This document shows positions 1-64,000 of a DNA stretch of 64,000 bases, in pieces. A program made the translations under genes and the position numbers. The stretch comes from an uncultured Paracoccaceae bacterium. Lineage in GTDB: Bacteria > Pseudomonadota > Alphaproteobacteria > Rhodobacterales > Rhodobacteraceae. Position 1 is the first letter of the stretch. Each line of letters opens with the position of its first letter. The stretch is from assembly GCA_947492825.1 (NCBI GenBank), contig CANLNT010000001.1, forward strand, positions 1,240,001 through 1,304,000. The letters run 5' to 3'. The notes under the pieces are model-generated. The model was not told the DNA's origin, made no database searches, and was given only the letters and a program-made list of their open reading frames with translations.

Positions 1-377
1 TAATAGGGGTCAATGAACAGGGCGGTGTCGCCCTCATCCAGCACCGCGTGGTGGGCGGCGAACAGTCCCGCTTGCCCGCCGGGTGTGATCTGGATGTTGG
101 CCGGGGTCGTCGGCACGCCTGACGCCGCGGCGATCCGGTCCGCGACCGCCATGCGCAAGGCGATGTCACCTTGCACTGGGGCATAGCCTGTGCGCCCCGC
201 TTTGGCTGCGTCATGCATCGCCTGCAAAATGATCGGATCGGTACCGATGTCGTGTTCACCTTGGGTCAGCTCCAGAACAGGCGTACCTTGGGCAATCATC
301 CGGCGGGCACGGTAAAACACGTCCCACCCGTCAGAGCCGCCGCCGGTGATGCGGGTGATGCGATCAGATAGCTTCAT
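1..377 (-). CDS. Class I/II aminotransferase, N-terminal part (runs off window)
   Basis: The minus strand is open from an ATG at 377 to the window edge, giving about 125 residues. The segment reads like the N-terminal half of a fold-type I PLP aminotransferase of the aspartate aminotransferase superfamily: an opening MKLSDRITRI, a substrate-arm stretch with LTQGEHDIGTDP, a GYAPVQGDIALRMAVADRI segment and an ITPGGQAGLF stretch that normally leads to the PLP-phosphate loop. The PLP lysine lies outside the window. It follows soxR on the same strand with a 31-bp gap, so the two may be co-transcribed. Substrate cannot be inferred. Confidence 0.8.
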   Translation of the reverse strand, partial: MKLSDRITRITGGGSDGWDVFYRARRMIAQGTPVLELTQGEHDIGTDPIILQAMHDAAKAGRTGYAPVQGDIALRMAVADRIAAASGVPTTPANIQITPGGQAGLFAAHHAVLDEGDTALFIDPY

Positions 378-408
378 GCGCCATGACGATCACGCCATTG
401 GGGCGCGG

Positions 409-843
409 TCAAGCCATCAGCTTGCGCGGCCCCGGGCCGTCACGCCCTTGCACGTCAGCGGGGTTGTAAAGCGCGCAGGATTTCAGGCTCAGACAGCCGC
501 AGCCGATACAGCCATCCAGCGTGTCGCGCAGGGTTTCAAGGGCTGTGATCCGCGCCTCGATCTCTGCGCGCATCAGACGGCTGATGCGGGTCCAGTCGGC
601 CTTGGTCGGGGCCTTGTGCGCGGGCAGATGCGCCATGTGGCCCGCGATGTCAGACAAGGCGAACCCCAGCTTTTGGGCTGCCATCACAAAGGACAATCGC
701 CGGATATCGGCGCGGGCATAGCGCCGGTGGCCACCTGCATTGCGCACCGGATGCACGATGCCGTGGGTTTCGTAAAACCGGATCGCGGACACGGCCAAGC
801 CGGTGCGCCGCGACAGATCGCCGATCGTCAGGCCCTGGGACAT
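409..843 (-). CDS. soxR: Redox-sensing MerR-family activator SoxR
   Basis: A 144-residue MerR-family regulator. Residues 5-73 form the winged helix-turn-helix (TIGDLSRRTGLAVSAIRFYE), followed by the dimerisation helix. A C-terminal cluster of four cysteines, C112, C115, C117 and C123, has the CX2CXCX5C spacing that binds the [2Fe-2S] centre of SoxR, which is oxidised by redox-cycling compounds or superoxide. The ATG at 843 is chosen because AAGAGG lies upstream and the MerR domain begins at once; a longer in-frame extension to 939 would cover the operator. The perfect SoxR-type palindrome at 860-875 lies between this gene and the divergent 921-1489 pair, which fits autogenous placement and makes that pair the likely target. 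Confidence 0.93.
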   Translation of the reverse strand: MSQGLTIGDLSRRTGLAVSAIRFYETHGIVHPVRNAGGHRRYARADIRRLSFVMAAQKLGFALSDIAGHMAHLPAHKAPTKADWTRISRLMRAEIEARITALETLRDTLDGCIGCGCLSLKSCALYNPADVQGRDGPGPRKLMA

Positions 844-854
844 GAAGAAACCTC

Positions 855-885
855 TTGATCTCAAGTGCACTTGAGAAATTACAAA
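855..885 (+). promoter_or_regulatory. SoxR-type promoter with operator at 860-875
   Basis: CTCAAGTGCACTTGAG at 860-875 is a perfect 16-bp palindrome very close to the enterobacterial soxS operator half-sites (CCTCAAGT/ACTTGAGG). It is framed on the plus strand by TTGATC (855-860) and TACAAA (880-885) with a 19-bp spacer, the overlong spacing used by MerR-type promoters that are activated by DNA distortion. The opposite strand shows no equally good -10 at that spacing, so the plus-strand genes at 921 onward look like the regulated side. Confidence 0.8.
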
Positions 886-920
886 CAGATTCGCAAAGGT
901 TTGAATAGAGGAGAATGACA

Positions 921-1100
921 ATGACCAAAGAACGGACAATGCGGGTCTGCGTGGACCCCGGTGCCATCAACGCCCTGCAACGCGAGGGCATCGGCTGGGG
1001 CCATGACCTTGATTGTGGGTGCTTTCATGTGGAACGATCAAAACGGCCGCCGGGACCGATCGCCCGGTTTCGTAACTGGATGAAGAAGGGTGTGGTCTAA
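921..1100 (+). CDS. Small hypothetical protein, likely SoxR target
   Basis: A 59-residue ORF beginning at ATG 921, 7 nt after GAGGAG (908-913); an upstream in-frame ATG at 915 is too close to that ribosome site. The protein is basic at its C-terminus and carries a DLDCGCFHVE stretch with two cysteines plus an earlier CVDPG cysteine. I recognise no family. Its stop codon shares one base with the ATG of the following glyoxalase-fold gene (TAATG), so the two are probably translationally coupled, and both lie directly downstream of the SoxR-type promoter. A role in redox stress is inferred from position only. Confidence 0.7.
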   Translation: MTKERTMRVCVDPGAINALQREGIGWGHDLDCGCFHVERSKRPPGPIARFRNWMKKGVV

Positions 1101-1489
1101 TGGCCTATCTTGAGCATGTGAATATCACCGTGGCCGACCCGCGCGCCACTGCGGCACTTCTGTCGGACCTTTTTGGCTGGCACACCCGCTGGGAAGGCGA
1201 AAGCATGAATGGCGGTGGCTATACGGTTCATGTGGGCACCGACACCAGCTATGTCGCAGTCTATTCGGGTCACGCGCCAGAGCAAACTGTGCCGAAGGCG
1301 GATGCCAGCTATGCCACCCGTGGTGCGATGAACCACATTGCGGTCGTGGTTGATGATCTGGATGCAACGCAGGCCAGGATCGAGGCGAAGGGTTATCAGA
1401 CACATTCCCATGCGGATTATGAACCGGGCCGCCGCTTTTATTTCCACGAGGACAACGGCGTAGAGATCGAGGTTGTGCAATACGACTGA
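1100..1489 (+). CDS. VOC (glyoxalase/bleomycin resistance fold) protein
   Basis: 129 residues with the two beta-alpha-beta-beta-beta modules of the vicinal oxygen chelate fold: EHVNITVADPRATAALLSDLF at the start and NHIAVVVDDLDATQARI near residue 75, then a YFHEDNGVEIEVVQYD ending. Candidate metal ligands are H6, H76 and E124, as in glyoxalase I-like enzymes. The exact substrate is unknown; the family includes lactoylglutathione lyases, dioxygenases and antibiotic-binding proteins. It overlaps the preceding small ORF by one base and is placed behind a SoxR-type promoter, which suggests detoxification of redox-cycling compounds or electrophiles. Confidence 0.85.
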   Translation: MAYLEHVNITVADPRATAALLSDLFGWHTRWEGESMNGGGYTVHVGTDTSYVAVYSGHAPEQTVPKADASYATRGAMNHIAVVVDDLDATQARIEAKGYQTHSHADYEPGRRFYFHEDNGVEIEVVQYD

Positions 1490-1530
1490 GGTTTGACCAA
1501 AAAGAGCGGCTGCGCCGCACACGATCTTTT

Positions 1531-1609
1531 GCGCCGCCCTTCGGCGGCGCGGATGAGGGGGCTGTCTGCCCCCTCAAACTCCCCCGAGGATTATTCTGGC
1601 CAGAAGAAG
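1531..1609. repeat. Composite extragenic element: two hairpins plus TGGCCAGAAGAAG
   Basis: Two perfect hairpins lie in the gap after the VOC gene: GCGCCGCC/GGCGGCGC with loop CTTC (1531-1550) and TGAGGGGGC/GCCCCCTCA with loop TGTCT (1554-1576). They are followed by a GAGGATTATTC stretch and TGGCCAGAAGAAG (1597-1609). The same 13-mer, preceded by GGGGATATTTT, recurs at 10714-10726 beside another hairpin. From memory, similar sequence is frequent between genes in Rhodobacteraceae. The hairpins may also terminate the upstream transcript. The rest of the 1490-1703 gap holds nothing I recognise. Confidence 0.6.
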
Positions 1610-1703
1610 TGCGTTTGACGGAGGCAAACGCAACAGTGCGGGTCAGCGGCTTTGCTTACAAAGTTGCGGCCGTCACCCGGTGGCAATAGCGCGCATGCGG
1701 CCA

Positions 1704-2045
1704 TCACCTACCCACAATCTCCGCCTGCGCCTTCTTCGTCAGGCTCGCAAAGATGATGTCATAAGACACCGCGACCCGGTGGCGCAGCTCGTCTTCGTCG
1801 GCGCCCAACGGCACCGATATCCAAGACCGGTGCAGATACCGCGCCTTGCTGCCCGCACCGGCATCAATCAGCATCTGCGCGGTTTCCACGCTGTCGGTTT
1901 TGACCGACACCACATCCCCCAACGCGCCGATGATCGCAAACAGCTTGCCGCCGACTTTCCAGCTGTCATGGCCTTCGCCAAGGTTGTGATCCAGCGTCGC
2001 ACCGGGATGGGTGGCACAGATGGCGTTGACCGTTTTGCGTGACAT
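1704..2045 (-). CDS. MmcQ/YjbR-family protein
   Basis: A 113-residue protein with the compact CyaY-like fold of the MmcQ/YjbR family: an N-terminal VNAICATHPGATLDHN helix, a DSWKVGGKLFAIIG strand pair, a VSVKTDS strand and a RYLHRSWISVPL segment near the end. Family members are often annotated as DNA-binding but the biochemical role is not settled. ATG at 2045 is used because the conserved part starts immediately. The gene faces away from the DUF1697 gene at 2116, leaving a 70-bp shared upstream region. Confidence 0.85.
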   Translation of the reverse strand: MSRKTVNAICATHPGATLDHNLGEGHDSWKVGGKLFAIIGALGDVVSVKTDSVETAQMLIDAGAGSKARYLHRSWISVPLGADEDELRHRVAVSYDIIFASLTKKAQAEIVGR

Positions 2046-2115
2046 GGCTGGCCTCTGACTTGCAATTGTTCTATTTTTGTTCATGGGGGCGATGGTGTCA
2101 ATGAAAGGATCAGCG

Positions 2116-2628
2116 ATGCGGCATGTGGCGCTTTTGCGGGGGGTGAATGTCGGCGGCGGGAACAAGCTGCCCATGGCCGATTTGCGGGCGCAGGCGGCGG
2201 ATCTGGGCTGGCAGGACATCACGACCTATATCGCCTCGGGCAATCTGGTGTTTCGTGCAAGCGGGACGCCGGACGATCTGGCAACAGCCTTGCGCGCAAA
2301 GCTGGCGGTGGATGTCCCTGTGCTCGTGCTCACGGGCGATGATTTGCGCGCCGCGGTCCTTGGCTGTCCGTTTCCGCCGGACCCCGGCAACCTTGTACAC
2401 GGGTTTTTCTGCTTTGATCCGCCCGCGATGGACGAGGCGCGCGCCGCCAGCTTGCAAGCCCCGACAGAGGCGCTGGCGGTGATGGACCGCATCGTCTGGC
2501 TGCACGCGCCTGAAGGGATCGGGCGGTCGAAACTGGTGGAAAAGATGGACAAGGTCATCACCGGTACCACCTTCACCGCGCGCAACTTCAACACGATCCG
2601 CAAACTGGCGGCATTAGCCGCAGACTAG
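2116..2628 (+). CDS. DUF1697 family protein
   Basis: A 170-residue protein that opens with the hallmark MRHVALLRGVNVGGGNKLPM and continues with a TYIASGNLVF segment, both typical of the DUF1697 (COG3797) family. The C-terminus carries the conserved TTFTARNFNTIRKL segment. Function is unknown. Start at 2116 is supported by AAAGGA at 2104-2109; in-frame ATGs upstream (2077, 2101) precede the conserved start and lack a good ribosome site. The gene ends just before the cysteine-rich leader and cysS. Confidence 0.88.
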   Translation: MRHVALLRGVNVGGGNKLPMADLRAQAADLGWQDITTYIASGNLVFRASGTPDDLATALRAKLAVDVPVLVLTGDDLRAAVLGCPFPPDPGNLVHGFFCFDPPAMDEARAASLQAPTEALAVMDRIVWLHAPEGIGRSKLVEKMDKVITGTTFTARNFNTIRKLAALAAD

Positions 2629-2671
2629 ATCAATGCTGGACGCAACCGTCATTGCCTGCTATTCCGGCCCC

Positions 2672-2716
2672 ATGAAAAAGACCTGCATCATTATTTGCTG
2701 CATTATTCCCTGCTGA
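2672..2716 (+). CDS. Candidate cysteine leader peptide of cysS
   Basis: A 14-codon ORF from ATG 2672 reads MKKTCIIICCIIPC then TGA, so 4 of 14 residues are Cys, two of them adjacent, and 5 are Ile. An in-frame ATG at 2633 would extend it to 27 residues with a fifth Cys. It sits between the DUF1697 stop and the cysteinyl-tRNA synthetase gene, 81 nt before cysS. The last Cys codon and the stop lie inside the 5' arm of a terminator-like hairpin, so a ribosome paused at Cys codons would block hairpin formation. That arrangement fits attenuation by charged tRNA-Cys. The ribosome-binding site is weak, which is the main reservation. Confidence 0.5.
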   Translation: MKKTCIIICCIIPC

Positions 2717-2736
2717 TCTCCAGCGGGCTGCTTTTT
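2709..2736 (+). terminator. Putative attenuator hairpin before cysS
   Basis: CCTGCTG (2709-2715) pairs with CAGCGGG (2721-2727) over seven base pairs with one G-T wobble and a five-base loop, followed by CTG and a CTTTTTC tract (2731-2736). The hairpin overlaps the end of the cysteine-rich leader ORF and precedes cysS by about 60 nt. I read it as a rho-independent terminator used for attenuation. The stem is short and the T-run is offset by three bases, so strength is uncertain. Confidence 0.45.
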
Positions 2737-2797
2737 CACGTTTCACATTGATCCTGATTTCGCTAAGCCCGCCGGCAAAACCCGTGCGTGAGGCGCT

Positions 2798-4231
2798 ATG
2801 ACACCGATCCGTTTCCATAACACCAAGACCCGCCGCAAGGTGGATTTTGAACCTGTCATCCCCGGCAAAGTCAGCATGTATCTCTGCGGGCCGACGGTCT
2901 ATGACCGCGCGCATCTGGGCAATGCGCGCAATGTGCTGCTGTTTGACGTGCTGTTTCGGATGATGCGCCACGTCTATGGCGCTGGGAACGTGACGTATGT
3001 GCGCAACTTCACCGACGTCGATGACAAGATCAACGCGCGCGCTGCTGAAACGGGCCGTGCGATTGGTGACATCACGGCAGAGACCATCGGCTGGTATCAC
3101 GCGGATATGGACGCGCTGGGTGCGATGCGCCCCACGCATGAACCCCGCGCGACAAACTACATCCAAGAGATGATCGACATGTCCGCTGATCTGATCGCCA
3201 AGGGCCATGCTTATGAGGCGGAAGGCCATGTGCTGTTTTCGGTCGCCAGTGACCCCGACTATGGCAGCCTCTCGGGCCGCTCGGTTGACGACATGATCGC
3301 AGGCGCGCGGGTCGAAGTGGCGCCTTATAAACGCGACCCGATGGACTTTGTGTTGTGGAAACCTTCACCCGATGGGGTCCCCGGTTGGGACAGTCCTTGG
3401 GGCTACGGGCGACCCGGTTGGCACATCGAATGCTCTGCCATGTCCAAGGCGCTGTTGGGTGAAAGCTTCGACATTCACGGCGGCGGCAATGACCTGCAAT
3501 TCCCGCACCATGAAAACGAGATTGCCCAGTCCCGTTGCGCGCACCCGAATGGCGAATTTGCCCGCGTCTGGCTGCACAACGAGATGTTGCAGGTCGAAGG
3601 CAAGAAAATGTCCAAATCCTTGGGCAACTTCTTCACCGTGCGCGATCTGCTGGATCAGGGCGTGCCGGGAGAAGTCATTCGCATGGTCTATCTGACCACC
3701 CACTACGGCAAGCCTATGGACTGGACCGAAGCCAAGCGCACCGAGGCAGAAGCGACCCTGCGCAAGTGGTATGGCATCCTGCACGGCCATGGGTTTGGTC
3801 CGCAACTGATCGCGGCACTTCAGGCGGATGGCAAATGGCAGGCGGATGATGAATTCATCGGTGTGCTGGCCAATGACATGAACACCCCCGGTGCTATTGC
3901 CCGACTCCATGTGCTGTCCAAAGGGCGCACACCGCAGGCACTGGCCGGTTTCGCGCATGGGTTAGCGATGCTGGGGCTGGTCAACGACTGGTCCGCCATC
4001 CCGATGTTTGAGGGTGGCGAGGCAGGTCAAGACGTCACGCCCGCCGTTGCCGCGCGTGTCGATGCGCTCTTGACGACCCGTGCGCAGGCGCGCGCGGATA
4101 AGGATTGGGCAACCGCCGACGAGGTGCGTGATATCCTCAACGCTGCTGGTGTGCAGGTCACGGACGTGGGCGGGCAGGCCACCTGGTCCGCAGGCCCCGG
4201 TTTTGACGCTGCCAAACTGGGGGATTTGTAA
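2798..4231 (+). CDS. cysS: Cysteinyl-tRNA synthetase
   Basis: A 477-residue class Ia aminoacyl-tRNA synthetase that charges tRNA-Cys with cysteine in the cytosol. The HIGH-type signature is HLGN at residues 39-42, C30 in CGPTVYD is the first zinc ligand that selects cysteine, GWHIECSAM carries the next ligand region, [15 protein letters not shown] is the family's second zinc/active-site stretch, and KMSKS occupies 270-274. Length is slightly above the usual 460. ATG 2798 follows GTGAGG. The stop shares one base with the cimA start. A cysteine-rich leader and hairpin upstream suggest control by charged tRNA-Cys. Confidence 0.97.
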
Positions 4232-5850
4232 TGACCCGTGAACGCCTCTACCTTTTTGACACAACCCTGCGCGACGGACAGCAGACCCAAGGTGTGCAGT
4301 TTTCTACGACCGAAAAGCTCCGCATTGCCGAGGCGCTGGATGATCTGGGGGTCGACTACATCGAAGGCGGCTGGCCCGGGGCCAACCCCACCGATAGCGA
4401 GTTCTTTCAGGCCGGGATCAAAACCCGCGCCACCATGACCGCCTTTGGCATGACCAAGCGGACCGGGCGCTCTGCTGAAAATGACGATGTGCTGGCGGCG
4501 GTGATGAACGCCGACACCCCGGCGGTTTGTCTGGTCGGCAAAAGCCATCCGTTCCATGTGGAAACCGCGCTTGGCATCACGCTTGCGGAAAATACCGAAA
4601 ACCTAGCGGCCTCTTTCGCGCATCTGGTCGCCAATGGGCGCGAGGCGCTGTTTGACGCCGAACATTTCTTTGACGGCTACAAGGCCAACCGCGCTTACGC
4701 GCTCGAAGCGATCCACGCCGCTTATGACGCAGGCGCGCGCTGGATCGTGCTGTGTGACACCAATGGCGGAACCCTGCCAGAGGAGGTCTCTTCCATCGTG
4801 TCCGATGTCATCGACAGCGGTATCCCCGGCAGTCATCTGGGCATCCACACCCATAACGACACCGAAAACGCCGTGGCCAATACGCTGGCCGCCGTGCTGG
4901 CGGGCGCGCGACAGATTCAAGGCACGCTCAACGGTCTGGGCGAACGCTGTGGCAATGCCAACCTGACCAGCATCATCCCGACCTTGCTGCTGAAAGAGCC
5001 CTTCGCCAGCCGCTTTGAAACCGGCGTGACGCTGGACGCGCTCAAGGGTCTGCGCCGCGCCAGCCGCACGCTTGACGACATCCTCAACCGGGTGCCGACG
5101 AAACAGGCGCCCTATGTGGGGGCCAGCGCCTTTGCACATAAGGCGGGCCTGCACGCCAGTGCGATTGCCAAGGACCCCACCACCTACGAACACATCGAAC
5201 CGGGCATGGTCGGCAACAGTCGCATCGTGCCGATGTCGAACCAGGCGGGCCAGTCCAATCTGCGCCAGCGGCTGGCAGAGGCGGGGCTCGACGTCGCGCC
5301 TGATAACCCCGCGCTGCCGCGCATCCTGGAACGGATCAAGGAACAAGAGGCGCGCGGTTATTCCTACGATACAGCACAAGCCTCTTTTGAACTGCTGGCC
5401 CGCGCCGAACTTGGCACGCTGCCAACCTTCTTTGAGATCAAGCGCTACCGCGTCACCGTTGAGCGCCGCCGCAACAAGTACAACCAGATGGTCAGCATTT
5501 CAGAGGCTGTGGTCGTGACCAAGGTTGACGGCCATAAATTCCTCAACGTCAGCGAAAGCATCGGCCCGGATGGATCCGATCAGGGACCGGTCAACGCGCT
5601 GGCCCGCGCGCTTGCCAAGGATCTGGGTCGCTATCAGGGCATGATCGCGGATATGAAGCTCGTTGACTTCAAAGTGCGCATCACCGACGGCGGGACAGAG
5701 GCCGTGACCCGCGTCATCATCGATAGCGAAGACGGGCAGGGGCGGCGTTGGTCCACCGTGGGCGTCAGCGCCAATATCGTGGACGCTTCGTTTGACGCAT
5801 TGGTTGATGCAATCAACTGGAAACTCATTCGGGATGGGGCCGTTGGCTAA
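4231..5850 (+). CDS. cimA: Citramalate synthase (2-isopropylmalate synthase family)
   Basis: 539 residues. The N-terminal HMGL-like TIM barrel begins LYLFDTTLRDGQQTQGVQFS, with the DTTLRDG metal/acyl site, and continues with HTHNDTENAVANTLAAVLAG, the histidine metal ligands, and GLGERCGNAN. A C-terminal LeuA-type regulatory domain starts near residue 400. The DGQQTQG and GWPGANPTD variants match the CimA subgroup, which condenses pyruvate and acetyl-CoA to (R)-citramalate for isoleucine synthesis, rather than LeuA. It overlaps cysS by one base. Specificity is inferred from these motifs; a homocitrate synthase-like role is the alternative. Confidence 0.88.
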   Translation: MTRERLYLFDTTLRDGQQTQGVQFSTTEKLRIAEALDDLGVDYIEGGWPGANPTDSEFFQAGIKTRATMTAFGMTKRTGRSAENDDVLAAVMNADTPAVCLVGKSHPFHVETALGITLAENTENLAASFAHLVANGREALFDAEHFFDGYKANRAYALEAIHAAYDAGARWIVLCDTNGGTLPEEVSSIVSDVIDSGIPGSHLGIHTHNDTENAVANTLAAVLAGARQIQGTLNGLGERCGNANLTSIIPTLLLKEPFASRFETGVTLDALKGLRRASRTLDDILNRVPTKQAPYVGASAFAHKAGLHASAIAKDPTTYEHIEPGMVGNSRIVPMSNQAGQSNLRQRLAEAGLDVAPDNPALPRILERIKEQEARGYSYDTAQASFELLARAELGTLPTFFEIKRYRVTVERRRNKYNQMVSISEAVVVTKVDGHKFLNVSESIGPDGSDQGPVNALARALAKDLGRYQGMIADMKLVDFKVRITDGGTEAVTRVIIDSEDGQGRRWSTVGVSANIVDASFDALVDAINWKLIRDGAVG

Positions 5851-6559
5851 ACCAAGCGCCTTTTTCACGCTGCACCGCGACTTGCCGCGCGAAGGGCCGG
5901 GGCTGCCTGCGGACATCGCTTGGGTCGCGGACCACGCGCATGTCCCCAAGGGTGGGCGCATCCTTGACGGGGCCTGCGGGCCGGGGGCCGACATCGGCAC
6001 GCTTCTCGACACCTTCGCACCCGCCGCACTGATTGGCGTCGACTGGCAGGCGCATTTCGCCGCCGCAGGGGCCGCAACCTTTGCCGATGACCCCCGCGTC
6101 ACCGTGATCCAAGGCGACATGTTTGCCCAACCCGGCCCTTTTGACCTGATCTGGTGCGCCGGGGCGATCTACTTTGCCGGCATCACGCAAAGCTTGCAGA
6201 ACTGGAATGCAGCCCTGGCACCGGGCGGCACCATCGCCTTTACGACACCGGCCTATTTCACCGACACCCCCTCGACCACCGCACAGGCCATGTGGGCGGG
6301 CGAGGGCGAGACCCCCAACCGTCGCCAGATCACCCAGCAGATCACCGCCGCCGGGTTCCGCCTGACTGCCAGCCGCCCGCTAACCGATGCCGCATGGCAC
6401 GCCTATTACGACCCGATGATGGCGCGGATCGCAAAACTCCGCCCCGGTGCCGACACAGCCCTAATCAAAGTGCTGGACGAAGGCGCACAGGAACTGACCG
6501 ATTGGCAGGCCGCCAAAGGTGAAACCGGGTATGAGCTTTGCGTGGTGACCCGGGCATGA
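5834..6559 (+). CDS. Class I SAM-dependent methyltransferase
   Basis: 241 residues with a Rossmann methyltransferase core: ILDGACGPGADIGTLL is motif I for S-adenosylmethionine binding, IGVDWQAHF carries the acidic residue that contacts the ribose, VIQGDMF is motif III and FDLIWCAGAIYFAG is motif IV. Substrate is unknown. ATG 5834 is chosen because it begins a plausible N-terminus (MGPLAKPSAFF) and overlaps the cimA end by only 17 bp; an in-frame ATG at 5792 would overlap more. The stop overlaps the next start as ATGA, so it belongs to the cysS-cimA operon. Confidence 0.85.
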   Translation: MGPLAKPSAFFTLHRDLPREGPGLPADIAWVADHAHVPKGGRILDGACGPGADIGTLLDTFAPAALIGVDWQAHFAAAGAATFADDPRVTVIQGDMFAQPGPFDLIWCAGAIYFAGITQSLQNWNAALAPGGTIAFTTPAYFTDTPSTTAQAMWAGEGETPNRRQITQQITAAGFRLTASRPLTDAAWHAYYDPMMARIAKLRPGADTALIKVLDEGAQELTDWQAAKGETGYELCVVTRA

Positions 6560-7311
6560 GCCTGACCGCCTGCGCCGCATTGGTCGAACGCGCCGACCCG
6601 GACCGCTTTCGCGCGGTCATGGCCGCCCCCGTGGCTGCGCGCCGCGTACTCTTTCCGCTTTTTGCCTTCAACGTCGAAGTCAGCCGCGCCCCCTGGGTCA
6701 CGCAAGAACCGATGATCGCGGAAATGCGCCTGCAATGGTGGCGCGATGCGCTGGACGAAATCGGCAGCGGTGCCACACCGCGCAAACACGAAATCGTCGA
6801 TGCCCTTGCCGACGTGCTGGACCCCGCCGGGGCCGCAAGCCTAGACGCGCTGGTCGCCGCGCGCCGATGGGACGTCTACAAAGACGCCTTTGAGGACGCA
6901 GCCCACCTGGATGAATATATCAACGCCACCTCAGGCGGGCTCTTGTGGACCGCCGCGCGCCTGCTGGGACCGGCAGAGGAACAACCCGTGCGCGATTTTG
7001 CCACCGGTGTGGGCATCGCCAACTTGCTTCGGGCTGTGCCGGAACTGGAAAGCCGCAGCCGCATTCCGCTGATCGACGGCACCCCGCAAGGGGTGCGGGA
7101 TCTGGCGCAAAAGGGCCTTGATCTCCTGTACCGCGCAGCGGAAGCCCGCGCCGCGATCTCGCCCGCCGCCGCACCTGCGCTGCTCTCGGGCTGGGCCGCA
7201 CGTCCGGTCCTGCAACAGGCCATCGCCAGCCCGCAGCGCGTTGTTGACGGGGCGCTGTCACCCGGTAACCTGCGCTTCACCTATGTAGCTTTGCGCGGAT
7301 GGATGCGATGA
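6556..7311 (+). CDS. Squalene/phytoene synthase-like protein (NDUFAF6 type)
   Basis: 251 residues of the all-alpha trans-prenyltransferase fold. RLQWWRDALDEI corresponds to the conserved helix around the first aspartate-rich motif and SGGLLWTAARLLG to the central SxG segment, but the paired DxxxD metal-binding motifs of true squalene or phytoene synthases are not present. That pattern matches the short bacterial relatives of human NDUFAF6, a complex I assembly factor, more than carotenoid enzymes, and no crt genes are nearby. The ATGA overlap with the methyltransferase places it in the same operon. Confidence 0.75.
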   Translation: MSLTACAALVERADPDRFRAVMAAPVAARRVLFPLFAFNVEVSRAPWVTQEPMIAEMRLQWWRDALDEIGSGATPRKHEIVDALADVLDPAGAASLDALVAARRWDVYKDAFEDAAHLDEYINATSGGLLWTAARLLGPAEEQPVRDFATGVGIANLLRAVPELESRSRIPLIDGTPQGVRDLAQKGLDLLYRAAEARAAISPAAAPALLSGWAARPVLQQAIASPQRVVDGALSPGNLRFTYVALRGWMR

Positions 7312-8093
7312 CGTCAAAACAGGCGGCGAAACTGGCCGCAGCACTTTGCCTGATTGGCACGGCGACATGGGCAGACCCGCTTTTTGACAGCTCTGTCACG
7401 TCCAACGACATCGACTTCATCCACAGCGATGATCCCAGCGCCTTTCACTGCCTGACGGCCCTTGGCGCATCCCGGCAGGAAATGCCCGACAAGCGCAACG
7501 ATCAGCTTTTCGTGGATAACGTGCAGGCCTTCAGCGCCAGCTTTACCGATGGCACCACCATCGAAATCTGGACACATCCCGACCTTGGCGCCCGGGCCGA
7601 AACCGTCGCCCGGCAACTCACCGGTCCTTTGGGACGCCTCCCCAGTTTCATGCGCGGACGGCTGAACCACGTTGTGGTCCATGCCGGCGATGAAACCGCC
7701 TTTGAAGAGGCCGCGGGCGGGTTTTTCGTGGTCTATGATGCCAATATGGCCAAACGCATCGCCACCAACGATCTGGAAGAAACCGTCTTTCACGAAGCCA
7801 CCCATGTGACGCTTGATCCCACCTTCGGCAAATCCCGGCCTTGGGTCGCGGCGCAGCGGGGCGATGGTGTCTTTGTGACTGCCTATGCCGCTGCAAACCC
7901 GGAAAAAGAGGACGTGGCCGAAACAGCCCTGTTTGCCATGACCTATTTCCAGCATCCCGACCGGCTGCCTGATGATGTGCTTGATTGGCTGACGCAGAAC
8001 ATCCCCAATCGCCTTGCGGCTTTTGAAACCATGTTTGGTCCGGGCAAGTCGCTGCAGCGCCCGCCGCAAGACATGCCCACCTGTCCGGGCTAG
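7308..8093 (+). CDS. Secreted putative zinc metallopeptidase (HExxH)
   Basis: 261 residues. A signal peptide is visible at the N-terminus (KQAAKLAAALCLIGTATWA before DPLFD). HEATH at 162-166 is an HExxH zinc site and a downstream KEDVAETALF stretch near residue 200 could supply the third glutamate ligand, as in gluzincin-type peptidases with an ED.AE motif. I do not recognise a named family. ATG 7308 overlaps the previous stop as ATGA; GTG/ATG alternatives lie 9 bp upstream at 7299. The export signal places it in the periplasm or outside the cell. It is the last gene of the cysS operon and its stop overlaps the convergent MFS gene by 4 bp. Confidence 0.7.
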   Translation: MTSKQAAKLAAALCLIGTATWADPLFDSSVTSNDIDFIHSDDPSAFHCLTALGASRQEMPDKRNDQLFVDNVQAFSASFTDGTTIEIWTHPDLGARAETVARQLTGPLGRLPSFMRGRLNHVVVHAGDETAFEEAAGGFFVVYDANMAKRIATNDLEETVFHEATHVTLDPTFGKSRPWVAAQRGDGVFVTAYAAANPEKEDVAETALFAMTYFQHPDRLPDDVLDWLTQNIPNRLAAFETMFGPGKSLQRPPQDMPTCPG

Positions 8094-9310
8094 GCCGCTA
8101 CGCGGCTCCGGCGCACCAGCCAGATCAGCGACCCACCGGCCAGTACCAGAAACGGCACCATCGCGACATTTACCGCGTTCCAGCCCTCAACCGCCGTGCC
8201 GCCCGCACAATTCATCAACCCGCCAGAGGCGAGGCTGGCCACCGTGACCATGCCAAAGACGATCATGTCATTGACCCCTTGCAACCGTCCACGCTCTGCC
8301 GGGGAATGGGCGCTGGCCAGCATGGTGGTGGCACCGATGAAACCAAAGTTCCAGCCAAGCCCCAGCAGCACCAGTGCGATGTAGAAATTGGTCAACTCCA
8401 CGCCCTGCAAGGCAACAACGCCAGCGGCGGCCAGAATGACCAGCCCCAGCCCCATGATCCGCTCCACCCCGAAGCGAGCAATCAGATGGCCGGTGAAAAA
8501 AGATGGTGCGAACATCGCCAACACATGGCCCATCACCACGTTCGAGGCATCAGTGACACCATAGCCGCAGCCCACAACCGCCAGCGGGGTCGAGGTCATG
8601 ACAAGGTTCATCAACGCATAGCTTACCATCGCGCAGATCACCGCGACGGCAATGGGTGGCGTCGTCAGCAATTGCCCAATCGTGCGGCCCAGGTCATCAC
8701 CGGGTGCTGCCGCTGCAGGCTTTGGGATGCGCAGAAACACGAACAGCGCCATGCCGATCACATTCAGCACCATCGCCGCGAAATAGACCGGCAGATAGCG
8801 CATCACAGTGGCGTCCGGGTTGTTGAACGTCAGCAGGCTGACCAGCTGCGGCCCGATAATGGCAGAGACAAGCCCCCCCGCCAGCACATAGGAAATGGCC
8901 TTGGGCCGGAACGCGTCAGAGGCGGTGTCAGCCGCCGCGAAACGGAAAAAACCCTGTGCAGACATATAGATACCTGTCAGGTAAGAGCCCACGAGAAACA
9001 GCGCAAAACTACTGACAGTGATGGCGTAGGCCGAAATCGCCGATCCAATCAACCCGCCAAGGGCACCCACATAGAACCCCATCTGACGACCATAGCGCTG
9101 CATGAACGGGCTGAGCCATGGCGCGGTTGTCATTGACCCAAAAACGATAAGAGAGATGGGCAGCGTCGCAAAACAAGCCAGCGGCGACAATTGTTGCCCG
9201 GCCAACCCGCCCACCACGAAAATCATGGTGATCTGGCTGCCAAGCAGCGCTTGCGCTGCGACCAGCACAGCGACGTTGCGCCGGGCGAGAGTGTCGTTCA
9301 CATGTTCCAT
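8090..9310 (-). CDS. MFS transporter
   Basis: A 406-residue polytopic protein with about 12 hydrophobic segments and a cytoplasmic loop near residue 200, typical of the major facilitator superfamily. The QRYGRQMGFYVGALGG stretch resembles the loop 2-3 motif of drug and sugar efflux proteins. Substrate is unknown. ATG 9310 (MEHVNDTLARRN) is preferred to one 36 bp upstream because the first membrane helix starts soon after. It lies 42 bp downstream of cobB on the same strand, so transport linked to cobalamin intermediates or cobalt is possible but only positional. Confidence 0.85.
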   Translation of the reverse strand: MEHVNDTLARRNVAVLVAAQALLGSQITMIFVVGGLAGQQLSPLACFATLPISLIVFGSMTTAPWLSPFMQRYGRQMGFYVGALGGLIGSAISAYAITVSSFALFLVGSYLTGIYMSAQGFFRFAAADTASDAFRPKAISYVLAGGLVSAIIGPQLVSLLTFNNPDATVMRYLPVYFAAMVLNVIGMALFVFLRIPKPAAAAPGDDLGRTIGQLLTTPPIAVAVICAMVSYALMNLVMTSTPLAVVGCGYGVTDASNVVMGHVLAMFAPSFFTGHLIARFGVERIMGLGLVILAAAGVVALQGVELTNFYIALVLLGLGWNFGFIGATTMLASAHSPAERGRLQGVNDMIVFGMVTVASLASGGLMNCAGGTAVEGWNAVNVAMVPFLVLAGGSLIWLVRRSRVAA

Positions 9311-9352
9311 GGCGCCATCGGTATGCCTGTCTGCGCCAGGGTGCAACGGTCG

Positions 9353-10624
9353 TTATGTACCTGACACAATATGCGCAAATGACCCTGACACGCGCCCCTC
9401 TTGCAGTCCCATTGGCCCAAGGGCCGTGCCTTCTGCATCAAAGGCGTCAAAAAGGGGCGTGCCTTCGGCACGCAGCGTGGTGGCATAGTGGAACTCATGC
9501 GCCCTGAAGGCGGGTTGCGACTGCCCATGTTTGTGCAAGGTGCGATAGCCCAGATGCAGCTTGCGGGTGGCAAAGCTGGTGTCGAGCTTGAGCAGACCCG
9601 CCATCTTGTGGCGCACGCCATCAGCATCGGTCAGCGTCTCTCCCAAGGTCATGTATCCACCACATTCGCCATATATGTCAGTGGTTTGCGCGGCGTTCCT
9701 GAGGCTGGTCATAAAGGTCTGCGCCGCTGCCAGCCGGGCGGCATGCAGTTCTGGATAGCCGCCGGGCAGGATGATCCGGTCAGCCTTTGGGACAGGATCG
9801 TCAGCAAGCGGCGAGAAATAGCGCAGGTCAACACCCATATGGGCGTAAAGTGCCAGGTCATAGGCATAGCTGAACGAAAACGCCGCATCCCGCGCAATGG
9901 CCAGCGACTGCCCCTTGTGCAGCCCGCGAAACCTGTCGCTGTGCAGTGGGCTTTTGCCTTGGACCGGTCGGCCCAGCGCCAAGAGCGCCTCAAGGTCAAT
10001 CGAACTTGCCATTACATCTGCGGCGCGGTTCAGAAAATCCTCCAGATCGGACATTTCGCCTGCTTGCACCAACCCCAGATGCCGCGACGGGCGTGCAAGG
10101 TCTTGGTTGCGCATCACCGTGCCGATCACCGGGATGCCCGTTGGGGCCAGCGCGGTTTCCAGCATCCGCGCATGGCGTGCGGATCCGACCCGGTTCAGAA
10201 TGACACCTCCGATGGTGATTGCGGGGTCATGCGCGGCAAATCCCGCCACCAGCGGTGCAATGGATTGCGCCATGGATGCCGCATCGACGATCAGCACCAC
10301 GGGCAGGTCCAGAATGCGCGCAAGGTCCGCGGTCGCGCCTTTGCCATCCGGCGGCGCGCCGTCAAAAAGCCCCATGGCACCTTCGATCAACAGTGGCTCG
10401 GTGCCGGCGGCCGCGTCCTTGATCCGCGCGGGCGTCATTGCCCAGGCATCAAGGTTGAAACAGGGCGCGCCGCAGGCGGCGGCGTGAAACTGCGGATCAA
10501 TGTAGTCAGGACCTGATTTTGCCGCACGCACCGCCACGCCGCGTTGCGCCAGCGCGCGCAGCACACCCAGCGTGATCGTGGTCTTGCCAGAGCCAGAGGC
10601 CGGGGCGGCGAGGATCAGTGCCAC
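9353..10624 (-). CDS. cobB: Cobyrinate a,c-diamide synthase
   Basis: 423 residues, ATP- and glutamine-dependent amidation of cobyrinate (or its hydrogeno form) at side chains a and c. The N-terminal P-loop AAPASGSGKTT at residues 6-16 opens a dethiobiotin synthetase-like ATPase domain with KSGPDYIDPQFH and EGAMGLFDG. The C-terminal class I glutamine amidotransferase domain has the nucleophile in YGECGGYMTLGE and the terminal HEFHY segment. The start is GTG at 10624, where family members begin VALILAAP; the frame stays open upstream but that sequence is antisense to repeats and cobA. It sits downstream of cobA on the same strand. Confidence 0.92.
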   Translation of the reverse strand: MALILAAPASGSGKTTITLGVLRALAQRGVAVRAAKSGPDYIDPQFHAAACGAPCFNLDAWAMTPARIKDAAAGTEPLLIEGAMGLFDGAPPDGKGATADLARILDLPVVLIVDAASMAQSIAPLVAGFAAHDPAITIGGVILNRVGSARHARMLETALAPTGIPVIGTVMRNQDLARPSRHLGLVQAGEMSDLEDFLNRAADVMASSIDLEALLALGRPVQGKSPLHSDRFRGLHKGQSLAIARDAAFSFSYAYDLALYAHMGVDLRYFSPLADDPVPKADRIILPGGYPELHAARLAAAQTFMTSLRNAAQTTDIYGECGGYMTLGETLTDADGVRHKMAGLLKLDTSFATRKLHLGYRTLHKHGQSQPAFRAHEFHYATTLRAEGTPLFDAFDAEGTALGPMGLQEGRVSGSFAHIVSGT

Positions 10625-10632
10625 GGGCGCCC

Positions 10633-10726
10633 CAGAATTTTCAAAAATTCTGCGCCCCGCGGCAAACGGCAGTGCGGGGTGGAGGGGGTGGATGCCTCCG
10701 GCGGGGATATTTTTGGCCAGAAGAAG
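10633..10726. repeat. Second copy of composite extragenic element
   Basis: Between cobA and cobB lies CAGAATTTTCAAAAATTCTG (10633-10652), a nine-base perfect stem with a two-base loop, a GC-rich imperfect stem, and GGGGATATTTT followed by TGGCCAGAAGAAG (10714-10726), the same 13-mer found at 1597-1609. The hairpin lies just upstream of the cobB GTG start in the cobA-cobB transcript, so it could affect cobB expression or processing. Confidence 0.6.
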
Positions 10727-10745
10727 GGGGACGCGCGCATCAGCT

Positions 10746-11597
10746 TCAGGCGGATTCGGCCGGGCGGCCACGTCCCAAAGGGTCAAGGTTGCGCGGGGGT
10801 GCGCCCGCGGCCATGCCTTGCCAGTCCAGCACCTGCCGCATGAGCACCGACCGGCCCACGCAGATGATCGCAGGCGGGGCCATACCACTGGCCGCGATGT
10901 CATCAACGATGGTACCAAGCGTGGTTTCCAGCACCTGCTGATCTGCGGTTGTGGCGGTTGTGACAACGGCCACAGGTTCCGACAGGCTGCGCCCGGCGGC
11001 GATAAGTTTGGCGGTGATCTGGGCGATATGTTTCATCCCCATATAGATGACGATCACCTGCGATCCCTTTGAAATCGCATCCCAATTCAGCGATCCCGGT
11101 GTCATGCCCGATTGATCGTGGCCGGTCACAAAAGTCACCGACTGGTTCACATCGCGGTGCGTCACCGGGATGCCGGCATAAGCCAATCCGCCGATGCCTG
11201 CACTGATACCGGGGATGATCCGCACCGGCACATCATGCTGCACCAGCGTCTGCGCCTCTTCGCCGCCACGGCCAAAGACAAAGGGGTCACCGCCTTTCAG
11301 CCGCAGCACCCGCTTGCCCGCGCGCGCCAGATCCACCAGCCGCAGCGAGATATCGCGCTGCTTGGCCGAAGGCTTGCCGCCCCGCTTGCCGGCATAGATA
11401 TGCGTCGCTTGCGGCGCCCAATTCAGGATCGTCTCTTGCACCAGCGCGTCATAGATCACCACATCCGCCTGCCCAAGCGCGTTCAGCGCGTGCAGCGTCA
11501 GCAGCCCCGGATCACCGGGGCCTGCACCACACAGCCAGACCCAGCCGGGCTCCAGCTTGGGCCAATCGTGGCCGGGCAATGTTGGTGTACCTGTCAT
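10746..11597 (-). CDS. cobA: Uroporphyrinogen-III C-methyltransferase
   Basis: 283 residues of the tetrapyrrole methylase family, adding methyl groups from SAM at C2 and C7 of uroporphyrinogen III to make precorrin-2, the entry to cobalamin and siroheme. The motif VWLCGAGPGDPGLLTLHAL is the SAM-binding signature, VIYDALV follows, and RLKGGDPFVFGRGGEEA is the diagnostic second signature. ATG 11597 (MTGTPTL) gives a short N-terminal tail before the domain. It is divergent from cbiD with a 96-bp gap and upstream of cobB. Confidence 0.95.
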   Translation of the reverse strand: MTGTPTLPGHDWPKLEPGWVWLCGAGPGDPGLLTLHALNALGQADVVIYDALVQETILNWAPQATHIYAGKRGGKPSAKQRDISLRLVDLARAGKRVLRLKGGDPFVFGRGGEEAQTLVQHDVPVRIIPGISAGIGGLAYAGIPVTHRDVNQSVTFVTGHDQSGMTPGSLNWDAISKGSQVIVIYMGMKHIAQITAKLIAAGRSLSEPVAVVTTATTADQQVLETTLGTIVDDIAASGMAPPAIICVGRSVLMRQVLDWQGMAAGAPPRNLDPLGRGRPAESA

Positions 11598-11693
11598 GTG
11601 GTCGGTTATGCACCCATTCGCGGGCCGCGAAAAGCCATGTTGCGACACAGCTTTGGCGCTTGGCGGCATGTCTTGGCTTGCTATAGTCCGCGC

Positions 11694-12746
11694 ATGAGCC
11701 GCAAACCAACAGGTGAACTGCGCCGGGGCTGGACCACCGGCGCCTGTGCCACCGCCGCCACCAAGGCGGCGTTGTTGCGTTTGTGGGGCGGTGACTGGCC
11801 GCAGACCGTGACGATCACGCTGCCAAAGGGCGAGACTCCGACATTTGAAATTTCACACCGTGAGGCGGGCGCAGGCTGGGCCGAAGCGGGCATCATCAAG
11901 GACGCAGGGGATGATCCTGATGTAACCCACGGGGCGATGATCAAGGTGCGCGTCGCGGCCTCGTCCGGCGGCGTGGTGTTTCAGGCGGGCGAAGGTGTCG
12001 GCACCGTCACCAAAGCGGGCCTGCCCATTGCGGTCGGCGAAGCCGCGATCAACCCGGTGCCGCGCGCCATGATGGATGAGGTGGTGGCCGCACTTGCCGC
12101 CGACTTTGGCAAAGCACCCGATGTGACCCTCACGGTCAGCATCCCCGGCGGGGCGGACATCGCGCAAAAGACCTGGAACCCACGGCTGGGCATCACCGGC
12201 GGGTTGTCTATTTTGGGCACTACAGGCATTGTACGCCCGTTTTCCTGTGCCGCTTGGATCGCCTCGATCCATCGCGGGATTGATGTGGCGCGCGCCGACG
12301 GGCTGACTCATGTGGCGGGCTGCACCGGGGCCACCAGCGAACGGGTGGTGCAGGGGCTTTATGGGCTGCCCGATCATGCCATGCTGGATATGGGCGACTT
12401 TGCGGGCGGAATGATCAAATACCTGCGCCGTCACCCGGTCGGGCGGCTGACCATCGGCGGCGGCATCGGCAAGCTGACCAAACTGGCGCAGGGGGCCAGT
12501 GACCTACACTCCGGGCGCTCTCAGGTGGATTTCGCGCTGCTGGCCACATGGGTGGGCGACCCGCGTGTGGCTGATGCCAACACAGCACTTGAGGCCTATG
12601 AAATCGCAGGCGCGCCACTGGCGCAACAGGTGGCAACACGCGCAGCGCAAGCGGCCAAAGCGCTTTGTGACGGGCAGGGGCCCGAGACGCTCGATATCGT
12701 CCTGATCGACCGCGCGGGCACGATCATCGCGCAGGCCAGCGCATGA
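11694..12746 (+). CDS. cbiD: Cobalt-precorrin-5B C1-methyltransferase
   Basis: 350 residues. The start RRGWTTGACATAATKAAL is the CbiD hallmark, with ITGGLSILGTTGIVRPFS and the later TIGGGIGKLTKLAQGASDLHS also diagnostic. CbiD methylates C1 during ring contraction and was described in the anaerobic route, whereas the classical aerobic route uses CobF. Here it is joined by a 4-bp overlap to cobK, an aerobic-type name, so this genome probably uses CbiD for the C1 step. ATG 11694 begins the conserved region directly. Confidence 0.95.
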   Translation: MSRKPTGELRRGWTTGACATAATKAALLRLWGGDWPQTVTITLPKGETPTFEISHREAGAGWAEAGIIKDAGDDPDVTHGAMIKVRVAASSGGVVFQAGEGVGTVTKAGLPIAVGEAAINPVPRAMMDEVVAALAADFGKAPDVTLTVSIPGGADIAQKTWNPRLGITGGLSILGTTGIVRPFSCAAWIASIHRGIDVARADGLTHVAGCTGATSERVVQGLYGLPDHAMLDMGDFAGGMIKYLRRHPVGRLTIGGGIGKLTKLAQGASDLHSGRSQVDFALLATWVGDPRVADANTALEAYEIAGAPLAQQVATRAAQAAKALCDGQGPETLDIVLIDRAGTIIAQASA

Positions 12747-13468
12747 CGCTTTTGCTGCTTGCAGGCACCGGAGAGGCCAAGCGCATCGCCTCTGATCTGG
12801 CCGCTGCTGGGGTTGACGCCATTGCCTCGCTCGCCGGGGCAACCCGCGCGCCCGACGCACTGGATCTGCCGACGCGCATTGGCGGATTTGGCGGCGCGGA
12901 CGGGTTTGGGGACTACCTCGATCAACATCGGATCACCCGCGTGCTGGACGCCACGCACCCCTTTGCTGCGCGCATCTCGGAACGGACGGCACGGATCTGT
13001 GCGCTGCGCAACCTGCCATATGCCGCGTATTTGCGCCCGCCGTGGGAACCGGAACCGGGGGACAGATGGATTGCGCTCGACCAAGAAGATCAGGCCATAA
13101 GCCACATCCCCAAGGGCGACACCGTGTTTCTGGCGACCGGACGGCAAACGTTGCACCGCTTTGCCAACCTGACCGGACGGCGCGTGATCTGTCGCCAGAT
13201 CGACCCGCCCGATGGGCCGTTTCCCTTTGCGGGTGGCGACTTTCTGATCGGGCGTCCGCCCTTTTCGGTCGCGGATGAAGTGGCTCTGTTTCAAAAGCTG
13301 TCTGTGGATTGGCTAGTCGTCAAGAACGCGGGCGGGCAGGCGAGCCGGTCGAAACTCGACGCCGCACGCGAGCTGGGCATCCCGGTCCTGATGATCGAAC
13401 GGCCTGCGCCGCCGCCCGGCCTGATCCTGACAACCGTGGCAAAGGCTGTGGCATGGGCGCAGGCGTAG
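12743..13468 (+). CDS. cobK: Precorrin-6A reductase
   Basis: 241 residues, NAD(P)H-dependent reduction of precorrin-6A in corrin-ring synthesis. The N-terminal LLLLAGTGEAKRIASDL is the CobK/CbiJ dinucleotide-binding motif, VLDATHPFAARISE is the central signature and VVKNAGGQASRSKLDAARELGIPVLMIERP the C-terminal one. It overlaps cbiD by four bases (ATGA) and is overlapped by the glycosylase gene downstream. Other corrin-ring methylases (cobI, cobJ, cobL, cobM) are not in this window. Confidence 0.95.
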   Translation: MTLLLLAGTGEAKRIASDLAAAGVDAIASLAGATRAPDALDLPTRIGGFGGADGFGDYLDQHRITRVLDATHPFAARISERTARICALRNLPYAAYLRPPWEPEPGDRWIALDQEDQAISHIPKGDTVFLATGRQTLHRFANLTGRRVICRQIDPPDGPFPFAGGDFLIGRPPFSVADEVALFQKLSVDWLVVKNAGGQASRSKLDAARELGIPVLMIERPAPPPGLILTTVAKAVAWAQA

Positions 13469-14091
13469 GGCGCATCATTCAAACGGACGCCTGCGTGGCC
13501 GAAGGCGCTGCGTGGTTGGCCGCGCGTGACAGCCGTATCGCGCAGGCGCTGGATCAGGTCGGTACGTTGCCACTGCGGCGCAAGCCGGATGGATTTGACC
13601 AATTACTCAACGCCATTGTCGGCCAACAGGTCAGCGTCGCCTCGGCCAATGCGATCTGGGGGCGGCTGGTGGCTGCGGGCATGACCGACCCCGCCCGCAT
13701 CGCCGCCACCACACCCGAAGACCTGCGCGCGCTTGGTCTCAGCCAGCAAAAGGCGCGCTATGCCAAGGCACTAGCAGAGGCCCGCATCGACTATGTGGCT
13801 CTGCGCGACACACCTACGCCTGCCGTCATCAAAACCCTCACCGCCGTCACCGGCATTGGCACCTGGTCGGCAGAGGTTTACGCGATGTTCAGCCTTGGCC
13901 GCGCGGATGTCTTTGCCCCCGGCGATCTGGCCCTGCAAGAAGGCGCGCGCATGCTCTATGATCTGCCAGATAGACCAACCGACAAGGCCTTGCGCGCCAT
14001 GTCCGAAGACTGGTCGCCCTGGCGATCGGTTGCAGCGCGGCTCTTGTGGGCCTACTACGCTGATCAGAAGAAACGCGAGGGGATCAGATGA
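13453..14091 (+). CDS. DNA-3-methyladenine glycosylase II (AlkA-like)
   Basis: 212 residues of the HhH-GPD superfamily of base-excision DNA glycosylases. FDQLLNAIVGQQVSVASANAIW is the first conserved helix pair, ALGLSQQKARYAKALA the second, and VTGIGTWSAEVYAMFSLGRADVFAPGDLALQEG holds the helix-hairpin-helix and the catalytic aspartate in PGDLAL. It lacks the N-terminal TBP-like domain of E. coli AlkA, as many short homologues do. ATG 13453 overlaps the cobK end by 16 bp and the next gene overlaps by four bases, so it is translated from the cobalamin operon transcript. Confidence 0.9.
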   Translation: MGAGVGRIIQTDACVAEGAAWLAARDSRIAQALDQVGTLPLRRKPDGFDQLLNAIVGQQVSVASANAIWGRLVAAGMTDPARIAATTPEDLRALGLSQQKARYAKALAEARIDYVALRDTPTPAVIKTLTAVTGIGTWSAEVYAMFSLGRADVFAPGDLALQEGARMLYDLPDRPTDKALRAMSEDWSPWRSVAARLLWAYYADQKKREGIR

Positions 14092-14756
14092 CACGCGCAT
14101 TGCAGGCAGGCCGCACGGAACCGGTCTCTGGGGAAACACGCTCTGCGGTGATTTTCCTGCATGGCTACGGGGCCAATGGCGCTGACCTTCTGGGGCTGGC
14201 GGACCCTTTGGGCGAACATATGCCCGACACGCTGTTTCTGGCCCCCGATGCGCCAGAGGATTGCGCGGGCAGCCCGATGGGGTTCCAGTGGTTCCCGATC
14301 CCGTGGATTGACGGATCATCCGAAGAAGAGGCGCAAGCCGGTCAGCTCCGCGCTGCCGAAGACCTCAACGCCTTTCTTGATGGCGTTATGGTTGACGAAG
14401 ACCTGCTGCCCGAACAGGTCATGGTGCTGGGCTTCAGCCAAGGCAGCATGATGGCCCTGCACGTGCTGCCCCGGCGCGAAGACCCGGTCGCTGGCATCGT
14501 CGCGATTTCTGGCCGCCTGTTGCAGCCCGAACTCTTGGCGGATGAGGTCGTCTGCCGCCCGCCGGTCCTGCTGATCCACGGCGATCAGGATGACGTGGTG
14601 CCGCCGCAATCCATGCCGCAAGCCGCCGAATCCCTGCAAGGGGCGGGCTGGAAAGAGGTGTTCGGCCATGTCATGAAAGGTACCGGTCACGGCATTGCCC
14701 CCGATGGGTTGTCCGTGGCGCTGGCCTTCATGCGCGACCGTCTGGGGCTGGGTTAA
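14088..14756 (+). CDS. Alpha/beta hydrolase, carboxylesterase/phospholipase type
   Basis: 222 residues resembling bacterial carboxylesterase II and acyl-protein thioesterases (dienelactone hydrolase superfamily). AVIFLHGYGANGADLLGLA carries the oxyanion-hole HGYGA, the nucleophile serine sits in GFSQGSMM, the acid in HGDQDDVVPP and the histidine in GTGHGIAPDG. A cytosolic esterase on short-chain acyl esters is the likely activity; the natural substrate is unknown. ATG 14088 overlaps the glycosylase stop. Confidence 0.88.
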   Translation: MTRALQAGRTEPVSGETRSAVIFLHGYGANGADLLGLADPLGEHMPDTLFLAPDAPEDCAGSPMGFQWFPIPWIDGSSEEEAQAGQLRAAEDLNAFLDGVMVDEDLLPEQVMVLGFSQGSMMALHVLPRREDPVAGIVAISGRLLQPELLADEVVCRPPVLLIHGDQDDVVPPQSMPQAAESLQGAGWKEVFGHVMKGTGHGIAPDGLSVALAFMRDRLGLG

Positions 14757-14757
14757 G

Positions 14758-15984
14758 GTGTGGCGCGGGGTCATCCTCGCGCTGCTGATTGCCGCACCTG
14801 CGGCTGCACAAGACCGCGCGCCGGTTGAGGCGCAATTCCAGACCTGGCTGGAAGAGGTGATTTGGCCCGCCGCCGCCGCGCGAGGCGTGTCCCGCGCCAC
14901 GTTCGAGGCGACACTGGGCAATGTCACGCTGAACTGGGACCTGCCCAGTCTGGAACCACCCGGCTTTCCGCCCGCCGACACCGGCTTCAAACAGGCCGAG
15001 TTCCGCGCGCCCGCCCGCTATTTCAACGCCGACAACATCGCCGCCTCTGGTCGGATCGGGGCGCAGCTGGCGGCGCGACACGCTGGAACGTTGCGCGCGC
15101 TCGAAGACCGCTTCGGCGTGCCGGGCCATATCCTGCTTGCGATCTGGGGCCGCGAAAGCGGTTTTGGTCAGGTCGCGATCCGCGACAACCCGTTCCCGGT
15201 GCTGGCCACGCGCGGCTTTATGGGGGCGAACGCGGACTATTTCACCTCCGAGATACTGGCGCTGCTGGACATTGCCCAATCCGGTGTGGTGCCCCTTGCC
15301 GACCTGCGGTCCAGTTGGGCGGGCGCACTGGGGCAGCCGCAGATGATGCCCGGCAGCTATCTGGCCTATGCCGCTGACGGCAACGGCGATGGGCGCATCG
15401 ACATCTGGGGCTCTGCCGATGATACGCTGGCCTCCATTGCCAGCTTTCTATCGCTGCACGACTGGCAACCGGGCCGGGACTGGGGGTTCGAAGTCGTGCT
15501 GCCCGACACCCTGTCCTGCGGGCTGGAAGGCCCAGACAACCGCAAACCCATCGCCCAATGGGTGGCCGATGGGGTCACACGGCCCGGTGGCCGCGCCTTT
15601 CCGGCCCATGAGCTTCCAGGCGATGCCTCCTTGATGCTGCCGGCCGGGCGCAACGGGCCGGCCTTTCTGGTCACACCAAACTTTTATGTCCTCAAACGCT
15701 ACAACCCTTCTGATCTTTATGCGCTGTTCGTGGGCCATGTGGGCGACCGCATCGCTTATGGTGTCGGTGATTTCGCTGCACCCTGGGGCAACACCGACAG
15801 TCTGTTGCGCTCTGACGTGGCCCGTATCCAGAACGAACTGATTGCACTGGGCCATGACGTGGGCGGGGCGGACGGTCTGGTGGGCTACAAGACCCGGCGC
15901 GCCATAGGACGCTGGCAGACGGCCACAGGGCGCGATGCGACCTGTTTTCCCAGCCGCGCTATCCTTGCGGCACTCGCCCCGTGA
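14758..15984 (+). CDS. Lytic murein transglycosylase, MltB family
   Basis: 408 residues. A GTG at 14758, one base after the esterase stop, gives a signal peptide (WRGVILALLIAAPAAAQ). The catalytic domain has the AIWGRESGFGQ motif with the general-acid glutamate, followed by PVLATRGFMG, AGALGQPQMMPGSYLAYAAD and DIWGSADDTLASIASFL, all typical of MltB/SltB lytic transglycosylases that cleave the MurNAc-GlcNAc bond. A C-terminal peptidoglycan-binding domain (PG_binding_1, VARIQNELIALGHDVGGADG) occupies the last 65 residues. It acts in the periplasm on the cell wall. Confidence 0.9.
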   Translation: MWRGVILALLIAAPAAAQDRAPVEAQFQTWLEEVIWPAAAARGVSRATFEATLGNVTLNWDLPSLEPPGFPPADTGFKQAEFRAPARYFNADNIAASGRIGAQLAARHAGTLRALEDRFGVPGHILLAIWGRESGFGQVAIRDNPFPVLATRGFMGANADYFTSEILALLDIAQSGVVPLADLRSSWAGALGQPQMMPGSYLAYAADGNGDGRIDIWGSADDTLASIASFLSLHDWQPGRDWGFEVVLPDTLSCGLEGPDNRKPIAQWVADGVTRPGGRAFPAHELPGDASLMLPAGRNGPAFLVTPNFYVLKRYNPSDLYALFVGHVGDRIAYGVGDFAAPWGNTDSLLRSDVARIQNELIALGHDVGGADGLVGYKTRRAIGRWQTATGRDATCFPSRAILAALAP

Positions 15985-16046
15985 TCCGTCATAGGCCTGT
16001 CACATCGGCAGGCCAGACATGCGACACTAACAACTTCATTTAGCGT

Positions 16047-16074
16047 TTGCCCTTTGATTGACGCAAGATATAGT
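16047..16074 (+). promoter_or_regulatory. Candidate sigma-70 promoter for the HNH gene
   Basis: TTGCCC (16047-16052) and TATAGT (16069-16074) are separated by 16 bp, and the HNH gene starts 73 bp later. The upstream 15985-16046 region holds only an inverted repeat GGCCTG/CAGGCC that may end the transglycosylase transcript. This is a consensus match only. Confidence 0.35.
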
Positions 16075-16146
16075 TGACCCAAGCGGACCGAGCGGGGCTC
16101 CCGCTCTGAAACCGCAGCAGGCGACAGAGCGAGGATGTTTTGACCG

Positions 16147-16731
16147 ATGGACGGCGATTTCAGATCAGACTTTGTACGTGAGCCCGGCGCGCTCAAACAC
16201 TTTCCCGCGCTTGTGCTGAACGCGGACTATCGCCCGCTGTCCTACTACCCGCTGTCGCTCTGGCCCTGGCAAGAGGCGGTCAAAGCCGCCTGGCTCGACC
16301 GCGTCGACATCGTCAGCGAATATGAAGAGGTCGTCAGATCACCCTCGACCGAGATCAGGATACCCTCGGTGGTGGTGCTCAAGGACTATGTGAAACCTCA
16401 AAAGCGCGTGGCCTTCACGCGCTTTAATTTGTTTTTGCGGGATGAATTTTCCTGCCAGTACTGCGGGGCCAAGGGTGATCTGACCTTCGATCATGTGCTG
16501 CCGCGCGCCCGTGGCGGGATCACAAGCTGGCAAAACGTTGTCGCGGCCTGCGCGCCCTGCAACCTCAAGAAAGGGTCGCGGCTGCTGAAACATTCCGGCC
16601 TCAGCCTCAACCGTACCCCGCGCCAGCCGCAAGCCGAAGAACTGCGCAACATGGGCCGCAAATTTCCACCCAACTACATGCACGACAGCTGGATGGACTA
16701 TCTTTACTGGGACGCCGAACTCGATGCGTAA
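16147..16731 (+). CDS. HNH endonuclease family protein
   Basis: 194 residues. After an N-terminal ALVLNADYRPLSYYPLSLWPWQEAV helix region typical of this bacterial group, the HNH fold spans about residues 95-150: a CQYCG zinc knuckle, the LTFDHVLPRARGG catalytic stretch and a CAPCN second knuckle. It likely binds one structural zinc and one catalytic metal. Such stand-alone chromosomal HNH proteins are common in alphaproteobacteria and their DNA substrate is not known. No restriction or toxin partners are adjacent. Confidence 0.88.
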   Translation: MDGDFRSDFVREPGALKHFPALVLNADYRPLSYYPLSLWPWQEAVKAAWLDRVDIVSEYEEVVRSPSTEIRIPSVVVLKDYVKPQKRVAFTRFNLFLRDEFSCQYCGAKGDLTFDHVLPRARGGITSWQNVVAACAPCNLKKGSRLLKHSGLSLNRTPRQPQAEELRNMGRKFPPNYMHDSWMDYLYWDAELDA

Positions 16732-17032
16732 AAAGGGGCCGCCCCGCAGGGCGACCCAGTGTTCCACGAGCCCGTAGTATTGGGGTCTACAAGCCTATGG
16801 AAACACCTTGACCGGCTCATCCTGCCACACTCAGTGGGATTGCCGGTCTTCCGTGAGTTATGGTGCAGCCACGCCGCTACCGTGCCAAAAGTTTCACCCT
16901 TTCCCGCTTTTTGTCGTAAGACAGGCGCGCGTACAGCCGCTTGCCGCGATTCATACTGACAAAAGCTGGACAGGGCACCGTGGTCTGGTAAGAGGGCGTT
17001 AGCGCTAACGCATAGAAACGAAGAGGGTGCTC
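16732..17032. other. Non-coding stretch before zwf with a hairpin
   Basis: No credible gene lies here. GACCGGC (16810-16816) pairs with GCCGGTC (16842-16848), with CCAC (16825-16828) and GTGG (16834-16837) forming an inner stem around ACTCA, so a 39-nt hairpin is likely in RNA. It lacks a T-run. Short open frames across this stretch have no ribosome sites. The zwf operator palindrome lies at the right end. Confidence 0.4.
16996..17011. promoter_or_regulatory. Perfect palindrome, LacI-type operator before zwf
   Basis: GCGTTAGCGCTAACGC is a perfect 16-bp palindrome with the central CG and AGCGCT core common to LacI-family operators. It lies 21 bp before the zwf ATG, where a repressor would block transcription of zwf-pgl-pgi. 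No LacI gene is in this window, so the regulator is inferred to be elsewhere, probably a sugar-responsive one. Confidence 0.6.
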
Positions 17033-18487
17033 ATGGTCTCGCGCGTCATCCCGGTTGAAAATTTTGATCTGGTCATTTTTGGCGGAACCGGCGATCTCGC
17101 CCGCCGCAAAATTCTGCCCGGCCTGTTCCGGCGCTTCCGTGCGGGTCAGATGCCCGATGAAAGCCGGATCATTGGTGCGGCACGCTCTGACATGGATGCT
17201 GACGGCTACCGTGACATGATCCGTGCGGCCATCGCTGAATTTGGCGGTGAGGAAAAAGAAGACACCGCCAAGCTTGAGGCGTTTCTGGCGCAGCTCGACT
17301 ATGTGGCCATTGACGCGATGGGCGACGGCGGATGGTCCGAACTGGCAGGCATGATGCGCAAGAACATGGTTCGCGCGTTCTATTTCTCGGTCGGGCCCAG
17401 CTTGTTTGGCGCGCTGGCCGAACGGCTGCACAAGCATAAGATCGCGGATAAAAACAGCCGCATCGTGGTCGAAAAACCCTTTGGCCGTGACCTCGCCTCG
17501 GCGCAGGAATTGAACGAAACGCTGGCCGCGCATTTCAAGGAAAAGCAGATCTACCGGATCGACCATTATCTGGGCAAGGAAACCGTCCAGAATCTGATGG
17601 CCGTGCGTTTCGGCAATGTGTTGTTCGAACCCTTGTGGAACAACCACTACGTCGATCACATCGAAATCACCGTGGCCGAAACCGTCGGGGTCGGCGGGCG
17701 CGGGGCCTATTACGACAAATCCGGTGCGATGCGCGATATGGTGCAAAACCACCTGATGCAGCTGTTGTGCCTGATCGCAATGGAACCGCCCAGCCGCTTT
17801 GGCGCGGACGAGGTGCGCGACGAAAAGCTCAAGGTGATCCGCGCGCTTGACCCGGTAGAGCCGCACCACATCGTACGCGGCCAGTACGAGGCTGACGGTG
17901 ACGCGCCGGGCTATCGTGACGACGCCGAAAACCCCAAAAGTTTCACCGAAAGCTTCATCGCGCTGAAATGCGGCATCTCCAACTGGCGGTGGGCCGGGGT
18001 GCCGTTCTACCTGCGTACCGGCAAAAAGATGAAGGCGCGGGTCAGTTCCATCGACGTGGTGTTCAAGGACCTCGGTCACACGATCTTTGAAGGTGACCAC
18101 TCCCGCCACCGCAATATTCTGTCCATTCGTCTGCAACCCAACGAAGGCATGGACCTGCAAGTCACGATCAAGGAACCGGGGCCCGGCGGGATGCGCTTGA
18201 TTGACGTGCCGCTTGATATGACTTTTGCCGACGCGCTTGGCGATGATGTCGAAGACGCAGCCGACGCCTATGAACGGCTGATCATGGACGTGATCCGTGG
18301 CAACCAGACGCTCTTTATGCGCGGCGACGAGGTTGAGGCCGCATGGGCCTGGACCGACCCGCTGATCGAAGGCTGGGAGGCACGCAATGACGTGCCCAAG
18401 ACCTATGAACAAGGCAGCGCCGGGCCAGAAGATGCCATGATGCTGATGCATCGTGATGGTCGAAAATGGCGGGAAATCAAAGGGTAA
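17033..18487 (+). CDS. zwf: Glucose-6-phosphate 1-dehydrogenase
   Basis: 484 residues. LVIFGGTGDLARRKILPGLF is the N-terminal dinucleotide-binding site, IVVEKPFGRDLASAQELN the conserved middle motif and RIDHYLGKETVQNLMAVRFGN the substrate signature with the catalytic histidine. It oxidises glucose 6-phosphate to 6-phosphogluconolactone and feeds the Entner-Doudoroff or pentose phosphate route. ATG 17033 follows AAGAGGG; an in-frame GTG at 17027 is less likely. First gene of zwf-pgl-pgi, preceded by a LacI-type palindrome. Confidence 0.97.
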   Translation: MVSRVIPVENFDLVIFGGTGDLARRKILPGLFRRFRAGQMPDESRIIGAARSDMDADGYRDMIRAAIAEFGGEEKEDTAKLEAFLAQLDYVAIDAMGDGGWSELAGMMRKNMVRAFYFSVGPSLFGALAERLHKHKIADKNSRIVVEKPFGRDLASAQELNETLAAHFKEKQIYRIDHYLGKETVQNLMAVRFGNVLFEPLWNNHYVDHIEITVAETVGVGGRGAYYDKSGAMRDMVQNHLMQLLCLIAMEPPSRFGADEVRDEKLKVIRALDPVEPHHIVRGQYEADGDAPGYRDDAENPKSFTESFIALKCGISNWRWAGVPFYLRTGKKMKARVSSIDVVFKDLGHTIFEGDHSRHRNILSIRLQPNEGMDLQVTIKEPGPGGMRLIDVPLDMTFADALGDDVEDAADAYERLIMDVIRGNQTLFMRGDEVEAAWAWTDPLIEGWEARNDVPKTYEQGSAGPEDAMMLMHRDGRKWREIKG

Positions 18488-18491
18488 CGTG

Positions 18492-19163
18492 ATGGACTTC
18501 AAGGAATATCCCGACAGCGAAATGATGATGATCGACCTCGCGGACACCCTCGCGAGCGAGCTTGAGAATACGCTGCTGACCCACGACCACGCTTCCTTTG
18601 CGGTGCCCGGCGGCACCACGCCGGGGCCGATCTTTGACAGTATCTGCGATGCGCGGCTCGACTGGGACCGGGTGCATGTGATGCTCACCGATGAACGCTG
18701 GGTGCCGGAAACCTCCGAACGCTCCAACACCCGGCTTTTGCGGCAGCGCCTTCTGGTCGGGCGCGCGGCTGCGGCCAAATACGTCCCGCTCTACGCCGAT
18801 GCGCCCACGCCCGAGGACAAATTGCCCGACCTGCAAACCGCGCTGGAACCGGAACTGCCTGTCTCTGTCATGCTCTTGGGCATGGGGGCCGACATGCACA
18901 CAGCCAGCATCTTCCCCGGCGCCGACCAACTGGACGCAGCCCTTCACGGCGACGCCACGCTCGTGGCCATGCGGGCCCCCGGCGCGCCCGAACCCCGCAT
19001 CACGCTCTCAGCCAAAGTGCTGAAAGGCGCGATGAGCCGTCACATCGTCATTATCGGGGCAGAGAAACGCGAAGCGCTTGAAAGGGCACGACATTTGCCA
19101 GCCGAAGAGGCCCCCGTCGCCGCCATTCTGGCCGGTTCAACCATTCACTGGGCGGAGAGTTAA
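18492..19163 (+). CDS. pgl: 6-phosphogluconolactonase
   Basis: 223 residues of the NagB/6PGL family. [16 protein letters not shown] is the N-terminal phosphate-binding loop, [21 protein letters not shown] the active-site signature and [20 protein letters not shown] the third conserved block. It hydrolyses the lactone made by Zwf. ATG 18492 is four bases past the zwf stop; an upstream in-frame ATG at 18453 would overlap zwf needlessly. Two bases separate it from pgi. Confidence 0.94.
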
Positions 19164-19165
19164 CC

Positions 19166-20764
19166 ATGTGGGACGCACTGCACGCACATCACGCCACCAT
19201 CAAGGACCGCCGGTTTGAAACCCTCGTCGATGACGCCCGTGCGCTGGATTTCGCGGCCCAAACCGGCGACATGCGCCTTGACTACGCCAAGACCAACATC
19301 GACGCGACCGGGCGCAAACTGCTGATCGACCTCCTCGATCAGGCCGGTGTCGCGGCCAAGCGCGACGCGATGTTCAACGGCCAGGCGATCAATGAAACCG
19401 AAGGCCGCGCCGTGCTGCACACCGCCCTGCGCAACCTCGATGGCGATGCGGTCACCGTGGACGGCACGGATGTGATCCCCGGCGTGCGCGCGACGCTGCA
19501 ACGCATGATCACCTTCTCCAAAGCCGTCCGCAACGGCAGGATCGAGGGGCAGGGCGGCCCCTACACGGATGTGATCAACATCGGCATCGGCGGCTCTGAC
19601 CTTGGGCCTGCCATGGCCGTCCGCGCGCTCGCCCCCTATCACAACGGCCCGCGCTGCCATTTCGTCTCGAATGTCGATCCCGCTGATATTGCTGACGTTT
19701 TGCGCGCCTGCAATCCGGAAACAACGCTGGTGATTGTCGCCTCCAAGACCTTCACCACGATTGAAACCATGACCAACGCCCGCACCGCACGCGCCTGGAT
19801 GAGCGATAAGGTCAGCGATCCGGCCGGCCAATTCGTCGCCCTCAGCACCGCGGACGACAAGACGGCGGCCTTTGGCATCGCCCAAAATCGCGTCTTTGGT
19901 TTCGAGGATTGGGTTGGTGGCCGCTATTCCATGTGGGGGCCGATCGGCCTGTCGCTGATGCTGGCTGTCGGCGCCGATGCCTTTACCGCGTTCCTGCGCG
20001 GCGGACAGGACATGGACCGGCATTTTCAGGCGGCACCGTGGCAGGACAACCTGCCTGCGATGCTGGCGCTGGTGGGGATCTGGCACAACCAGATCTGCGG
20101 CTATGCCACCCGCGCCGTGCTGCCTTATGACAATCTTCTCATGCGGTTACCGGCCTATCTTCAACAACTTGAAATGGAAAGTAACGGCAAGGGCGTGGCC
20201 ATGGATGGCGCAGCACTGACCGTCAATTCCGGCCCCGTCGTCTGGGGAGAACCCGGCACCAACGGCCAGCACGCGTTCTACCAGTTGATCCACCAAGGCA
20301 CACGCGTGATCCCATGCGAATTCCTCGTGGCCGCCCGTGGCCACGAAGACGCGCTGCACCACCAGCACCAGCTTTTGGTTGCCAATTGTCTGGCCCAGTC
20401 AGAGGCGCTGATGCGCGGCCGCACGCTGGACGAAGCGCGCGCCAAAGTGGCCGATAAATTCGACGGGGCAGAGCTGGAGCGTCAGGCTGCCCACCGTGTC
20501 TTTCCGGGCAATCGTCCAAGTATTACACTCTCTTACCCGCAACTGACCCCACATGTTTTGGGCCAGATCATCGCGCTTTATGAACACCGCGTGTTCGTTG
20601 AAGGAGCCGTTCTGGGGATCAATTCCTACGACCAATGGGGTGTGGAACTGGGCAAGGAACTCGCCACCGCATTGCAACCGGTGGTCGAAGGGCAAGCGGA
20701 CACAAGCGGCAAGGATGGCTCATCTGCCGCATTGGTCGCGTTTTTGCAAAAGCATGGTGTTTAG
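19166..20764 (+). CDS. pgi: Glucose-6-phosphate isomerase
   Basis: 532 residues, interconverting glucose 6-phosphate and fructose 6-phosphate. [18 protein letters not shown] and [12 protein letters not shown] are sugar-phosphate-binding signatures, [14 protein letters not shown] is the first PGI consensus and [23 protein letters not shown] the second, with active-site glutamate and histidine. Its placement right after pgl matches operons that cycle hexose phosphates through the Entner-Doudoroff route. Its stop is followed by a GCGGGC/GCCCGC inverted repeat without a T-run. Confidence 0.97.
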
Positions 20765-20810
20765 GGCGCGGGCCTTGCGCTAATCTGCCCGCAAAACAAG
20801 AGGCAGGCAG

Positions 20811-21269
20811 ATGACACTCACCATGATCCACGCAGCCGTTGCCGCACTTTTGGTGCTGGCCGCGATTTTTGACAGCAAGAACGCGAAGATTCCCAACTGG
20901 CTGATTGGCCTTTTTGCGCTGGTCTTCATCGCCCAGATCATCCTGTTGCCGGGCAGCGTTGATATGATCTGGCAACCGGTCTTTGCGCTTTGCGTGCTGA
21001 TCGCCGGTTTCGGCCTGTTTGCCACGGGCGGCTTTGGGGCAGGGGCCGTGAAACTGATGGCTGTTACAGCGCTCTTTATGCCGCTTGACCGGTTGGGCAT
21101 GTTGGGTCTGACGCTGGTCGCCGCCGTGATCCTCAGCCTGTTTTTCTTCGGACTGTTGCGCAGCATGTTCGGGGCCGAAGACAGCAGCTGGAAGGTCCTG
21201 CAATCTCGCATCATCCCGATGGCCTTTCCCATCGCAGTCACCGGGATCATCGGTATGTTCGTGCTCTGA
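20811..21269 (+). CDS. Prepilin peptidase-like (A24/CpaA) membrane protein lacking one catalytic Asp
   Basis: 152 residues with about five hydrophobic segments. FDSKNAKIPNWLIGLFAL matches the first aspartate motif of type IV prepilin and preflagellin peptidases (D21). The second motif, normally GxGDVK, reads GGFGAGAVKLMAVTALF here: residue 79 is alanine (codon GCC) where the second catalytic aspartate should be. The protein is thus probably not an active peptidase. No pilus genes lie nearby. ATG 20811 follows GAGGCAGGCAG. A sequencing or assembly error at one base cannot be excluded. Confidence 0.75.
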   Translation: MTLTMIHAAVAALLVLAAIFDSKNAKIPNWLIGLFALVFIAQIILLPGSVDMIWQPVFALCVLIAGFGLFATGGFGAGAVKLMAVTALFMPLDRLGMLGLTLVAAVILSLFFFGLLRSMFGAEDSSWKVLQSRIIPMAFPIAVTGIIGMFVL

Positions 21270-21554
21270 CGGGCAGCGCCTCACCGTCAAACACGGCGAC
21301 AATATTCGTACGAAGCCAACCTCGAAACACTGCAACCTGGGCCATTCCTGACAGGGCCGGCCAAGCCATATGGTTCGCCGTGCCAAACAGCGTTGCTTGT
21401 TTCACGCTATCACGCGCCCCGTCTGACGCGCCCCGCACCCCAAACGCGAATGCCGCTGCAGACATCTTCGCCTTGGGTCTTGGGACGCAACCGCAAAACG
21501 GATCAGGGTCGTTCCCGTTCAACCGCTGGAAGGCGCCCCACGACATCCCTCTCT

Positions 21555-21722
21555 TTCAGAGCGTCAGAGTCTCACATTCTCAGAGCTTCAGAGCGTGATA
21601 GTTTCACAGCTTCAGAGTCTCACAGTTTCAGGATCTCATAGCCTCATAGCCTCATAGCCTCATAGCCTCATAGCCTCATCGTCTCACAGTCTCACAGTCT
21701 CAGAGCCTCAAAGTCTCAGCGC
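21555..21722. repeat. Octamer tandem repeat, 21 units
   Basis: Twenty-one consecutive 8-bp units follow the pattern YTCANAGY, starting TTCAGAGC, GTCAGAGT, CTCACATT and so on. Units 11-15 (21635-21674) are five identical copies of CTCATAGC, then CTCATCGT, CTCACAGT twice, CTCAGAGC, CTCAAAGT and a final CTCAGCGC. Degenerate outer units and an identical core suggest recent expansion by slippage. Because 8 is not a multiple of 3 the array is unlikely to be coding. Confidence 0.85.
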
Positions 21723-21921
21723 GCCCGCGCAGGCGATGCCGTCCGCACTTGCTGCAAAACGTCGCGGCGCGTGCAGCCTCGCAACCGCGCCCACCGGGCA
21801 CCAACCCCATCGAACGCCATGAACGAACCGTTACCAAGCAGGTGACATAATCCCGCAGATCGACCCTTTACCCCCGATCATGGTAAAGCGCGCTGCGTTC
21901 ATCATGCCCAGACGCGCCGGA

Positions 21922-21951
21922 ATGTGCATGCAATGTGCATAAGATGTGCAT
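21922..21951. repeat. Three ATGTGCAT copies at exact 11-bp spacing
   Basis: ATGTGCAT occurs at 21922-21929, 21933-21940 and 21944-21951, separated by GCA and AAG, so each copy is one helical turn from the next. The middle copy continues to TGTGCATAA (21934-21942), which fits the relaxed DnaA-box consensus on the opposite strand. The same octamer in reverse orientation, again at 11-bp spacing, recurs at 52266-52306. Phased identical octamers with variable spacers look like protein-binding sites. Confidence 0.7.
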
Positions 21952-22115
21952 GACGTCTGCGCTGGTTAATCCCCTTGTTTTGTTGCGTTAAGACCTTGAT
22001 TCGCGCCCATGCCGACAGTTTGCCGCAAAGAGGTTAACAAACTACCGCGACACCCCGACTCTTGCCCCCGCCCGGTACCGCTCTTAGGTTGCGCCAGACG
22101 AGCAGGAGAAGACCA

Positions 22116-23258
22116 ATGGCTGACAAGCCCCGCAGCATTTTCGAAGACGTGAACACGACCGAAAAACAGACCGCGACCCCCGGTGGCATTGACCGTGGTG
22201 GCGAAGGCGCACGCGGCGCGATCCGGGCCTGGCTGATGGTGCTTTTTGCCCTTGTGGTCCTGATGATCGCCGTCGGCGGCTTGACCCGTCTAACCGACAG
22301 CGGCCTGTCGATCACCGAATGGAAACCGGTGACCGGCGCGCTGCCACCGCTCAGCGCCGAAGCCTGGGAGGTGGAGTTTGAGAAATACCGCGCGATCCCC
22401 GAATATCAGTTGCAAAACAAGGGGATGGAGCTTTCGGAATTCAAAGTCATCTATTGGTGGGAATGGGGCCACCGGCAATTGGGCCGGGTCATGGGCGTGG
22501 TTTGGGCGCTGGGTCTGGCCTATTTCCTGCTGCGCCGACAGGTGCCCACAGGCTGGACCGGGCGGCTGGTTCTGGTCGGCGCGTTGGGCGGGCTGCAAGG
22601 TGCCATCGGCTGGTGGATGGTCAGTTCCGGCTTGCAGGCCGGGATGCTGGATGTGGCCTCTTACCGGCTTGCAGTTCACCTTGGATTGGCCTTCGTGATT
22701 CTGGGGCTACTGGCGTGGTATGTGCTGGCCTTGTCGCGCCGTTCTGCCGATCTGTTGCAGGCCCGACGGTCGGGTGATCCGACCCTCTGGACCCTATGCT
22801 CATGGTTAATGGGGCTGACTTTCCTGCAGATTCTGCTGGGCGCATTGGTCGCAGGCATTGACGCTGGCCGCGCTTATCCTGACTGGCCCTTGATGGCAGG
22901 GGGTATTTTCCCCCCGGATCCCTTTGGCCTGACGCCGCTTTGGCGCAACTTTTTTGAAGATGCAGGTCTTGTGCAATTCATCCACCGCACAGTGGGTTAC
23001 CTGTTGTTTTTGTTCGGCATTTTCGTCTGGTGGCGTGGCCGGTCTGTCGCCAATACCCGGACCCGATTTGCGTTGAACGCGATGCTTGCGGTGATGTTCC
23101 TGCAGGTCGTACTGGGCATTGTTACGGTGATCTATTCAGCCCCCGCGCATATTGCGATCGTGCATCAATTGGGCGCTGTTCTGCTATGGGTGCTGATCCT
23201 GCGCACCCGTTTCCTCACCCGCTATCCCCATCCTCAATCCGTCCGCGGAGGCCGCTAA
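22116..23258 (+). CDS. ctaA: Heme A synthase
   Basis: 380 residues of the COX15/CtaA type-2 family, oxidising the C8 methyl of heme O to the formyl group of heme A for cytochrome aa3 oxidase. The VVLMIAVGGLTRLTDSGLSITEWKP segment is diagnostic, WWEWGHRQLGRVMGVVW contains a heme-binding histidine, and LQILLGALVAGIDAGRAYPDWPLM and QFIHRTVGYLL carry others. Eight membrane helices are visible. ATG 22116 follows AGGAG (22104-22108). The stop shares one base with the carboxypeptidase start. Confidence 0.95.
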   Translation: MADKPRSIFEDVNTTEKQTATPGGIDRGGEGARGAIRAWLMVLFALVVLMIAVGGLTRLTDSGLSITEWKPVTGALPPLSAEAWEVEFEKYRAIPEYQLQNKGMELSEFKVIYWWEWGHRQLGRVMGVVWALGLAYFLLRRQVPTGWTGRLVLVGALGGLQGAIGWWMVSSGLQAGMLDVASYRLAVHLGLAFVILGLLAWYVLALSRRSADLLQARRSGDPTLWTLCSWLMGLTFLQILLGALVAGIDAGRAYPDWPLMAGGIFPPDPFGLTPLWRNFFEDAGLVQFIHRTVGYLLFLFGIFVWWRGRSVANTRTRFALNAMLAVMFLQVVLGIVTVIYSAPAHIAIVHQLGAVLLWVLILRTRFLTRYPHPQSVRGGR

Positions 23259-24727
23259 TGTCTGCTTATAACGACTTGATGTCATTTGAGAAAACCACGC
23301 AGGCCCTGGGGCAGGTTGCCGGGCGTCTTGGCTGGGATCAGGAAACCGTGATGCCCGCAGGTGCTGTCGAACAACGGGCCGAAGAACATGGTGCCATGGC
23401 CGCCGTCCTGCACGCACGCCGCACCGATCCGCGCATCGGGGATTGGCTGGTCAAAGCCAAGGCAGAGGACGATGTCGCTGCTGCAAATCTGCGTTTAATC
23501 TCAAGGGAGTATACCCGCAACGTGCGTGTCCCCGAACGGCTCGCGGTGGCGCTTGCCAGCACCACCAGCCGCGCACATCGGATCTGGGCCGATGCACGAC
23601 AGGCAGAAGATGTTGCCGCCTTCCTGCCGATCCTGAAAGAGGTTATCGCCCTGCGCCGGGAAGAGGCCGCCGCAATCGCGGATGGCACACGACCCTATGA
23701 CGCGTTGCTGGCCGACTACGAACCCGGCACGACAGAAGCAGAGATTGCTGCGATGTTCGATGCATTGCGGCCGCGTTTGGTCGCATTGCGCCAGGCCATT
23801 CTCGATCAACCCGCGGTGCCAGCGCTGACCCAAACCTTTGATGAGGCGGGACAATTGGCGCTTTCCGCAAAACTTGCGGCGACGTTTGGCTATGACTTCA
23901 ACCACGGTCGGATTGACAAAGCCGTGCATCCGTTTTCCAGCGGGTCGGGGCTGGACGTGCGCATCACAACGCGCACCACGCCAACCGATCCGTTCAACTG
24001 TTTCTATTCGACAATACACGAGGTCGGCCATGCCGCCTACGAACAAGGCATTGATCGCGCTTACCTTTTGACGCCGCTGGGGCGAGGGGCGTCGATGGGA
24101 GTGCATGAAAGCCAAAGCCGCATATACGAAAACCAACTGGGACGAAGTGCGGCCTTTACCGGCTGGCTTTACGGGCAAATGCGCGACACCTTCGGTGACT
24201 TCGGGGTTGCGGACGAGACGGCGTTCTATGCCTGCGTCAACCGCGTCACTGACGGCTTTATCCGGACCGAGGCGGACGAGGTGCAGTACAACCTGCATGT
24301 GATGCTGCGCTTCGATCTTGAGCGGGCGCTGATCTCGGGCGACCTGATGCCTGACGATCTGGAGGCGGCTTGGAACGACCGTTTCCTGTCCGATTTCGGG
24401 ACAGCAGTCGACAAGCCTTCAAACGGTGTTCTGCAGGATGTGCATTGGTCCGAGGGGCTGTTTGGCTACTTTCCGACCTATTCGATGGGCAACGTTTATG
24501 CAGGCTCCCTGCATCAGGCCTTGCGCACAGCGGTACCCGATCTGGACGCGGACCTTGCGCGGGGTGACACAACTGCGGCGACCACATGGCTGCGAGAAAA
24601 TTTGCAGCGCCATGGTGGGCTTTATGAACCACGTGACGTCATCGCGCAGGCCGCTGGTCAGCCTGTGTCGGTCGAACCGCTCCTGGACTATCTTGAAGCG
24701 AAATTCGCAGGAATTTACGAGCTTTAG
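23258..24727 (+). CDS. Carboxypeptidase, M32 family
   Basis: 489 residues, the normal size for thermostable carboxypeptidase 1. The zinc site is HEVGH at 254-258, with the third ligand in the following HESQSRIYEN motif, and HPFSSG and the DVRITTRTTPTD segment are further M32 signatures. It is a cytosolic metallocarboxypeptidase releasing C-terminal residues of broad type. It overlaps ctaA by one base (TAATG) though the functions are unrelated. Confidence 0.93.
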   Translation: MSAYNDLMSFEKTTQALGQVAGRLGWDQETVMPAGAVEQRAEEHGAMAAVLHARRTDPRIGDWLVKAKAEDDVAAANLRLISREYTRNVRVPERLAVALASTTSRAHRIWADARQAEDVAAFLPILKEVIALRREEAAAIADGTRPYDALLADYEPGTTEAEIAAMFDALRPRLVALRQAILDQPAVPALTQTFDEAGQLALSAKLAATFGYDFNHGRIDKAVHPFSSGSGLDVRITTRTTPTDPFNCFYSTIHEVGHAAYEQGIDRAYLLTPLGRGASMGVHESQSRIYENQLGRSAAFTGWLYGQMRDTFGDFGVADETAFYACVNRVTDGFIRTEADEVQYNLHVMLRFDLERALISGDLMPDDLEAAWNDRFLSDFGTAVDKPSNGVLQDVHWSEGLFGYFPTYSMGNVYAGSLHQALRTAVPDLDADLARGDTTAATTWLRENLQRHGGLYEPRDVIAQAAGQPVSVEPLLDYLEAKFAGIYEL

Positions 24728-24739
24728 CGGGCGGTAAGC

Positions 24740-25525
24740 CTATTCCGCCCAATCCGGTTTTCGCTTTTCCAGAAAGGCGTTGATACCTTCTTCGGTGTCG
24801 CGCACCAGCATGTTTTCCACCATGACGTCACCGGTGTAGCCATAAGCCTCTGCCGTGGTAAGTCCGGCCTGAGCGTAGAAGGCTGATTTGCCGATCCGCA
24901 CAGCACTTCCCAGCTTTGACGCGATTGTTTTGGCCAGATCACGGGTCGCAGCGGGCAGGTCGGCGATGGGCGCGGTACGGTTGATAAGACCGAGAGTTTG
25001 CGCCTCGGCAGCGCAGACAAACCGACCCGTCGTCAGCATTTCAAACGCAGCCTTGCGGCTGATGTTGCGCGTCAGGGCCACCATCGGGGTTGAACAGAAT
25101 AACCCGATATTCACGCCGTTGACCCCGAATTTGCAGTCCTCTGCCGCAACAGCCAAATCGCATGTTGCGACCAACTGACAACCTGCCGCCGTGGCGATGC
25201 CATGCACCTGCGCGATGACCGGTTGCGGCAGAGACTGAATGCGCAGCATCAACGCGGCACAGCGGTCAAATAGGTCTTTCATCGCCGCAGCGCCACCGTC
25301 CGGTGCCGCGCGTTTGGCTTGCATTTCTTTAAGGTCATGACCGGCGCAAAAGGCCTTGCCCTCACCGGCCAGAATGACGACCCGGATGTCAGGGTCAGCG
25401 GCAATCTCATCCAACGTTTCTTGCAGTGCTGCGATCATCGCATCTGACAACGCATTCAGGCGGGCAGGGGCCGTCAACGTCACTGTCGCAATATGGTCGG
25501 CATCGGTACGGGTCAGCATTGCCAT
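24740..25525 (-). CDS. Enoyl-CoA hydratase/isomerase family protein
   Basis: 261 residues with the crotonase fold. VVILAGEGKAFCAGHDLKEM supplies the first oxyanion-hole segment, HGIATAAGCQLVATCDLAVAAEDCKFG the second with the glutamate/glycine region where catalysis takes place. The H-D-L-K-E-M form and C-terminal sequence resemble the ECHDC3 subgroup, whose true substrate is unclear. It is divergent from the thioesterase gene at 25574 with a 48-bp gap, so fatty-acid or CoA-ester metabolism links the two. Confidence 0.88.
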   Translation of the reverse strand: MAMLTRTDADHIATVTLTAPARLNALSDAMIAALQETLDEIAADPDIRVVILAGEGKAFCAGHDLKEMQAKRAAPDGGAAAMKDLFDRCAALMLRIQSLPQPVIAQVHGIATAAGCQLVATCDLAVAAEDCKFGVNGVNIGLFCSTPMVALTRNISRKAAFEMLTTGRFVCAAEAQTLGLINRTAPIADLPAATRDLAKTIASKLGSAVRIGKSAFYAQAGLTTAEAYGYTGDVMVENMLVRDTEEGINAFLEKRKPDWAE

Positions 25526-25573
25526 TGGGTCCTCCGCATGGTCACTTTACAAAGTATTAGGGCAGGGAACGGC

Positions 25574-25996
25574 ATGATGGAACCAGAGATGGATGTGGCG
25601 GGTCTGAGCGCCTTTCTGGCAGAGGCTTTTCCAGAAGTTGATGGTGAGTTTGCCGTAGACACCGTGACCGACGATGGCGTTGTGGTGCGTTTGCTTGTCG
25701 GTGACAGGCATTTGCGGCCCGGCGGCACGGTTTCTGGACCTGCGATGTTCAGTCTGGCGGATGTCGGCGTCTATCTGGCGGTGCTGTCGCGCATTGGGCC
25801 AGTGGCCTTGGCGGTGACCACAAATTGCAGCATTGATTTCATGCGCAAACCTGTCGCTGCGCAGGATCTGGTTGCCACGGTGCGGTTGCTAAAGCTGGGC
25901 AAACGGCTCGCCGTTGGAGACGTATTGATCCGCAGTGTGGGGGAAACGGCGATCGTGGCGCGGGCAAGTTTGACCTATGCGATCCCTGATCGGTAA
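25574..25996 (+). CDS. PaaI-type hotdog thioesterase
   Basis: 140 residues of the hotdog fold. RPGGTVSGPAMFSLADVGVYLAVLSRIG is the PaaI/YigI helix-strand core with the asparagine/aspartate catalytic position at the D of SLADVG, and TTNCSIDFMRKPVAAQDLVATV the second strand block. It likely hydrolyses acyl-CoA esters. ATG 25574 follows GCAGGGAACG; the frame is open upstream into the divergent hydratase start region. Confidence 0.88.
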   Translation: MMEPEMDVAGLSAFLAEAFPEVDGEFAVDTVTDDGVVVRLLVGDRHLRPGGTVSGPAMFSLADVGVYLAVLSRIGPVALAVTTNCSIDFMRKPVAAQDLVATVRLLKLGKRLAVGDVLIRSVGETAIVARASLTYAIPDR

Positions 25997-26039
25997 AAAG
26001 TGGGCCGGTCGCAACCGGCCCAGTCAGGAAGAGGCGGGG

Positions 26040-26267
26040 TTACCCCTGCCAGAACGGTTTGTCCGCCTCGCGCTGCGCGTCGGGTGCGGACACACCGATG
26101 TCGTCCAGTTCATGTGCCTCTAGACGGGATAAGGCGCGTCGCGACCGGCAGCGCGAGTCCCATGCGGTTACAACAACGGCCAGCGCGATCAGCACACGCG
26201 CAAGGGTGGGCAAGGTCTGATGGTTTGGTGTGGCGTCGTGGAACGCCGCATGAACGACATGTGACAT
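26040..26267 (-). CDS. DUF1127 domain protein
   Basis: 75 residues. The C-terminal part SRCRSRRALSRLEAHELDDIGVSAPDAQREADKPFW is the DUF1127 (YjiS-like) signature, an arginine-rich helix pair common in Rhodobacterales and sometimes involved in RNA binding. The N-terminus carries a hydrophobic helix LARVLIALAVVVTAW. It is divergent from the MocR regulator at 26351 and the region between them carries repeated TTGTAT/ATACAA motifs, so it may be controlled by that regulator. Confidence 0.85.
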   Translation of the reverse strand: MSHVVHAAFHDATPNHQTLPTLARVLIALAVVVTAWDSRCRSRRALSRLEAHELDDIGVSAPDAQREADKPFWQG

Positions 26268-26280
26268 GATGATTTCCGAT

Positions 26281-26369
26281 TTGTATTGATACAATGTTGC
26301 AGTATGCTGCACATATATTGATACAATGTGCAGGAAAATCGGTCTAGAAAATGATTGTACCCGATACAA
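26281..26369. promoter_or_regulatory. Cluster of TTGTAT-N2-ATACAA-type sites for the MocR regulator
   Basis: TTGTATTGATACAA at 26281-26294 has perfect 6-bp arms with a 2-bp centre. A second ATATTGATACAA follows at 26315-26326 and TTGTACCCGATACAA at 26355-26369, inside the first codons of the MocR gene. ATTGATACAATG is repeated exactly between the first two. The sites lie between two divergent starts, as MocR-family operators usually do. Confidence 0.6.
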
Positions 26370-27751
26370 AATGGCGTCCTGACCTGAGCGGCGCAGGTAA
26401 ATCGAAATACAAAGCGCTGGCGCAGGCCATTCGCGACGGGATCGCCAGTGGTGCGCTTGCTGCAGGCAGTAAGCTGCCGCCGGTACGTGATCTGGCCTTT
26501 CAAGTCAGCGTGACACCGGGCACCGTGGCGCGGGCCTACCGGCTTTTGACGGATGAAGGGCGTCTGACGGCAGAAGTCGGGCGCGGGACTTTTGTGGCGG
26601 GCACTTTGCGGCGCGAACTTCCCGTTCAGACGCCGCTTTTGTTCAAGGTCAATGAAGAGACCGCCGATTTTCGCAGCAGCCGTGTGCCGGACGTGGGGCA
26701 GGGCCGGTTGATTGATGCGGCCTTTGTTCGGCTTGGCGAGCGTCATCGCAGGCGTCATATCAATTACCCCACCGCCGAAACCGATCTGGAGGCGCGCGAG
26801 GCTGTTGTCACATGGCTGGGCCACGACAGGTTGGGCCAGTTCGACGCCAGCGATGTGATCCTTGGGAACGGGGCACAGAACTGCTGTATTCTGGCGTTGC
26901 AGGCTGTGCTTCACGGTGCGCACCCCGTGATCCTGACCGAAGAGCTGGCCTATCCCGGTGTCCGTCATGCCGCGCGGATGCTGCGGGCCGAGGTGGTGGG
27001 CGTTGCGATGGATGATGAGGGTGTTCTTCCCGACGCGCTGGCCGCCGCCTATCGCCAGCACGGCGCGCAGGTGCTGTTGACCGCCGCAGAGGTGCACAGC
27101 CCCACGACGATCAAGACCAGCGCACGGCGCAAGGCCGAAATAGCGGCAATGGCGCAAAATCTCGGACTGACGATTATCGAAGATGACTGCCACACCACGG
27201 CACCCAGCGATGTGCCGGCTTACCGCGCGCTTGTCCCGCAACAGGCCTATTTCGTATCCTCCTTGACCAAAGCGGTCAGTGGCGCATTGCGGTTCGGGTT
27301 CATTGTCGCGCCGAGCGATCTGGCTCCGGCGCAACGGCAGATCGCCCAAAGCTCTTTCTATGGGGTGGCGCAGCCCATTTTGGATGTCTGCACCGATCTG
27401 ATTGCCCGTGGCGATGCGCAGCAAGTGCGAGATCGTGTTGTTGCACAAACCGCCAAACGTGTCCGTCAGGCCGTCAATGTACTTGGCGGCTGGGATTTGC
27501 GGTGGCGCGAGGATGCGCCGTTTGTCCTGTTGCATCTGCCGCAGGGCTGGCGCGCGTCTTTGTTCGTGTCCGCTTGCGAACGCAAGGGGATCATCATTCG
27601 GGGGGTGGACGAATTTGCACTGGCCGATGGACGCGCGCCGAATGCGGTGCGGCTGGGGGTCAACACCTGCGCCGATGACGCGCGTTACGCGCAGGCCTTG
27701 CAGGATATGAACCATTTGCTGCAACATCCAGAGATGTCGATGGAGGGGTAG
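26351..27751 (+). CDS. MocR/PdxR-type transcriptional regulator (GntR plus aminotransferase)
   Basis: 466 residues. The N-terminal GntR winged helix (YKALAQAIRDGIASGALAAGSKLPPVRDLA, then VSVTPGTVARAYRLL) is followed by a fold-type I aminotransferase-like domain. SSLTKAVSGALRFGFIVAP contains the PLP-binding lysine. MocR proteins use PLP or PLP adducts as effector; known members control pyridoxal, GABA or taurine genes. No such genes are adjacent, so the target is unknown; the divergent DUF1127 gene and its own promoter are the best candidates given the operator cluster. Confidence 0.9.
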   Translation: MIVPDTKWRPDLSGAGKSKYKALAQAIRDGIASGALAAGSKLPPVRDLAFQVSVTPGTVARAYRLLTDEGRLTAEVGRGTFVAGTLRRELPVQTPLLFKVNEETADFRSSRVPDVGQGRLIDAAFVRLGERHRRRHINYPTAETDLEAREAVVTWLGHDRLGQFDASDVILGNGAQNCCILALQAVLHGAHPVILTEELAYPGVRHAARMLRAEVVGVAMDDEGVLPDALAAAYRQHGAQVLLTAAEVHSPTTIKTSARRKAEIAAMAQNLGLTIIEDDCHTTAPSDVPAYRALVPQQAYFVSSLTKAVSGALRFGFIVAPSDLAPAQRQIAQSSFYGVAQPILDVCTDLIARGDAQQVRDRVVAQTAKRVRQAVNVLGGWDLRWREDAPFVLLHLPQGWRASLFVSACERKGIIIRGVDEFALADGRAPNAVRLGVNTCADDARYAQALQDMNHLLQHPEMSMEG

Positions 27752-27817
27752 ATGGGGTAAAATATTACCTATTTTGTAAGCCATTGATAATGCAAAATTA
27801 AATCACCAGAGCGGCGC

Positions 27818-27845
27818 TTGACTGGCACAGCGGCGGCTATATAAG
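27818..27845 (+). promoter_or_regulatory. Strong sigma-70 promoter of rplM-rpsI
   Basis: TTGACT (27818-27823) and TATAAG (27840-27845) each match consensus at five of six positions with a 16-bp spacer. The predicted transcript would start near 27852 and have a leader of about 48 nt before rplM. Confidence 0.65.
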
Positions 27846-27862
27846 CCACCCATCCGAATGCA

Positions 27863-27879
27863 GGGTGCGCAATGCATCC
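27863..27879 (+). promoter_or_regulatory. Leader hairpin before rplM
   Basis: GGGTGC (27863-27868) pairs with GCATCC (27874-27879) with one wobble and a GCAAT loop, in the predicted 5' leader about 20 nt ahead of the rplM start. In E. coli the L13 operon is autoregulated through its leader, so this is a candidate counterpart, on position alone. Confidence 0.3.
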
Positions 27880-27899
27880 CCCAACCGCTTAGGTGAGAT

Positions 27900-28361
27900 A
27901 TGAAAACCTTTACCGCTACCCCGGCGGATATCGACAAGAAATGGATCCTGATTGACGCCGAAGGCGTTGTTCTGGGCCGTCTTGCCTCGATCATCGCCAT
28001 GCGCTTGCGCGGCAAGCACAAGCCGTCGTTCACGCCGCACATGGACATGGGCGACAACGTGATCGTCATCAACGCTGAAAAGATCCAGATGACTGGCAAC
28101 AAGCGTGATGAGAAATATTATTGGCACACAGGCCACCCCGGCGGCATCAAGTCCCGCACCAAGGGTGAGATCCTGGAAGGCGCGCACCCTGAGCGTGTCG
28201 TGATGAAAGCCGTTCAGCGCATGCTGCCCGGTGGTAAGCTGAGCCGTCAGCAAATGACTCACCTGCGCGTATTCGCAGGCACAGAGCATGGCATGGACGC
28301 GCAAAAGCCCGAAGTTCTGGACGTCAAAGCCATGAACAAAAAGAACACGAGGACTGCATAA
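27900..28361 (+). CDS. rplM: Ribosomal protein L13
   Basis: 153 residues of 50S subunit protein L13, an early assembly protein. [48 protein letters not shown] and [10 protein letters not shown] are conserved signatures, and [21 protein letters not shown] closes the fold. Slightly longer than the E. coli protein by an 11-residue N-terminus, as is usual in alphaproteobacteria. The TAA stop overlaps the rpsI ATG by one base. AGGTGAG precedes the start. Confidence 0.97.
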
Positions 28362-28861
28362 TGGCTGATCAAGTGAACTCTCTCGAAGAGCTGGGCGCTG
28401 TTGCCGAAGGCATCGAAACTGTCGACGCACCCGTCGCAGAGCCGGTCATCACCCGTGAACCTGTCCGTGACGAGCTGGGCCGTTCCTATGCAACTGGTAA
28501 GCGGAAAGATGCGGTTGCCCGCGTCTGGATCAAGCCGGGTTCCGGCAAAGTCACCGTGAACGGCAAGGATATGGACACATATTTTGCCCGGCCCGTGTTG
28601 CAGATGATTCTGCGCCAGCCGTTTCAGGTGGCCGGTGTTGTCGATCAGTTCGACGTGATGGCCACGGTTGCCGGCGGCGGCCTGTCTGGTCAGGCCGGTG
28701 CGGTCAAGCACGGTGTGTCCAAGGCGCTCCAGCTTTACGATCCGACCCTGCGTGCCGCGCTGAAAGCAGCCGGCTTCCTGACCCGCGACAGCCGCGTGGT
28801 TGAGCGGAAGAAGTACGGTAAGGCCAAGGCGCGGAAGAGCTTCCAGTTCTCCAAGCGCTAA
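28361..28861 (+). CDS. rpsI: Ribosomal protein S9
   Basis: 166 residues. An acidic N-terminal extension of about 40 residues ([12 protein letters not shown] onward) precedes the conserved [26 protein letters not shown] core, [20 protein letters not shown] is the S9 signature and the protein ends KSFQFSKR, the basic tail that reaches the ribosomal P site. The long N-terminus is typical of Rhodobacterales. It is co-transcribed with rplM and followed by a strong terminator. Confidence 0.97.
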
Positions 28862-28888
28862 TCGTCTGGACCTTGAATATTTGGAATA

Positions 28889-28912
28889 GGCCGCCGCGGG
28901 GCGGCCTTTTTC
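28889..28912 (+). terminator. Rho-independent terminator after rpsI
   Basis: GGCCGCC (28889-28895) pairs with GGCGGCC (28900-28906) around a four-base loop and is followed directly by six T residues. It ends the rplM-rpsI transcript. Confidence 0.85.
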
Positions 28913-28966
28913 GTTGTGGATGGCGATGGCTGAATTATGGTGTCGCCACGAACCAAAAGGACAGGC

Positions 28967-29773
28967 ATGAAGCATCTGATCAAAGCGGCACTGCGCCAAG
29001 CAGGGTTTGAGCTGCGCAAGATCCCGAAGGTCAAACCGGGATACTCAAAGGACGTGGCTTTTCTGAAATCAGGCGCGTTCGAGGTTGCCTATACAGAGGC
29101 AAAATTGGACGACAGCACCTATTTCGCACCCGGATACGCGCTGCACAGGCCCGCCGTTCAGGGCGTTCTGCAAGGCATGTTGTACGAACCTGACACGCAC
29201 AAGTTTGTAACTCGATTTTGCGCGGAAAACGCAGGATCGATGGTACATGCGGGTACGTTCTTTGGCGACATGCTGCCGACATTTGCCGCCGCGGTGCAGG
29301 GCAAGGTCTATGCCTTTGAACCGGTGCTCGAAAGCTTTGTTCTGGCAAAGCTGTGCATTACGCAAAACGATCTGTCGAATGTGCTTTTGTTCAATGCCGG
29401 ATTGGGCGCAGATCTTGCGCCCATGAAAATCAACACGGTGCAATTGGATGGGCGCCATGCGGGCGGGGCGTCTAAACTTGGGGCTGACGGGCAGCCTTGT
29501 GTTGTTATGAACATCGACCGGCTCGAAGCCGATGATGTGGCGTTGATCCAATTGGACGTCGAAGGTTTCGAACTTCAGGCCCTACAAGGGGCCACCAAAA
29601 CGATAGCCCGCTGTCGCCCGGTGATAGCGATCGAAGACAACGAAAAGTCCTGCGATGAGTTCCTGGCCGAACAGGGCTATGCCAAGACCGCGCAGATCCC
29701 GGGACTTGATATCTGGTGCCCGAAGGAAGTTGCAACGCTGAGCGCGCAGGTGAAAGAGATGACCGCCGCATGA
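28967..29773 (+). CDS. FkbM-family methyltransferase
   Basis: 268 residues. GSMVHAGTFFGDMLPTFAAAV is the SAM-binding motif I variant of FkbM proteins, VYAFEPVLESF follows with the acidic ligand, and VALIQLDVEGFELQALQGA is the conserved late signature. Members O-methylate sugars or polyketides. ATG 28967 follows AAAGGACAGG. It is joined by a 4-bp overlap to a sulfotransferase-like gene, so both may act on the same surface glycan or lipid. Substrate unknown. Confidence 0.85.
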   Translation: MKHLIKAALRQAGFELRKIPKVKPGYSKDVAFLKSGAFEVAYTEAKLDDSTYFAPGYALHRPAVQGVLQGMLYEPDTHKFVTRFCAENAGSMVHAGTFFGDMLPTFAAAVQGKVYAFEPVLESFVLAKLCITQNDLSNVLLFNAGLGADLAPMKINTVQLDGRHAGGASKLGADGQPCVVMNIDRLEADDVALIQLDVEGFELQALQGATKTIARCRPVIAIEDNEKSCDEFLAEQGYAKTAQIPGLDIWCPKEVATLSAQVKEMTAA

Positions 29774-30525
29774 CCGTGTGGCGTGGCCAGTTTCTGTCGC
29801 TGGGCCAAAGGCTGGGCTATCTGCCGCTGCGCGTCCGTCATCCACGCCCGAAGGCGGGACAAAAGGTGGTGCACTTTCTGCATATTGGCAAGAATGCGGG
29901 GTCTCAGGTTGGGCTGACGGCGACTGCGCTGGGGCCTAGCCATCCCAAGGTGCGCATCGTCAAACATGGGCACGATGTGCAGTTGCGACACCTGCCAGAC
30001 GGCGTGGATTATTTCTTTTCCGTGCGCAACCCGGTGACTCGGTTCAAATCGGGGTTTTACAATCGCAAGTCCAAGGGGCTTCCGGTGCGGTTGGTCGAAT
30101 GGTCGTCACACGAAGCACGAGCATTTGCGGCGTTTGATCATGCCAGTGATCTGGCAGAGGCTTTATTCGAAGACAGCGCGCAAGGCCGTGACGCCTGGTC
30201 TGCCATGGCCAGCCTGCGACATGCGGGCCAACATCAGGCGGATTGGTTCTTGCAACGCGGTGCGTTTCTGGATCTATGCCCCCCGGTTCATATTCTTCGG
30301 GCCGAGTATTTTTCTCAAGACTTCAGCGACTTTGCGCGCAAAGTTGATCTACCAGCAGATACATTGAATGCCGGTGACGATACGGCCGCGCGGGTGACTG
30401 ATTATGGGGATATCCCTGAGTTTTCAGACAAAGCGGTGGCCAATCTGAAGCATTGGTATGCCCGAGATGTCGCGTTCTATGCGATGTGCAATGCCTGGAT
30501 CAACGCGCATCCGCCAGATGCCTAG
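29770..30525 (+). CDS. Sulfotransferase family protein
   Basis: 251 residues resembling family-2 (carbohydrate) sulfotransferases. VVHFLHIGKNAGSQVG matches the 5'-phosphosulfate-binding loop (consensus HIPKTAGTT), and DYFFSVRNPVTRFKSGFYNRK the 3'-phosphate-binding motif with the RNP and S residues. Expected donor is PAPS. It starts at an ATGA overlap with the FkbM gene and ends 12 bp from the convergent PagL-like gene. A role in surface polysaccharide sulfation is inferred. Confidence 0.8.
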   Translation: MTVWRGQFLSLGQRLGYLPLRVRHPRPKAGQKVVHFLHIGKNAGSQVGLTATALGPSHPKVRIVKHGHDVQLRHLPDGVDYFFSVRNPVTRFKSGFYNRKSKGLPVRLVEWSSHEARAFAAFDHASDLAEALFEDSAQGRDAWSAMASLRHAGQHQADWFLQRGAFLDLCPPVHILRAEYFSQDFSDFARKVDLPADTLNAGDDTAARVTDYGDIPEFSDKAVANLKHWYARDVAFYAMCNAWINAHPPDA

Positions 30526-30537
30526 TGCCGCTTCGAA

Positions 30538-31053
30538 TTAGTCCAGCAGAATACTTAGCTTCAGCGAGATCGTCTCTAGCCCCGGGTTCAGCGCCAGACG
30601 ATCTGCGTTCGACCGGTGGTCATAGGCAAGCGCCAGCGTCGCCCCGCCATCAAAGGTGTAGCCAAAGCCCAGCGAGGACCGAAATTGCAGGTTTCCGCCA
30701 ATATCGGGGCCCGCGCCGCCACTGTCGTAGCCGGGCATGAACGACGCTTCGACAAAAATTGGGCTATTGGCGACGATTGGTTTGGTCCAAAGAGCACCAG
30801 CGCCGACCCAAAACCTTTCCTGGTCGGTCATCGTCGCCATCACGATTGGCTGAAAAGGCCCATAGCTGCGCGCAAAGGCATAGCCGATACCCAATTCTTC
30901 ACCGATGATTTCACGGTCAAATTCGACACCGCTGGCTTGCAGAAAAAGCCGTGCGTCATTGCTTTCAAGCTGCAAACAACCGGTTGGACAATCGTTCAGG
31001 GCCATATCTGTTAGGCCCGCGATAAAGAATATCGCGGCAAGTGTCCCGTCCAT
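30538..31053 (-). CDS. PagL-like lipid A 3-O-deacylase/acyloxyacyl hydrolase
   Basis: 171 residues. A hydrophobic N-terminus (LAAIFFIAGL) is followed by alternating strands fitting a small outer-membrane barrel. Near the C-terminus, YDHRSNADRLALNPGLETISLKLSI matches the PagL signature H-x-S-N-A ... NPG with the catalytic His-Ser pair. PagL removes the 3-O acyl chain of lipid A in the outer membrane. ATG 31053 follows AAAGGG. It lies 18 bp downstream of a TetR gene and is probably in a ppk2-tetR-pagL transcript. Confidence 0.75.
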   Translation of the reverse strand: MDGTLAAIFFIAGLTDMALNDCPTGCLQLESNDARLFLQASGVEFDREIIGEELGIGYAFARSYGPFQPIVMATMTDQERFWVGAGALWTKPIVANSPIFVEASFMPGYDSGGAGPDIGGNLQFRSSLGFGYTFDGGATLALAYDHRSNADRLALNPGLETISLKLSILLD

Positions 31054-31071
31054 CGCGCTGCCCTTTGCCTG

Positions 31072-31689
31072 TCAGTCGTCAGGGGCAATCAGCCCCAATC
31101 CGCGCAAATAAACACCGATACCGGATTCAAGCAAGTCTTCGGGCGGGTAGGGGCTTTTGGTGCCGGGGCTGCCACGGGCAAAAAGTTCAACCACCCCATG
31201 GCTAAGCGCCCAGATATGGGCCGAAAACATCGCAGGCGGCGGTCGTTTTTCGGCTGGGATGTGCTGGGACAATTCGACCGCAGCTTTTTCCAAAACACCC
31301 AACGCCTTGGTGGCGGCGGCATTAAGGGCCGAATTGTGATTGATCGAGATGCCGCTTTCAAACATCGCGACGTAGTGGCCGGGATACTTGCGGGCAAACG
31401 CCAGATAGGCGCGGCCGGTGGATTCAAAGGCTGACAGGGCCGAGGGTTGGCCTTTGTCATAGGCAAACTCCATCAATTCACCAAAGATTCCATAGCCTTG
31501 CAGGGCGGCCTCGGCGATCAGGTCCTCGCGGCCCTCAAAGTGGCGGTAGACGGCGGCCGGGGTCACGCCCGCCTCGCGGGCGGCTTCGGACAGGGTGAAT
31601 CCGGTGGGGCCCTTGACCTCGATCAGTTTCAGACAGCCATCGACCAACGCTTGCCGCAGGTTGCCATGATGATACCCGCGCTTAGACAT
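31072..31689 (-). CDS. TetR-family regulator
   Basis: 205 residues. The N-terminal helix-turn-helix covers [50 protein letters not shown], the normal TetR DNA-binding domain, followed by a TetR_C ligand domain with [16 protein letters not shown] 31689 (MSKRGYHHG) is preferred over an upstream in-frame ATG at 31758, which would lie deep inside ppk2. It overlaps the ppk2 stop by 8 bp and is upstream of the PagL-like gene. Ligand unknown. Confidence 0.9.
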
Positions 31690-32551
31690 TCCAGATGTCG
31701 ATGCCCCCGGCGATTTGGCCGTCGACATTGCCAATGGCGTCGTCGTGCTTGCGGGCATAGTCCAATTGGGTCAGCACCGCACGGATCGTATTCACGCGCG
31801 CACGGCGTTTGTCGTCTGACCGCACCACCAGCCACGGGGCGTGATCTGTGTTCGTGCGGGTCAGCGTTTCTGCGATAGCGTCGGAATAGGCATCCCATTT
31901 CGCCAATCCCTCAACATCAATCCAGCTGAGTTTCCACTGCTTGAGAGGGTCATCTTCGCGGTCCAGAAAGCGTTTTAGCTGGGTTGCTCGGCCAACGTTC
32001 AGCCAGACCTTAAAAAGCTTGATGCCTTCGTCGACAAGCAATTTCTCAAAATCCGCGACTTGGTCAAACCATGCGGCGCGCTGTGCGGGAGTACAAAAGC
32101 CAAAGACATGTTCAACAACGCCACGATTGTACCAAGAACGGTCAAAGAACACGATCTCGCCGGCGGCAGGCATGTGCTTGATATAGCGTTGGAAATACCA
32201 CTGGGTGCTTTCATCCTCGGTGGGTTTAGACAAGGCCACAACGCGGGCCTGACGTGGGTTCAGGTGTTCGCGAAACCGTTTGATCGTCCCGCCTTTGCCT
32301 GCTGCGTCGCGACCTTCAAAGACCACGACAATGCGTTGCCCGTCTTCTTGCGCTGCGGCTTGCAGTTTGACCAGTTCGATCTGAAGTGCGGCCAGCGCCG
32401 CTTCATAGTCGTCCCGTTTCCAGCGTTTTTCATAGGGAAAATCGGGGTCCAAAATACGGCCCTTTTGGGCGCTCTGGATCGCGTCGCGCACGTCGTCGGG
32501 TGCATCGTCGTTGAAATAGCGGCTGATGCCACCGTCAAACGGTTTCGTCAT
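31682..32551 (-). CDS. ppk2: Polyphosphate kinase 2, class I
   Basis: 289 residues. [19 protein letters not shown] carries the Walker A motif (about 80-88), [20 protein letters not shown] the Walker B and lid, and the [18 protein letters not shown] start is typical of the PPK2 domain. The enzyme reversibly transfers phosphate between polyphosphate and nucleoside diphosphates. The single-domain size fits class I. It precedes a TetR gene and a PagL-like gene on the same strand, an unusual grouping. Confidence 0.93.
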
Positions 32552-32596
32552 GGGTATGTCCTTGTCCTCATATATGATTATGGGGACGCAAGCGGC

Positions 32597-33604
32597 TTAG
32601 CGCAATCCGGCGCGCACCGCGGCACGATCAATAGCGGCAACTGCGGCCTCTGGGTCATTTTGGTGAGGCATGTGGCCGATACCGTCCAGCATGGTCAAGT
32701 TGGCAGAAGGCACAATCTTGATGATTTCCTTGCTGTGGACATGCGGCGGTACGGTTGTGTCAGCGCTGCCGTGCAGGATTTCAATGGGCAGGGTTAGGTC
32801 GGGGTAACGTTTTGCCATTTCAACCACATGGGGGCGCAGCGTGTTTACTTGCCGGACATTGGCGCGGAAGCTGTCTGCGCGGATCGTCAGCGGTGCGCCG
32901 ATGTATTCGGCATAGCCGGCAGGTGGCTGTTGCGGCGCAAAGGTTTCAACAATGGCGCTGTCAACACGGTCTTGGGGGACAAAGGCGGACAGAAGCGGCA
33001 CCAATACCGCGCCGCCAAGTGCAGAGCCGTTGTAGACATAGTACCAGCCCAGATCGCCGGGCCATGGCATCGCCACCCCGGCGAGAGAGACAATGGCAGC
33101 GGCATCTTGTGACGATTGCGTATCAAGTCCCTGCAGGGCCCAGGCTAGTGCCACGATCCCGCCAAAGGAATGGCCAACAACCACCGGATCCTCGATCCCG
33201 ATCTGTGCGGCGGCCTCGCGCAACATGGCCGCTTGGGCCAAAGGCGGGTCGCCTTCAGTGGCAAAGGCGCCCGTGTCGACCCCCGGCACCCGGTCGGTAT
33301 ATCCAAGACCGGGCCTGTCGAACGCGGTGACCGTGTAACGGTCGGACAAGCGGTCCATGAGGTCAAACGTGAACTCTCGCAAGTTGCCACCTGCACCATG
33401 AAGCAGGATCACATGTGGACCGGACCCCTCTTGCACATAGTGGACCCGGCCACCGGTCACATCGACAAATTGACCAATGGGGGGATAGGCCGCCTCTGCC
33501 GCCGCCGATTGCCGTGAAGAGGCGATCCCTGTCGCCACAGCGCCGACCCCCGCAATCAGGGCGGTGATGGTCAGTGCTTTACGTGCCAATTTTGTCCAAC
33601 TCAT
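32597..33604 (-). CDS. Secreted or membrane-anchored alpha/beta hydrolase
   Basis: 335 residues. A hydrophobic N-terminus ([19 protein letters not shown]) acts as a signal or anchor. The alpha/beta hydrolase core has [19 protein letters not shown], the nucleophile in [14 protein letters not shown], an acid near [14 protein letters not shown] and the histidine in [13 protein letters not shown]. Substrate unknown; epoxide hydrolases and haloperoxidases share the architecture. ATG 33604 lies inside the end of metA (26-bp overlap), an unusually long overlap that suggests coupled translation. Confidence 0.82.
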
Positions 33605-34493
33605 AATGTGTCGTCTGATATATCTCGTTGATCCAGTTGCCGTACAAGAGGTGCGCGTGACTTCTCCATCTGTTTTGAGGGTCCCGAGCGGGATCATCGT
33701 CAGGGTAGTAGTTCATCGGCACATTGATCGGCGTCCCATTAGACACGTCACGATCGTATTCTTGTTTCAAAGTTTCGCTATCATATTCAAAATGATTGAA
33801 AATATAGAGCGCACGATGCTTTGGATCCTCGACCAGGCAAGGGCCAGCGTCGGCTGAGGTGATCAGCGTTTGCAGGCCCGCACCGTCGATTTCCCCTTGC
33901 CGCATTTCCGTCCAGCGGCTGACCGGGATCACGCAGTCATCCGAAAACCCGCGCAAATAAGGTGAGGCGGGGGCCTGATTACTGTGACGAAAACAGCCGA
34001 ACAACTTTTGATCCAGCAGGTGCTTTTGCACGCCGTGGAAATGGTTGATCATCGCCATGCCGCCCCAGCAAACGCCAAAGGTGGAATGCACGTTGGTCTG
34101 AGTCCAGTCAAAGACCTCGCGCAGCTCGTCCCAATAGCTGACCTCTTCAAAGGGCAAGTGTTCGATGGGCGCGCCCGTAATGATCAGCCCGTCAAATTTT
34201 TCGCCGCGCACGTCCTGAAACGGGCGATAGAATTCGGCCATATGTTCGGCAGCGGTGTTCTTGGTCTGATGTTCGGACATGCGGATCAGCGACAGCTCGA
34301 TCTGCAAAGGTGTGGCCCCGATCAGACGCGCAAACTGGTTCTCGGTCTGGATTTTCTTGGGCATCAGGTTCAGCAGGGCGATCCGCAGTGGGCGGATGTC
34401 CTGACGGCCTGCGGTGTCTTCGTCCAGCACCATCACGCCTTCGCGGTTCAAAACGTCATAGGCGGGCAGGGCGGCGGGCAGTTTGATCGGCAT
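33579..34493 (-). CDS. metA: Homoserine O-acetyltransferase of the MetA family
   Basis: 304 residues. The glutamine amidotransferase-like fold has the nucleophile C142 in FGVCWGGMA and the H234/E236 pair in IFNHFEYD. Residue 111 in APIEHLP is glutamate; in this family E at this position has been linked to acetyl-CoA use and glycine to succinyl-CoA use, so the product is probably O-acetylhomoserine despite the metA name. First committed step toward methionine. Overlaps the hydrolase by 26 bp and follows the ATPase gene by 36 bp; AGGA precedes the start. Confidence 0.93.
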
Positions 34494-34529
34494 CGGATTT
34501 TTCCTGATAAGAGGGCAGAGATAGGCGGG

Positions 34530-35393
34530 TTAGCCGCGCATCTCAAGGGCGTCAGCGATCATGCTGACAAAGCCCTCCGTATCTTTGACGCCTTCCACGG
34601 CGGCCTGCGGGACGGTCAGGCCCCATTTGTCCGCCATCGCCTGATAACGTGGCTGGCGATGGGCCAGCGCCTTGGCAAAGGCCCAGCGAATGAAATCATC
34701 GGGATCGACCTGATCCGGCGCTGTGCCAAATTCGACCAGATAGGCCTGCCAAGTCGCGAGCAGAAAGGCGGGGTCATAAGACATCGGCTTGGGTTCACGA
34801 TCAAACCGGCGGATAAGCTCTGCGGTGTGAGCGTCAGTGCCCTTGATCCAAACCATCAGCGTCTTGGAAGCCAGGTCCGTCATGATCGGGTCATTCGGAT
34901 TGTTCACATCGACCCATTCGCAGATCGACCCGCCGGTGTCGCAAACGAAGTGCGGATAATGGTAAAGGTCCACAGCCCGGTCGATGAAATAACCGGTGTC
35001 ATGGAGTGCTGCGACCTCTGCCGCCTGAAACTGATCCTGACGGCGGGTATATTCTTCCCACGGCAGGCCGCCCTTGGCCGGATCGCCGGGCTTGCCCAGA
35101 TAGGACGACATCGGTTTGAGATCCTCGAAAGAGATGTTCGATCCGATATAGATGCTGTTGGACTGCAGAAGATCGCGCAGGAACGGCACTTTCATCGCTT
35201 CGCGCTTGGCGTTGTCCGCGATCTTTTCGCCCATGTAGCGCGTGCCGATGCGATAATCGATGGAGTAGTGGAACCAGTCGCCGGTGTCGCGCAGCATTTT
35301 GGACAGATAGGTCTTGCCCAAGCCCGACATCGCGAACAAGAGCACGCGTTTTTGCGGGGCGTTGCGCCAATCAGATGCGGACGAATAGATCAT
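34530..35393 (-). CDS. P-loop ATPase-like protein upstream of metA
   Basis: 287 residues. RVLLFAMSGLGKTYLSKMLR contains an [AG]xxxxGK[ST] Walker A motif at residues 21-28, so it binds a nucleotide, but I see no familiar kinase or AAA signature after it. The remainder is soluble and rich in aromatic residues (VDLYHYPHFVCDTGGSICEWVD). Start at ATG 35393 (MIYSSASDW); an ATG 30 bp upstream is possible. It is the first gene of the ATPase-metA-hydrolase transcript, so a link to methionine metabolism is possible but only positional. Confidence 0.65.
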   Translation of the reverse strand: MIYSSASDWRNAPQKRVLLFAMSGLGKTYLSKMLRDTGDWFHYSIDYRIGTRYMGEKIADNAKREAMKVPFLRDLLQSNSIYIGSNISFEDLKPMSSYLGKPGDPAKGGLPWEEYTRRQDQFQAAEVAALHDTGYFIDRAVDLYHYPHFVCDTGGSICEWVDVNNPNDPIMTDLASKTLMVWIKGTDAHTAELIRRFDREPKPMSYDPAFLLATWQAYLVEFGTAPDQVDPDDFIRWAFAKALAHRQPRYQAMADKWGLTVPQAAVEGVKDTEGFVSMIADALEMRG

Positions 35394-35606
35394 GAACGCT
35401 TGGGTAATGGCCCGCTTGTGCAAGGTCCAGAGGTACCGCTACTTTTGCACGGTTTCTGTGGCTTTGGTGGCGAGGTTGGGGGGTGCTTGGGAGTCTAGAA
35501 CAACATCAGGCCAAGACCGGGCAGTGACCGACCTGAAAGACATCCGCAACGGTCCCGCAACGCGCGGCATCGCCACCAATTTGACGTCGGATTGCTTGAA
35601 AGGGTG

Positions 35607-35638
35607 CAAAACTGCCCTCTGGGGAGAGGTCGGGCAGT
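35607..35638 (-). terminator. Terminator after the aldehyde dehydrogenase gene
   Basis: On the minus strand ACTGCCC (35638-35632) pairs with GGGCAGT (35617-35611), with an inner CCTCT/AGAGG stem, and is followed by TTTT. It lies 24 bp beyond the dehydrogenase stop and upstream of the ATPase-metA transcript. The remaining part of the 35394-35661 gap holds a GTGCAA/TTGCAC inverted repeat near the ATPase start and nothing else I recognise. Confidence 0.65.
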
Positions 35639-35661
35639 GCCCGGAATCGTAAGTCTGTCAT

Positions 35662-37107
35662 TTATCCCTTTAGCTTGATCGCGACGTTCTTCGTTTGCAC
35701 ATAATTCCACAGTGCTTCGCGGCCCTTTTCGCGGCCATAGCCTGATTTGCCGTAGCCCCCAAAGGGTGTTTCGACCCCGCCTGCATACCATTCGTTGACA
35801 AAGACCTGACCGGCGCGGATGTCGCGGGCGGCGCGCGTGGCGCGGCCGATGTCGCGGGTGAAGACCCCGCCGACAAGGCCGTAGGGGGTGCCATTGGCGA
35901 TGTCGATCGCCTCTTGCTCGCCGTCAAAGGATAGGACCGACAGGACCGGGCCAAAGACCTCTTCGTTGGCGATCCTCATATCTGGGGACACATCGGCCAG
36001 AATGGTCGGTTCAAGGAAAGCACCGGGAATGTTCATCTTGCGCCCGCCGGTCACCACGCGGGCGCCTGCTGCCTCTGCGTCGCTGATCATGCCAGCGGCG
36101 CGGTCGCGTTGGCCTTCGGATACCATCGCGCCCATGTTGGCCCCAAATGTCGGCCGGTCGATCCCCGGTCCTACAGAAAGCGACTTGGCAACACCTGCGA
36201 CCCGTTCGATCAACTCGTCCTTACGGCTTTTGTGGACAATCACGCGGCTCATCGCGGAACAGACCTGGCCAGCGTTAAAGAAGATGCCCCAGCGCACGTC
36301 ATTTTCAAAAGCGTCGAGATCGGCGTCATCATGTACGATAGCGGCCGATTTGCCGCCCAACTCCAGCACACAGGGCACCACATTGGCGGCGGCGGCAGTT
36401 GCAATCGCGATGCCGGTTTGAACCGACCCGGTAAAGACGATCTGGTTGACATGACGATGGGCGGACAGCGCTGCTCCCGCCTCATGCCCCAAGCCACACA
36501 GAATGTTCACTGCACCGTGCGGCAGACCCACGGCCTCGGCGGCATGCGCGAACCAGGCGTTGGTCAGCGGCGTCATCTCTGGCGTTTTGATTACGACTGT
36601 ATTGCCGGTGGCAAGGGCTGCAGACAGCGACCGCGCCGTCATTTCCAGCGGATAGTTCCACGGGATGATCTGGGCTGAGACGCCGTATGGTTCGTACGTG
36701 GTAAAGTCGAAATAGCCCGACCCCAATGGGATTGAGCGGCCTTCGACGGTTTCGGCTTGATTGCCGTAGTATTCGAAATAACGGGCGGCGCCTTCGACCT
36801 CGATCCGCGATTCCCACAAGGGTTTGCCTTGCTCGTGGGTCAGGACCGGCGCGATCTCTTCTATGTGTTCGAGCAAATAGCGACCCATCGCTTGTACCAT
36901 CCGGCCACGCACGACGGGACGCAGGTTTGACAAGGCACCAGTCAAATGTACCCGCCGCGCAGCCATCACTGCGCGGTCCACGTCAGCGGCATCAGCCAAG
37001 GCGTGGCTGGTCAGCTTTTGGCCGGTGCCGGGATCCATCACATCAATCTGGCCCGCGCCGCCATCGACCCAAGCGCCGTCGATATAATTCTGCCAATAGT
37101 CTTTCAT
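35662..37107 (-). CDS. NAD(P)-dependent aldehyde dehydrogenase
   Basis: 481 residues of the ALDH superfamily. IIPWNYPLEM and NTVVIKTPEMTP frame the cofactor site, FTGSVQTGIAIA is the Rossmann-type glycine region, VLELGGKSA supplies the catalytic glutamate and NAGQVCSAMS the nucleophilic cysteine. The closest flavour is betaine or 4-aminobutyraldehyde dehydrogenase but the specificity is not clear. ATG 37107 follows GGAGC; a start 15 bp upstream is possible. It stands alone, followed by a terminator; 37108-37327 shows nothing I recognise. Confidence 0.92.
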   Translation of the reverse strand: MKDYWQNYIDGAWVDGGAGQIDVMDPGTGQKLTSHALADAADVDRAVMAARRVHLTGALSNLRPVVRGRMVQAMGRYLLEHIEEIAPVLTHEQGKPLWESRIEVEGAARYFEYYGNQAETVEGRSIPLGSGYFDFTTYEPYGVSAQIIPWNYPLEMTARSLSAALATGNTVVIKTPEMTPLTNAWFAHAAEAVGLPHGAVNILCGLGHEAGAALSAHRHVNQIVFTGSVQTGIAIATAAAANVVPCVLELGGKSAAIVHDDADLDAFENDVRWGIFFNAGQVCSAMSRVIVHKSRKDELIERVAGVAKSLSVGPGIDRPTFGANMGAMVSEGQRDRAAGMISDAEAAGARVVTGGRKMNIPGAFLEPTILADVSPDMRIANEEVFGPVLSVLSFDGEQEAIDIANGTPYGLVGGVFTRDIGRATRAARDIRAGQVFVNEWYAGGVETPFGGYGKSGYGREKGREALWNYVQTKNVAIKLKG

Positions 37108-37327
37108 GGTACGCTCCGGCAATGTGATGAACCTGCTTACCGCGCTGTCCGTGGAACGCCTGTCTCAGAGCGGCATCAATCTTCTTCAAGCGACGTCTGG
37201 GCGTCGGTTTGGATAAGGCAGACGGCAGGGGTATCCCCAACGCGTAGATGACACATGACCATCCTGTGATAGCAAATGTGGTCTGGAAGGATTGCTTCGA
37301 CACACCGCCCGTTTGGACGGCGCCGCC

Positions 37328-38467
37328 CTAGTATCCGCGCCAGATCCAGCCACCGCCAAGCACGCGGCTGCTGTCTGGATCATAGAATACGCAGGCCTGT
37401 CCGGGGCTGACACCTTCTTCGGCCACGAGCAGTTCAACCTCGGCCTCCGTGTCCGAGATCGGGCGCAGAATCGCGTCTGTCGGTGGACGGGTCGACCGGA
37501 CTTTGACGGCGATCTGTCGTTCACCACCCTCCAGTAATCCGCCGTCACCTAGCCAGTTGATTTCCCGCAAAGGTACACGGCGCGTCGCGAGCATGGATTT
37601 GGGCCCCACGATGACCTGTTTGGCGTCAACGTCGAGCTTGACCACATAGAGTGGATCCGCCAGCCCCCCGATACCAAGTCCGCGCCGTTGGCCGATGGTG
37701 TAGTGGATTACCCCGTCATGTGTGCCCAGAACGTTGCCGTCGACATCCACAATCTCGCCGGGTTCGGCGGCACCGGGGCGCAGCTTTTCGATCACGGCGG
37801 CATAATTGCCGTTGGGGACAAAACAGATGTCCTGGCTGTCGGGCTTGTCAGCCACGCTCAACCCGTATTTCGCGGCCAGCGCGCGGGTTTCATCCTTGGA
37901 GGGGTGATGCCCCAACGGGAAGCGCAGGTAGTCCAATTGTTCTTGTGTGGTCGAGAACAGAAAATAGCTTTGGTCCTTGGTCGGGTCCGCGGCACAATGC
38001 AATTCGGCACCCGCACCACCCATCATCCGTTGAATGTAGTGACCGGTTGCCATGCAATCGGCATCAAGGTCGCGCGCGGTTTCCAACAAATCCTTGAACT
38101 TCACACGCTCATTGCAACGGATGCAAGGAACGGGGGTCGCCCCGGCCAGATAGCTATCGGCGAACTCGTCGATCACCGCTTCGCGGAAGGTGTTTTCGTA
38201 GTCCAAAACGTAATGGGGAAAGCCCATTTCTTCGGCCACGCGGCGCGCATCGTGGATGTCGCGCCCTGCACAACACGCGCCCTTTTTGGCGAGCGCGGCA
38301 CCATGATCATAAAGCTGCAAGGTCACGCCAACGACATCATAGCCCTCTTCTGCCAACATTGCCGCCACAACAGAGCTGTCGACGCCGCCAGACATGGCAA
38401 CGACCACTCGTGTTTCAGCAGGCGGCTTGGCAAAACCGAGCGAATTCAGGGCAGGATCAAGGGGCAT
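37328..38467 (-). CDS. mnmA: tRNA-specific 2-thiouridylase
   Basis: 379 residues, making 2-thiouridine at position 34 of Glu, Gln and Lys tRNAs. [18 protein letters not shown] is the PP-loop for ATP, C in [10 protein letters not shown] and C in [13 protein letters not shown] are the catalytic cysteine pair, and the C-terminal beta barrel ends with [23 protein letters not shown] 38467 ([10 protein letters not shown]) follows AAGGA; a longer frame to 38581 lacks a ribosome site and would reach into the sciP upstream region. Confidence 0.95.
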
Positions 38468-38595
38468 CTGCGGTCCTTTGAGCGAATTGAGCAGCAAATA
38501 TAGGAAAATGCGGCATACTTCCAACCCGCTGCCTACACCAGTCATTAAGCGATTTGCGTCATGTAGGGCGAAATTGAGCAAGAAAGGCGCGAAAA

Positions 38596-38874
38596 ATGTA
38601 TCTGCGCAAGATCGATGGACCCCGGTCCGTTACATTGCCGGACGGCAGTATTCTAACGCGGGCCGACCTGCCGTCGCCAAAAACTCGTCGCTGGGTGGCG
38701 TCCCGAAAAGAGGCAGTGGTCAGGGCTGTGATGTCCGGGCTGATTTCGCGTGAGAACGCGATGGAAATGTATGCCTTGTCCGAAGATGAATACGACGAGT
38801 GGGAAAATGCCGTGCGCAACCACGGGCGTGATGCCCTCAAGACGACAGCAATACAACGCTATAGACAACCTTAG
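38596..38874 (+). CDS. sciP: CtrA inhibitor SciP (DUF1153)
   Basis: 92 residues. The whole protein matches DUF1153: [27 protein letters not shown], then [15 protein letters not shown] and [14 protein letters not shown]-like helix ([18 protein letters not shown]). In Caulobacter SciP is a small helix-turn-helix protein that binds CtrA and limits transcription from CtrA promoters. It sits 89 bp upstream of ctrA on the same strand, so the two control elements are linked. In non-asymmetric Rhodobacterales CtrA mainly governs motility and gene transfer agents. Confidence 0.92.
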
Positions 38875-38901
38875 GGAGAGTCGCCATAATTCTCCGTGTC
38901 G

Positions 38902-38917
38902 GTAACCGGTGATTAAC
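38902..38917 (+). promoter_or_regulatory. CtrA box before ctrA
   Basis: GTAA (38902-38905), seven bases, then TTAAC (38913-38917) matches the full CtrA site TTAA-N7-TTAAC with one mismatch. It lies 47 bp upstream of the ctrA ATG, consistent with autoregulation. Confidence 0.6.
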
Positions 38918-38963
38918 CATTCAGCGTCTAGGTTGATCTAACGATTTCATGCGGAGATAGCCA

Positions 38964-39677
38964 ATGCGCGTATTGCTGGTCGAAGACGATCCAACCACTT
39001 CCAAAAGCATCGAACTGATGCTGAGCCATGCCAACCTCAATGTCTATTCCACCGATCTGGGGGAAGAAGGTATCGATCTGGCAAAGCTCTATGACTATGA
39101 TCTTATCCTTTTGGATATCAATCTGCCCGATATGACCGGGCACGAAGTGCTGCGACAATTGCGGCTGGCGCGTATTGATACACCGATTCTGATTCTCTCT
39201 GGTGCCGACGATACCGAAAGCAAGCTGAAGGGCTTTGGTTTCGGGGCCGACGATTACCTGACCAAGCCATTCCACCGCGAAGAACTGGTGGCGCGCATTC
39301 ATGCGATTATCCGCCGGTCCAAAGGGCATGCGCAGTCCATCATCAAGACCGGTTCCGTGGCCGTGAACCTTGATGCTAAGACTGTCGAGGTTGAAGGTCA
39401 GACCGTGCATTTGACCGGCAAGGAATATCAGATGCTGGAATTGCTGAGCCTGCGCAAAGGCACGACGCTGACCAAGGAAATGTTCTTGAACCACCTTTAT
39501 GGCGGCATGGATGAACCCGAATTGAAGATCATCGACGTCTTTATCTGCAAGCTCCGCAAGAAGCTGAACGAGGCGACAGGGGGCGAAAACTCCATCGAAA
39601 CGGTCTGGGGCCGGGGCTATGTGCTGCGCGATCCCGAACCGGCTGTCGCGGCAGAGAAAATCGCGCTCGGCGCTTAA
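38964..39677 (+). CDS. ctrA: Cell-cycle response regulator CtrA
   Basis: 237 residues, an OmpR-type response regulator. The receiver domain begins [20 protein letters not shown], has the phospho-acceptor D51 in [15 protein letters not shown] and K in [12 protein letters not shown]; the winged helix domain contains [17 protein letters not shown] and [13 protein letters not shown]. CtrA is phosphorylated through CckA-ChpT. The C-terminus is longer than in Caulobacter and ends in alanine-rich sequence (KIALGA). A CtrA box and upstream sciP point to feedback control. A terminator follows. Confidence 0.97.
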
Positions 39678-39699
39678 GTCAAAATACAATGCGAAGAAT

Positions 39700-39728
39700 C
39701 GGCGGTCCAGACCTGGGCCGCCGTTCTT
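39700..39728 (+). terminator. Terminator after ctrA
   Basis: CGGCGG (39700-39705) pairs with CCGCCG (39718-39723) and the inner bases TCCAG/CTGGG extend the stem with one wobble; TTCTT follows. It closes the ctrA transcript before ligA. Confidence 0.7.
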
Positions 39729-39797
39729 GCGACTAGACCAGACCGCCGACCGCGCCTAAAACCTTAGGGCCGGTTCCTGTCCGGCGTAGCAACATAG

Positions 39798-44065
<4,268 letters not shown>

Positions 44066-44093
44066 AGCGCCGCGGACCATTTTGTTCACAAAT

Positions 44094-44108
44094 GTTCTCA
44101 AAAAGTTC
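44094..44108 (+). promoter_or_regulatory. Alphaproteobacterial LexA (SOS) box
   Basis: GTTC-TCAAAAA-GTTC (44094-44108) is a perfect match to the alphaproteobacterial SOS box GTTC-N7-GTTC. A third GTTC at 44084-44087 lies six bases before it. It is 67 bp before the ATG of the small membrane protein and after the recG stop, so the small gene is the probable SOS target. Confidence 0.75.
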
Positions 44109-44174
44109 TTTACAGTTGATTAACCATATGAGAACAAAGAGGCAACAAAACGAACCGAAGCAGGAGATACCCAC

Positions 44175-44297
44175 ATGGCCAAGGACATCAAGAACGTCAT
44201 CGTCAATGCACATGACACGCTGATCGCCGACGCTTTGGGTGCTGTTGCCCTGATCGTCATGTTGTTTGTCGGATTGTCCTTGCCCGGGGCTTTCTGA
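44175..44297 (+). CDS. SOS-box-preceded 40-residue membrane protein
   Basis: A short ORF from ATG 44175 with AGGAG at 44162-44166 encodes a 40-residue protein. Residues 1-17 are polar (MAKDIKNVIVNAHDTLI) and residues about 18-37 form one hydrophobic helix (ADALGAVALIVMLFVGLSLP) ending GAF. It lies behind a perfect LexA box. Caulobacter SidA, a 29-residue SOS-induced inner-membrane protein that blocks division, has a similar size and layout but no evident sequence match that I can assert. Function is thus unknown; a division or membrane stress role under DNA damage is inferred. Confidence 0.7.
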   Translation: MAKDIKNVIVNAHDTLIADALGAVALIVMLFVGLSLPGAF

Positions 44298-44433
44298 CCT
44301 GCCTTGCATCCGGTCCGGGTGTCGTCGTTGCACTGTCCCACACGCAAAGACGTAATGACCTGCCTGTCCGATATCTGATCTGGGTTTGCCTGCCCGTCAT
44401 CAGATCACCCGTCCCACCGGATGCACTTTCCTG

Positions 44434-44470
44434 CCGCCGCCATCCCGTCCCGGATGTGCGGCGGTTTTTT
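44434..44470 (+). terminator. Rho-independent terminator downstream of the SOS membrane protein
   Basis: CCGCCGC (44434-44440) and CATCC (44441-44445) pair with GGATG (44452-44456) and GCGGCGG (44458-44464) with one bulged T, followed by six T residues. Between the 44297 stop and here another inverted repeat TGATCTG/CAGATCA lies in the 3' untranslated region. Confidence 0.85.
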
Positions 44471-44486
44471 CTTTGAATGCAGGTTT

Positions 44487-44933
44487 TTAGCTGCTGATCT
44501 TCACGTCATCAAATGCGCCCAGCGTGGCCTCGAACGCCAGCATGATCGAGGCATGCCGGTTCTTGTAGTCACGTGCAGGTTCCAAAACCTCGAGGCCCGC
44601 AAAGGGGGCATCAGGCACCGGGCCGCCAGCTTTCAACATAGCGAGCAATTGGTCACGGCCCTTGGTGATCGTCGCCCGGTCAAGCCCGACAACCTCGCGC
44701 CCGACGACAGATGCAGCGGCCTGACCCAGCGCACAGGCCTTCACGTCTTGCGCATAGCCGGTGACCTGATCGCCATCCAGCAACAGGTCAACTGTCACGG
44801 TTGATCCACACAAGGGCGAGCGTTTCTTGCAGCTGGCATCAGGGTCCGTCAGGCGGTCCGTGTGCGACAAATCTGCAGCCAACGCGAGGATGCGCTGCGA
44901 GTAGAGCTTCATCAGATCGGCATCGTTTGACAC
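44487..44933 (-). CDS. NifU-like iron-sulfur assembly scaffold protein
   Basis: 148 residues starting at GTG 44933 with AAAGGGC upstream; ATG 44912 is an alternative. ASCKKRSPLCGSTVTVDLLLDGDQVTGYAQDVKACALGQAAASVVG carries cysteines spaced like those in the NifU_N/SufU scaffold domain (C35, C41 and the later CALG). It probably holds or transfers Fe-S clusters, though alphaproteobacterial members are poorly studied. It is divergent from hisI at 44999 with a 65-bp gap. Confidence 0.8.
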   Translation of the reverse strand: MSNDADLMKLYSQRILALAADLSHTDRLTDPDASCKKRSPLCGSTVTVDLLLDGDQVTGYAQDVKACALGQAAASVVGREVVGLDRATITKGRDQLLAMLKAGGPVPDAPFAGLEVLEPARDYKNRHASIMLAFEATLGAFDDVKISS

Positions 44934-44998
44934 GTGTTTGCCCTTTGCTTCTTCTCCCCCTAGATAGGGCCAACACCGCTTGATGCAAAGGTAAAGAA

Positions 44999-45367
44999 AT
45001 GCCCTTCGATCCCGCCTCACTGAAGTATGATTCAAACGGGTTGATCCCGGCAATTGCGCAAGACGCCAACTCTGGCGAGGTCTTGATGATGGCCTGGATG
45101 AATGCCGAAGCAGTCGCGCGTACGCTGGAGACCATGCAGGTGACCTATTGGTCGCGGTCCCGGCAGGAATTTTGGGTCAAGGGGGCAACTTCGGGTCATA
45201 CGCAGGCACTTGTTGATTTTCGGATTGATTGCGACCGCGATTGTATCCTGATGGAGGTCGTGCAAGTGGGTGCAGCCTGCCACACGGGGCGTCGCACGTG
45301 TTTCTTTACAGAAGTGAAAGACGGTGCAGAGGTTATCCTGCCGGAAGAAGCCCAACCATCCGCCTGA
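44999..45367 (+). CDS. hisI: Phosphoribosyl-AMP cyclohydrolase
   Basis: 122 residues, the third step of histidine synthesis. GLIPAIAQDANSGEVLMMAWMNAEAV is the N-terminal signature, YWSRSRQEFWVKGATSGH the active-site segment and DCDRDCILMEVVQVGAACHTGRRTCFF the metal-binding cysteine block. Separate from HisE, as in most alphaproteobacteria. The 3' end overlaps the convergent gluQ gene by 35 bp, so the two transcripts are antisense over that stretch. Confidence 0.96.
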   Translation: MPFDPASLKYDSNGLIPAIAQDANSGEVLMMAWMNAEAVARTLETMQVTYWSRSRQEFWVKGATSGHTQALVDFRIDCDRDCILMEVVQVGAACHTGRRTCFFTEVKDGAEVILPEEAQPSA

Positions 45368-46205
45368 TATCGTTCGGCGTGGCACCATCGGCGCGGTATT
45401 TGGCCAAACTGCGGGCATCGTCCCGTTTCGCCAGCCGTTTGCCGTGATCGTCACGGATGAGCCTGTGGTGGTGGTAGGTCGGAGTCGGCAGGCCAAGGAC
45501 GGCCTGTAAGAGCACATGGATTTGCGTGGCCTCAAACAGATCAGCACCACGCACCACATGGGTCACGCCTTGTGCGGCGTCATCCAGCACCACGGACAGG
45601 TGGTAGGAAGTGCCAATGTCGCGGCGAGATAACACAATGTCACCGACTTTGGACATCAGGGCATTCAGTGTGACGGTGTGGTTTCCGTTCGGCGCACCGG
45701 TCTCTAGAAACGAGAGTCCGGTTCCGTCAAACAACCCCTTCGGCACAGTTGTCAGATCAAGGCGCAAAGCGGCGTCAGCGGGGGGTGCGGCCGGATAATG
45801 ATCGCGGTCTTCAGGCAAGTTGCGACAAGTGCCGGGGTAGATGATCCCGTCAGGCCCATAGCTGACACCTTCTTGCGGTGCAGATGCCGCTGCACGAATA
45901 TCCGCGCGATTGCAGCGGCAGGCATAAAGCAGCCCGTCCCACCACATCTGGTTGAGGGTTTCACGATAGACATCCAACCGATCCGATTGCCGCATCACGG
46001 GGGTTTCCCATGTCAGCCCGAGCCAGGCCAAATCATCGTAAATCTGTGCTTCCCACGCCGGTCGCGCGCGGCTTTGGTCGATATCCTCGATCCGCAGCAG
46101 AAACCTGCCGTCCGCAGACCGGGCCATGTCATGCGCCAAGAGTGCCGAATAGGCGTGCCCCAGATGCAATGGCCCAGTGGGCGAAGGTGCAAAGCGAGTG
46201 ATCAC
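45333..46205 (-). CDS. gluQ: Glutamyl-queuosine tRNA(Asp) synthetase
   Basis: 290 residues. A truncated GluRS without an anticodon domain: TRFAPSPTGPLHLGHAYSAL carries the HIGH motif, RIEDIDQSR follows, CRCN and PGTCR form a zinc site, and KRLAKRDDARSL is the KMSKS-like motif. It attaches glutamate to queuosine of tRNA-Asp. The first codon is GTG at 46205, overlapping the upstream methyltransferase stop as GTGA. Its 3' end overlaps hisI. Confidence 0.94.
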   Translation of the reverse strand: MITRFAPSPTGPLHLGHAYSALLAHDMARSADGRFLLRIEDIDQSRARPAWEAQIYDDLAWLGLTWETPVMRQSDRLDVYRETLNQMWWDGLLYACRCNRADIRAAASAPQEGVSYGPDGIIYPGTCRNLPEDRDHYPAAPPADAALRLDLTTVPKGLFDGTGLSFLETGAPNGNHTVTLNALMSKVGDIVLSRRDIGTSYHLSVVLDDAAQGVTHVVRGADLFEATQIHVLLQAVLGLPTPTYHHHRLIRDDHGKRLAKRDDARSLAKYRADGATPNDIRRMVGLLPAG

Positions 46206-46819
46206 CTGCGGCGCAGAATGATAACGTCGGACTTCATACCGACATCGTCCAAATGGGGACCATGCTCGCGAAAAATGACCTCGACCGTGCCAGCGGCAAC
46301 CGCATCATCAAGTGCTGCGATGTAACTGGCATCCGCCAACGTTGGATCATTGTAGGAAAACGCCAGCAATCCGCCGGTGTTCAGCTTGTCGATCAGCGGG
46401 GCCAACATATCCGCGGGTGCTGCACCAAGACTGACAACACCGACGGCCAGCACCACGTCATAAGCGCCACGGCCAAAGGTCAGTGCGCCGGGTTCTGACA
46501 GCCAAACCTTGTCGTAGACGCCGCGCTTTTCGGCCTGCTCCAGCATCTCGGGCGAAATATCGGTGCCGTGCAGCGCGGTAAAGCCAGCCGCCCGCAAAGC
46601 CAGACCAGAAAGGCCCGTGCCACATCCATAATCCAGCATCGGTACCTTCAAATCCGCAAATTGTGCGACCGCATCGGTAATCCGGGCCGGGGTGTGATAA
46701 CCCCTGGCCGAGACATCCGCATCATAGGTCGCGGCCCAATCTGCGTAGACTTGCATGGTCTCTTCGACAGGGCGGGGCGTCCAAAGCTGCGGTTTCAGCA
46801 CATCTTTCTTGTCAGTCAT
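46202..46819 (-). CDS. Class I SAM-dependent methyltransferase
   Basis: 205 residues. VYADWAATYDADV is the common N-terminal lead-in, MLDYGCGTGLSGLALRAAG is motif I, LHGTDISPEMLEQA carries the acidic ligand, and YDVVLAVGVV motif IV. It resembles the UbiE/COQ5-like and WBSCR27-like small methyltransferases. Substrate unknown. The stop overlaps the gluQ start and it follows trmFO by 22 bp, so a trmFO-methyltransferase-gluQ transcript linked to tRNA modification is plausible. Confidence 0.87.
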   Translation of the reverse strand: MTDKKDVLKPQLWTPRPVEETMQVYADWAATYDADVSARGYHTPARITDAVAQFADLKVPMLDYGCGTGLSGLALRAAGFTALHGTDISPEMLEQAEKRGVYDKVWLSEPGALTFGRGAYDVVLAVGVVSLGAAPADMLAPLIDKLNTGGLLAFSYNDPTLADASYIAALDDAVAAGTVEVIFREHGPHLDDVGMKSDVIILRRR

Positions 46820-46841
46820 GCGACCAACGTAGTCCGTGGTC

Positions 46842-48197
46842 TCAAGCGGCGTCCAGCGCCTTGTTGCTCAGCCATCCAAGCCAGTCCGCCTTGGCGCGGT
46901 CGGTATAACCTTTGTAGCGTTCCTTGCGGCCCTTGCGTCCGCCTTTCATGCCATCAAGCGGCGGGAAGAGGCCAAAGTTCACGTTCATTGGCTGGAAAGT
47001 CTTGGCATCCGCGCCGCCAGTGATGTGTGTCACCAAAGCACCCATTGCTGTCGTCTCTGGCACTGGCGGTAGCGTCTGACCTGTCAGCTCTGCCACGGCC
47101 ATGCGTCCGGCCAATAGTCCCATCGCGGCACTTTCGACGTAGCCTTCAACTCCGGTGATCTGTCCAGCAAAGCGGACGTTTGGTTTGGATCGGAGCCGCA
47201 TATCGGCATCAAGCAACGTCGGCGAGTTGATGAAAGTATTGCGATGAATTCCACCCAGACGCGCAAATTCAGCATCCTGAAGTCCGGGAATCATTTTGAA
47301 AACAGACTTCTGCGCGCCGTACTTCATTTTCGTCTGAAAGCCGACGATATTGTAAAGCGTGCCAAGCGCGTTGTCGCGGCGCAACTGGACAACGGCATAG
47401 GCTTTTTCGTCCGGCTTGTGGCTATTGGTCAGGCCAATCGGTTTCATCGGACCAAAACGCAGAGTTTCGCGACCGCGTTCGGCCATCACTTCGATGGGCA
47501 GGCAACCGTCAAAATATTTGGCTGTCTCTCCGTCCTTGAACTCTGTTTTGTCGGCGGCCAACAGCGCTTCGATGAATGCCTCGTATTGGTCCTTGGTCAT
47601 CGGACAATTCAGATAGGCGGTGCGTTCTGCCTCTGTCTCTCCCTTGTCGTACCGGGATTGCATCCAGGCTACGTCCATATCCACGCTGTCGAAATAGACA
47701 ATCGGCGCGATGGCATCAAAGAATGCCAGTTGTTCGGCCCCGGTTTCCTGCCGGATCGATTCTGCCAGCGCGCCAGAAGTCAGCGGGCCAGTGGCCACGA
47801 TCCAGTGGCCATCGTTGGGCAGGGTGGTGATCTCTTCATACGACACTGACACGTTGGGATGTGCCTTGAGGGCCGCAGTGACACTTTCGGCAAAGGGATC
47901 GCGGTCAACGGCCAGCGCCCCGCCCGCTGGAAGGCGATGCTTGGTTGCCATTTCCATAATCAATCCATTGGCTTGGCGCATTTCCCAATGCAGCAGACCA
48001 ACAGCATTCTGTTCGTGGTCGTCGGATCGGAAAGAGTTGGAACACACCATCTCACCCAGATTGCCGGTGCGGTGGGCGAAGGTTCCGACCTTTGGGCGCA
48101 TCTCGTGGATGACAACGTTCAGGCCCGCATTCGCGGCCTGCCAAGCGGCTTCGGATCCGGCCATGCCGCCGCCGATGATATTCAGTGTCTTGCTCAT
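46842..48197 (-). CDS. trmFO: Folate-dependent tRNA m5U54 methyltransferase
   Basis: 451 residues, the FAD- and methylenetetrahydrofolate-dependent enzyme that makes m5U54 in t[23 protein letters not shown] is the FAD-binding loop, [19 protein letters not shown] contains the catalytic cysteine segment and [20 protein letters not shown] is the conserved late motif. No membrane or export signal. Transcribed with the downstream methyltransferase and gluQ genes. Confidence 0.96.
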
Positions 48198-48236
48198 GCC
48201 CGTGATCTAGCGGGCATGAGCGATCTTGCAAAGGGT

Positions 48237-48941
48237 TTAGAAGCCCGGAAGAATTTCAAACAGGCTGCGCTGGTCAAATGTGGTGCCGCGATTGGCGCCA
48301 AAGGCAACCTCTGCCCCGATCGTGATAAAGGTCTGGTCAGCGCTCGTGCCCCCAGCTTCGCCCGAAACATTGCCGAGCTTGGCATAGACGCTGGGCCCTG
48401 CGGACAGGTCGTATTGCGCACCAATGGCGGCCTGGCTCAGCGACACGTCGCCTTCGCTGGCGCGGTCATATTCAGCGATCACCGAGAAACCGTTCGACAG
48501 GCCGTAAGCACCATCCAGACCGAAGAGGTTCACTGTGTCTGTACCGTCATCAGCACGGCCAATGTAGCCACCCACGGTGCCGCCCATAAACTCTGTCCCG
48601 CCTTCAATGCCGTAGACATCGGAATTGGCATCTTCGATCCAGTCGCGGCCAAAAAAGACGCCGGCCGTCGCAGAATCTGAAATGTGATAGATCCCGTGCA
48701 GTGTGGCGCTGCTAAGGGAGGTGTCAATGTTATCAAGCTTGTAGCCCGAGACATCGACACCAACAGCGAATTGGCGGTTAATCGAATATTCCAGCCCACC
48801 AGAATATGTAGTGCCGCCGAAATCGGTGCCGTCTGTGGGGGCGCTATATTCTATTCCCAATTGACCCGACAGGCTTTGCGCCGCGACGGGGGTGCTGACC
48901 ACTGCAAGAACAGCGGCAGCGATAACTGCTTTGTGTGACAT
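48237..48941 (-). CDS. Outer-membrane beta-barrel (porin-like) protein
   Basis: 234 residues. A cleavable signal peptide (KAVIAAAVLAVVSTPVAA before QSLSG) is followed by alternating polar/hydrophobic strands with many glycines, and the chain ends ILPGF, with a terminal phenylalanine that fits the outer-membrane insertion signal. The strand count suggests an 8- to 10-strand barrel, not a large trimeric porin. The family is not clear. An RNA hairpin at 48949-48985 would cover its ribosome site. Confidence 0.78.
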   Translation of the reverse strand: MSHKAVIAAAVLAVVSTPVAAQSLSGQLGIEYSAPTDGTDFGGTTYSGGLEYSINRQFAVGVDVSGYKLDNIDTSLSSATLHGIYHISDSATAGVFFGRDWIEDANSDVYGIEGGTEFMGGTVGGYIGRADDGTDTVNLFGLDGAYGLSNGFSVIAEYDRASEGDVSLSQAAIGAQYDLSAGPSVYAKLGNVSGEAGGTSADQTFITIGAEVAFGANRGTTFDQRSLFEILPGF

Positions 48942-48948
48942 TTGCTCG

Positions 48949-48985
48949 CCTCAATTTTCCATGGGGCTTTTGCCGCCCCTTGAGG
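48949..48985 (-). promoter_or_regulatory. Hairpin that can sequester the porin-like gene's ribosome site
   Basis: On the minus strand CCTCAA (48985-48980) pairs with TTGAGG (48954-48949), and inside it GGGGC (48979-48975) pairs with GCCCC (48967-48963). The GAGG of the outer stem is the ribosome-binding site, ending 7 nt before the ATG at 48941. It could also be the tail of the gyrA transcript, but lacks a T-run. Confidence 0.4.
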
Positions 48986-49042
48986 CACAATTTATGCGGT
49001 CATCGGGAATCTGACAAGCAAATCATGAGGATGCGCGCGGCA

Positions 49043-51793
49043 TTATGCCTCTATCGCATCCTCTGTGTCATCTTCGTCACCCTGATCAGCAATCCAGGCC
49101 ACGCTGACAACTTCTTCGCCCTTGGCGGTGTCAAAGACCTTCACGCCACCAGCGCCGCGACTGCGGAAGCTGATGCCGTCGACAGGCACGCGGATGGATT
49201 GGCCAGTCGAGGTGACCAGCATGATCTGGTCCGACATTTCAACAGGGAATGACGTGACCAATTGGCCGCCGCGCATCGCCTTGTCCATTGCAGCCACGCC
49301 CATACCGCCGCGTCCGCGGACAGGATAATCGTGTGATGACGATAGCTTACCGGATCCTTTTGATGTAATCGTCAGGATCAGATTTTCAGCCGCCGACATC
49401 TCTGCATAGCGTTCCTGACTGATTGCACCGGCTGGCACGTCTTCTTCATCGTCAGTTTCCGCGTCGTCGGTCAGACCCGCCATGGCGCGGCGCATCTTGA
49501 GGTAAGCGGCGCGCTCATCGGCTTCGGCATCGAAGTGGCGGATGATCGACATGGAGACGACGCGATCGTCACCATTCAGCTTGATGCCGCGAACACCAAC
49601 CGATGCGCGTGAATTGAAGACGCGCACGTCAGTCGCCGGAAAGCGGATTGCCCGACCTGAATTTGTCACCAACATCACATCGTCGTCGTTGGACGCAATA
49701 CGCGCATTGATCAGTGTTGTGCCTTCATGTTCGCCTTCAAACTTCATGGCAATCTTGCCGTTCGACTTCACATTTGTGAAGTCTGACAATGCGTTACGTC
49801 GCACAGTTCCAGCGGACGTGGAAAACACGACTTGCAGATCGTCCCATTCATCCTCTGGCCGGTCGACGGGCATGATGGCGGCAATGGTGACACCTGCGGG
49901 GATTGGCAGGATGTTCACGATTGCCTTGCCTTTGGCAGTTCGACTGCCAAGCGGCAAGCGCCAAGTCTTAAGCTTGTAAACCATGCCGTCAGTGGTGAAG
50001 AACAAAAGTTGCGTATGGGTATTCGCCACAAAGAGCGTCGTGACGACGTCTTCTTCCTTGGTCTGCATCGAAGCGAGGCCCTTGCCACCGCGCCGCTGTT
50101 GACGGAAATCGGCCAATGCTGTGCGCTTGATGTAACCACCAGAGGTGACGGTGACGACCATGTCCTCTTGCTCGATCAGGTCTTCATCGTCCATGTCGCC
50201 AGACCAGTCGACAATCTCTGTTCTGCGGGGCACGGCAAAAAGGTCTTTGACCTCGTGTAGCTCGTCACGGATGATCTGCATGATACGGTCGCGCGAGCCA
50301 AGAATTTCAAGGTATTCCTTGATCTTACCGGCCAACTCTTCAAGTTCGTCGGTGACTTCTTTCACACCAATCTGTGTCAACCGCTGCAAGCGCAATTCTA
50401 GGATCGCACGGGCTTGCGTCTCGGACAGATTGTAGGTGCCATCGTCGTTGGCGGTGTGGGTCGGATCATCGATCAGGGCGATGTATTGAAGGATTTCATG
50501 CGCAGGCCAGCGGCGCGTCATCAGCTTTTCGCGGGCTTCTGCTGCATCTGCCGATTGGCGGATCGTATTGACCACCTCGTCGATGTTGCTGACGGCAACT
50601 GCCAGACCACACAGGATATGGCTCCGTTCGCGAGCTTTGCGCAACTCAAACGCGGTGCGTCGGGCGACGACATCTTCGCGGAAGTCGATGAAGGCAGTCA
50701 AAAAGCCGCGCAGCGTAAGCGTTTCGGGGCGGCCGCCATTCAGCGCCAGCATGTTACAGGCAAAGTTTGTCTGCATTGGCGAGAACCGGAATAATTGGTT
50801 CAGCACGACCTCTGCCGTTGCATCGCGCTTCAGTTCAACAACGACGCGCACGCCGTTGCGATCAGATTCGTCCTGCACGTGCGCGATGCCTTCAATCCGC
50901 TTTTCGCGGGCGGCTTCAGCGATCTTGTCGATCATGGAGGCCTTGTTCACCTGGTAAGGCACCTCGGTGATGACAATAGCCCAACGATCCTTACGAATTT
51001 CTTCCGTATGCGTGCGGGCGCGCATGATGACGCTGCCACGCCCTTCCAGATACGCTTTCCGCGCGCCAGAACGGCCCAGCATGATGCCACCAGTGGGAAA
51101 GTCGGGGCCGGGCACGATTTCAATCAGTTGCTCGATGGAAAGGTCCGGTTCATCAATCAGCGCAAGGGTTGCATCAACGACCTCGCCCAGATTGTGGGGC
51201 GGGATATTGGTGGCCATGCCCACGGCAATACCGCCCGCACCGTTGACCAGCATGTTCGGAAAACGTGCAGGTAAAACAGTGGGTTCACGATCTTTGCCGT
51301 CATAATTGTCCTGAAAATCAACGGTGTCTTTGTCGATATCGGCCAGCAGATAAGCGGCCGGCTTATCCATGCGGACCTCGGTGTAGCGCATCGCGGCGGG
51401 GTTATCGCCGTCCATTGAGCCAAAGTTGCCCTGACCATCCAAGAGCGGCAGCGACATGGAAAAATCCTGCGCCATACGGACCAAAGCCTCGTAGATGGCG
51501 CTGTCGCCGTGCGGGTGGTACTTACCCATGACATCACCGACCGGCCGCGCCGACTTACGGTATGATTTATCATGAGAATTTCCGGTTTCGTGCATCGCAT
51601 AGAGGATGCGCCGATGCACCGGTTTTAGTCCGTCGCGGAGGTCGGGGATGGCGCGGGAGACGATGACTGACATGGCGTAGTCGAGGTAGGACGTGCGCAT
51701 TTCCTCGATGATCGACACTGTCGGGCCGTCGTACGCGGGGCGTTCGGGCGGCATTTCTTCATCGTTTTCAGGGGTTTCCGGAGTGTCGCTCAC
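49043..51793 (-). CDS. gyrA: DNA gyrase subunit A
   Basis: 916 residues. The catalytic tyrosine is Y137 in [10 protein letters not shown]. The quinolone-resistance region reads [14 protein letters not shown], with S98 and E102 at the positions of E. coli S83 and D87. GyrA-box QRRGGKG is present in the C-terminal wrapping domain, and the protein ends in acidic residues. It supercoils DNA with GyrB. The start codon is GTG at 51793; the ribosome site is weak. Longer than E. coli GyrA by about 40 residues, in the usual alphaproteobacterial way. Confidence 0.97.
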
Positions 51794-51980
51794 GCTGGGG
51801 GCCTGTCTGCTATATTTTGTTCACCAAACCATATCAGACACCGGATATGGGGTGCAATGGCAGATGTCCCGCACGGCTGGCAGCCATCGAGGGAGAGCGA
51901 TAACAATCTGTTTTCATTGACTTTTAATCTGCCTGTGGTTGGATTTACCCAAGACCCATCGCAAAGTATGGAGCAGGCAA

Positions 51981-52247
51981 ATGACCCAGGAAACCGAAAT
52001 GATGCTGAAAGGCTATGGCCTGACGACGGCAGAGATGTTCTATCACATGCCGGATTTTCCGCATGTTATCAACACCTTCGTCTGGCAGGAGTATGACCAG
52101 GCCCCCGATCACACCAGATTGCTGACCTTCATCGACTTCTGGCGGGAGGAGATCGAGGGACCGCTACATTCGGTACGGTTTGTGCACCGCAAGATGATTG
52201 CCGCTGGCGAATGGCGGCATGTCACAGGTGAGTTCACTTATCATTAA
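51981..52247 (+). CDS. usg: Usg-family protein
   Basis: 88 residues. MLKGYGLTTAEMFYHMPDFPHVINTFVWQEYDQAPDHTRLLTFIDFW matches the small Usg family found beside tryptophan genes in many alphaproteobacteria. Function is unknown. ATG 51981 follows GGAG (51970-51973). It is divergent from gyrA; the 51794-51980 gap holds the two promoters but I cannot mark them with confidence. Its 3' end is followed by a CCCGC/GCGGG inverted repeat without a T-run. Confidence 0.85.
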   Translation: MTQETEMMLKGYGLTTAEMFYHMPDFPHVINTFVWQEYDQAPDHTRLLTFIDFWREEIEGPLHSVRFVHRKMIAAGEWRHVTGEFTYH

Positions 52248-52265
52248 CCCCGCAAAACGCGCGGG

Positions 52266-52306
52266 ATGCACAAAGGATGCACATCCCATGCACATGCCAT
52301 GCAGGT
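52266..52306. repeat. Four ATGCACAT-type copies at exact 11-bp spacing
   Basis: ATGCACAA (52266), ATGCACAT (52277), ATGCACAT (52288) and ATGCAGGT (52299) are each 11 bp apart. ATGCACAT is the reverse complement of the ATGTGCAT octamer clustered at 21922-21951. Here it lies between two convergent genes (usg and ocd), so it is not a promoter operator for either. A structural or DnaA-like binding site is possible. Confidence 0.7.
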
Positions 52307-52312
52307 CCAGGT

Positions 52313-52328
52313 GTTAACGCGCGTTAAC
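52313..52328. repeat. 16-bp perfect palindrome over the ocd stop codon
   Basis: GTTAACGCGCGTTAAC is perfectly palindromic and contains the ocd TAA stop (52324-52326). It lies seven bases beyond the ATGCACAT cluster, between convergent genes. Its role is unknown. Confidence 0.6.
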
Positions 52329-53382
52329 CCGCACGTTGTAGCATGCCAAACAGATCGCGCGGATCGTCGGGATCAGCAACAAAATCAAGATCAAGATAAA
52401 AGTCTGTCCCTTTGATTTTGCTATGAATATAGCGCAAAGCGGAAAAATCCTCGATCGCGAATCCAACCCCGTCAAAGAGCGTGATTTCGGTTAACGCCGC
52501 CCTTCCAGACGCCTTGCCCGTTAACACTTTCCAAAGCTCGGTCACGGGGTGGTCGGGATCCATCTGCTGGATCTCGCCTTCGACCCGTGTTTGCGGTGGG
52601 TATTCCACAAACACGGAGGACCGCGCGACGATGTCGCGGTGCAGTTCGGTCTTGCCCGGACAATCACCCCCAATGGCGTTGATATGAACACCAGCCCCCA
52701 CAAGGTTGTCAGTCAGGATTGTCTGCATGTCCTTGTCGGCGGTGGCCGTGGTGATGATGTCTGCGCCCTCGATCACCTCTTCAATGGTTTTACAGGGGAC
52801 AAGGGTCAAACCATGCCCAGCCAGATTGTCCATCGCCTTGGCCGTGGCTGCGGGGTCGACGTCATAGAGCCGGAAGGTGTCCACACCACAGACCGCGCTG
52901 ATGGCGAGGCACTGAAATTCTGACTGTGCGCCATTGCCGATCATCGCCATGGTGCGGCTGTCAGGACGGGCGAGCGCGCGGGTGGCAACGGCGGACATCG
53001 CAGCGGTGCGCATGGCGGTGAGCATGGTCATTTCGGACAGCAGAACCGGGTAGCCAGTATAAACCTCTGCCAGCAGGCCAAAGGCGGTCACGGTTTGCAG
53101 GCCTTCTTTCATGTTTTTGGGGTGGCCGTTGACATATTTGAAGCCATAGAGATCGCCGTCAGAGGTGGGCATCAGCTCGATCACGCCGACATCGGAATGG
53201 CTGCCGATGCGCGGTGTCTTGTCAAAGCTTTCCCAGCGGGCAAAATCCTCGGTTATGGCCTCGGCCAATTCGCGCAGCATCGTCTTGATTCCGATGTGGT
53301 GAATCAGCTTCATCATGTTGTCGACAGAGACGAAGGGCACATAGGCGAGTTTTGACGGGGCGAGGTTTGTCATCTTGTTCAT
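52324..53382 (-). CDS. Ornithine cyclodeaminase
   Basis: 352 residues, converting ornithine to proline and ammonia using NAD as a catalytic cofactor. ELMPTSDGDLYGFKYVNGHPKN has the substrate-binding lysine region, MAMIGNGAQSEFQCLAISAVCGVDTFRLYDVDP is the NAD-binding loop, and NAIGGDCPGKTELHRDIVARS carries the active-site aspartate segment. It belongs to the mu-crystallin family. The ATG at 53382 overlaps the arginase stop as ATGA, so the two enzymes form an arginine-to-proline operon. Confidence 0.93.
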   Translation of the reverse strand: MNKMTNLAPSKLAYVPFVSVDNMMKLIHHIGIKTMLRELAEAITEDFARWESFDKTPRIGSHSDVGVIELMPTSDGDLYGFKYVNGHPKNMKEGLQTVTAFGLLAEVYTGYPVLLSEMTMLTAMRTAAMSAVATRALARPDSRTMAMIGNGAQSEFQCLAISAVCGVDTFRLYDVDPAATAKAMDNLAGHGLTLVPCKTIEEVIEGADIITTATADKDMQTILTDNLVGAGVHINAIGGDCPGKTELHRDIVARSSVFVEYPPQTRVEGEIQQMDPDHPVTELWKVLTGKASGRAALTEITLFDGVGFAIEDFSALRYIHSKIKGTDFYLDLDFVADPDDPRDLFGMLQRAG

Positions 53383-54305
53383 CCGTGGCTCCGGGTTGGG
53401 CGGTCAAATACGCGGCGACCCAAAAGGGACGCGGTCAAGTCCACCATGAGCGAGGCGGTGCGCCCGCGTTCATCAAGGAAGGGGTTGAGTTCAACGAGGT
53501 CGAGCGAGCCGACAAGGCCGCTATCAGAGAGCATTTCCATCACTAGGTGGCCTTCGCGGACGGTGGCACCGCCGGGGACGGTTGTACCGACAGCGGGGGC
53601 GACGGAAGGATCAAGGAAATCCACATCCAGTGAGACATGCAGCACGCCGTTTGCGGCCCTGACCCGGTCAAGGAAGGCCGCGAGCGGTTTGGCAATGCCG
53701 CTTTCGTCGATCATGCGCATGTCGACAACGTCGATGTCCATGTCCTGCAGCATCTGATGTTCCGGCGGGTCGATGGACCGCAGGCCAATCATGCAGATGT
53801 TCGCGGGATCGACGGGCGCTTTCAGCGGTGGGAAGGCGTCAAAACCGGGGCGGCCCGTGACATAGCCGACAGGCGTGCCGTGCAGATTGCCGCTATCGGT
53901 GGTGTCGGGCGTATTGATGTCGGAATGGGCATCGAGCCAAAGCACAAAGAACGGACGATCGGATTTGGCGTGATGGGCGGCCATGCCTGAGACGGTGCCA
54001 AGCGCCAACGCGTGGTCGCCGCCCATGAAGATCGGCAGGCCATTGGGCGCCTGAGCTTCTGCCGCTTCGGCCAGTGCCACGGTCCAGCCGACATTGGCGG
54101 CGAGTTCATGCACCACCGGGTTTTTTGGCGGATCAACAGTGACGTCAGCCGGGGCGACGTTGCCAATATCAGTGACGGTGTGACCGAGGGCTGTGATCGC
54201 CTCTGCCAGGCCCGCGGTGCGATAGGCGTCAGGGCCCATCAGGCAGCCGCGGCGTTTCTTTCCGGCGTCCATTGGTGCGCCGATGAGGATGCAATGGTGT
54301 GTCAT
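53379..54305 (-). CDS. rocF: Arginase
   Basis: 308 residues of the ureohydrolase family, splitting arginine to ornithine and urea with a dinuclear manganese site. The ligands are in MGGDHALALGT, LWLDAHSDIN and VSLDVDFLDPSVAP, and GRRGC-type start (KKRRGCLMGPDAYRTAGL) is the arginase N-terminal motif. ATG 54305 starts the conserved region; the frame is open upstream into the Lrp gene's promoter. Transcription is divergent from the Lrp-type gene at 54392, with paired operator-like repeats between. Confidence 0.94.
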   Translation of the reverse strand: MTHHCILIGAPMDAGKKRRGCLMGPDAYRTAGLAEAITALGHTVTDIGNVAPADVTVDPPKNPVVHELAANVGWTVALAEAAEAQAPNGLPIFMGGDHALALGTVSGMAAHHAKSDRPFFVLWLDAHSDINTPDTTDSGNLHGTPVGYVTGRPGFDAFPPLKAPVDPANICMIGLRSIDPPEHQMLQDMDIDVVDMRMIDESGIAKPLAAFLDRVRAANGVLHVSLDVDFLDPSVAPAVGTTVPGGATVREGHLVMEMLSDSGLVGSLDLVELNPFLDERGRTASLMVDLTASLLGRRVFDRPTRSHG

Positions 54306-54314
54306 GAGGCGATG

Positions 54315-54363
54315 ATTGCGCAGAATTGGGGGTATGCGAAGCCTGCAAATTGCGCATAATGGG
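54315..54363. promoter_or_regulatory. Direct repeats between arginase and the Lrp-type gene
   Basis: ATTGCGCAGAATTGG (54315-54329) and ATTGCGCATAATGGG (54349-54363) are near-identical 15-mers, 34 bp apart, in the 86-bp divergent promoter region. Multiple phased sites in a shared promoter are typical of Lrp/AsnC binding, so these are candidate operators for arginine catabolism control. Confidence 0.6.
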
Positions 54364-54391
54364 CGCGGATTACACAAATCGGACGACCGAT

Positions 54392-54811
54392 ATGGACAAA
54401 GTGGATAGTCGACTGATTGCAGCACTGCGCCGGGACGGGCGGGCGAGCCTGTCGGCGCTGGCCGAAGCGGTGGGAATCACGCGGGCCACGGTGAAGGCCC
54501 GATTGGATCGGTTGCAGGCGGGTGGCGAGATTGCCGGGTTTACCGTGTTGACACGGGCTGATGTGGCACCGGACCCGGTACGCGGTTTGATGATGCTGGA
54601 GATTGCCGGCCGCGGTGCAGAACGGGTGCAAAAGGCGCTGGGGGTGCTGCCCGAGGTATTGGCGGTACATTCGACCAATGGCACATGGGATTTGATCGCC
54701 GAGATCGGGACTGAGACGCTGGAAGATTTTGATCGGGTGCTGACGGGGATCAGGCGGATGGATGCGATTACGCGGTCAGAGACGAACCTGTTGTTGTCGA
54801 CGAAACGGTAA
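54392..54811 (+). CDS. Lrp/AsnC-family regulator
   Basis: 139 residues. The N-terminal helix-turn-helix (VDSRLIAALRRDGRASLSALAEAVGITRATVKARLDRLQAGGEIAG) and the C-terminal RAM ligand-binding domain (VRGLMMLEIAGRGAERVQKALGVLPEV) are both clear. ATG 54392 (MDKVDSRL) begins the HTH. By position, it is the probable regulator of the divergent arginase-ocd operon, likely responding to arginine or ornithine. Confidence 0.92.
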   Translation: MDKVDSRLIAALRRDGRASLSALAEAVGITRATVKARLDRLQAGGEIAGFTVLTRADVAPDPVRGLMMLEIAGRGAERVQKALGVLPEVLAVHSTNGTWDLIAEIGTETLEDFDRVLTGIRRMDAITRSETNLLLSTKR

Positions 54812-54843
54812 CGGCGGCGGTTGTGCTGCGTGCCACGCGTCTG

Positions 54844-55290
54844 TCAGGTGCGGCGCAGTGCCATGATCCAGAGGATGCAAAGGAGTGCCGAGAAGAGTGC
54901 GTTCCAGCTGGGCATGGAAAGGCTTAGAAATTCCCACGACACCTGATCGCACATGATGAGCTGTGGCCCGTCAAGGGACAGCAGGTCACCGGTCAGCGCG
55001 TTGTCGTTGCCGGTGCAGGAAGAGGGGCCTTCCCACCAGTCACGCTCGACCCCTGTATGAAAGATGCCAAGGCCGCTGGTGATCGCGGTGGCCAGCGCGC
55101 CAAGGGCGGGCAGCAGTGGGCCGGTCGCGCGCAAGGCGATCAGGCCGATGGCGATGGCGGCGTAGTGCGGCCAGCGCTGCCAGTGGCACATCTGGCAGGG
55201 CAGGTAGCCGAGGAACTGGAACACGAACGCCCCGGCGATCAGCGCCACCGACCCGGCGGTGGCCAGAAAGATCAGCGTGTTCCGGGTCAT
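54844..55290 (-). CDS. dsbB: Disulfide bond formation protein B
   Basis: 148 residues with four membrane helices. C32 and C35 in YLPCQMCHWQRWPHY form the quinone-linked redox pair and C92 in SSCTG and C114 in IMCDQV the second pair in the periplasmic loop. It reoxidises DsbA using ubiquinone. ATG 55290 overlaps the YqaA-like stop as ATGA; an upstream in-frame ATG at 55398 lies inside that gene. Confidence 0.93.
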   Translation of the reverse strand: MTRNTLIFLATAGSVALIAGAFVFQFLGYLPCQMCHWQRWPHYAAIAIGLIALRATGPLLPALGALATAITSGLGIFHTGVERDWWEGPSSCTGNDNALTGDLLSLDGPQLIMCDQVSWEFLSLSMPSWNALFSALLCILWIMALRRT

Positions 55291-55865
55291 AGGAAGCCGA
55301 TCATGGCAAAGCCGCCGATCAGCAGGATGCAAGCGAGGGTGAACATCAGGGTCAGGCGTTTTTCGATGAAATCGCGGATCGGTTCGCCGAATTTCCACAG
55401 CAGGAGCGCGACAAGGTAGAAGCGGATCGCGCGGGCGATGATCGACGAGCCGATGAAGACCGGGAGCGACAGGCCGGTCACGCCCGAGGCAATGGTGATG
55501 ACCTTGAACGGCAGCATCGTCACGCCCGCCACGATCACGGCCCAGGCCCCGTATTGATTGAAGGTGGCCGACATCTCGGCAAAGCTGTCGCCCTTGCCAT
55601 AAAGTTCGAGGATCGGGCGGCCGACGGATTCAAACAGGGCAGCGCCGATATAATAGCCCAGAAGCGCGCCCAGCACGGAAGCCACAAGGCAAACGGTGGC
55701 GATCAGGAAGGCACGGTTGGGACGGGCGATAATCATCGGGATCATCAGCACATCGGGTGGGATCGGGAAGAAAGAGGATTCCACGAAGGACACGATCGCG
55801 AGGAACCACAGCGCATGGGGCGATGCGGCCAGCGAAAGGGTCCAGTTGTAAAGGCTGCGGATCAT
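55287..55865 (-). CDS. YqaA/DedA-type membrane protein
   Basis: 192 residues with four or more hydrophobic helices. FVESSFFPIPPDVLMIPMIIARP matches the conserved re-entrant loop of the DedA/YqaA (SNARE-associated, VTT) family, and YGAWAVIVAGVTMLPFKVITIASGVTG the second loop with the conserved arginine position replaced. DedA proteins help recycle lipid carriers. Start at ATG 55865; a longer frame goes upstream but begins in the promoter of the divergent gene. Stop overlaps dsbB. Confidence 0.85.
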   Translation of the reverse strand: MIRSLYNWTLSLAASPHALWFLAIVSFVESSFFPIPPDVLMIPMIIARPNRAFLIATVCLVASVLGALLGYYIGAALFESVGRPILELYGKGDSFAEMSATFNQYGAWAVIVAGVTMLPFKVITIASGVTGLSLPVFIGSSIIARAIRFYLVALLLWKFGEPIRDFIEKRLTLMFTLACILLIGGFAMIGFL

Positions 55866-55982
55866 TGGGCCGGCTGCGTTGGTTGCGTGCGCCTGCTTAG
55901 GCCATGGGGCGGGGGCTGCGTCAACCTTGTGGGGCAAAGCATTTTGGCGCAACCTGTCACAAATGTGTGGGGGATCAGTATC

Positions 55983-56822
55983 ATGAAGTGGCAAGGGCGC
56001 AGAGGCAGCCGGAATATTGAGCGCAGGGGCGGCCGGGCGCGGTCGGTTGGTGGCGTTGGCGGGATCGCGGGTTTGCTGATCCTGCTGGCGGGGTGGTATT
56101 TCGGGTTCGACACCAGCGGGTTTGTCGATCTTGGCGGGCAGGGTGGCAGCCAGAGTGCCGAAGTCACAGAGGCCGATCTGGAGGCGGAGCAGTTCGTCTC
56201 GGTCGTGCTGGCGGACACAGAAGAGGTCTGGGGTGAGTTGCTGCCGCAACAGGCGGGCATTCCTTATACAGAACCGACGTTGGTGATCTTCAAAGGGTCG
56301 GTGCAGTCGGGGTGCGGTGGGGCGACGGCGGCCTCTGGCCCGTTTTACTGTCCCGCAGACAACACCGCCTATCTGGACACGCAGTTTTTCACGACGCTGG
56401 CAAACCGGCTGGGCGCGCGGGGTGATTTTGCCGCGGCCTATGTGGTGGCGCATGAGATCGCACACCACGTCCAGAATGAGCTGGGCATTCTTGGGCAGGT
56501 CAACCAATTGCGCGCGCAGGTAAGCGAAGAGCAATCCAATGAGCTTTCGGTGCGCACTGAATTGCAGGCCGATTGTTTTTCGGGGATCTGGGCGCGCAAA
56601 GCGCAGGAAAAGTTCGCGTCATTGGAACGTGGCGATCTGGAAGAGGCGGTGAACGCCGCCAAGCAGATCGGCGATGACACGCTACAGCGCAACGCGGGCC
56701 GCACTGTGCAGCCGCACACCTTTACCCACGGCACATCAGAGCAGCGCCAGCGCTGGTTCGTGCGAGGACTGGAAAGCGGCGACATGAGCCAGTGCGACAC
56801 CTTTTCGACCAACCAGCTGTAA
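55983..56822 (+). CDS. YpfJ-type neutral zinc metallopeptidase
   Basis: 279 residues. A signal-anchor helix (GGIAGLLILLAGWYFGF) follows a basic N-terminus RRGSRNIERRGGRARS. The neutral_zn_2 domain carries VVAHEIAHHVQNELGI with HExxH at 157-161 and ELQADCFSG with the third ligand region downstream, and YCPADNTAYLD before. Probably periplasmic with one membrane anchor. The YpfJ/KPN_02809 family function is unknown. ATG 55983 begins this family's MKWxGRRxSxN hallmark. Confidence 0.9.
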   Translation: MKWQGRRGSRNIERRGGRARSVGGVGGIAGLLILLAGWYFGFDTSGFVDLGGQGGSQSAEVTEADLEAEQFVSVVLADTEEVWGELLPQQAGIPYTEPTLVIFKGSVQSGCGGATAASGPFYCPADNTAYLDTQFFTTLANRLGARGDFAAAYVVAHEIAHHVQNELGILGQVNQLRAQVSEEQSNELSVRTELQADCFSGIWARKAQEKFASLERGDLEEAVNAAKQIGDDTLQRNAGRTVQPHTFTHGTSEQRQRWFVRGLESGDMSQCDTFSTNQL

Positions 56823-56876
56823 CCCTCGTTTGAGGCGTTGACGCCACGCGCGGCACGTCTTAGGAGGGTCGCGCTG

Positions 56877-56962
56877 GCCGATGTGGCGGAATGGTAGACG
56901 CAGGGGATTCAAAATCCCCCGATGGTAACATCGTGAGAGTTCGAGTCTCTCCATCGGCACCA
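56877..56962 (+). tRNA. tRNA-Leu (CAA)
   Basis: An 86-nt class II tRNA. Acceptor GCCGATG pairs with CATCGGC, the anticodon loop TTCAAAA gives anticodon CAA (56910-56912) reading UUG, a long variable arm has CGATG/CATCG pairing, and the T arm is GAGAG-TTCGAGT-CTCTC. CCA is encoded at the 3' end. Confidence 0.97.
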
Positions 56963-57656
56963 ACACCCTTTTGCGAAATCAACGCCCCAAATGGGCGATT
57001 GTGGCACACCGATCGTGTGCAAAGGCTTGCCGCATTCCTGACCGAATCAACTCAAAACCAGCGGGAAGTCGCGCACCTCTGTTTCGCGAATAAGGGGTAA
57101 TCGTGTAGATTTCGGCGCGTTGTTTGCCGGTGCGCAACAATTTTCGCAACGTCACTTTCAATCAAGGCACGAATTCGACGGCAAGGTTAATCCCGCCACA
57201 TTTGGCAGGGTTAACCCGGGGAGTGCCGCCAGATTCGCGAAAAACAGCTGTTTTCGGCTTAAAATTTCATCAAACTTGAACGAAAGTTGGTAAATTTCGG
57301 CAGGTTTGCCAGGCAGGGGGCGCGACACCTTGTTTCAGGTTCTGCGCCAATAGCGCGGGAATCGCGTGAATGTTCTCAATTTGATGCGCGACCACTCATT
57401 TTTCCCTTTGCCCGGTAAGTTTCCGTTAGGTATGCCGGAGGAGCCCAACTGGGGGGCACATCGACCGATTGGGGCGGTCGAGCGGCGCGGTGTGTGCGCC
57501 GCAGAAGTGATGTCTGGTGTGTGTGGCGAAAGCCCAAAACGATCAGATCGAGCATAACGCGGCTTTGCCGTGTCCAAACTGGCGTGCGCTTGGCGGACGT
57601 CGGACCTAAACCAATTTGGGATGCGTGCGCGTGTTCCGGCCACTGGAGTTAATGGT
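56963..57656. other. Non-coding region before the RTX gene
   Basis: I see no convincing gene here. A perfect palindrome AAAACAGCTGTTTT lies at 57241-57254. Nearby TTCGCGAA octamers occur at about 57083 and 57233, and a related inverted repeat (CGCGAA/TTCGCG) lies at 62653-62666 before the second RTX gene. A 63-residue ORF at 57366-57557 lacks a ribosome site. GGAG at 57645-57648 is the ribosome site of the RTX gene. Confidence 0.55.
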
Positions 57657-60600
57657 ATGACCAATCTGATCTATCTGGGCAATTTTGCAGACGTAGACCC
57701 CTATGAGAATGACTATGACGCTGAGCGCGGTCACGACCTTGAGGGGATCTCTGCCGGGACGGACGATCTTCAGATCGTATCGGTCTACCAGTATGACCAT
57801 GAGAATGACGGTGTGATTTCCGACAACGAGCACACATGCGACTACATCGGCTATAGTGTCGGTGGCGGCACTGTTTACAATCAGACTGACAGCACACTTT
57901 TGGGCACTGTGGCCGTGACCCTCAAGGATGGCTCTGTAAAGCACGTCGAAGTTGTTCTGATCCAGCAGGACAATGGCGATCTGTTCGTGACTGAATTGCT
58001 GAACGACGGTTCCCTTGATGGATTGGAAATTGCCAACATCGAGATCACCGACATCACCGGCACCTGCTATTCGGGTTGGTATGCCAACCAGTCGGTTGAC
58101 GGTGCGAGCATCTGCCCGGTCGAGACAAGCCATCTGGACGGTTATGTCGAAGGCACCGAAGGCAATGACGTGATCGACGCCAACTATACTGGCGACCCTG
58201 ATGGCGATTGCATTGATGCCAATGACCAGATCCTGCCCGGCGAAGGCGTGAACGACGATATCGTGCTGGCCGGTGGCGGTGACGATCTGGTGCTGGCCGG
58301 TGACGGCAATGATGAGATTTACGGCGGCGAGGGTGATGACACCCTGTGTGGTCAGGATGGTGACGACACCGTTTATGGCGGTGACGGCAATGACATTCTT
58401 GAAGGGATGAACGACAACGATCTGTTGTTTGGCCAGGACGGTGACGATCGCATCTATGGTGATGCAGGTGATGACACCGCCGTGGGCGGCACGGGCGAGG
58501 ATGACATCCGTGGCGGCAGCGGTGAAGACAAGCTTTATGGTGGGTTGGATGACGACACCATCAAGGGCGGGTCTGGTGACGACATGGCCTTTGGCGGTGC
58601 CGGTGATGACAGCATTTCCGGCGGGTCGGGTGACGACATGCTGGTCGGCGGCGGCGTCAGCTTTGACGGCAAGCTGGATTTCAACGATCTGGACACGGGC
58701 GAGCTGGTCAATGGGCAGTACACCGGCAATGGTGTGCACATCTACAGTGCCGACCCGATGCACCCTGTCATGATTTTTGACACCGCGAACCCAACCGGTG
58801 GTGACAGCGATCTGGCGACGGGCAATCTGGGCAATGTGCTGATCCTGTCCGAGGACCGTGACGGCAACGACCCCGATGACAACGGTAGCGGTCGCGGTAC
58901 GTTCGTCTTTGAATTTGACGGCCCGGCCCATGTCGGCAGCCTTGATTTCCTGGATATCGAGGGCGGTGCCTGGATCAAGATGTATGATGGTGACGGCAAT
59001 CTGATCCGTCAGGTCGATACCGGCAGCACATCCAACAATGGCCAATTGAGCCAGACCATCAATCAGGATGGCGTGGTACGGATGGAAGTGATCATCCAGG
59101 GCTCTGGCGCGATTGATAACCTGTGCTACACGCTGGACGGCAATGCTGAAGATGGCGATGACGTCATTGATGGCGGCAGTGGCGATGACACCATTCTGGG
59201 TGGCGACGGCGACGACACGCTGGATGGCGGCGCAGACAGCGACGTGATCTTTGGCGGCAATGACGCAGACACCATTCTGGGCGGTGCGGGCGATACGGTT
59301 GACGGTGGTGCGGGTGGTGATGACCACGACGTGCTGGACCTGACCGGCAAGGGGCCGTTCTTTGTGGCGGGCCCCGGCGGCGTGGGCGATCCGATCCCGG
59401 ACAGCAACGGCAACGGCATTGACGGCCAGATCGTCTTTGTCGATGGCGACGGCAATCCGACTGGCGAAGTGATTGATTTCGTCGAGATTGAAGAGATCAT
59501 CGGCGACGAGATCAACCGCGGCCCAGATGCGGTAGACGATGGCTTTGACGCGGGCGAGGATGATGCGCCAGCCGACATCGGCAACGTGTTGGACAACGAT
59601 AGCGACCCCGACGGCGATCCGCTGACCGTGGGCGAGGTGAACGGCGATCCGAACGCTGTTGGCACGCCGGTTGCGGGCGACAATGGTGGTCTGGTGACCA
59701 TCGACGCAGACGGCAATGTCACGTTTGACCCCAATGGCGACTTTGAGGCGCTGGGTGAGGGCGAAGAGGCCACGACGACCGTGACCTACACCGTTGATGA
59801 CGGGCAGGGCGGCACCGAAGAGGCGACCGTGACGATCACCGTGACCGGTGTGAATGACGGCCCGAACGCCGAAGACAGTGCCTATGTCGTGGATCAGGAC
59901 GAAGCCGCAGGCGACGTCGACGCCAATGCGATCACCGATGACACGGGCGCAGGGGCTGACAGCGATCCCGAAGGTGATCCGCTGGACGTGGTTGCCGTGG
60001 CGGGTGCGGCAGGCAATGTCGGCAACGCGGTTGCGGGCGATAACGGTGGCCTCTTCACGATCAACGCGGATGGGTCGGTTGATTTCGACGCCAATGGCGA
60101 GTTTGACGCCCTGGGCGACGGTGAAAGTGCCACGACATCGGTGACTTACACGATTGCGGATCCTGATGGGGCAACGGACACGGCCACGGTGACATTCACC
60201 GTGACCGGCACCAATGATGACCCGGTTGCTGTGCGCAATGACTATGTTGCGAACTTTGACGAAGCGGCGGGCGACGTCGACGGGAATGTGCTGACCGACG
60301 ACACCGGCGACGGTGTGGACGGCGACCCCGAGAACGATCCGCTGACTGTGGTGGGTGTCGGCGCGCCGAACAGTGGTGTGGGGACGGCCGTGGCCGGATC
60401 TGCTGGTGGTCTGTTCACCATTCTTGCGGATGGCACGATCGACTTTGACGCCAATGGCGAATTTGACGATCTGGGTCTGAACGACACACGCACCACAACG
60501 GTCGAGTACACGATCTCTGACGGGAACGGCGGCACCAGCACGGCTGTGGCCACATTCACTGTCAGCGGGATCAATGATGGCACCGTGCAGGGCACCGATG

Positions 60601-62549
60601 GCGACGACATCATCAACCCCGACATCCCATACGTGGATGCCGATGGTGATGTGGTCGACAACAACGACGCAATCCTGCCCGGCGATACCGGCAACGATGA
60701 CCTGATCCTTGGCTTTGGTGGCAATGACAGCATTGACGCAGGCGACGGCGATGACCGGGTCTTTGGCGGCGACGGCAATGACACGATCGACGGCGGCGTC
60801 GGCAACGACGGTCTGGTTGGTGACGATGGTGACGACATCATCGAAGGCAATGACGGCGACGACATGCTGTTCGGCAATGCGGGCAACGACCAGCTGTTCG
60901 GTGGCGACGGCATGGACAAGCTGGAAGGCGGCACTGGCGACGACCTGCTGGAAGGCGGCGACGGCAATGACGATCTGTGGGCCGGCGCGGGCAACGACCG
61001 CGTGGTTGGTGGCGACGGTGACGATGTGGCCAATGGCGGCAGCGGCAATGACGTGATCCTTGGCAATGCAGGCAACGACACGCTTGACGGTGCCAGTGGT
61101 GACGACACGATCCGCGGCGGCGAAGGCGACGACAGCATCGACGGCAGCTTTGGCAACGACAGCATTGTCGGCGGCGAAGGCTCTGACGTGGTGGACGGCG
61201 GCAACGGCAATGACGTGATCAACACGGGCAACCACGCTGATCCGGCCTTTGACAACCCCTATCCGGGGCTGGGTGCGCCGGATGCCGATCCAAACAACGA
61301 CCTTGATACGGTGTTTGGCGGATTGGGTGACGACACCATCCTGACCGGCGACGATGCCGACAGCATCGACGGTGGCGGTGGCCGCGACTTTATCGACGCA
61401 GGGATCGACAACGATATCGTGGATGCAGGCACCGGCAATGACACCGTGATCGGTGGCGAGGGTGTGGACCTGATCGACGGCGGTGACGGCGATGACGTGC
61501 TGTACGGTGGTCTGGACAACGACACGTTCGACATTGTGGACACGGACCCCGATGGCAACCCAGTTGACCTGCTGCCTGGCAACAACATCGACACCATCGA
61601 AGGTGGCGCTGGCAACGACACGATCTTTGGTCGCGACGATGCGGACGTGCTGTTTGGCGGCACCGGCAACGACGTCATCGACGGTGGCATCGACAACGAT
61701 GTGATCACCGGTGGCGAAGGCGAAGATGAACTGTTCGGTGGACAGGGCAGCGATACCTTCCTGGGCGGCAACGGCGGCGACGTTGTGGTCGGTGGTGAAG
61801 ATACCCCAAGCGGGACCTTCCCCGACGGCGCAGACATCGACGTGCTGGACCTGACCGGCTCCAACGTTGAACGCATCGAGTATGTGCCCGGCGACCCCGA
61901 GGCCGGTACCGTGTTCTTCATGGATGGCACGACGATGACCTTCTCGGAAATCGAGAACGTGATCCCATGCTTCACACCGGGCACGACAATTGCCACGCCA
62001 CGTGGTGAGCGTCTGGTCGAAGAGCTTCAGGTTGGCGACAAGGTCATCACCCGTGACAACGGCATCCAGGAAATTGCCTGGGTCGGTCACAAGGCGATGA
62101 ACGGCCGACAGTTGGCGGCGAACCCGCATCTGAAGCCGATCCTGATCAAGGCCGGTTCGCTGGGTCAGGGCCTGCCAGAGCGTGACATGCTGGTCTCCCC
62201 GAACCACCGGGTGCTGGTCGCGTCGGACAAAACGCAGCTTTACTTTGAAGAGCGTGAAGTTCTGGCCGCAGCCAAGCACATGACAGGAGCCGACGGTATC
62301 CACGCGGTCAACGTGATGCAGACCACCTATGTGCACTTCATGTTCGAACGCCACGAAGTGGTGCTGTCGAACGGAGCCTGGACCGAAAGCTTCCAGCCCG
62401 GCGACTACAGCCTGAAAGGCATCGGTAACAGCCAGCGGAACGAAATCCTTGAGCTGTTCCCAGAGCTGGCGACCACCACAGGTCTGGAAGGCTATCAGGC
62501 GGCTCGTAAGGCGTTGAAAAAGCACGAAGCGCGCCTGCTGATGAAGTAA
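57657..62549 (+). CDS. Giant RTX/VCBS protein with C-terminal Hint_2 domain
   Basis: 1630 residues, very acidic. Residues 1-160 are unclassified. RTX nonapeptide repeats (GGxGxDxxx, calcium-binding beta rolls) fill about 164-335, 494-560 and 978-1437. A non-repetitive domain lies at 336-495. Three tandem VCBS-type Ig-like domains occupy about 620-978, each starting near a DxEAAGDVD or GEDDAPAD motif and ending TVTGxND or similar. A Hint_2 (hedgehog/intein) domain begins at C1438 (CFTPGTTIATP), with SPNHRVLV at 1514, and ends the protein. No signal peptide, so type I secretion is expected. ATG 57657 follows GGAG at 57645-57648. An adhesin or surface role is likely; the Hint domain may self-cleave. 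Confidence 0.9.
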   Translation: MTNLIYLGNFADVDPYENDYDAERGHDLEGISAGTDDLQIVSVYQYDHENDGVISDNEHTCDYIGYSVGGGTVYNQTDSTLLGTVAVTLKDGSVKHVEVVLIQQDNGDLFVTELLNDGSLDGLEIANIEITDITGTCYSGWYANQSVDGASICPVETSHLDGYVEGTEGNDVIDANYTGDPDGDCIDANDQILPGEGVNDDIVLAGGGDDLVLAGDGNDEIYGGEGDDTLCGQDGDDTVYGGDGNDILEGMNDNDLLFGQDGDDRIYGDAGDDTAVGGTGEDDIRGGSGEDKLYGGLDDDTIKGGSGDDMAFGGAGDDSISGGSGDDMLVGGGVSFDGKLDFNDLDTGELVNGQYTGNGVHIYSADPMHPVMIFDTANPTGGDSDLATGNLGNVLILSEDRDGNDPDDNGSGRGTFVFEFDGPAHVGSLDFLDIEGGAWIKMYDGDGNLIRQVDTGSTSNNGQLSQTINQDGVVRMEVIIQGSGAIDNLCYTLDGNAEDGDDVIDGGSGDDTILGGDGDDTLDGGADSDVIFGGNDADTILGGAGDTVDGGAGGDDHDVLDLTGKGPFFVAGPGGVGDPIPDSNGNGIDGQIVFVDGDGNPTGEVIDFVEIEEIIGDEINRGPDAVDDGFDAGEDDAPADIGNVLDNDSDPDGDPLTVGEVNGDPNAVGTPVAGDNGGLVTIDADGNVTFDPNGDFEALGEGEEATTTVTYTVDDGQGGTEEATVTITVTGVNDGPNAEDSAYVVDQDEAAGDVDANAITDDTGAGADSDPEGDPLDVVAVAGAAGNVGNAVAGDNGGLFTINADGSVDFDANGEFDALGDGESATTSVTYTIADPDGATDTATVTFTVTGTNDDPVAVRNDYVANFDEAAGDVDGNVLTDDTGDGVDGDPENDPLTVVGVGAPNSGVGTAVAGSAGGLFTILADGTIDFDANGEFDDLGLNDTRTTTVEYTISDGNGGTSTAVATFTVSGINDGTVQGTDGDDIINPDIPYVDADGDVVDNNDAILPGDTGNDDLILGFGGNDSIDAGDGDDRVFGGDGNDTIDGGVGNDGLVGDDGDDIIEGNDGDDMLFGNAGNDQLFGGDGMDKLEGGTGDDLLEGGDGNDDLWAGAGNDRVVGGDGDDVANGGSGNDVILGNAGNDTLDGASGDDTIRGGEGDDSIDGSFGNDSIVGGEGSDVVDGGNGNDVINTGNHADPAFDNPYPGLGAPDADPNNDLDTVFGGLGDDTILTGDDADSIDGGGGRDFIDAGIDNDIVDAGTGNDTVIGGEGVDLIDGGDGDDVLYGGLDNDTFDIVDTDPDGNPVDLLPGNNIDTIEGGAGNDTIFGRDDADVLFGGTGNDVIDGGIDNDVITGGEGEDELFGGQGSDTFLGGNGGDVVVGGEDTPSGTFPDGADIDVLDLTGSNVERIEYVPGDPEAGTVFFMDGTTMTFSEIENVIPCFTPGTTIATPRGERLVEELQVGDKVITRDNGIQEIAWVGHKAMNGRQLAANPHLKPILIKAGSLGQGLPERDMLVSPNHRVLVASDKTQLYFEEREVLAAAKHMTGADGIHAVNVMQTTYVHFMFERHEVVLSNGAWTESFQPGDYSLKGIGNSQRNEILELFPELATTTGLEGYQAARKALKKHEARLLMK

Positions 62550-62593
62550 GACATGCAGCTTGTCGCCCGCGCATTTTCGCGGGGACACGAGAG

Positions 62594-62624
62594 CAGGGGT
62601 TGCCGAAAGGCAGCCCCTGTTTCC
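62594..62624 (+). terminator. Terminator after the giant RTX gene
   Basis: CAGGGGTTGCC (62594-62604) pairs with GGCAGCCCCTG (62609-62619) with one wobble around a GAAA tetraloop, followed by TTTCC. It lies 45 bp past the stop. The remaining gap to 62814 holds a CGCGAA-TT-TTCGCG inverted repeat at 62653-62666 that may be an operator for the next gene. Confidence 0.75.
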
Positions 62625-62814
62625 GTTTGCGAAACAAAGGGGGCGCAATAGTCGCGAATTTTCGCGCATTCCAAATGGATCTTGCCCGAAACCTGCCGAT
62701 CAGAGCCCCACACGTCAAAGTTGATTTGCAATTGAAAATCTTCCCCGCAAAATGCCTGCGGGAATGCATAGGTAGGTCATGCTGCATGTTGCAGTGCTTT
62801 TGCGCGAGGACGTG

Positions 62815-64000
62815 ATGCCGACCAAATTTGGAACAACGGGCAATGACACGCTGATTGGCAGCCAAAACCAAGATACGCTGGCCGGTTTAGAGGGCGATGA
62901 CACGCTTTTGGGCGGCAATGGTCAGGACCGCCTTTATGGCGGTGATGGCGATGACAGCCTTGATGGGGGACAGGGCGAAGACAAGCTTTTTGGTGGCGCA
63001 GGTGATGATAGCCTGAATGGCGGCCAAGGGCAGGACAAGCTTTATGGCGGTGCGGGCAACGATGTTATCGACAGCGGTGATACAGCTGACAACAAGGGCG
63101 TTGACCGGGTCTATGGTGGTGAAGGTGATGATACGCTCATTTCGTCGGGCAATCAGGACAAGCTTTATGGCGGGTCCCAGAGCGACGGCTTTGTCATCAT
63201 CTCTGACGGATCGAATTTCAACAATCTGTTTGTTTACGGCGGCGAGGATGGTGACGGCGCAGATCAGGACGTGTTGGACCTGCGTCAGCTGAAGGCGGAT
63301 TACCCAGACCTTGAAGTCATTTATGAAAAGGGTGGTCCCGGTGATGAAGACGGGCGCATCCTGCTCAAGACGGCCCCCGGTGGGCGCGAGTTGGGGCGCA
63401 TACGCTACACGGGCATTGAGAAGGTGGTGATCTGTTTCACTCCGGGCACGGCGATTGCGACGCCCAAGGGCGAAGTGCCGGTTCAGGATTTGCAGCCCGG
63501 CGACCGGGTCCTGACGCGCGACAATGGCATTCAGGAATTGGTCTGGGTGGGCGGCCGCGAACTGACGCAGTTGGACCTGCGCCGGACGCCGGGTTTACAG
63601 CCGGTGCTGATCCGGGCGGGCAGTCTGGGCCCCAATGTGCCAGAGCGGGATGTGCTGGTCTCGCCCAATCACCGGATGCTGGTGACAGAGCCGCGCGCGG
63701 CTTTGTATTTTGAGGACAGCGAAGTTTTGGCGGCGGCCAAGCATCTGACGTCACTGGATGGTATCGATCAGGTGCAGATGGATACGGTGCGTTACGTGCA
63801 TCTGATGTGCGCGCGCCACGAGGTTGTTTTGTCCAATGGGGCCTGGACCGAGAGTTTTCAGCCCGGTGATTACAGCCTGCGCGGCATGGATCAGGCGCAG
63901 CGGGCGGAGATATATGATCTGTTTCCAGAATTGGAAACCGGGGGCGCAGAGGTGCCAGGCGCGCGGCGGGCGCTGAAGGCGCATGAGGCAAAGCTATTGC
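62815..64000 (+). CDS. RTX protein with C-terminal Hint_2 domain (partial)
   Basis: At least 395 residues, open to the window edge. ATG 62815 has GAGGA at 62805-62809. Residues 8-125 hold RTX nonapeptides (GGDGDDSLDGGQGEDKLFGGAGDDS style). A linker with VVICFTPGTAIATPKGEVPVQDLQPGDRVLTRDNGIQELVWVGG starts the Hint_2 domain at C207, and SPNHRMLV follows. The Hint domain is closely similar to that of the upstream giant protein along its whole length, so duplication of the domain is likely. The C-terminus (HEAKLL) is nearly complete. Secreted without signal peptide, as above. Confidence 0.88.
   Translation, partial: MPTKFGTTGNDTLIGSQNQDTLAGLEGDDTLLGGNGQDRLYGGDGDDSLDGGQGEDKLFGGAGDDSLNGGQGQDKLYGGAGNDVIDSGDTADNKGVDRVYGGEGDDTLISSGNQDKLYGGSQSDGFVIISDGSNFNNLFVYGGEDGDGADQDVLDLRQLKADYPDLEVIYEKGGPGDEDGRILLKTAPGGRELGRIRYTGIEKVVICFTPGTAIATPKGEVPVQDLQPGDRVLTRDNGIQELVWVGGRELTQLDLRRTPGLQPVLIRAGSLGPNVPERDVLVSPNHRMLVTEPRAALYFEDSEVLAAAKHLTSLDGIDQVQMDTVRYVHLMCARHEVVLSNGAWTESFQPGDYSLRGMDQAQRAEIYDLFPELETGGAEVPGARRALKAHEAKLL

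Follow-up and report, generated by a model that had tools for sequence, protein, structure and literature searches.

The window, the whole stretch of 64,000 nucleotides analysed here, carries the cysteinyl-tRNA synthetase gene cysS with cimA directly on its 3' side. cimA encodes citramalate synthase, the first step of isoleucine synthesis, and the two genes overlap as TAATG at 4229-4233, where the cysS stop runs into the cimA ATG. The upstream neighbour is a DUF1697 ORF whose stop is at 2628, and a squalene/phytoene-synthase-family gene (PF00494; SQS_PSY) lies at 6562-7278, beyond cimA and a methyltransferase ORF. A short leader ORF, MKKTCIIICCIIPC, with tandem Cys at codons 9-10, precedes cysS. 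The features of this region are as follows.

2636..2642, + strand: -35 element of the leader promoter, C-TGGACG (consensus C-T(T/G)G(A/G)C), from ATG-anchored base counts over 129 leaders
2657..2665, + strand: extended -10 element, TGC-TATTCC, spacer 17, predicted +1 at 2672, from the same ATG-anchored counts over 129 leaders
2672..2716, + strand: leader ORF including its stop, 14 codons with 5 Ile and 4 Cys, predicted to be leaderless
2674..2680, + strand: 5' arm of the outer stem P1, GAAAAAG, from the last base of the ATG to codon 3, from covariation and the minimum-energy fold
2684..2702, + strand: P2, UGCA 2684-2687 with UGCA 2699-2702, a weak inner hairpin over the sensor codons, found in the minimum-energy fold only
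2709..2727, + strand: hairpin P3, 2709-2715 with 2721-2727, over the last codon and the stop, from sequence, terminator scan and fold
2728..2746, + strand: U-rich tail, the presumed end of the terminated leader RNA, overlapping the -35 of the second promoter, from sequence and conservation
2731..2737, + strand: 3' arm of P1, CTTTTTC, from covariation and the minimum-energy fold
2741..2769, + strand: second promoter-like block, TTTCAC-N17-TAAGCC, predicted +1 about 2776, from conservation of a TT(T/C)(C/T) box
2798..4231, + strand: cysS, cysteinyl-tRNA synthetase (TIGR00435, 435 bits, cut-off 340)
4231..5850, + strand: cimA, (R)-citramalate synthase of the isoleucine pathway (TIGR00977, 591 bits, cut-off 450)

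A first-pass annotation of this DNA had reported a 14-codon ORF at 2672-2716, with 4 Cys among 14 residues, immediately before cysS, followed by a hairpin and a T-run. The ORF is there as described, as is the hairpin, CCTGCTG at 2709-2715 with CAGCGGG at 2721-2727, which includes the final Cys codon together with the stop's first two bases, and the run CTTTTTC is present behind it at 2731-2737. With nested starts counted separately, the two strands of the window contain 388 stretches of 10-20 codons that run from an ATG to a stop, and we ranked MKKTCIIICCIIPC among them. It has the highest combined Ile and Cys fraction (0.64, next 0.50). By Cys content it is only third, below a 10-residue ORF and its longer form inside cysS, so Cys alone would not single it out.

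Conservation lifts MKKTCIIICCIIPC above this background. cysS was found in 289 of the 295 genomes of the family, and 160 loci were drawn from the upper, best-scoring part of the resulting list, which makes the sample lean to close relatives; it includes a few loci from other families (L020, L021 and L111) and apparently one duplicate (L019/L173). Taking as a leader a Cys/Ile-rich ATG ORF with its stop 60-140 nt 5' of cysS, we found a like-placed leader in 129 of the 160 loci, nearly all of them Rhodobacterales. All 129 stretches, from the ATG to 40 nt beyond the stop, differ from one another. The comparison with other Rhodobacterales that had been proposed as a check thus returned a Cys-rich ORF that persists upstream of cysS in distinct sequences, and on this comparative evidence the leader is not due to chance.

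A covariance model, R1, was built from 74 of the 129 leaders. It adds six of the 160 loci (L140, L159, L169, L178, L196 and L216) and finds a single strong copy in the source genome, at 72.3 bits with the next match at 17.5. Weak matches were obtained at L200 (21.5 bits, not counted as a leader) and L021 (17.1 bits). A Cys-rich ORF at L120 was dropped as a leader for want of an R1 match, and the R1 matches L237, L238 and L239 were rejected because the surrounding stretch retrieved held no cysS. No Rfam 15 family matched at the leader site, either at gathering scores over the whole window or at E up to 10 over 2500-2900, and a T-box, riboswitch or other described RNA was rejected on that ground. 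Two oddities turned up among the loci. In L227 and L231 (G175:C80) cysS appears as two overlapping matches, residues 1-199 and 191-474, like a frameshift or an assembly error. In L058, from an alphaproteobacterial MAG, a Cys-rich 27-codon ORF, MTHQSCSCKKCDCHGNCGKNCACGCCK, presumably metallothionein-like, lies ~50-140 nt before cysS and is unlike the leader.

The leaders are richer in isoleucine than in cysteine, which is new relative to the published Cys-only reading. Over 1597 residues in the 129 leaders, Ile makes up 30.9%, Cys 23.9% and Thr 12.7%. Counting back from the stop, the most conserved residue is the Ile of codon -3 (120 of 129), and the best Cys position is codon -5, with Cys in 98 of 129. 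The Cys-only attenuator of cysS that the first-pass annotation and Brewer (2021) describe would leave the Ile codons as unpaired filler or give them some other structural role. This explanation agrees with the conservation of the Cys codons, which in many cases stand side by side, and with a gene order that begins with cysS. A/U filler, however, should also use codons for Asn, Lys, Phe, Leu and Tyr. Of 512 codons that begin with two A/T bases in the last ten positions of the leaders, 483 encode Ile; the corresponding share in the cysS genes is 17%. The bias is therefore for the amino acid and not for A/U, and this codon choice rejects a plain A/U-rich spacer between the stems. The third base of the Ile codons is mostly free (ATT 265, ATC 215). 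The exception is codon -3, with ATT in 114 of 120, in contrast to the cysS genes, which favour ATC about 4 to 1. The ATT preference may reflect a further, base-level constraint; it gives the Cys-only explanation some support and counts against the dual Cys/Ile reading that we prefer below.

The sequence upstream of the leader points to a promoter placed close to the ATG. Across the 129 ATG-anchored upstream regions, taken without selection, T occupies -35 in 103, and -34 is G in 73 and T in 46 (119 together). Nearer the ATG, T is found at -12 in 70, A at -11 in 83 and C at -1 in 106. The best TGCTAT-like match starts at -15 in 62 of 129 and at -16 in 41 of 129 (103 together), so that +1 would fall on the first base of the leader ATG or on the base preceding it. 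These counts look like a conserved sigma-70-type promoter with a spacer of 17 and an extended -10 TGC, and the start predicted from its spacing suggests that the leader ORF is leaderless. The first-pass annotation had named a weak ribosome site as its main doubt. The point loses its force as a doubt, since the predicted +1 on or beside the leader ATG would explain why a ribosome site is missing.

The first codons of the leader also take part in an RNA stem. The arms of P1 vary in step between species, reading GAAAAAG/CTTTTTC in the window and GAAGAGC/GCTCTTT, GAACGGC/GCCGTTC and others elsewhere. In the 124 of 129 leaders that entered the pairing test, the other five having no GCGG anchor, P1 arms scored 13.02 with their own tails and 10.45 with partner-shuffled tails (sd 0.25; best of 1000 shuffles 11.37; 87 distinct 5' arms). 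Codons 5-8, used as a control, gave 6.98 against 7.24 shuffled. A second control, the sequence upstream of the ATG, gave 10.97 against 10.08 (sd 0.22); because it also pairs slightly above its shuffles, relatedness accounts for part of the P1 signal. In Hyphomicrobiales the own pairing of P1 was 17.24 against 13.59 (sd 0.58; 25 distinct arms), a value reached by 0 of 1000 shuffles. The compensatory base-pair pattern that had been suggested as a check was thus found, in a second order too, for P1, which pairs codons 1-4 with the U-rich tail.

Minimum-energy folds of the predicted transcripts contained P1 in 116 of 124 leaders, P3 in 98 and both in 92, with a mean z of -1.84; the set was reduced from 129 by dropping L120, L134 and L149 by hand and the remainder for lack of the anchor. 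The window sequence folded from its predicted start at 2672 gave a z of -2.73 (60 shuffles), and the whole of 2629-2800 gave -0.70. RNAalifold on the fixed MAFFT alignment returned no consensus stem, a miss that we think is owed to P1 sliding by a few bases between species. Covariation and folding suggest that the CCTGCTG hairpin makes up no more than half of the structure and that the outer stem made from the first codons belongs with it.

The evidence for termination is more mixed. A terminator scan performed at chance (2 sites in 2000-4400, 2.2 expected), and we counted the short and interrupted U-tract against the attenuator. An ordinary terminator of the upstream gene combined with a chance ORF would be in keeping with the scan and with the DUF1697 ORF stopping at 2628. 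The conservation of leader, promoter and covarying stem in two orders speaks so strongly against this combination that we give it almost no weight. The leader and its structure are real.

Part of the U-rich tail has a second candidate function. In the promoter-like block at 2741..2769, TGC precedes TAAGCC and a GC-rich stretch follows that -10. Among 128 leader loci, 82 show a TT(T/C)(C/T) box followed by TA(A/G) with a spacing of 17 (spacing 16: 49; spacing 22: 29), and a like block is present in 5 of 8 loci with neither a leader nor an adjacent cimA. A second promoter that bypasses the attenuator may supply basal cysS. Since the tail overlaps the -35 of this promoter, its conservation is not creditable to termination alone.

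We compared the presence of the leader with that of cimA, which we scored as linked when it lay on the same strand within 3.5 kb downstream of cysS. In the Rhodobacterales set the leader was present in 124 of 141 linked loci and 0 of 7 unlinked ones (Fisher 1.3e-6, kinship ignored). Under an 800-nt adjacency rule, with four same-genus loci left out and L225 and L226 added, the counts were 124 of 140 and 0 of 8 (Fisher 1.6e-7). Of 156 loci, 140 have cimA no more than 800 nt beyond cysS, and the overlap of the two genes seen in the window recurs in 18 of the 123 leader loci for which cimA was matched. The seven unlinked loci comprise L225, L120, L103 and L128, from genomes without a cimA match, L155, from an incomplete genome without a match, and L132 and L005, with cimA elsewhere. 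The absence of cimA was not used as evidence where the cysS contig ends early. In L225, L120, L103, L128 and L132 the leader is missing and cysS directly adjoins the PF00494 gene, which in the window lies beyond cimA, indicating that cimA was lost from an otherwise similar gene order. Two candidate counterexamples fell away: cimA does follow cysS in L270, and the sequence of L276 ends about 115 bases after cysS. No Ile leader was found before the stand-alone cimA of L218 and L219, where one was looked for.

Correction for kinship on a cysS protein tree reduced the Rhodobacterales set to 5 independent pairs, nearly always all in favour of the association (median p 0.0625, range 0.0625-0.125). 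Adding 22 loci of other orders, with labels set by hand and L020 and L021 counted as leader-bearing, gave 7 pairs, about 6 in favour and none against (median p 0.031, range 0.031-0.125). A variant of the pair test, with mixed distance rules and six linked leaderless loci left out, gave p 0.0625. The correction leaves few independent pairs, and we count this against our best reading. A linked cimA also does not require a leader, because 17 of the 141 linked Rhodobacterales-set loci have none by the criteria used, among them L117 with cimA ~1.8 kb downstream, and because no leader is visible in eight loci of other alphaproteobacteria in which cimA is linked (L023, L024, L027, L028, L032, L036, L040 and L050). 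Such loci favour the Cys-only explanation. Against it stands the finding that the leader is not retained for cysS alone once cimA is gone. With the leader absent where cimA is missing or elsewhere, though cysS remains, a cysS-only reading of these loci looks incomplete.

The same design extends to Hyphomicrobiales. In the family of the L049 genome (Devosia sp. Leaf420), R1 matches 44 of 61 genomes at E up to 0.1; the match in G689 (contig C72) is probably false, as the cysS of that genome has its own leader elsewhere. cimA is on the same contig as 40 of the 44 matches, in all 40 on the same strand and 1.4-5.4 kb downstream, a distance that leaves room for further genes in most loci of the Devosia family, as observed in L049. 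The same-strand ORFs between cysS and cimA in L049, at 3380-5345, are ones that we take to be DUF559-like, VOC-like and GFA-like. Among the 17 genomes without an R1 match, 14 show a leader by eye, two have loci cut by contig ends and one has no cysS. Leaders such as MKTVICIICRKIIR and MKTSFAICGICIIG are found in Rhizobium, Ensifer, Mesorhizobium, Bradyrhizobium, Xanthobacteraceae, Phyllobacterium and Stappia loci. The P1 arms match in those rhizobial-type loci that were tested, and in the rhizobial-type leader loci cysS and cimA are at most about 3.2 kb apart (on the same contig, judging by coordinates). Five loci have no leader; L030 and L042 are without a cimA match, and in L046, L056 and L067 cimA is on another contig or far away.

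We chose 44 Hyphomicrobiales leaders either with a filter on Ile+Cys content or by visual inspection. Ile accounts for 32.2% of their residues and Cys for 14.5%, and in several Hyphomicrobiales leaders a single Cys is accompanied by at least four Ile. Such leaders are hard to reconcile with a Cys-only attenuator, which on all the evidence we consider unlikely. The same composition would suit a mainly isoleucine attenuator for cimA in which the Cys codons are secondary and cysS has its own promoter. Loss of the leader together with cimA, while the downstream promoter block is found in leaderless loci, points the same way. In the Rhodobacterales set, however, Cys makes up 24% of leader residues and is tandem in many, and we hold a mainly isoleucine attenuator to be more doubtful still than a Cys-only one.

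The reading that we prefer, with somewhat better than even confidence, is a leaderless, dual Cys/Ile ribosome-mediated transcription attenuator of the cysS-cimA operon. Attenuation is the likely mechanism, given the conserved leader and stems, and from the codon content we infer that the amino acids sensed are Cys and Ile. The first-pass annotation had proposed an attenuation switch sensing charged tRNA-Cys for cysS. The conserved leader and stem support the switch itself; its restriction to Cys and to cysS looks incomplete, as Ile codons outnumber Cys codons and the leader is absent without cimA.

In the proposed mechanism, RNA polymerase would start at the A of the leader ATG, as the promoter predicts, and translation would be leaderless. 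Without a ribosome, or once a ribosome has finished, the leader RNA would adopt the branched fold of P1 and P3, and transcription would stop at the U-rich stretch. In the window the sensor codons are flanked by two 5' arms, that of P1 (codons 1-4) and that of P3, except for the last Cys codon, which is inside P3; the footprint of a ribosome is about 30 nt. A ribosome stalled for charged tRNA-Cys or tRNA-Ile would mask one or both of the 5' arms and so permit readthrough into cysS and cimA, and a ribosome that finishes would free both arms. The model would need only masking by the ribosome and no antiterminator; no conserved antiterminator was noticed on reading the sequences, rather than by a dedicated search. 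The second promoter, past the attenuator, would probably give basal cysS. We put at an even chance the fuller proposal that a lack of either Cys or Ile induces both genes, that the base stem of the terminator is made by the start of the ORF and opened by the start of translation, and that the design is common to Rhodobacterales and Hyphomicrobiales and is kept only while cimA is in the operon, not by cysS alone.

The peptide is short, hydrophobic and Cys-rich, and could instead be an arrest peptide or a working micropeptide, for example in thiol or metal sensing, with no role as a sensor of codon supply. In arrest peptides it is the order of residues, not mere composition, that is conserved. 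Cys and Ile exchange places at many core positions of the leaders, composition being kept more than order, and the stems enclose the codons, which makes a function of the peptide itself very improbable.

The proposed dual Cys/Ile attenuator resembles ribosome-mediated transcription attenuators in that cysS-cimA is preceded by a short leader ORF with many Ile and Cys codons. Where such attenuators have an intrinsic terminator, we find the covarying P1, P3 and a U-rich tail, with a scan at chance and an imperfect U-tract. The enteric leaders thrL, ilvL and ivbL are multivalent, a single leader carrying codons for two or three amino acids. The present leader is like them in combining codons for several amino acids; theirs share one pathway, whereas here one amino acid would go with a tRNA synthetase and the other with a biosynthetic gene unrelated to it. 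To our knowledge, leader-peptide attenuation reads amino acids of one pathway. A leader that reads both Cys and Ile, placed before an operon for a tRNA synthetase and citramalate synthase, would link the supplies of two amino acids that are unrelated to each other.

The closest published counterpart is the uORFC-8-2 motif, with 145 examples found only upstream of cysS in Rhodobacterales (Brewer 2021, RNA Biol, PMC8632094). Its description comprises an upstream ORF that starts with AUG and contains Cys codons in tandem, a pair of stems and a run of U, and ribosome-mediated attenuation was proposed for it; the tandem Cys are usually codons 14 and 15, the first stem holds the Cys codons, and a third stem is rare and without covariation (PMC8632094). 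The leader studied here shares the position directly upstream of cysS in Rhodobacterales (the window and 129 of 160 loci) and is likewise an AUG uORF with tandem Cys, at codons 9-10 where the published motif usually has them at 14 and 15. P1 and P3 fit the wording of two stems and a U run, a comparison made with the text description. Brewer (2021) calls the motif exclusive to Rhodobacterales, whereas the design reported here also occurs in the Devosia family and in rhizobial loci. The words 'isoleucine' and 'citramalate' have 0 occurrences in the main text of PMC8632094, and the promoter at the ATG, cimA and the Hyphomicrobiales members go unmentioned in its passages on the motif. Neither a leader with Cys and Ile codons nor an attenuator of cysS-cimA was the subject of any paper that our literature search returned, and none besides PMC8632094 named uORFC-8-2. 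Reading both Cys and Ile would complete the published Cys-only view of a motif spread over many alphaproteobacteria.

For the leaderless start, the nearest parallel is rnTrpL/peTrpL of Sinorhizobium meliloti, which arises from transcription attenuation and whose 14-codon trpL ORF starts at +1; Ribo-seq indicates that this leaderless ORF is translated (PMC7298713, PMC10117765). The present leader is also an alphaproteobacterial 14-codon ORF, its start at the A of the ATG being predicted from promoter spacing, and it differs in that rnTrpL senses Trp. Leaderless translation in attenuation can be put to a simple test with this leader, by comparative as well as laboratory work.
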